Positions 1 to 20,551 of a DNA stretch of 20,551 nucleotides are shown in pieces. Location of the stretch: positions 1-20,551 of IMG/VR virus record IMGVR_UViG_3300021142_000233; one strand, given 5' to 3'. Positions within the stretch are counted from its first letter, which is position 1. Each line of letters starts with the position of its first letter. The notes beneath the pieces were generated by a model. That model was given only the letters and a program-made list of their open reading frames with translations, searched no databases and was not told where the DNA came from. A program made the translations under genes and the position numbers. The DNA comes from a virus.

Positions 1-783
1 GAAACAATGCCAGAATCAATCGAGTTGTCTGCTGCGGCTGACACGGTAAAAGAGCCTGACACAACCGCCGGATGCGATTGTGATGGCTGCAAGTCTTGTA
101 AGTCTGACGGTGGATGCGATGACAAGATGTGCAAATCACATCACACAGGCGCAGACAAGTCAGCAACAGTTGAGAAGTGCCTACAATGCGGATGCAACCA
201 AGTCGGTCAATCTCACGGTCTAACCACCGTTCCAGATGTCACCGCACCGGGTCAAATCCCAGTTCAAGCAAATGTATCAACTGCCACAATCGTTACACCT
301 GAGCAACTTGGCGGAAGCGTTAAGTCTGTTGAGGGTGACGAAGTTCCTGCTGCCGAAGAGGTTGCAGAAGAAGTTGCTACCGAAGAAGTAGCGACAGAAG
401 AAGTTTCTGCTGAGGAATCAGCAGAGAAAACCCTGCTTAGTGATGAAGTCGTACAGACCATCATTGAAAAGGCCGTGTCAATGGTTACGGAATCTGTGAA
501 AGCAGAAGTTGTGCTTGCTAAGGCTGCGATTGAGGCAGCAGAGAGCAAGGCAGCAGAGCTTGAAACCGAACTCGCACAGGCTAAATCAGCAGCAGTCGCA
601 GGTGGGCCAAAGCGCTCAGCGATTGCAGCAGGTAAAACCCAAGCTAACGATCTCCTTGTTAAGGCAGCGCAGTATTCTGCAAAAGCAGCCGCAGCAACAG
701 ATCAAATTCTCGCAAAAGGCTACAAGGACTTGGCAAACGAATTTATTGCCAAGGCTCAAGCCTCAACCACAGAAAAGGAATAA
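1..783 (+). CDS. C-terminal part of a prohead protease/scaffold-type protein, 5' end probably outside the window
   Basis: The frame is open to the window edge, and the first ATG (position 7) has no visible Shine-Dalgarno, so this is probably the 3' part of a longer gene. From that ATG there are 258 residues. A cysteine-rich segment has nine Cys between residues 23 and 63, in CxCxxCxxC and CxxCxC spacings. An acidic, low-complexity stretch follows (residues 108-143, repeated AEEVATEEV-like units), then an Ala/Glu/Lys coiled coil (about 147-195) and a helical tail after a GGPKR motif. A coiled-coil protein directly upstream of the major capsid gene is the usual place for a scaffold, often fused to the capsid maturation protease; the protease part is not in view. 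The scaffold role is inferred from position and composition. The Cys cluster could bind a metal. It could also be the tail of a portal or other head protein. Confidence 0.55.
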   Translation, partial: ETMPESIELSAAADTVKEPDTTAGCDCDGCKSCKSDGGCDDKMCKSHHTGADKSATVEKCLQCGCNQVGQSHGLTTVPDVTAPGQIPVQANVSTATIVTPEQLGGSVKSVEGDEVPAAEEVAEEVATEEVATEEVSAEESAEKTLLSDEVVQTIIEKAVSMVTESVKAEVVLAKAAIEAAESKAAELETELAQAKSAAVAGGPKRSAIAAGKTQANDLLVKAAQYSAKAAAATDQILAKGYKDLANEFIAKAQASTTEKE

Positions 784-789
784 CCAAAC

Positions 790-2448
790 ATGGCCCAAAT
801 GCCTAAAGCAGCAGACCTGTTTGCAGATGCTAACGATGCCAAGACATCGGCATTGCGCATGGAAGAGTATGTAGAAGTTCTCGGAAAGTCACTTTCTACT
901 TCTACAAACGCTCCCGGCGTATCTGCTTCAGTAGATGCAACAGCACAACTTGAGGCTCTCGCAGCTAACAAGTCAATCACACCAGATGCTCTTAACTCAC
1001 TTAACTCTGCTCTCGCTGCACAACGCCAGTCACAAGCAGATATCGTCAAGGACATCAGCCTTACATCTCCATTGTCATCATCTTTCGCAGCCTTCGACCT
1101 CGAAGCACCTGCAAAGCTCTTGACACCTCGCCCAACACCACTTCGTAACAAGATCGCCCGTAAAAAGGGTGTCGGTACTTCTCACCGTGTAAAGCGTATC
1201 CTCGGTTACACAGGTACAGGTACTGGTGGAGTCGGAAACATCTGGCCGGGAATCACAGAAACATCAACCGCAACCTTTGGTTCAATCAACTACGAGCGTG
1301 GCCCAAAGATCAGTTATGCTGCTGATGATCTAATCCTTCCATACAACACCTACTCACTATCTGACTCAGTTAGCTTCGATGCTAACTTCTCTGGTCTAGG
1401 ATTCCAAGACCTTCGTCAGTTGTCATCAACCTCTACCCTCTATGCAACAATGCTTATGGAAGAGCGTATGCTCCTTATGGCTCGCGGTACCGCTACAGGT
1501 TACTCAGGCGCACTTTCTGCTCCAACAGTTTCAGTTGCAGCAGTAAACGCTTCTGGCACACAGACCGCTTTGGCTTCAAGCCAAGCCTTCTATGTCTATG
1601 TAACTGCTGATGCTGGTTCATTTGGACAATCTGTTCTTTCAACAGTTCAGACCGCAACAACCTCATCTGGCTCACAGGTTCTTACCATCACAGTAACACC
1701 TGTAACTGGCGCACTTGGTTACAATGTTTATGTCGGAACAACCACAGGTGCAGCTAACGCTCACTTCGTTGGTCGCTTCACAGGCTTGACTGCGACACTT
1801 CAGGGTGCTGCTTCAACACAGACAACAAACAACAACCTCGTATTCAACACCACAGGTGTTCTTGCTTCAACAATCACAGGCGACACCTCTGCTTACGCAA
1901 CAGGTTACGACGGAATCATCCCAACACTTCTTGGTTCTGCTGGTGGATACAACAACAACATCAACGCTCAGTTCTCAACCTCTAATCCGGGTTCTGAATA
2001 CCAGACCGTTTTCTACAACCTCTACAACAATGTTAAGGCTGACCCAGATGAGATTCTCATTAACGGTTCAGACCGCAAGCAGTTGTCAGATGCTATTAAG
2101 AACGGCTCTACTGCTAACTATCGTTTGAACCTCACCCAAACTGATGCTGGCGATTATGTCGGTGGCGCAACAATCGGTGGACTTTACAACGAAGTTACAG
2201 GCAAGCTAGTGGACATCACAGTTCACCCTTGGTTGCCACAGGGCGTATCTCCTGTTATGTCTTACACCCTTCCAATCCCTGACACAGAGGTTAGCGATTG
2301 CTGGGCTGTTTACAATGTACAGGATTACATGGGTATCCAATGGCCTGTCACACAGTTCTCATACGATTTCAGCACATACTTCCGTGGAACATTCATGGCA
2401 CAAGCACCAGCTTGGTCAGGTATCGTTTCAGGAATCGCATCTGCATAA
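790..2448 (+). CDS. Major capsid protein (HK97 fold) with inserted Ig/Fn3-like domain
   Basis: 552 residues, preceded by an AAGGAA ribosome-binding site in the end of the upstream gene. The N-terminal 90 residues are helical and polar, like a delta/scaffold segment. The body (about 100-235 and 345-552) has the pattern of actinophage HK97-type shells: a TPLRNKI segment, a long Gly/Thr loop near 140-155 and a C-terminal stretch of aromatic, bulky residues (QDYMGIQWPV, DFSTYFRGTF). Residues about 241-340 look like an inserted beta-sandwich: it starts with SAPTVSVAA, then has GYNVYVGTT, FVGRFTG and TATLQG strands typical of Ig/Fn3-like repeats. This domain would be displayed on the capsid surface. 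Gene position, length and synonymous codon bias (highly preferred codons throughout) fit the most abundant virion protein. The capsid call is confident; the domain type is inferred from strand pattern only. Confidence 0.88.
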   Translation: MAQMPKAADLFADANDAKTSALRMEEYVEVLGKSLSTSTNAPGVSASVDATAQLEALAANKSITPDALNSLNSALAAQRQSQADIVKDISLTSPLSSSFAAFDLEAPAKLLTPRPTPLRNKIARKKGVGTSHRVKRILGYTGTGTGGVGNIWPGITETSTATFGSINYERGPKISYAADDLILPYNTYSLSDSVSFDANFSGLGFQDLRQLSSTSTLYATMLMEERMLLMARGTATGYSGALSAPTVSVAAVNASGTQTALASSQAFYVYVTADAGSFGQSVLSTVQTATTSSGSQVLTITVTPVTGALGYNVYVGTTTGAANAHFVGRFTGLTATLQGAASTQTTNNNLVFNTTGVLASTITGDTSAYATGYDGIIPTLLGSAGGYNNNINAQFSTSNPGSEYQTVFYNLYNNVKADPDEILINGSDRKQLSDAIKNGSTANYRLNLTQTDAGDYVGGATIGGLYNEVTGKLVDITVHPWLPQGVSPVMSYTLPIPDTEVSDCWAVYNVQDYMGIQWPVTQFSYDFSTYFRGTFMAQAPAWSGIVSGIASA

Positions 2449-2464
2449 TCATAAGAACACTAAG

Positions 2465-2497
2465 CAAGGCGCATCTTCGGGTGCGCCTTGTCTTATT
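2465..2497 (+). terminator. UUCG-capped hairpin after the capsid gene
   Basis: A perfect 9-bp stem (2465-2473 with 2482-2490) is extended inward by a T-G and a C-G pair and closed by a TTCG tetraloop (2476-2479). It is followed by the short T-rich run tcttatt. The T-run is weak, so this may be a partial terminator or an mRNA 3'-end protector that keeps capsid message high relative to the downstream genes. Confidence 0.7.
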
Positions 2498-2511
2498 AAA
2501 GGAGAGGGCGC

Positions 2512-2775
2512 ATGACAAGATTTATCCCACCACAAGGAATGAAATCCATTGGTGTTGAAACAAAAGATGGTGTTAAGACACTCAGGGCTGGCAGAGATGG
2601 AACATTCACCGTTAATGACCCTAAGTTGGCTAAACAACTCAAAAAAGAAGGCTTAGGTATCGCTGGAACTGCTGGCGTTATCGCTAACCCATCAAGCGTG
2701 GGCTTTAACTGCAAAAACTGCGGTTTCGGCTCATTCTTCAAAAAATGCTCAAAGTGCGGAGAGATAAATGGCTAA
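2512..2775 (+). CDS. Small zinc-ribbon protein between capsid and connector genes
   Basis: 87 residues with a strong GGAGAGG ribosome-binding site. The N-terminal half (residues 1-45) reads as a small beta unit ending in a lysine-rich helix. The C-terminus carries a four-cysteine ribbon: C67-x2-C70 and C79-x2-C82, with Gly after each knuckle (CKNCG, CSKCG). This spacing is that of treble-clef or rubredoxin-type zinc knuckles. The gene overlaps the next by 8 nt (atggctaa), so the two are translationally coupled. Its place between capsid and connector suggests a role in head completion or in capsid decoration, but no specific family is recognised. Confidence 0.75.
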   Translation: MTRFIPPQGMKSIGVETKDGVKTLRAGRDGTFTVNDPKLAKQLKKEGLGIAGTAGVIANPSSVGFNCKNCGFGSFFKKCSKCGEING

Positions 2776-3661
2776 TGCTTACTCAGGTACAACTCACCAG
2801 TTCTCCACACCTTACCTCACGCTTACCGAGTACAAGAACGCGCCTACCGCGATTGATCTCGATAACCTCGTATGGAATTCACAAGACCCAGATGTTCAAG
2901 ATGCGGAACTAGCCAATGTCATTGCTCGCGCAAGCTCATGGATTGATACATACTGCAACCAAGTCCTCGCAGCAACCACCGAAACCGAGCAACAACGCTC
3001 CCGTATCCGTGACGATGGCACAATCCGCTTTCATCCTCGCTATAACCCAATTATCGCGCTGACCTCATTTGCTTACGGCAACCCTAACTATCAGATGACA
3101 ACAGTTGCCGATTGCTCGATTGCATGGATTGAGGATTCGCAGGTTATCTTTCCTTACTCAATGCTTTCAACTTCGTACACAAATCAGGGGCCACTTCAAT
3201 TTGGTTTCCCGACAACGCCTCGCCAAGAAGTGTTCCTCAAGTACACCTATGTAAACGGATACGCCAACACCCTTATTAACACGGCTACCGCAGGGCAATC
3301 AAGCCTCACAGTTACAGATGGCACAGGAATCACCGCAGGGTTAACCCTCAAGATTTACGATGGCTTTGATTCAGAGTTTGTCACAGTCGCCAGCACCTAT
3401 ACCTTTGGCTCAACCACAGTCCCACTCGTTGCGCCTCTTTCATACTCTCACGCTAACGGCGTATCTATCTCAGCGCTACCGCCAGCAATCAAGGAAGCTG
3501 CCATCTTGGTAACTACCTCAATGCTCAAAGTTCGCGGTGATAACTCAATGGTGATGAGCGTTGCCTCTCGCGCTTCACAGGCAGTCGAAGGCGCACAAGG
3601 TCTTGGCACAGAGATCAAGATTGCTCAAAACCTACTTGCTCCTTATCGCAGGATTAGATAA
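2768..3661 (+). CDS. Head-tail connector / adaptor protein (gp6/gp15-like)
   Basis: 297 residues. The N-terminal part (about 28-66) is helical, with the DAELANVIARASSWIDTYCN pattern typical of gp6/gp15-type adaptors, which sit under the portal as a ring. Adaptors of this family are often near 100-200 residues. Here the extra length is a beta-rich segment at about 165-225 (AGQSSLTVTDGTGITAGLTLKIYDG and following) that looks like a small inserted domain. The C-terminal helix (PPAIKEAAILVTTSMLKVRGDN) returns to the adaptor pattern. It overlaps the next gene by 1 nt (TAATG). Position after the capsid genes and before the tail terminator supports the call. Confidence 0.7.
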   Translation: MANAYSGTTHQFSTPYLTLTEYKNAPTAIDLDNLVWNSQDPDVQDAELANVIARASSWIDTYCNQVLAATTETEQQRSRIRDDGTIRFHPRYNPIIALTSFAYGNPNYQMTTVADCSIAWIEDSQVIFPYSMLSTSYTNQGPLQFGFPTTPRQEVFLKYTYVNGYANTLINTATAGQSSLTVTDGTGITAGLTLKIYDGFDSEFVTVASTYTFGSTTVPLVAPLSYSHANGVSISALPPAIKEAAILVTTSMLKVRGDNSMVMSVASRASQAVEGAQGLGTEIKIAQNLLAPYRRIR

Positions 3662-4155
3662 TGGCTCTGGTCGGTCGTCAAGCCGTTCGCTCGGTTCTCG
3701 CAAACTTCATCGGTCAGCCAAATGTTCAAGGCTTAAATCAGGTCTTTACCTCGTTTCCTAAGCGTATTGACTTTGCCGTCAATGCCTTGCCTTCTCAGCA
3801 ATCTCGCGCTGCCGCAGTTATCCATATCGAGTCAGAGCGCGAAACCCGCTTGGCTATCGGTGGAGCTACATCTGGCATCAAGCAGATTGATTACACCGTT
3901 GTCATTCAGGTCTTTCATCATTCTATGGAGCGCGACTCGCAAGATGCTATGGATGACTTTGACCTAACCATTGACAACCTCAAAGAGAAATTGCGCTCAG
4001 ATCACACTTTCGGCGACCCATCAAGCAACCTCGTATGGCAAGGCGCAGAGCCAGCGATTGATGTTTCCTACGGCGAGCCTGTATCCAATGACGGCACATC
4101 TACCGAAACATGGGCATCACTTCGTTTTACCGTTACCCAAATGATTCAAGCATAA
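3661..4155 (+). CDS. Tail terminator / tail completion protein
   Basis: 164 residues. The pattern is a short N-terminal helix (RQAVRSVLANFI), beta strands carrying FPKRIDF and AAAVIHIESERETRLAIGG, a strand-helix unit IDYTVVIQVFHHSMERDSQDAMDDFDLTIDNLKEKLR, and C-terminal strands SLRFTVTQMIQ. This alpha/beta order is that of phage tail terminators (lambda gpU type), which cap the tail tube where it joins the head. Its place immediately before the major tail gene agrees. Sequence identity to any named family was not checked. Confidence 0.65.
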   Translation: MALVGRQAVRSVLANFIGQPNVQGLNQVFTSFPKRIDFAVNALPSQQSRAAAVIHIESERETRLAIGGATSGIKQIDYTVVIQVFHHSMERDSQDAMDDFDLTIDNLKEKLRSDHTFGDPSSNLVWQGAEPAIDVSYGEPVSNDGTSTETWASLRFTVTQMIQA

Positions 4156-4163
4156 GGAGCATC

Positions 4164-4322
4164 ATGGCTAAACATAAATACACGGGAGAGTACGAAGTTA
4201 CCTTCCCCTCAATCGCAACCGTAGTAAAGCCGGGCGATGTATTTGAAGCGCCAGCAGATTTTAAAGCACACAATGTAATACCAGTTAAAACAAACAAGCC
4301 AACAGTAGGAGATGAAGAATGA
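4164..4322 (+). CDS. Small conserved-style phage protein upstream of the major tail gene
   Basis: 52 residues from ATG 4164, chosen because AAGGAG (4154-4159) sits at good spacing; an in-frame upstream ATG (4110) lies inside the previous gene without such a site. The protein is a short beta unit (KYTGEYEVTFPS, then VKPGDVFEAP) followed by a lysine-rich tail. Small proteins with this YTGxYEVxxP...VxPGDxFE pattern are common between the tail terminator and major tail genes in actinophages, but their role is not known to me. It shares ATGA with the major tail gene. Confidence 0.7.
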   Translation: MAKHKYTGEYEVTFPSIATVVKPGDVFEAPADFKAHNVIPVKTNKPTVGDEE

Positions 4323-5308
4323 CACTAGCCCAAAATTCCGTCAAGAGTTACCTTGGTGTTGCGCTTGAAACAACCAAAGGTACTGCGGTAGCCGCAACCA
4401 ACTTCGTACCAATCACACTCAACAGCTTCAAGCCAGTTGATGTAATCGCGCCTCTCTACGACACAGGTATTCGTGGCTCACTTGTTGAGAACTACAACTA
4501 TGTTCAAGGTCGCCGTAACACAACAGTAGATTTTGGTGGCCCTGTATTTGCTGACACCATCGGATTTTGGGTTGCGGGCGTTCTTGGCGATGTAGTCACA
4601 ACAGGCTCAGGCGCTCCTTACACCCATGTAATTTCCCTTAAGAACACAGTCGGCTCAACCAGCGATGCTCAGCCAAAGGCTTTGACAATCACCGACTTTT
4701 ATGGCGCAAACACTCGTTACTATCCGGGCTGCCAGATCACAGACTTTGGCTTGACCTTCAATGCTGACGGAATGTTGGAATACACAGTTAAGGCAATGGG
4801 CTTCCCATCAACCACAACAAATGCGCCAACACCTTCTTTCACCAGCGTTCTACCTACTCAGGTTTGGACAGGAACCGTGTCAATCGGTGGCACTCAGGTT
4901 GGATACCTTCGCACAGGTACTCTTGATCTTTCTCGCAAGTCTGAGGCCATCTGGGGTGTTTCTAACACACAGAACCCTTACCAAGTATTCCTTGGCAGCC
5001 TAACCGCTAAGGGCAAGATGACCTTCGTTATGCAAGATGACACCGAACTTACTCGCTACATCACAAACACTCAGCCAGCAATCACCGTGAACTTCTCAAC
5101 AGGTTCAGGTGCAACTGCTACCGAGTTCCAATTCACTCTCTCAAAAGGTGCTTATGTAACTGGCGCAATTGATCGCACCGCAGAGTATGTAGAAGTCACA
5201 GTTGATATCGAAGGTCTTGGTAACTTCACAGATGTCGGTGCAACTGGTGGCTACTCACCTGTAAAGTTCACTCTACAAAACGCTTTCCCTTCTGGCACAT
5301 ACCAGTAA
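4319..5308 (+). CDS. Major tail (tube) protein
   Basis: 329 residues, start ATG overlapping the previous stop by 4 nt, with an AGGAGA site upstream. The N-terminal part has the tail-tube start pattern (YLGVALETTKGTAVAATNFVPI), and the body is nearly all beta strands rich in Thr, Ser, Val and Gly. Motifs such as GRRNTTVDFGGPVFADTIGFWVAGVLG and LTFNADGMLEYTVKAMGF fit siphovirus tube proteins, which form stacked hexamers. The C-terminal third (about 180-310) repeats the beta pattern and may be an additional surface domain. Codon use resembles that of the capsid gene, consistent with high expression. Confidence 0.8.
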   Translation: MTLAQNSVKSYLGVALETTKGTAVAATNFVPITLNSFKPVDVIAPLYDTGIRGSLVENYNYVQGRRNTTVDFGGPVFADTIGFWVAGVLGDVVTTGSGAPYTHVISLKNTVGSTSDAQPKALTITDFYGANTRYYPGCQITDFGLTFNADGMLEYTVKAMGFPSTTTNAPTPSFTSVLPTQVWTGTVSIGGTQVGYLRTGTLDLSRKSEAIWGVSNTQNPYQVFLGSLTAKGKMTFVMQDDTELTRYITNTQPAITVNFSTGSGATATEFQFTLSKGAYVTGAIDRTAEYVEVTVDIEGLGNFTDVGATGGYSPVKFTLQNAFPSGTYQ

Positions 5309-5321
5309 CAGGGAGCAAACT

Positions 5322-5354
5322 GTATAGCCGGGGCCGCCTTCCCCCCGGCTATAC
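5322..5354 (+). terminator. GC-rich 12-bp hairpin after the major tail gene
   Basis: GTATAGCCGGGG (5322-5333) pairs perfectly with 5343-5354, leaving a 9-nt loop. There is no T-run after it, so it is not a standard Rho-independent terminator. It may slow transcription, protect the 3' end of the tail-tube message, or keep the tail chaperone gene at a lower level. The 78-nt gap holds nothing else that I can recognise. Confidence 0.6.
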
Positions 5355-5386
5355 CCTAACCAGCGAAGGCAAGCAGGAAGGAAATC

Positions 5387-5737
5387 ATGGCTAAAACAAT
5401 TACACTCCCAAGCGGTAACACCGTAACTTTGCGTGACCCTAGTGAGTTGCGCGTTAAAGATCGCAATAAGGTACTAGCTGCGGCACAAGGTCAAGAAGGC
5501 TTACTGCAAACAATGTCTATGCTCGATGGACTTATGGCAGTTCTTATCTCGGCATGGTCGTTTGATTTGATTATTCCGTCAGTTGTTCTCACCTCTTTAG
5601 GCGAACTGACTATGGCTGACTACGATGCTATTGCGGCAGAAGTAGCAACTGCTCAAAATTCACTATTCCCCGCGCTCGCTGAAACCCCAGAAACAGAAGC
5701 GAACCCTGATAGCCCTTTCGCCGACTCCAACGCCTAA
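5387..5737 (+). CDS. Tail assembly chaperone, short (G-type) product
   Basis: 116 residues, with an AGGAAGGAAA site before ATG 5387. The N-terminus (TITLPSGNTVTLRDPSELRVKDRNKVLAAA) matches the beginning of siphovirus tail assembly chaperones, followed by a hydrophobic helical segment (MLDGLMAVLISAWSFDLIIP) and an acidic, Pro-rich tail. The gene lies between the major tail and tape measure genes, the invariant position of the G/GT pair. The short form ends at TAA 5735-5737, which lies inside the hairpin of the frameshift signal. These proteins bind the tape measure during tail assembly and are absent from virions. Confidence 0.8.
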   Translation: MAKTITLPSGNTVTLRDPSELRVKDRNKVLAAAQGQEGLLQTMSMLDGLMAVLISAWSFDLIIPSVVLTSLGELTMADYDAIAAEVATAQNSLFPALAETPETEANPDSPFADSNA

Positions 5738-5925
5738 AGTGGGTGTTGGAAGGTAATCGCAGAGAAGAAACTCTTAACTACCCAGACCAAGAGTATTTCT
5801 ACTATGTCTGCGCTAAAGAGTTCGGCTGGACTATCACCGAAACCGATGAACAACCAGCAGCTTTGGTTGATTGGCTTGTGTCCATTCATAGCGTAGTCAG
5901 ACAGGTTGAAAATGATAACAACTAA
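5387..5925 (+). CDS. Tail assembly chaperone, long (GT-type) product by -1 frameshift
   Basis: A -1 slip on CCCTTTC (5713-5719) moves ribosomes from the first frame to the second frame, which runs to TAA at 5923-5925. The product would have 179 residues: 111 from the first frame, then 68 beginning RRLQRLKWVLEGN. The added part contains NYPDQEYFYYVCAKEFGWT and PAALVDWLVSIHSVV, an aromatic, helical domain like the T domain of other chaperones. The second frame has no plausible independent start: its first ATG-like codon is a TTG without a ribosome-binding site. It has stops (TGA TAG, 5707-5712) directly upstream of the slip site. Confidence 0.8.
5713..5750 (+). promoter_or_regulatory. Programmed -1 ribosomal frameshift signal
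   Basis: The heptamer C CCT TTC (5713-5719) is in the correct phase (X XXY YYZ). Six nucleotides later a stem begins: TCCAAC (5726-5731) pairs with GTTGGA (5745-5750), extended inward by G-T, C-G, C-G and T-G pairs to about 10 bp with a 5-nt loop. The zero-frame stop TAA begins at the top of the stem. Confidence 0.8.
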
Positions 5926-6313
5926 CATTTACACGGTTAAAAAGGCTATTGACAAAAAATTAACCGATGTTGATGTGAGCGTTATGAAAGCCCGCGATGA
6001 GATGATGGCTCGACTCATTCAACTCTCGCAAGAGGAAATTAAGGGTCGCCGACCTAAAGGCCAAAAGGCTACATCTGGCGAACCACCAATGAACCGCACA
6101 GGTAACCTGCGCCGATCTATCACAGGCAAAAAAGCCCAAGAAGGATTTGCTCGTTACTCAGCCGAGGTCGGCCCAACAATGATTTACTCACGCGCCGTTG
6201 AATTAGGTGGCGCACCTACTTGGCACGATGGTCAGCATTTCCCATATATGAAACCAGCATTACAGAAGTTCCAACGCGAAGCGATGGCTATTGTCAGAAA
6301 ATATCTAGGCTAG
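5912..6313 (+). CDS. HK97 gp10-like tail/neck protein
   Basis: 133 residues from ATG 5912; a TTG six bases upstream is an alternative start. It overlaps the frameshifted chaperone by 14 nt. The protein begins with a long helix (VKKAIDKKLTDVDVSVMKARDEMMARLIQLSQEEI). The signature of the gp10-like family follows: a NRTGNLRRSI segment, a strand with YSAEVGP, then YSRAVELGG, and a C-terminal PYMKPALQKFQREAMAIVRKYL helix. Members usually complete the head-tail joint and are encoded near the connector genes. Here the gene is between the chaperone and the tape measure, which is an unusual position. The family call is from motif pattern; the exact role is inferred. Confidence 0.7.
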   Translation: MITTNIYTVKKAIDKKLTDVDVSVMKARDEMMARLIQLSQEEIKGRRPKGQKATSGEPPMNRTGNLRRSITGKKAQEGFARYSAEVGPTMIYSRAVELGGAPTWHDGQHFPYMKPALQKFQREAMAIVRKYLG

Positions 6314-6325
6314 GAAGGAAAGCAC

Positions 6326-7783
6326 ATGGCAGAGTTTCTACCACCAGTCATACTTGAAATCCAAGCCAATGCAACTAAGGCTATTGCCCAGATGCAAATG
6401 GTCAATGGCGAGCTTGACAAGATGGAAGTCAAGGCTCTTAAGGCTGGCGGTTCCATTGATGTAATGACCAAAGCCTCTAAGTATGCTGGTACCGCTTTGC
6501 TTGGTATTGCTGGAGTTCTTGGAACTGTTGGCGCGGTTAGCATTAAAGCAGCGCTTGGCGTTCAGGAATCTCAAGCCAAACTTCAAATTGCGGTTAAAAA
6601 TACTGGCGTAAGTTTTGCAGCATTTGTTCCTTATATGAACAACGCGCAAGATGCTATGGTCAAGTTTGGGTTTAGCGCTTCTGACACAAACGAAGCATTA
6701 GCAATGATGACGGCTGCAACTCAAAACCCTGCTACCGCCGTAGCCAATCTTGGCGTAGTTGCTGATCTTGCTGCTTTCAAGAATGAATCGCTTGCTACTG
6801 CTGCCGACACAGTATCTCGCGCTGCGATGGGTCAGGCTCGCGGTCTTGCTGATCTTGGTTTGGCTATTGGTAAAACAATTCCTAAAGGCGCTGACCTAGC
6901 CACAATTACTAAGATGATTGAGGATAGAGTCAAAGGAGCTGCTGCGGCTGCTGCTAAAGCCGACCCTTGGAAAGTTCTTACCACTCAATTTGGTGCTTTA
7001 GAGGAAAAATTGGGCACGGCATTGCTACCAGCGTTTAAGAAATTAAGCGATTGGATTATTAACACAGGGCTACCGGCTCTTGAAAAAATAGGCAAATGGA
7101 TTAGCCAAAATCAAGGATTGTTTGAGTCAATAGCAACGGCATTGGGAATTCTTTGGGTTGCGCCAAAAATTGATGGCTTGCTAACCGCCATAGGTAAAAT
7201 AGCAACTGCTTGGCGTGGCGTAGAAACCGCAGCAGAAGCAGCAAGTGCAGCAGAAGTGGTTGCCGAAACTGGCGGTACAGCTTTGCCAGCCCTTGCCGTT
7301 GGCGCTCTTGCTTATTCTCAAAGAAATACGCCTAAAAAAGTTGCAAATGCAATTAAAAGTTTGGGATTATCTGCAAGTTCTGGTGGAATGTTGGGTGGAA
7401 TTTCAACTTCAAGCGCAACTGGTGGATCAACTGTAACTTTAACCGCTCCTGCTGGTTCAATAAAACCATCAATAGGCGACATGAATCCAAGCACAATAGC
7501 AACAATCGCGGCTTCTAATAAAGAACTTATTAACCAATACTTAAAAGCAGGTTGGAAAATAACATCTGGCTCATCATCTGGTGGAATTGATAGCAAAAAA
7601 TCGCCTTTATTAATCTCTTCAACTAAATCTACTAAGCCAAAAGCCCCAAGCCTTGCTCAGCAAAAAGCAGGTATGATGGGCGGTGGTGGAGCGCTTACGC
7701 TTACAATTACAACCGATAGCGGAGCAGTTGTTAAATCCATTACAGGCTCGGCTGGAAATACGAAAGTGGTGGTTAAGAAATAA
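6326..7783 (+). CDS. Tail tape measure protein
   Basis: 485 residues, with an AGGAAGGAAAG ribosome-binding site. It is mostly alpha-helical and Ala-rich. A hydrophobic segment at about 51-75 (YAGTALLGIAGVLGTVGAVSIKAAL) resembles the membrane-interacting part of tape measures, and a second one (about 265-290) surrounds a conserved-looking Trp/Ile patch. Residues 80-230 match the pattern of the tape measure N-domain (AAFVPYMNNAQDAMVKFGFSASDTNEALAMMTAATQNPATAVANLG). The C-terminal 130 residues are Gly/Ser/Thr-rich and low complexity. Using the general rule of about 1.5 Å per residue, the tail would be near 70-75 nm, short for a siphovirus. It is the largest helical protein after the chaperone, as expected. 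Confidence 0.85.
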   Translation: MAEFLPPVILEIQANATKAIAQMQMVNGELDKMEVKALKAGGSIDVMTKASKYAGTALLGIAGVLGTVGAVSIKAALGVQESQAKLQIAVKNTGVSFAAFVPYMNNAQDAMVKFGFSASDTNEALAMMTAATQNPATAVANLGVVADLAAFKNESLATAADTVSRAAMGQARGLADLGLAIGKTIPKGADLATITKMIEDRVKGAAAAAAKADPWKVLTTQFGALEEKLGTALLPAFKKLSDWIINTGLPALEKIGKWISQNQGLFESIATALGILWVAPKIDGLLTAIGKIATAWRGVETAAEAASAAEVVAETGGTALPALAVGALAYSQRNTPKKVANAIKSLGLSASSGGMLGGISTSSATGGSTVTLTAPAGSIKPSIGDMNPSTIATIAASNKELINQYLKAGWKITSGSSSGGIDSKKSPLLISSTKSTKPKAPSLAQQKAGMMGGGGALTLTITTDSGAVVKSITGSAGNTKVVVKK

Positions 7784-8559
7784 TGGCAACCTTCGTATCA
7801 AGCCTTAACCCGTTTCAATTTGCCTTTAATGGTTTCATCTTTGGCTCAGGCACAACTTATACAGTAACCAATGTAGATGGTCTTGCTGGACTTGCGCCTT
7901 TGCGCGTTCAAGACGACAATCGCGGTTATACCGATGGGCAGTATTCAGGGCGTGATTTCTACGATGGCAGAACTGTCACAATTGACATGGTTATTCTTGG
8001 CGACTCATCTCACAACGCCCAGTATTACTACAACCAGTTGCAGACAAACCTCTATCCTCAGCAACTAGGTACGCCGTCAGCTCTTGGCGCGTTTCAATTT
8101 GAGTTGTCGTCATCTATCGGGCTAAAGGTTATGTATGGTCGCGTTCGCAATATACAGACATCCATTGACCCAGACTTTGCTTATGGCTACATTCAAACCA
8201 GCGTCGAGTTCTTTTTCCCAGACCCTCGTTACTACGATTATCCTTACACGACTTCATCTGGCACATCTGTTGCTATGACAAATAGCGGTTGGGCCATCTC
8301 TTGCCCTGTCATTACAGTAACAAGCGCACCATCATCATTTACAATTACAGACTCTAGTAGCAACTCTATGAGTTTTGCGCCTACTAGCGGAACAACTGTT
8401 GTGATTGATTTGCTACAACGCACTATTACTCAAAACGGCAACCCTGCTCGAAATATCCTTACGACATCTACTGGTTGGTTACAGTTGGCTCCTGTTAGCA
8501 GCAATACATTCACAAGTGCGGCTACAATGTCCATCACATATTCCAACGCTTATGTATAG
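7783..8559 (+). CDS. Distal tail (Dit-like) protein
   Basis: 258 residues; the start overlaps the tape measure stop by 1 nt (TAATG). The N-terminal domain has the Dit pattern: FNGFIFGSGTTYTVTNVDGLAG, then a charged RVQDDNRGYTDGQYSGRDFYDGRTVTIDMVILG, and later DPRYYDYPY before a linker. The C-terminal 110 residues are a beta-rich galectin-like domain (SAPSSFTITDSSSNSMSFAP, TTVVIDLLQRTITQ). Dit proteins form the ring that links the tube to the tip or fibre complex. Gene order (after the tape measure, before the hub protein) is standard. Confidence 0.75.
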   Translation: MATFVSSLNPFQFAFNGFIFGSGTTYTVTNVDGLAGLAPLRVQDDNRGYTDGQYSGRDFYDGRTVTIDMVILGDSSHNAQYYYNQLQTNLYPQQLGTPSALGAFQFELSSSIGLKVMYGRVRNIQTSIDPDFAYGYIQTSVEFFFPDPRYYDYPYTTSSGTSVAMTNSGWAISCPVITVTSAPSSFTITDSSSNSMSFAPTSGTTVVIDLLQRTITQNGNPARNILTTSTGWLQLAPVSSNTFTSAATMSITYSNAYV

Positions 8560-8567
8560 GATAGCAA

Positions 8568-9830
8568 ATGGCTAACTTTCGCTATTTCACAACTGCTCTT
8601 TATCAAAGTGGAACTACGCCCAATTCCATCCTTGCCGAATTGCCTTTAACTGCTGTTAGTTTTGACACCCAACTCAATAGCATTGGCTCCTTTACTGGCG
8701 AGCTTCTTTTGTCGGGTTTGGATGCGGCAAAACTCAATATCTTCAACGGCACTAATCCGGGTCAAACCTGTCTTTATGTAGATTACAACGGGCAGATTAT
8801 TTGGGGTGGCGTTATTTGGATGCGCGAGTATGACTCAACAACCCAGATTCTCAAGATTACGGGTCAAGAAATGCTCTCGTATTTCAAGCGCCGTAAGATC
8901 ACGCCTCTCAACACTACTTATTACGGCACATCTCCAACGCCTACCTCAATCAACTACACAGGCGACATTTGCTCAATCGCCAACGACCTTATTGTCAATT
9001 ACGCTCAAAGCGTGACCTTTCCAAACCAAGGTGGCACGGTCAAGGGCAATATCGGCTTGCAGTCTAGCTCGACAACTTCTGGCTACTCTGTAACTCGTAC
9101 CTACTTTGACTATGAACTTAAAGAGGTTTATCAGGCAGTTAAAGACTTGTCAGATGGTTTAGATTCATCGTCAGGCAATCCGTACTTTGACTTTGTGATT
9201 ACTTACACCTACGACTCATCGGGTCGCCCAGTTAAACACTTCACAATGTACATTCCTAGTAGCGCAACCGTTACTGCGGTCTTTCAATTTCCCGGCAATC
9301 TTGTTGAGTATATTTACAATCAAGATGCTACTAACGCGGCTAACGCTCTTTGGGGTCTTGGCTATGGCAAGAACGCCAATAAAACCATCGCCCTTGCGTT
9401 AGACAACCAAACCTCATACGACCCAACGGGCAGTATCAACTCATCAACTGGCAACGCTGCTATCTTGGAAGATGTTGCTAGTTTCATTGACATTGAGGAT
9501 TCAAGCCTTCTCGGAGCAACCAACGCTGGACAGCTTAACGCCCGCACAGGCATTACTCATCCACTTACAGGAAATCCAGTTATTACGGCTCCTGAGGTTG
9601 TGCAAGTAGTTCTCCCACCTTATGTTGATCCTTATTTGGGAAGTTACAAGGTTGGCGATTATGCGCGTGTGGTTCTTATTGACGATCTATTTCCCGCAGG
9701 TTATGACTACAACAACTGGCGCATTGGCTCTATTAGCGTTGAGCCGGGCGAAAATGGAGCAAGCAGAGTGACAGTTTCCCTATCTCGCGCAGTCTATAAC
9801 CAAGGCACTTCTTGGATTGTGGCTCTCTAA
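8568..9830 (+). CDS. Minor tail protein, Gp37/hub-like
   Basis: 420 residues, with AGGATAG before the start. The first 120 residues (SFDTQLNSIGSFTGELLL, LYVDYNGQIIWGGVIWMREYDSTTQILKITGQEMLSYFKRR) have the pattern of the Gp37-like / siphovirus tail hub family found downstream of Dit in actinophages. The rest is beta-rich, ending in NWRIGSISVEPGENGASRVTVSLSR. These proteins form the central tip that closes the tube. It ends with TAATG shared with the fibre gene, so the two are coupled. Confidence 0.75.
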   Translation: MANFRYFTTALYQSGTTPNSILAELPLTAVSFDTQLNSIGSFTGELLLSGLDAAKLNIFNGTNPGQTCLYVDYNGQIIWGGVIWMREYDSTTQILKITGQEMLSYFKRRKITPLNTTYYGTSPTPTSINYTGDICSIANDLIVNYAQSVTFPNQGGTVKGNIGLQSSSTTSGYSVTRTYFDYELKEVYQAVKDLSDGLDSSSGNPYFDFVITYTYDSSGRPVKHFTMYIPSSATVTAVFQFPGNLVEYIYNQDATNAANALWGLGYGKNANKTIALALDNQTSYDPTGSINSSTGNAAILEDVASFIDIEDSSLLGATNAGQLNARTGITHPLTGNPVITAPEVVQVVLPPYVDPYLGSYKVGDYARVVLIDDLFPAGYDYNNWRIGSISVEPGENGASRVTVSLSRAVYNQGTSWIVAL

Positions 9831-11341
9831 TGGCATACACAAATATTCCCGCTAACCTTTACGATTATTTCAGCACGATCAATCAGCGCATCCGCAAATT
9901 GGAATCCGCGCCAGATCAGGCGATGACGACTGCGGTAAGTGCGCAATCTTTAGCTCTTACTTCTCAATCTGTTGCTACTAACGCTCAAATTCAAGCAATT
10001 GCAGCGCAGATGACTGCGCTTAGTGCTTCTGCACAAGCTACTGTTGCTCAAAGTACGGCTAGTTTTGCTCAATCATTGGGTTACGCATCATCGGCTCAAG
10101 CAACAGTAGCGCAAACAACTGCTAATGGTAAAAACAAAATTGTTTATTCGCTTTCAACGCCCGGTTCAACCGCTAATAGTGCGGGAGACCTTTGGTTTCA
10201 ATATAGCGGTTCAGGTTTGCTTATTGGTCAATTTGTTGGACTTGGTGGAACTTCTTGGCAATCACAAACAATTACTTCTACTATAATTGGCAATCTTGAT
10301 GCCGGAAAAATTACAACCGGAACTTTGTCGGCAATTAGTATAACCGCAGGTTCAGGTGGTACTGGATTCAATGTTACCGCTGCTGGTTATATGTCTGCCA
10401 ATGGTGCGTATATTCAAGGAACTGTAGTTGCAACTAGCGGTGTTTTTTCTGGTTCTATCCAAGCAACTACTGGTTATTTTGGCGATGTTACAAACCATTG
10501 GGCTATTGGTACTGGCGGTATTACTGGCGTAGGTACTGCAACAATTAGCGGTGGTTCAATTAACGGCACAAGCCTTGACATTGGTAGCGGTGTATTTACA
10601 GTTTCATCTGCTGGCGCAGTAAACGCTTCTAACATTGTTGCTACTGGTGGAAGCATCGGCGGCATCAATATGCAGAGTAACTCCATTTATACTGGAACAT
10701 CTTTTGCTACCGCAACTTCTTATTGGAACAATAGCGGCAACTCATATTTCAACAACATAACTATTAACACTAATGGTAACTATTTAGGAACCTTAACTAC
10801 AGGTAGCGCAACTGCCACCTCTGCCGATACAAGCATCACAGGTATCTATTCTGACAATAGCGGCTATTTGTTTGTTAAAGGTACACACGCTTCTTTAGTT
10901 TACATTCATAACCAGACTGCTTCATCAGCAACCAAAATGATTCAATTCCAAGCATCGGGAAACGCTTGGGGTGGAATACAGATGAATGGTTCCGCATCGG
11001 CTCCAACATTCTTTACTTCTTCGGATTATCGCTTAAAAGAAAACATCCAGCCTTATACGGGTTCAATTGATCTTCTTAACAAACTTCGCGTAGTTTCTTT
11101 CAATGAAAAGACAGACCCAAATAAAAAGCAAATAGTAGGTTTTATTGCTGATGAGTTTGCTAGTGTATTTCCTGATTGGGTTGATGGCGATAAGGATGCC
11201 GTTGATGCGGATGGAAATCCTGTTTACCAAACAATTTCAACAACCAACCTTATTAACTATTTAGTTGGAGCAATTCAAGAACTTTCAACAGAAGTTGAAA
11301 CACTCAAGGGGGCAAACAATGGAACTACAACATCAGCTTGA
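9830..11341 (+). CDS. Tail fibre/receptor-binding protein with C-terminal S74 intramolecular chaperone
   Basis: 503 residues from ATG 9830, which overlaps the previous stop; a TTG 18 nt upstream is less likely. The N-terminus binds the tip (YTNIPANLYDYFSTINQRIRKLE), then there is an Ala/Gln-rich coiled-coil segment with two near-identical AQATVAQ units (about 68-95). Gly/Ser/Thr beta repeats follow (150-330), as in trimeric fibres. Residues about 395-495 form a Peptidase_S74 domain: SDYRLKENI with the Ser398/Lys403 dyad, then IVGFIADEFASVFPDWV and a final coiled coil (LINYLVGAIQELSTEVETLKG). In known examples this domain trimerises the fibre and then cuts itself off at the Ser. The first 180 residues probably anchor the fibre and the middle part would contact the host. 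Confidence 0.85.
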   Translation: MAYTNIPANLYDYFSTINQRIRKLESAPDQAMTTAVSAQSLALTSQSVATNAQIQAIAAQMTALSASAQATVAQSTASFAQSLGYASSAQATVAQTTANGKNKIVYSLSTPGSTANSAGDLWFQYSGSGLLIGQFVGLGGTSWQSQTITSTIIGNLDAGKITTGTLSAISITAGSGGTGFNVTAAGYMSANGAYIQGTVVATSGVFSGSIQATTGYFGDVTNHWAIGTGGITGVGTATISGGSINGTSLDIGSGVFTVSSAGAVNASNIVATGGSIGGINMQSNSIYTGTSFATATSYWNNSGNSYFNNITINTNGNYLGTLTTGSATATSADTSITGIYSDNSGYLFVKGTHASLVYIHNQTASSATKMIQFQASGNAWGGIQMNGSASAPTFFTSSDYRLKENIQPYTGSIDLLNKLRVVSFNEKTDPNKKQIVGFIADEFASVFPDWVDGDKDAVDADGNPVYQTISTTNLINYLVGAIQELSTEVETLKGANNGTTTSA

Positions 11342-11519
11342 AATTGAGGACATCCTCAAGCATTACAAAGAAAAAGTTGCCGAGCAGATTCAGGAGATTG
11401 TAATTCTCAAAGCAACGATTGACGCACTAACCAAACCTAAACCTGTTGAGCCAACAACAACGGCGGTTACAGATCGCCCTAATGTTATTGGAACACAAGG
11501 AATTAAACCGACCCCATAA
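11319..11519 (+). CDS. Small coiled-coil protein following the fibre
   Basis: 66 residues from ATG 11319, preceded by AAGGGGG; it overlaps the fibre gene by 23 nt in another frame. The first 45 residues form one amphipathic helix (LEIEDILKHYKEKVAEQIQEIVILKATIDALT), and the rest is Pro/Thr-rich and probably disordered. Its place after an S74 fibre suggests a virion or fibre-assembly accessory, but no family is recognised. An in-frame upstream ATG (11265) lies deeper inside the fibre gene and has no better ribosome-binding site. Confidence 0.7.
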   Translation: MELQHQLEIEDILKHYKEKVAEQIQEIVILKATIDALTKPKPVEPTTTAVTDRPNVIGTQGIKPTP

Positions 11520-11536
11520 CTCGAAAGGGCGCAACC

Positions 11537-11800
11537 ATGTTTACCAATGTTAATGCAGCAACTATTGTTTATTCTTATTTTTTTGTATTTGCCGCGTTAT
11601 TGGCAGGAATGGGAATGATTGCTAAACATGCCATTAGCAAACACACGGAAGAACTTAAAGATAAATTAACTCGTATTGAATACGCGCTATACAACGATGG
11701 CAAAACTGGGCTTATTAACAAAGTTGAAGAATTACTTGAGAATCAACAGTTGATCAAGATTGATGTTGAGGTAATGAAAGCAAAATATGAAACTGAATAA
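11537..11800 (+). CDS. Small membrane protein with N-terminal TM and coiled coil (holin-like)
   Basis: 87 residues, with a GAAAGG site before ATG 11537. One clear hydrophobic segment (about 9-30, TIVYSYFFVFAALLAGMGMIAKH) is followed by a charged helix (ISKHTEELKDKLTRIEYAL ... LENQQLIKIDVEVMKAKYETE). One TM plus a cytoplasmic coiled coil is seen in many actinophage lysis-region proteins. It overlaps the next gene by 14 nt. It may be a holin or a holin regulator; the topology is visible but the role is inferred. Confidence 0.65.
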   Translation: MFTNVNAATIVYSYFFVFAALLAGMGMIAKHAISKHTEELKDKLTRIEYALYNDGKTGLINKVEELLENQQLIKIDVEVMKAKYETE

Positions 11801-11993
11801 AACTTTAAGGTGGAAACTTATTTCCATTTTTAGAGTTTGGTTTGAAACTTTTCTTACTATTGAAATTGTCTTACATATTAAAGATGTTGTTAATGGTCAT
11901 TTTCTTTGGCAAGTTTGTTTAGGGGCATTTGTTCCCGTAATAATTCGATGGGCTACCCCGCATGATCCATTTCCAGATGAGAGATTAAAATGA
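11787..11993 (+). CDS. Small holin-like membrane protein
   Basis: 68 residues. Two hydrophobic stretches (about 10-29, LISIFRVWFETFLTIEIVL; 41-55, WQVCLGAFVPVIIRW) flank a short HIKDVVNGHF loop, and the ends are charged (KLNKTLRWK; DPFPDERLK). This is the size and topology of a small two-TM holin. It overlaps both neighbours (14 nt upstream, ATGA downstream). Its last residues, TPHDPFPDE, resemble the SPHDSF segment in the protein at 12435, hinting that the two are related. Confidence 0.6.
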   Translation: MKLNKTLRWKLISIFRVWFETFLTIEIVLHIKDVVNGHFLWQVCLGAFVPVIIRWATPHDPFPDERLK

Positions 11994-12451
11994 CAGATGC
12001 TCATTCTCAAGCATTAACCCTTCATTTAATAACTAATGTTCCCGAACACGCTCCCCGTGAAGATGATCCGCATTACCATCTTTTTAATCAAGCTAAAGAA
12101 CGAATCAAAAAACAAGGACTTTGGAAATGTATCGTCAATGACGATCTTTGCTCAGGTGGGCCAGAACTTCATCATTCAAACATTGAGTTCTCTCAGATAG
12201 GAAGCACAGATTCTTCTAAGGTTGCCGAGGCTTTTGGGCTTCACTTTGAAAACGATGAAGATTTTCAGGCGTGGATTGAATCTCCGGGCAATCTTGAGGT
12301 TTTATGCGTGGCTCATCACCGTACTCATTTTGGAATTCATGCGATTCCTGCCCCACTTTGGGATGCGCTAAGATTCAGGAAGGTTGGGTCGCTCCCTGCC
12401 GCCGAACACATTTCGGCTAACTCGAAGGAGAACAATGGCAAGCAAAGTTAA
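11990..12451 (+). CDS. HNH endonuclease-like protein in the lysis region
   Basis: 153 residues. The core has the HNH pattern: C47 ... C54, then ELHHSN (H61, H62), then GNLEVLCVAHHRTHFGIH (N101, C106, H109, H110). The two Cys pairs could hold the structural zinc and the His/Asn residues the catalytic metal. The domain lacks the clean CxxC pairs of classic HNH enzymes. It starts inside the previous stop (ATGA) and overlaps the next gene by 17 nt, so it sits in a tight translational chain of membrane genes. Phage HNH genes often lie beside terminase or as homing enzymes; a position between holin-like genes is odd. Function is inferred from motifs only. Confidence 0.7.
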   Translation: MTDAHSQALTLHLITNVPEHAPREDDPHYHLFNQAKERIKKQGLWKCIVNDDLCSGGPELHHSNIEFSQIGSTDSSKVAEAFGLHFENDEDFQAWIESPGNLEVLCVAHHRTHFGIHAIPAPLWDALRFRKVGSLPAAEHISANSKENNGKQS

Positions 12452-12740
12452 TTTCCATATCAGTAAGTCAGAAGCGGCTTACGCCGAACATTATTTATAC
12501 GGCGTTCTTGCTGCTGGTCTTGCGGTACATCAAGTTTCACCGCATGATTCATTCAAAGTTCTTATGACCAAAGCAGTTGTGGCTGGTCTTATTGTTCCAA
12601 TTATTGCTCGTATAAATCCTAAATCACTTGTCAATCAAATTGATGCGGTGACTGGGTTATCTGCAACCGTAACCGCACCATTAGTTGATGCGGCTATTGC
12701 CGATGCAAATAAATTAGTGGCGGCTGAATCAACAAAGTAA
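12435..12740 (+). CDS. Small membrane protein, holin-like
   Basis: 101 residues from ATG 12435, chosen for AAGGAG (12425-12430); an in-frame ATG at 12384 has no such site. Hydrophobic stretches lie at about 18-32 (HYLYGVLAAGLAVHQ) and 43-58 (LMTKAVVAGLIVPIIAR), with an amphipathic, Ala/Asp-rich C-terminus (VTAPLVDAAIADANKLVAAES). The SPHDSFK segment between them recalls TPHDPFP in the gene at 11787. It closes the first lysis sub-block just before a strong terminator. Holin or antiholin is likely, but not proven. Confidence 0.6.
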   Translation: MASKVNFHISKSEAAYAEHYLYGVLAAGLAVHQVSPHDSFKVLMTKAVVAGLIVPIIARINPKSLVNQIDAVTGLSATVTAPLVDAAIADANKLVAAESTK

Positions 12741-12752
12741 TATAGTTAATTA

Positions 12753-12799
12753 AGAACCCTCAGCCAAAGGAGAAGTTGGTTGGGGGTTCTTTTTTTATT
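12753..12799 (+). terminator. Strong Rho-independent terminator
   Basis: A 15-bp stem with two G-T wobbles (12753-12767 with 12776-12790) has an 8-nt loop and is followed by TTTTTTTATT. It separates the fibre/holin block from the endolysin block. Confidence 0.9.
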
Positions 12800-12809
12800 G
12801 GAGGGATAA

Positions 12810-13664
12810 ATGGCAACTGCACTTGATGTCTTAAATGTAGCTCGCAGTCAATTAGGCTTTCATGCTGGCGCACAAGATGAGAATCCTTATGGCGATTGGT
12901 ATGGGATTAAAAACGCTCCTTACTGCGCGATGGGTGTATCTTGGTGTTTTGCGCAAGTTGGGCTTTCATATCTTGTAGCCGCACAAACTCCTAAAGGTTT
13001 TGCTTACAATCCTGCTGCGCTTCCTTGGTTTCAAAGACAGGGGTTAGTAGTAAATAAATATGCTGGTCAGCCCGGTGATTTGATCTTTTATGACTGGAAT
13101 TCAGATGGTGTAGTAGATCATGTTGAATTACTTGAAGCGGTTAGCCCTGATGGAATTACCACCATTGGATTTAATACAGGTAATCCCAATGACTCAATCC
13201 ACGAAAGCGGATGTTTTAGAGTTCATCGCCCATATTTATTTATTTCAGCCATTGTCAGACCTAAATACCCAATACCTCTTAAACCTGTTTCAAAGGGCAT
13301 TACAAGCAAGAAGGCTACTGCGGTGGTTGGAGGTACGGGAACCCTTATTGCTGGCGCTACAGGGGCAATTCACGGCGGTTTACTGACTACTACGCCGACG
13401 GCTACAACCCCTGCTAAAACAGTATTTATTGCGCCCCCATTTCCCATTTCTAAAACTGCTTTTAATATCGGGCAAAAGAACGATGCCGTAATGACGGTAG
13501 AAAAGGCTTTACTCAAGGCAGGGCTTATTCCCGCTATTTATGCAACCGGAATTATGAATACTCAAACCCAAAAAGCGCTTGTCAAATATGAGGCTAAACA
13601 AGGCATTAAAGTTGTAGGGCCACTTCCTCAGATTATTTATGACGAGCTGAAAGGTTCGCTATGA
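12810..13664 (+). CDS. Endolysin: CHAP-type N-terminal domain plus peptidoglycan-binding C-terminal domain
   Basis: 284 residues, with a GGAGGG site. Residues about 1-150 have the CHAP/NlpC-P60-like amidase pattern: APYCAMGVSWC (C39 nucleophile), a GQPGDLIFYDWNSDGVVDHVELL strand with H104, and FNTGN (N122) as the possible third residue. These enzymes cut peptide bonds of peptidoglycan. A Gly/Ala-rich, hydrophobic linker (about 170-192) and a Thr/Pro stretch follow. Residues 215-284 have the peptidoglycan-binding domain-1 pattern (IGQKNDAVMTVEKALLKAGL ... TQTQKALVKYEAKQG). No signal peptide is visible at the N-terminus. It overlaps the next gene by 4 nt. Confidence 0.85.
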   Translation: MATALDVLNVARSQLGFHAGAQDENPYGDWYGIKNAPYCAMGVSWCFAQVGLSYLVAAQTPKGFAYNPAALPWFQRQGLVVNKYAGQPGDLIFYDWNSDGVVDHVELLEAVSPDGITTIGFNTGNPNDSIHESGCFRVHRPYLFISAIVRPKYPIPLKPVSKGITSKKATAVVGGTGTLIAGATGAIHGGLLTTTPTATTPAKTVFIAPPFPISKTAFNIGQKNDAVMTVEKALLKAGLIPAIYATGIMNTQTQKALVKYEAKQGIKVVGPLPQIIYDELKGSL

Positions 13665-13993
13665 AGCATCATTTTAAGTTTAAGATTTTTGATGCCAAGC
13701 AGTTAATGATTGCTATGACCGGGGCTTTTTCAACTTGGGCAGCAACGGGTTTTCAACACGATATGCCTCATATTGGCTATATACTTGTTGGATTTATTAC
13801 GGGTGGGCTAGTATCTCACGATTCAATGGCTAACCCAAACATTACGCCCGATTCTCATATTCAAACTCCCTACTTAGCCAATATGCAAGGCAACGGCGTA
13901 CCTGAGCCAATTGGCATCCCAACTGACCCCTATAAACCAGAAGGCGCAGATGTTACGCGTGTCATCAAGATCAATAGCGGTTTAATAAGATAG
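13661..13993 (+). CDS. Small two-TM membrane protein following the endolysin (probable holin)
   Basis: 110 residues; ATGA overlap with the endolysin. Residues 1-12 are basic (KHHFKFKIFDAK). Two hydrophobic stretches follow (about 14-31, QLMIAMTGAFSTWAATGF; 38-52, IGYILVGFITGGLVS), then a hydrophilic, Pro-rich tail. Size, topology and coupling to an endolysin make this the best holin candidate in the window. Homology was not checked. Confidence 0.65.
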   Translation: MKHHFKFKIFDAKQLMIAMTGAFSTWAATGFQHDMPHIGYILVGFITGGLVSHDSMANPNITPDSHIQTPYLANMQGNGVPEPIGIPTDPYKPEGADVTRVIKINSGLIR

Positions 13994-14003
13994 AATTTTG
14001 ATT

Positions 14004-14020
14004 GTTAGTAAATTGCTAAC
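14004..14020. promoter_or_regulatory. Imperfect palindrome in the late/early boundary
   Basis: GTTAGTAAATTGCTAAC is a 17-bp near-palindrome in which six of the eight position pairs match. It lies in the 148-bp gap after the lysis genes. It could be an operator, but nothing shows what binds it. The rest of the gap up to the terminator contains no open frame or RNA gene that I can support. Confidence 0.3.
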
Positions 14021-14074
14021 GCTTGGAAAAAATTAAATACTTCGCTGGCGCGAGTGCTATCAAACCAGCAAAAC

Positions 14075-14110
14075 ACCCCCATCAATAAAAGGTGGGGGTT
14101 ATTTTTTATT
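14075..14110 (+). terminator. Rho-independent terminator at the end of the late region
   Basis: ACCCCCATC (14075-14083) pairs with GGTGGGGGT (14091-14099) around a 7-nt loop; the run tattttttatt follows. It separates the lysis block from the HTH-like and phosphoesterase genes. Confidence 0.88.
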
Positions 14111-14141
14111 GTAGGATGTTCTCAACCTAAAGGGGGGCTTT

Positions 14142-14384
14142 ATGGATTTAGTATCTGCTCTTGCTGAATTGCGAGAGAACTCAATTGGCACAAAATTTTC
14201 ATGCTCTGCTAATACTATGTGGAAAACGCTTAACGATAAAGAACGACAAGCGTTAGAAACTGTATTTGCTGATTCTAAGGTCAGCACCGCATCACTTTAT
14301 GAATTACTTATTGCCAATAAATATGAAGTTGGGAAAGCATCACTTTACAAACACCGCGCTAAAAAATGCAGGTGTTTTATATGA
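14142..14384 (+). CDS. Small HTH-like protein with C-terminal HRxxKCxC motif
   Basis: 80 residues, with AAAGGGGGG before ATG 14142. The middle (about 30-75) is a set of short helices: NDKERQALETVFADSKVSTASLYELLIANKYEVGKASLYKHR. The VSTASLYELLIANKYEVGKASLYKHR part is a good helix-turn-helix candidate of the kind seen in small phage DNA-binding proteins. The terminal HRAKKCRC resembles a motif seen at the end of such proteins in actinophages. It is coupled to the phosphoesterase by ATGA. It might be a transcription regulator or small terminase-like protein. The HTH is inferred from pattern. Confidence 0.6.
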   Translation: MDLVSALAELRENSIGTKFSCSANTMWKTLNDKERQALETVFADSKVSTASLYELLIANKYEVGKASLYKHRAKKCRCFI

Positions 14385-15409
14385 GTCTTGAAGATGACTT
14401 AGAAAAGATTCAGAAAGAATCTGATCCCGAAATTGCCGAATTGCGTAAAGCTCTTAATAACGCACAGAAACAACTATCTAAAGCCAAGATTCGCAATGAT
14501 GAATTAGTTATTGCTACCCATCGTGGGGCTTATGAGGCAATGCTGGCGCTTGGCAAAATACCGCCTGTACCTGCTCCCGATAAAGATACGCGCAAAATCA
14601 AACCCGAAGTAGCCTTAATCCATTCAACGGATTGGCAAGGCGCAAAGGTAACGACTTCATACAACTCAGAGATAATGCGTAAAAGAGTTTTGCAGTTTGC
14701 CGACAAGATCGTTCATTTGACAGAACTTCAACGCGAGCATCACCCCGTTAAAGAATGTGTTGTTATGTTTGGTGGGGATATGGTCGAGGGACTTTTCAAC
14801 TACCCGGCGCAACTTTGGCAAATCGATGCTTCACTTTTTGGACAATTTACTACCGTATCTAGACTATGCGTGGACTTTGTTCGAGTAATGCTTGCCAACT
14901 TTGAAAAAGTAACCGTAGTGGCTGAATGGGGTAATCATGGGCGTATTGGTGGCAAACGCGCTGAAGTACCTAAGAACGATAATGTAGATCGCATGGTTTA
15001 TGAAATGTCTAGGCAGATTCTTGCAGGCGAAAAACGATTAACTTGGGAAGATTGCCCAGAAGATATTCAGGAAGTGGCTGTGGGCAATTACAGGGCTTTG
15101 TTAATGCACGGCGATGAGTTGGGGCGTTCAGGATTTGCCTCTCCTGCCGCTTGGATTGCAGGTGCTAACCGTTGGAAAGCCGGCGCTCACGATTACGATT
15201 TTCATGATATTTATTTAGGACATTATCACCGTCACGCTCAAGAACCAATTCAAAAGAATTACAACCTTTACTGGACTGGTAGCACCGAAAGTGATAATCG
15301 ATACGCTAGAGATTCAATGGCTGCTAGCGGGATGCCTTCTCAAAGACTTCACTTTGTTGATCCCGTTAAAGGCAGAGTAACGGCTCAATATCAAGTATGG
15401 TTGGATTAA
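14381..15409 (+). CDS. Metallophosphoesterase (calcineurin-like)
   Basis: 342 residues from ATG 14381, overlapping the previous stop; an upstream ATG (14366) lies inside the previous gene. Residues 1-50 form a charged coiled coil. The catalytic motifs are in order: STDWQG (D84, with Gln86 where the usual DxH has His), GGDMVEG (D133), GNHGR (N185, H186), MHGDE (H243) and GHYHRH (H281, H283). These are the two-metal ligands of the family, which cuts phosphoester bonds in nucleic acids or nucleotides. Phage members in actinophages are often near replication or tail genes; the substrate here is unknown. It is followed by a terminator. Confidence 0.85.
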   Translation: MSLEDDLEKIQKESDPEIAELRKALNNAQKQLSKAKIRNDELVIATHRGAYEAMLALGKIPPVPAPDKDTRKIKPEVALIHSTDWQGAKVTTSYNSEIMRKRVLQFADKIVHLTELQREHHPVKECVVMFGGDMVEGLFNYPAQLWQIDASLFGQFTTVSRLCVDFVRVMLANFEKVTVVAEWGNHGRIGGKRAEVPKNDNVDRMVYEMSRQILAGEKRLTWEDCPEDIQEVAVGNYRALLMHGDELGRSGFASPAAWIAGANRWKAGAHDYDFHDIYLGHYHRHAQEPIQKNYNLYWTGSTESDNRYARDSMAASGMPSQRLHFVDPVKGRVTAQYQVWLD

Positions 15410-15441
15410 CGCCGTGAGGCGTGGATTCTAAATTTTTTTTT
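15409..15441 (+). terminator. Small hairpin and T-run directly after the phosphoesterase
   Basis: ACGCC (15409-15413) pairs with GGCGT (15418-15422) around GTGA, overlapping the stop codon. A run of nine T (15433-15441) follows ten bases after the stem, too far for a classic terminator. It may still be an upstream part of the terminator region. Confidence 0.35.
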
Positions 15442-15464
15442 AATTATTTTCGGCGCAAAGACAA

Positions 15465-15504
15465 AACCCCTACTTGCAAGTCAGGTAGGGGTTATTTGCT
15501 TTTA
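15465..15504. terminator. Bidirectional terminator between convergent genes
   Basis: AACCCCTACTTG (15465-15476) pairs with CAGGTAGGGGTT (15482-15493) with one T-G wobble and a 5-nt loop. T-rich sequence follows on the + strand, and AAAA before the stem (15463-15466) gives a T-run on the - strand. It serves the phosphoesterase gene and the minus-strand gene. Confidence 0.8.
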
Positions 15505-15524
15505 GGGGGAGTCGAATAATAGAG

Positions 15525-15707
15525 CTAATTATCTTCTGGGTCAAAATCGGGGTCAAAAATAGGTATTTCAATCGTTTTCATCAATTCTAGGGCTTTGCCA
15601 AAGGCAACAACGGCTCGATTTGTCAAGTCATCTAGGGCATCCGGGAAAGAATCTGTGGACTCTAGTTCTACGCTTACGGCATAGGCGGCAATGCGTATAG
15701 CAATCAT
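15525..15707 (-). CDS. Small minus-strand protein of unknown function
   Basis: 60 residues, the only convincing gene on the opposite strand. The frame ends beside the bidirectional terminator. Its start (ATG at 15707-15705) has an extended -10 (TGCTATTCT) six nucleotides upstream, so the message would begin at or next to the ATG, a leaderless arrangement common in Actinobacteria. The protein is an amphipathic helix (IAAYAVSVELESTDSF, LDDLTNRAVVAFGKALELMKTIEI) with an acidic end (PIFDPDFDPEDN). No domain is recognised. It could be a small regulator or inhibitor. The region would otherwise be a 400-bp gap in a dense genome. Confidence 0.55.
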   Translation of the reverse strand: MIAIRIAAYAVSVELESTDSFPDALDDLTNRAVVAFGKALELMKTIEIPIFDPDFDPEDN

Positions 15708-15713
15708 TCCTCA

Positions 15714-15722
15714 AGAATAGCA
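15714..15722 (-). promoter_or_regulatory. Extended -10 for the minus-strand gene
   Basis: On the minus strand TGCTATTCT ends six bases before ATG 15707, which places +1 at the start codon. A weak -35 (TTTCGG) lies 16 bases upstream. Confidence 0.45.
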
Positions 15723-15744
15723 CCAAGAAACTTGCCCGAAATGC

Positions 15745-15774
15745 TTGATTTTTGTCCTACCCCTGCTTTAAGGT
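15745..15774 (+). promoter_or_regulatory. Candidate promoter for the recombination/replication operon
   Basis: TTGATT (15745-15750) and TAAGGT (15769-15774) are 18 bases apart. TAAGGT fits the TAnnnT form of actinobacterial -10 boxes. The following AGGTGTAACT recurs in inverted orientation in the intergenic region at 19224-19233, so a regulator may bind here. Confidence 0.45.
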
Positions 15775-15815
15775 GTAACTAATGCCAACAAGGGCAGAAC
15801 ATGGAAGGAACGGAC

Positions 15816-16433
15816 ATGGCTGAAAAGGCAGTAAATCCAGTCGCAAAGATGCTTGAACCATTTGCGCCTAATGAAATTAATCAGATTCCTAAAGGCAATA
15901 TGAAGTTGGATTATGTAGGTCACGCTGCACTTACTAAGCGACTTCTTGAAACCGACCTTGAATGGTCTTGGGAGCCTTTTGCTATTGGCGAGGATGGCTT
16001 GCCTAAGCTCGATGAAAAGGGCGGTCTATGGATTCGCCTAACAGTTTGCGGGATCACTCGTATTGGTTATGGCGATTCAGGAAACTCACGCGGAACTCAA
16101 GCAGTCAAAGAGGCTATCGGTGATGCGCTTCGTAATGCTGGTATGCGTTTTGGTGCGGCTTTAGATTTGTGGCATAAGGGAGATTTGTTTGACCTTACCG
16201 ATTCTCGCGGAGATGCCAAAGAGGAACACAAGCCAACTCCAACCGTATCTCCTGAAATTCTTGCGCTCGTTAAGGAAGCAATCGAGCAAGTTGCAGGAAT
16301 TGAATCTGTCGCTGAGTTGAAGATGTTCTACACCGGCGCACAAGAGGTAGGACTTCTAACAATTCCTGTTGGCAATAAAACTTTACAAAAAGTAATTGCA
16401 GACAAAAAGAAAGAATTGGAGAGTGTCAAGTGA
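15816..16433 (+). CDS. Single-strand annealing protein, Rad52-like
   Basis: 205 residues from ATG 15816, chosen for GGAAGGA (15803-15809); ATG 15801 would add five residues and also has an AAGGG site. The sequence KLDYVGHAALTKRLLETDLEWSWEPF ... GGLWIRLTVCGITRIGYGD ... GTQAVKEAIGDALRNAGMRFGAALDLWHKGD is the beta-strand and long-helix core of phage Rad52-like annealing proteins, about residues 30-125. The remaining 80 residues are a linker (PTPTVSPE) and a helical tail that may bind partner proteins. It anneals complementary single strands during recombination or repair of phage DNA. The nuclease downstream at 16905 is a natural partner. The next small ORF starts on its stop (GTGA). Confidence 0.82.
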   Translation: MAEKAVNPVAKMLEPFAPNEINQIPKGNMKLDYVGHAALTKRLLETDLEWSWEPFAIGEDGLPKLDEKGGLWIRLTVCGITRIGYGDSGNSRGTQAVKEAIGDALRNAGMRFGAALDLWHKGDLFDLTDSRGDAKEEHKPTPTVSPEILALVKEAIEQVAGIESVAELKMFYTGAQEVGLLTIPVGNKTLQKVIADKKKELESVK

Positions 16434-16561
16434 GTATGTTTGATACAACTAAAACGCGTTCATCTAATTATTATTTAGTGCGCCATATTGTTCGAGTGTT
16501 TTTAGCACTAATTCCAATTATTGTTATTTTTGAAGTTGCTTGCGCGATGGTGAAGCCATGA
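16430..16561 (+). CDS. Tiny single-TM membrane protein
   Basis: 43 residues from GTG 16430, which overlaps the previous stop as GTGA; GGAGAG lies upstream. An ATG at 16436 would give 41 residues. The frame ends TGA inside ATGA of the next gene, so it is linked at both ends, a strong sign it is translated. The middle has one hydrophobic segment (about 22-40, VRVFLALIPIIVIFEVACA) after a basic RSSNYYLVRHI stretch. Role unknown. A membrane protein inside a recombination operon is unexpected. Confidence 0.6.
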   Translation: MSMFDTTKTRSSNYYLVRHIVRVFLALIPIIVIFEVACAMVKP

Positions 16562-16905
16562 TTACACCTGCCAAAGTAGAAGCCCGACTTATTGAGTTGA
16601 GCAATGAAATTGACGAGTGCCATCAAGATTTAATTAAAACTGAATCTGATTATCATGTTACTAAAGCAGCGTATGAAATTGCTATGGCAAAGTCACGATT
16701 AAAAAACGCTCACTCTGATCTCAAAATGACGGTAGCAATGCGCGAAGATCAAGCCTTATTTGATAACGAGGCTTTACATTTACATATTGCCGGATTGGAA
16801 GCGCAAGTAAAGGCAGTACGCGCTAACGCTAATCGGCTTAAGACTCAAGTAGATATAACGCGATCTATTGCAGTATCGGTTCGCTCAGAGGTCAGCATCT
16901 CCTAG
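16558..16905 (+). CDS. Helical coiled-coil protein in the recombination operon
   Basis: 115 residues from ATG 16558, coupled by ATGA to the tiny membrane protein. It is predicted helical along its whole length: IEELSNEIDECHQDLIKTE-like heptads in 8-50 and LHIAGLEAQVKAVRANANRLKTQVDITRSI in 75-105. No catalytic motif is seen. It ends with TAG shared with the GTG start of the nuclease gene, so it may be made together with the nuclease and act as a partner, but this is inference. Confidence 0.6.
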   Translation: MITPAKVEARLIELSNEIDECHQDLIKTESDYHVTKAAYEIAMAKSRLKNAHSDLKMTVAMREDQALFDNEALHLHIAGLEAQVKAVRANANRLKTQVDITRSIAVSVRSEVSIS

Positions 16906-17561
16906 TGGACATAATTAAAACCGTTCAGGTTGCTTTAAAAGAAGCTGACCAACAAAGAGATCGTTCAACTCAAGTTGAATTAGGCGCAAGTTCGGTTGGG
17001 GGTTGCCGTACTCAAGCGTGGCATATTCTCAACCAAACGCCTAAAACCAATACGAATACAGAATCTCTTGCTGCCATTATTGGTACGGCGGTTCACGCCT
17101 CACTTTATGAGGCACTTAAAGCGCATGACATTTTCGGCGAGGATTTTATCCTTGAAGAAGGTTTTAGTGATGATTACTTTAAGGGTCATTGCGATTTTTA
17201 TTCACGCAAAGCACAAACGGTATATGACTTCAAGACCGTCACTCTTTCTAAAATGGCTAAGGGTGGACTTCCAACGAAACAACAAAAAATGCAAGTTAAT
17301 ATCTACGCAAGTTTAATTGCTCAGCACTACCCGGTTAAAAGGGTTGGTTTGGTTTTTATTCCGCGTGATGGAAAAATGAACGACATAGTTGCTTGGGAAG
17401 ATGATTACAACCCCAAGTTAGTTACAGAAGCCCGTGAATGGGTTGCACAAGTTAAAGCGATGGAAACCCCACCACCGCCCGAACGAAGCGCGGCTTTCTT
17501 TTGCCGTGACTATTGTCAATTCTACGATCAGACAGGGGAAATTGGATGTCAAGGAAAATAG
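16905..17561 (+). CDS. Cas4-like / RecB-type nuclease with Fe-S cluster residues
   Basis: 218 residues from GTG 16905. The motifs of the PD-(D/E)XK exonuclease superfamily are present: GTAVHASL (H64), GHCDFY (D97), VYDFKT (D108, K110) and QVNIYASL (Q130). Four cysteines fit a Cas4/AddB-type 4Fe-4S cluster: C34 near the N-terminus and C200, C204, C215 near the C-terminus. Such enzymes resect DNA ends and give single strands for an annealing protein, which matches the Rad52-like gene upstream. No CRISPR array or cas1/cas2 is present, so a CRISPR adaptation role is not supported. The next gene starts inside it (16-nt overlap). Confidence 0.82.
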   Translation: MDIIKTVQVALKEADQQRDRSTQVELGASSVGGCRTQAWHILNQTPKTNTNTESLAAIIGTAVHASLYEALKAHDIFGEDFILEEGFSDDYFKGHCDFYSRKAQTVYDFKTVTLSKMAKGGLPTKQQKMQVNIYASLIAQHYPVKRVGLVFIPRDGKMNDIVAWEDDYNPKLVTEAREWVAQVKAMETPPPPERSAAFFCRDYCQFYDQTGEIGCQGK

Positions 17562-18076
17562 CTCTTAAAGATGCAATTACTAAATATGGAGTATCAGAGC
17601 GTTCAATTCATAGGCGCGTAGTTCAATTTAATGTTGCTAAATATATTAGCGTGACGGGGGATATTATGTATAACGATGATGAATTATCTCGCGCATTTAA
17701 GCCTAAAATTAAAATAGACGATTTTGAAATTAAGATTGCTTACAATGATGTTGATTGGGAAAGGGCAAACTGCCGGGGAATCGGTACTGATCTTTTTTAT
17801 TTAGAAGAAGATTTACTTAGACACAAGGGCTTAGAATTTTCACAAGTTCGGGGAGTTTGTTTTGTTTGCCCTATCCGCGAGCAATGCCTTCAATGGGCTT
17901 ACGCTACAAAAGAAGAATTTGGAATGTTTGGCGGAGTATCGGCAGTTGAACGAAAATATATTGCTAAAGAAGATTTTTTTAACCCATTCCTCAGCGCGTT
18001 ACGCCGTGATTTAGAAAATTGGGGCATATCCTTAAAGGAATTGGCTGCATCATCTAAAGCTAGGAGAGTGGCGTGA
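17546..18076 (+). CDS. WhiB-like Fe-S regulator with an N-terminal HTH
   Basis: 176 residues from ATG 17546, chosen for the AGGGGA site upstream; an in-frame ATG at 17513 lies deep in the previous gene. Residues about 7-48 (LKDAITKYGVSERSIHRRVVQFNVAKYI) look like a helix-turn-helix. Residues 70-138 are a WhiB domain: C76 (DWERANC), C105-x2-C108-x5-C114, then GMFGGVSAVERK in place of the usual GVWGG turn. Four cysteines bind a 4Fe-4S cluster that responds to redox or NO in known WhiB proteins, which otherwise contact the sigma factor. A tail of about 40 residues (LSALRRDLENWGISLKELAASSKARR) has a further helical, basic end. WhiB proteins are confined to Actinobacteria and their phages. It may control phage or host transcription. 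Confidence 0.85.
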   Translation: MSRKIALKDAITKYGVSERSIHRRVVQFNVAKYISVTGDIMYNDDELSRAFKPKIKIDDFEIKIAYNDVDWERANCRGIGTDLFYLEEDLLRHKGLEFSQVRGVCFVCPIREQCLQWAYATKEEFGMFGGVSAVERKYIAKEDFFNPFLSALRRDLENWGISLKELAASSKARRVA

Positions 18077-18366
18077 CAATTTTTAAAGATGCAATTAAAG
18101 CATTTGAATTTGAACATGAATTTAGATGCTCAATAAATAAAAAGAAATGCAAACACTTAGATTTAATTGAGCAAACTTACGATCAAGAAATTATTTTTAA
18201 TCACAGTTTATTGGTCAAAGATAGGATCATAGAACATAGCGTTAATCAACTTGAAAAGACTCGACAAGATTGGCTAGATGTTCAAAATTTACCCAATAAT
18301 TCTTTTGCTAAATGGGTTGATAGTGTATTTGATGTAGCCATTAAAGCCGTGAAGGAGATTGAATGA
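18073..18366 (+). CDS. Small protein of unknown function
   Basis: 97 residues from GTG 18073 (GTGA overlap with the WhiB-like gene), with TAGGAGAG upstream. It is helical and charged, with RCSINKKKCKHLDL near the N-terminus (two Cys and one His, possibly metal binding). A long helix (IIFNHSLLVKDRIIEHSVNQLEKTRQDWLDVQ) follows. No family is recognised. It ends ATGA with the methyltransferase remnant. Confidence 0.65.
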   Translation: MTIFKDAIKAFEFEHEFRCSINKKKCKHLDLIEQTYDQEIIFNHSLLVKDRIIEHSVNQLEKTRQDWLDVQNLPNNSFAKWVDSVFDVAIKAVKEIE

Positions 18367-18494
18367 AGGCGGTCAGTCTATTTGCTGGTGTTGGTGGCTT
18401 TGATTTAGCACTTACTCAAAACGGCGCAGAGGTAGTTCCAGTAGTAAGTTGGTTAGCCAAACGATTGATGGGGGTAGCAAATGACATGGATTAA
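18363..18494 (+). pseudogene. Internally deleted C5-cytosine DNA methyltransferase remnant
   Basis: 43 residues from ATG 18363, overlapping the previous stop by 4 nt and preceded by AAGGAG (18352-18357). The first half (VSLFAGVGGFDLALTQNGAEV) is motif I of C5-methyltransferases, the SAM-binding loop. The second half (VVPVVSWLAKRLM) resembles motif X and the C-terminal helix of the same enzymes. Everything between is missing, including the catalytic PC motif IV and ENV motif VI, so no enzyme activity is possible. Frame is kept across the junction. Intact enzymes have about 250-400 residues. It could be a real remnant, a new small protein, or a deletion in the assembled sequence. The following gene starts 14 nt before its stop. 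Confidence 0.7.
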
Positions 18495-19182
18495 GCTAGA
18501 TGACGGATTTCCACAAAACCCTAAAATTGTGGGATTGAGCGACAGGGCTTTTAGAGATTACATTTCAGGATTGTGTTATTCCGGGATGTACCTAACTGAC
18601 GGATTTATTCCAAAAGCAATAATTTCTAAGGTAAAAGGCACAAAAGAATTGATAAATTCTGGACTTTGGGAGCAACTTTCTGACGGAATTTTGATAATAA
18701 ATTACACCGAATATCAGAGCCAAAAGTCCGAAGTTGAGCGTAAAAAGGAACTTAATCGTGATCGTGTAATGCGTTACAGGGAAAAAAGTAATGCGTTGGT
18801 AATGCATCCAGAGAACAGAGAACAGAGAACAGAGATAAATACTGCAACGCCTAACGGCGTTCAGGGATTAGTTGCTTTGTATTTTGACAATTTCAAAGGC
18901 GAGATCAAGCCATCGGGGGCGCAACTTGCCGGACACATTCAGCTTCTTTTGAAGCAAGTCAGCATTGAACGCCTAACCGAACTTGTTCCACTTGTTGCCC
19001 TTGAAGGCAAGCCATTAACGGTGAATACGGTGGCTTACTACACAAACCGCGAAAAGCCAGCCACGCCTACCCCCACACCACCCCGTTATTCGGCTTCAGA
19101 TGCCCCTGTGGGCGTTCCAATCCCTGCCGAGGTCAAATCCCTACGAGATCGCCTTAAATACGGCTCAGAAGCGATTCTATGA
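18481..19182 (+). CDS. Replication initiator-like protein with N-terminal winged-helix domain
   Basis: 233 residues. Residues 1-80 (WIKLDDGFPQNPKIVGLSDRAFRDYISGLCYSGMYLTDGFIPKAII) have the pattern of phage replication-initiation winged-helix domains, which bind an origin. A charged helix (81-105) and a short linker follow. The C-terminal part (125-195) is helical (LVALYFDNFKGEIKPSGAQLAGHIQLLLKQ), as in proteins that recruit a helicase. The Pro/Thr tail and a basic end (SLRDRLKYGS) close it. The linker DNA carries the repeats described separately, as in lambda O, where the origin is inside the gene. Whether it is O-, DnaT- or DnaD-like is not settled. Confidence 0.65.
   Translation: MTWIKLDDGFPQNPKIVGLSDRAFRDYISGLCYSGMYLTDGFIPKAIISKVKGTKELINSGLWEQLSDGILIINYTEYQSQKSEVERKKELNRDRVMRYREKSNALVMHPENREQRTEINTATPNGVQGLVALYFDNFKGEIKPSGAQLAGHIQLLLKQVSIERLTELVPLVALEGKPLTVNTVAYYTNREKPATPTPTPPRYSASDAPVGVPIPAEVKSLRDRLKYGSEAIL
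18766..18860. repeat. Phased direct repeats in the linker of the replication gene (candidate origin)
   Basis: GTAATGCGTT occurs at 18766-18775 and 18788-18797, and GTAATGCAT at 18799-18807; the spacings are 22 and 11 bases, close to whole turns of DNA. Then AGAGAAC is repeated three times in tandem (18810-18830), with a partial copy and an A/T-rich run, and a small inverted repeat (18847-18851 with 18856-18860). An origin is inferred. Confidence 0.45.
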
Positions 19183-19216
19183 CTTGCGCTCGTAAGTAAT
19201 TTATGTCATTCTTATC

Positions 19217-19233
19217 CTGTAAGAGTTACACCT
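19217..19233 (+). promoter_or_regulatory. Candidate promoter/operator region upstream of the small gene at 19252
   Basis: The 69-bp gap (19183-19251) has CTGTAAGAG (19217-19225), similar to CTGTAAGGG at 19883-19891 and CTTTAAGG at 15766-15773. AGTTACACCT (19224-19233) is the inverted form of AGGTGTAACT at 15771-15780. A phage-specific promoter or operator is possible. Confidence 0.3.
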
Positions 19234-19251
19234 ACACGATCAGGGGGTCGT

Positions 19252-19443
19252 ATGAAAACTCTGCACATCTGTAAAGCTCGGCAACTTCAAGTTGGCGATG
19301 TCCTAGTTCGCGGTGAAAATCGTTGGGATATTATTCAAATCGAAGAAGAGCAATATGGGCTAGAAATTCGTATGAGAAATTATCTTAACGAGGGCAAAGT
19401 TAAATTTATGCTCCCAGATGAGATCGTCACTATCGAATTGTGA
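19252..19443 (+). CDS. Small beta-rich protein of unknown function
   Basis: 63 residues, with CAGGGGG before ATG 19252. It has a beta-strand pattern (QLQVGDVLVRGENRWDIIQIEEEQYGLEIRMRNYLNEGKVKFMLPDEIVTIEL) like small SH3-type barrels common in actinophage early regions. No family is recognised. It is coupled to the RusA gene by GTGA. Confidence 0.65.
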   Translation: MKTLHICKARQLQVGDVLVRGENRWDIIQIEEEQYGLEIRMRNYLNEGKVKFMLPDEIVTIEL

Positions 19444-19826
19444 TTTCATTCGGAGTGGAAGGCACTCCAATCCAGCAAGGAAGCATGAAGTTTATCCGAC
19501 CCGGCGTAATGATTCATTCTCGCGCAGTTGAGTTAGCCACATGGCGAGCTGACATTGCTTTAGCCGCCAAAGTTGCAGGATGCAAGCCCATTGATAGCCC
19601 TATTATTATCACTATGAGATTTCGCGTTAAAAAACCCAAAACCGTAAAACGCGACTACCCAACCGTTGCGCCCGATTTGGACAAATATATTCGGGCCGTA
19701 AACGATGGACTCACCGGGGTTGCTTTCAACGATGACTCACAAGTAATACACATAACTGCATCAAAAGTCTATTCGGACAATCCGGGCGTAGATATCGAAG
19801 TTTCAGACGAGTTTGACTGCCTATAA
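19440..19826 (+). CDS. rusA: RusA-like Holliday junction resolvase
   Basis: 128 residues from GTG 19440 (GTGA overlap). The catalytic part is clear: APDLDKYIRAVNDGL (D79, D81, K82, D89), then GVAFNDDSQV (D98, D99), as in the RusA family, where the acidic residues bind two metals. The length is typical of RusA (about 120). It cleaves four-way junctions made by recombination or replication and would complete the set of annealing protein and nuclease upstream. Confidence 0.85.
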   Translation: MISFGVEGTPIQQGSMKFIRPGVMIHSRAVELATWRADIALAAKVAGCKPIDSPIIITMRFRVKKPKTVKRDYPTVAPDLDKYIRAVNDGLTGVAFNDDSQVIHITASKVYSDNPGVDIEVSDEFDCL

Positions 19827-19827
19827 A

Positions 19828-19843
19828 TCGAACATTTGTTCGA
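19828..19843. promoter_or_regulatory. LexA-box-like (SOS) operator
   Basis: TCGAACATTTGTTCGA is a perfect palindrome apart from its central TT and equals the actinobacterial LexA consensus TCGAAC-N4-GTTCGA. It lies two bases after the RusA stop, in the 122-bp gap before the next gene. A TATAAA (19822-19827) directly before it could be a -10, which would put the box at the transcription start. Confidence 0.7.
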
Positions 19844-19862
19844 TAAAAAATAAATTAAAAAT

Positions 19863-19891
19863 CTTTGAAATAACCTTGCAATCTGTAAGGG
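19863..19891 (+). promoter_or_regulatory. Candidate promoter in the 19827-19948 gap
   Basis: CTTTGA (19863-19868) and TAAGGG (19886-19891) lie 17 bases apart, in an A/T-rich run after the LexA-type box. The -10 is weak. The rest of the gap is a leader of about 55 bases with AAGGAG (19937-19942) before the ATG. Confidence 0.3.
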
Positions 19892-19948
19892 ATGGGCGTA
19901 AGTTTTGTCTTGTCGGGGAACGAACGGAGAACCGATAAGGAGCTACAA

Positions 19949-20107
19949 ATGTTCTGCACACTATGTAACAACGAAGTTGAAGTTTTGGCTCACACCAACA
20001 ACCGCGAAATCTGCTTGATTTGCGTAGCAGATATTTCTAAGTACGCGATGAACTACGGCAAGTCTTTTGACTCAGTTCTTGCTCGCCGAATTGTTGAGGT
20101 GGCTTAA
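19949..20107 (+). CDS. Small zinc-finger-like protein
   Basis: 52 residues from ATG 19949, chosen for AAGGAG at good spacing; the in-frame upstream ATG (19892) has none. Two CxxC pairs (C3-C6 and C22-C25) make a likely zinc knuckle (FCTLCNN ... ICLICVAD). The rest is a helix. It is directly followed by the next gene. Role unknown; position after a LexA-type box suggests it may be under host SOS control. Confidence 0.7.
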   Translation: MFCTLCNNEVEVLAHTNNREICLICVADISKYAMNYGKSFDSVLARRIVEVA

Positions 20108-20362
20108 ATGGCTACAGTAAAAGATTCAATGGACAATTTGATGTTTTCTCAAAACATAAAAGTCAAAGGCGATCGTTGGCATATTCATAAAGAATTTTGG
20201 AACGAAGAGCCAATTACTTATTGCGATTTAACATTAAATTTTAATTATCACAGAATAATGACCACCAATGATTCTGGTTATCAATGGCAAAATGGCAAAA
20301 AGTGGGAACCTGAAAACATTTGCCCAAAATGTGTAAAGAACTTTGAATTGGTGGTTGCATAA
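20108..20362 (+). CDS. Small protein of unknown function with C-terminal CPKC
   Basis: 84 residues, starting right after the previous stop. The beta-rich body (VKGDRWHIHKEFWNEEPITYCDLTLNFNYHRI) contains a C39, and the end has C72-x2-C75 (ENICPKCVKNF). With the two histidines this may bind a metal. No family is recognised. The ribosome-binding site is weak (GAGGTGG). Confidence 0.65.
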   Translation: MATVKDSMDNLMFSQNIKVKGDRWHIHKEFWNEEPITYCDLTLNFNYHRIMTTNDSGYQWQNGKKWEPENICPKCVKNFELVVA

Positions 20363-20551
20363 ATGGTCACTATCACAATGACAATCACCGCCGAGGATTT
20401 TGACCGCATTGCCGATACCGCGATGCGTTGGGGTAAAGACTGGCTTATCAAGCAACACCGCTTTGAGCCAGTAACAACCAACTTCTCCTACAAGATGGCG
20501 TACTGGGTAGATCGCTACCTTGAAACTCTTGTCTGCCAGCAATACTTGGCA
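20363..20551 (+). CDS. Unknown protein, 3' end outside the window
   Basis: The frame starts at ATG 20363, directly after the previous stop, and is open to the window end (63 codons). The visible part (ITAEDFDRIADTAMRWGKDWLIKQHRF, then TNFSYKMAYWVDRYLETL) is mostly helical with many aromatics and no motif I recognise. Confidence 0.6.
   Translation, partial: MVTITMTITAEDFDRIADTAMRWGKDWLIKQHRFEPVTTNFSYKMAYWVDRYLETLVCQQYLA

Follow-up and report, generated by a model that had tools for sequence, protein, structure and literature searches.

Most known phage LexA sites are those of temperate phages, such as coliphage 186 and N15, in which the LexA-controlled genes tum and antC belong to a temperate phage or prophage and the sites serve prophage induction. 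The locus described here lies in a 20.5-kb virus fragment of 44% G+C (IMG/VR record IMGVR_UViG_3300021142_000233, whose 20,551 nucleotides are referred to below as the window), and is alike in that a phage gene would be under host LexA, but this lineage appears to be virulent, and a slot for variable accessory genes would be the target. In the Bacillus thuringiensis phage GIL01, host LexA acts on the dinBoxes of the promoters P1 and P3 (PMC4551915; PMC6182141), the likeness being that a phage promoter is read by host LexA. GIL01, however, is temperate and uses the helper proteins gp6 and gp7, whereas here there is a single box, neither an integrase nor a LexA-like gene has been found and the phage family is an unrelated one.

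The LexA SOS box consensus of the actinobacterium Streptomyces venezuelae is tCGAAC-N4-GNNCGa (PMC9380542), and the phage box has all of its conserved bases as well as the N4 spacing. Since the sites listed in S. venezuelae extend from -14 to -199, with one at +91 (PMC9380542), a box some 114 bp ahead of a start codon, as in the window, is not unusual by itself. The new part of the finding is rather its position relative to the promoter.

The palindrome and its surroundings

The box, TCGAACATTTGTTCGA (19828-19843, a putative palindromic operator with no strand assigned), is a 16-bp dyad that fits the actinobacterial LexA (SOS) box, TCGAAC-N4-GTTCGA, exactly; the assignment draws on its sequence, its retention in relatives and host boxes that are identical in form. 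A perfect match in an intergenic region had been noticed in a sequence-only reading of this DNA, and a mismatch scan bears this out. It is the sole zero-mismatch box in the 20,551-bp contig, where about 0.0007-0.0011 would be expected by chance, and matches with 2-3 mismatches are no more numerous than chance level. The box starts one base past the stop codon (19824-19826) of a rusA-like Holliday junction resolvase gene (19440-19826, plus strand; PF05866, E=1.6e-16; phrog_140, E=1.9e-29) and is contained in the 122-nt gap between this stop and the likely ATG, at 19949, of a CxxC protein. Contrary to what had been claimed, there is a longer early gap, at 15410-15800.

All the elements that follow are on the plus strand. 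An A+T-rich spacer (19844-19875), whose length varies among relatives in steps of ~11 bp, separates the box from a predicted -35 hexamer, TTGCAA (19876-19881), which is followed at a spacing of 17 bp by a predicted -10 hexamer, TAAGTT (19899-19904). These hexamers are weak and were missed by a stricter consensus promoter scan; their prediction draws on the equivalent position of the -35 in relatives and on a TAnnnT that in those relatives occupies the corresponding site ahead of the leader hairpin. Next comes a 5'-leader stem-loop, tcttgtcgg[GGAACGAACGGAGAA]ccgataagg (19908-19940), with the loop motif AACGR, which is defined by its fold and by comparison with relatives. It was located by a loop-anchored scan, an automatic local-fold scan being too noisy, and an Rfam search of 19000-20551 returned zero matches. 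In relatives (L022, L016, L387 and others) the sequence of the stem differs, its pairing is kept and the AACG(A/G) loop is constant. The stem-loop appears to be a conserved RNA element of the 5' leader.

The first downstream gene (19949-20107) encodes a 52-aa CxxC protein and was delimited by a Shine-Dalgarno sequence (AAGGAG upstream) and by homology with relatives (L056-L058), while a longer ORF at 19892-20107 is without a match to Pfam or PHROG families. The second gene (20108-20362) encodes an 84-aa protein with a CPKC motif, for which relatives were found and which belongs to no known family. Elsewhere, the record contains a WhiB-like gene and a recombination module that comprises nucleases and a single-strand annealing protein. 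A 43-aa ORF at 18363-18494 opens like a C5 DNA methyltransferase (MKAVSLFAGVGGFDLALTQNG) and stops early, and, judged by eye only, it may be a truncated or decayed gene.

Conservation of the box and its promoter

A RusA scan for relatives yielded 54 loci. In related viral contigs, 40 distinct promoter regions have a dyad of the GAAC-N4-GTTC type ahead of this promoter; the palindrome is thus conserved at the same place in related phages, where its absence would have spoken against the initial proposal, and the predicted promoter of the downstream small genes is linked to it. Of the intergenic sequences, 24 distinct ones have a [G/A]AAC-N4-GTT[C/T] dyad -1 to 3 nt from the rusA stop codon. Across these 24 phage sequences AAC-A....GTT is invariant and the flanks are variable, the outer pair 2/15 of the dyad being mismatched in seven of them, and relatives retain the GAAC-N4-GTTC core with few exceptions. 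In rusA relatives at 63% identity or less, the box is absent and the promoter followed by the leader is retained. It is also absent in some close rusA relatives (L425, L427, L428, L430, L431 and L433), and for this reason the box is not essential for the promoter.

Rearranged loci indicate to which neighbour the box belongs. An HNH-type gene is inserted after rusA in L009, where the box lies after this gene and adjoins the promoter, and in L056 an HNH-type gene stands in rusA's place, with box and promoter after it. L010 and L011 have a different region after rusA, and no box. Because it stays with the promoter in L009 and L056 and is lost in L010 and L011, the box is part of the promoter region and belongs to the promoter, not to rusA. 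A function at the 3' end of rusA, considered as a candidate, was rejected on the strength of the same two loci in which the box tracks the promoter.

The first genes after the leader fall by blastp into 18 unrelated clusters among 24, a count in which a few starts, the window's included, were assigned automatically and could be incorrect. The downstream cysteine protein, initially put forward as the target, is not the conserved target, the first gene differing in nearly every phage. Promoter, leader and usually box form a fixed front end, with a variable or hypervariable accessory gene slot behind it. Slot genes end in GTxGCxTAAATG-type junctions (at about 20099-20110 and 20354-20365 in the window; also in L385, L389, L387 and others), with a Shine-Dalgarno-like GGTGG within the gene end and the next start right after the stop. 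Such junctions are nearly confined to the stretch immediately after the box and may represent ready-made cassette borders.

Position and helical phasing

Measured from the predicted -10, the centre of the box is 52-54, 62-65 or 73-76 bp further upstream, in steps of ~11 bp, which places it at about -64, -75 or -87 with respect to the predicted start site (about -75 in the window). It is clear of the core promoter and start site in all 40 regions, being 52-76 bp upstream of the predicted -10 in 39 and 79 bp upstream in one. In a first set of 26 sequences the distances were 52-53, 62-64 or 74-76 bp. Of 14 later promoter regions, for which the leader hairpin served to anchor the -10, 13 belong to the final classes, whose bounds were widened by 1 bp on including these loci, and one (L426) is off phase at 79 bp. 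Where there were several -10 candidates, the choice was made by hand (L008, L386, L424 and L432). Tested against a uniform null, the 11-bp periodicity has a p of about 5e-5 when spacers are collapsed at 80% identity (24 clusters) and of 0.011 at 70% identity (12 clusters), and is not significant at 60% (4 clusters). The window and L028 have most of their spacer in common and their boxes are shifted by 12 bp, about one turn, which argues that the protein bound there has to meet RNA polymerase from one constant side. Steps of ~11 bp thus suggest regulation of a contact type, exerted from one fixed face of the helix.

LexA boxes in the probable host

The phage host is probably a member of the Nanopelagicales, abundant freshwater actinobacteria, as judged from WhiB, G+C content and the freshwater literature. 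Phages of this order have 44.7-44.8% G+C and carry WhiB genes, and cultured Nanopelagicales exist (PMC10202952). A tRNA-based link to the host was also sought, with zero tRNAs found.

Nanopelagicales genomes were fetched by pattern from a published acI probe (PMC3699509), and CGAACNNNNGTTCG is present in 13/13 of them, in only 1-6 copies per genome. A lexA gene was found in 12 of these 13 genomes, and in 11 a box precedes the lexA match by some 70-175 bp when coordinates are compared. In larger samples of the order, CGAACNNNNGTT(C/T)G is upstream of 35 of 39 lexA genes and a lexA match was obtained in 110 of 121 genomes. recA and an operon with a dnaE2-like second gene (gene names by sequence recognition) also carry the box, which there directly follows a -10 of the form TAnnnT. 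Use by the host of the same box form, on which the initial proposal hinged, is therefore seen at lexA, recA and the dnaE2-like operon of what is probably the host order. Because lexA with the same box upstream is widespread in that order, it is very likely that host LexA binds the phage box.

At several host loci (L124, L129, L133, L143 and others), a TTGTCAG-type element precedes the -10 and the LexA box directly after it, at recA and the dnaE2-like operon. We take this element to resemble the RecA-NDp/PafBC motif, and the two transcription units are apparently under dual SOS control. No RecA-NDp-like (PafBC) motif was seen by eye upstream of the phage box in the window.

The geometry of the two kinds of site is different, since the Nanopelagicales recA/dnaE2-like boxes abut the -10, whereas the phage box, which is helically phased, stands before the predicted -35. 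A host-like geometry in the phage, with a -10 directly before the box, was considered and rejected: TATAAA abuts the box in the window, but most relatives have TTTAAT or TTTAG at that place, with no good -35.

In a scan of viral contigs for TCGAACANNTGTTCGA, 37 of 125 sites were intergenic versus 13 of 120 for a TNNA control, among the matches listed. Intergenic TCGAACANNTGTTCGA boxes are found in other, apparently unrelated viral contigs (L158, L160, L176, L181, L253, L165/L198 and L146/L168/L260), some of them in pairs or triples, and that of L253 is just before a WhiB-like gene.

Lifestyle of the phage family

Neither an integrase or serine recombinase (PF00589, PF00239) nor an S24/LexA-like repressor (PF00717) was detected in 21 related records, which are fragments. 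A phage-encoded LexA-like repressor or integrase and, with it, an SOS-inducible temperate phage were set aside as candidates on these grounds, and because of this absence the phage seems to rely on host LexA. Relatives of the large structural protein (790-2448), used as the marker for prophages of this family, were not found in 296 genomes of the host order, in a search without a positive control. The phage family is apparently virulent.

How LexA might act on the phage promoter

The palindrome would best be viewed as an SOS operator of host LexA at the early promoter at ~19876-19904, probably damping it until SOS cleavage, a reading to which we give a probability of about 0.5. Host LexA would bind the palindrome and act from upstream, from one fixed helix face, on the promoter that would drive the slot of small variable accessory genes, and would probably damp it, either through a contact with RNA polymerase or by disturbing the A+T-rich stretch upstream. 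Phage replication and recombination would then produce single-stranded DNA on which RecA is loaded, which would trigger LexA cleavage and lift the damping. Such SOS-lifted damping is favoured because LexA is normally a repressor. SOS control of the promoter appears likely, and as for its sign, repression is favoured, with activation by intact LexA as a live rival. Simple steric repression is not obvious, because the phage box precedes the predicted start by some 64-88 bp and host boxes directly follow the -10, while activation or contact-dependent repression would fit the geometry of the box as well. The proposal that the small cysteine genes are under host SOS control holds up, then, in part: a LexA-type box is present, conserved and linked to the predicted promoter, but its position differs from that of host boxes, and repression of these genes would be one reading among others.

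Possible, if tentative, is the converse scenario in which intact host LexA contacts RNA polymerase at DNA entry and turns the accessory genes on, SOS cleavage turning them off. Steps of ~11 bp upstream of the -35 resemble class I activator sites, which for CRP lie near -61.5 or -72.5; the upstream helical steps are alike, but the protein differs and regulation at the phage box may have either sign. In GIL01 the LexA homologue gp6 activates P3, although gp6 is phage-encoded and its site at -43.5 has a class II position. Precedents for activation by LexA itself, cited in two papers (PMC6182141; PMC9380542), are recA of Rhodobacter sphaeroides and the hydrogenase of Synechocystis, but LexA is nearly always a repressor, with few activator cases known, and repression would also be possible from phased upstream sites. 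A wider and rather doubtful reading is that in virulent actinophages intact host LexA serves, at an immediate-early promoter, as a contact activator that depends on helical phase, the accessory genes firing upon entry and being silenced once infection sets off SOS.

The dyad might instead be the operator of a phage-encoded regulator or of a host factor other than LexA. Symmetric departures from the LexA core (e.g. TCAAACAACTGTTTGA in L031) would be in line with this, and phages often encode their own regulators, here a WhiB-like protein. This is nevertheless unlikely, as the sequence and the A..T preference of the inner dyad agree with host LexA boxes, no S24/LexA-like protein is encoded in the 21 related records and WhiB is not known to recognize a palindrome of this kind. 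Titration, in which replicated phage genomes would soak up LexA and help to induce SOS functions of use to the phage while the box regulates no phage promoter, is quite improbable. The box is perfect and presumably of high affinity, and phage genome copies are many late in infection, but there is about one box per record, and a pure decoy need hold neither its place at one promoter nor a helical phase. With about one site per genome, the titration half of the original suggestion that the phage senses or titrates LexA is weak. Hardly any credence can be given to an RNA hairpin (a terminator or processing site at the rusA 3' end) or to a chance match. The dyad is 0-6 nt past the stop codon of rusA, and in L022 and L025 it is followed by a U-run, but most copies are without a U-run, only four core pairs are always kept (pair 2/15 being mismatched in 7/24) and the box is apart from rusA in L009 and L056. 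The G+C-rich stem with compensatory change and U-run of an intrinsic terminator was thus not seen, and about 0.001 chance matches would be expected per contig.

Concluding remarks

Gene expression in these phages probably listens to the DNA-damage switch of the host. If this is true, lytic phages read the DNA-damage state of the host as a timing signal, and a DNA-damage signal would front a fast-changing gene slot, which would be a natural place for counter-defence genes.
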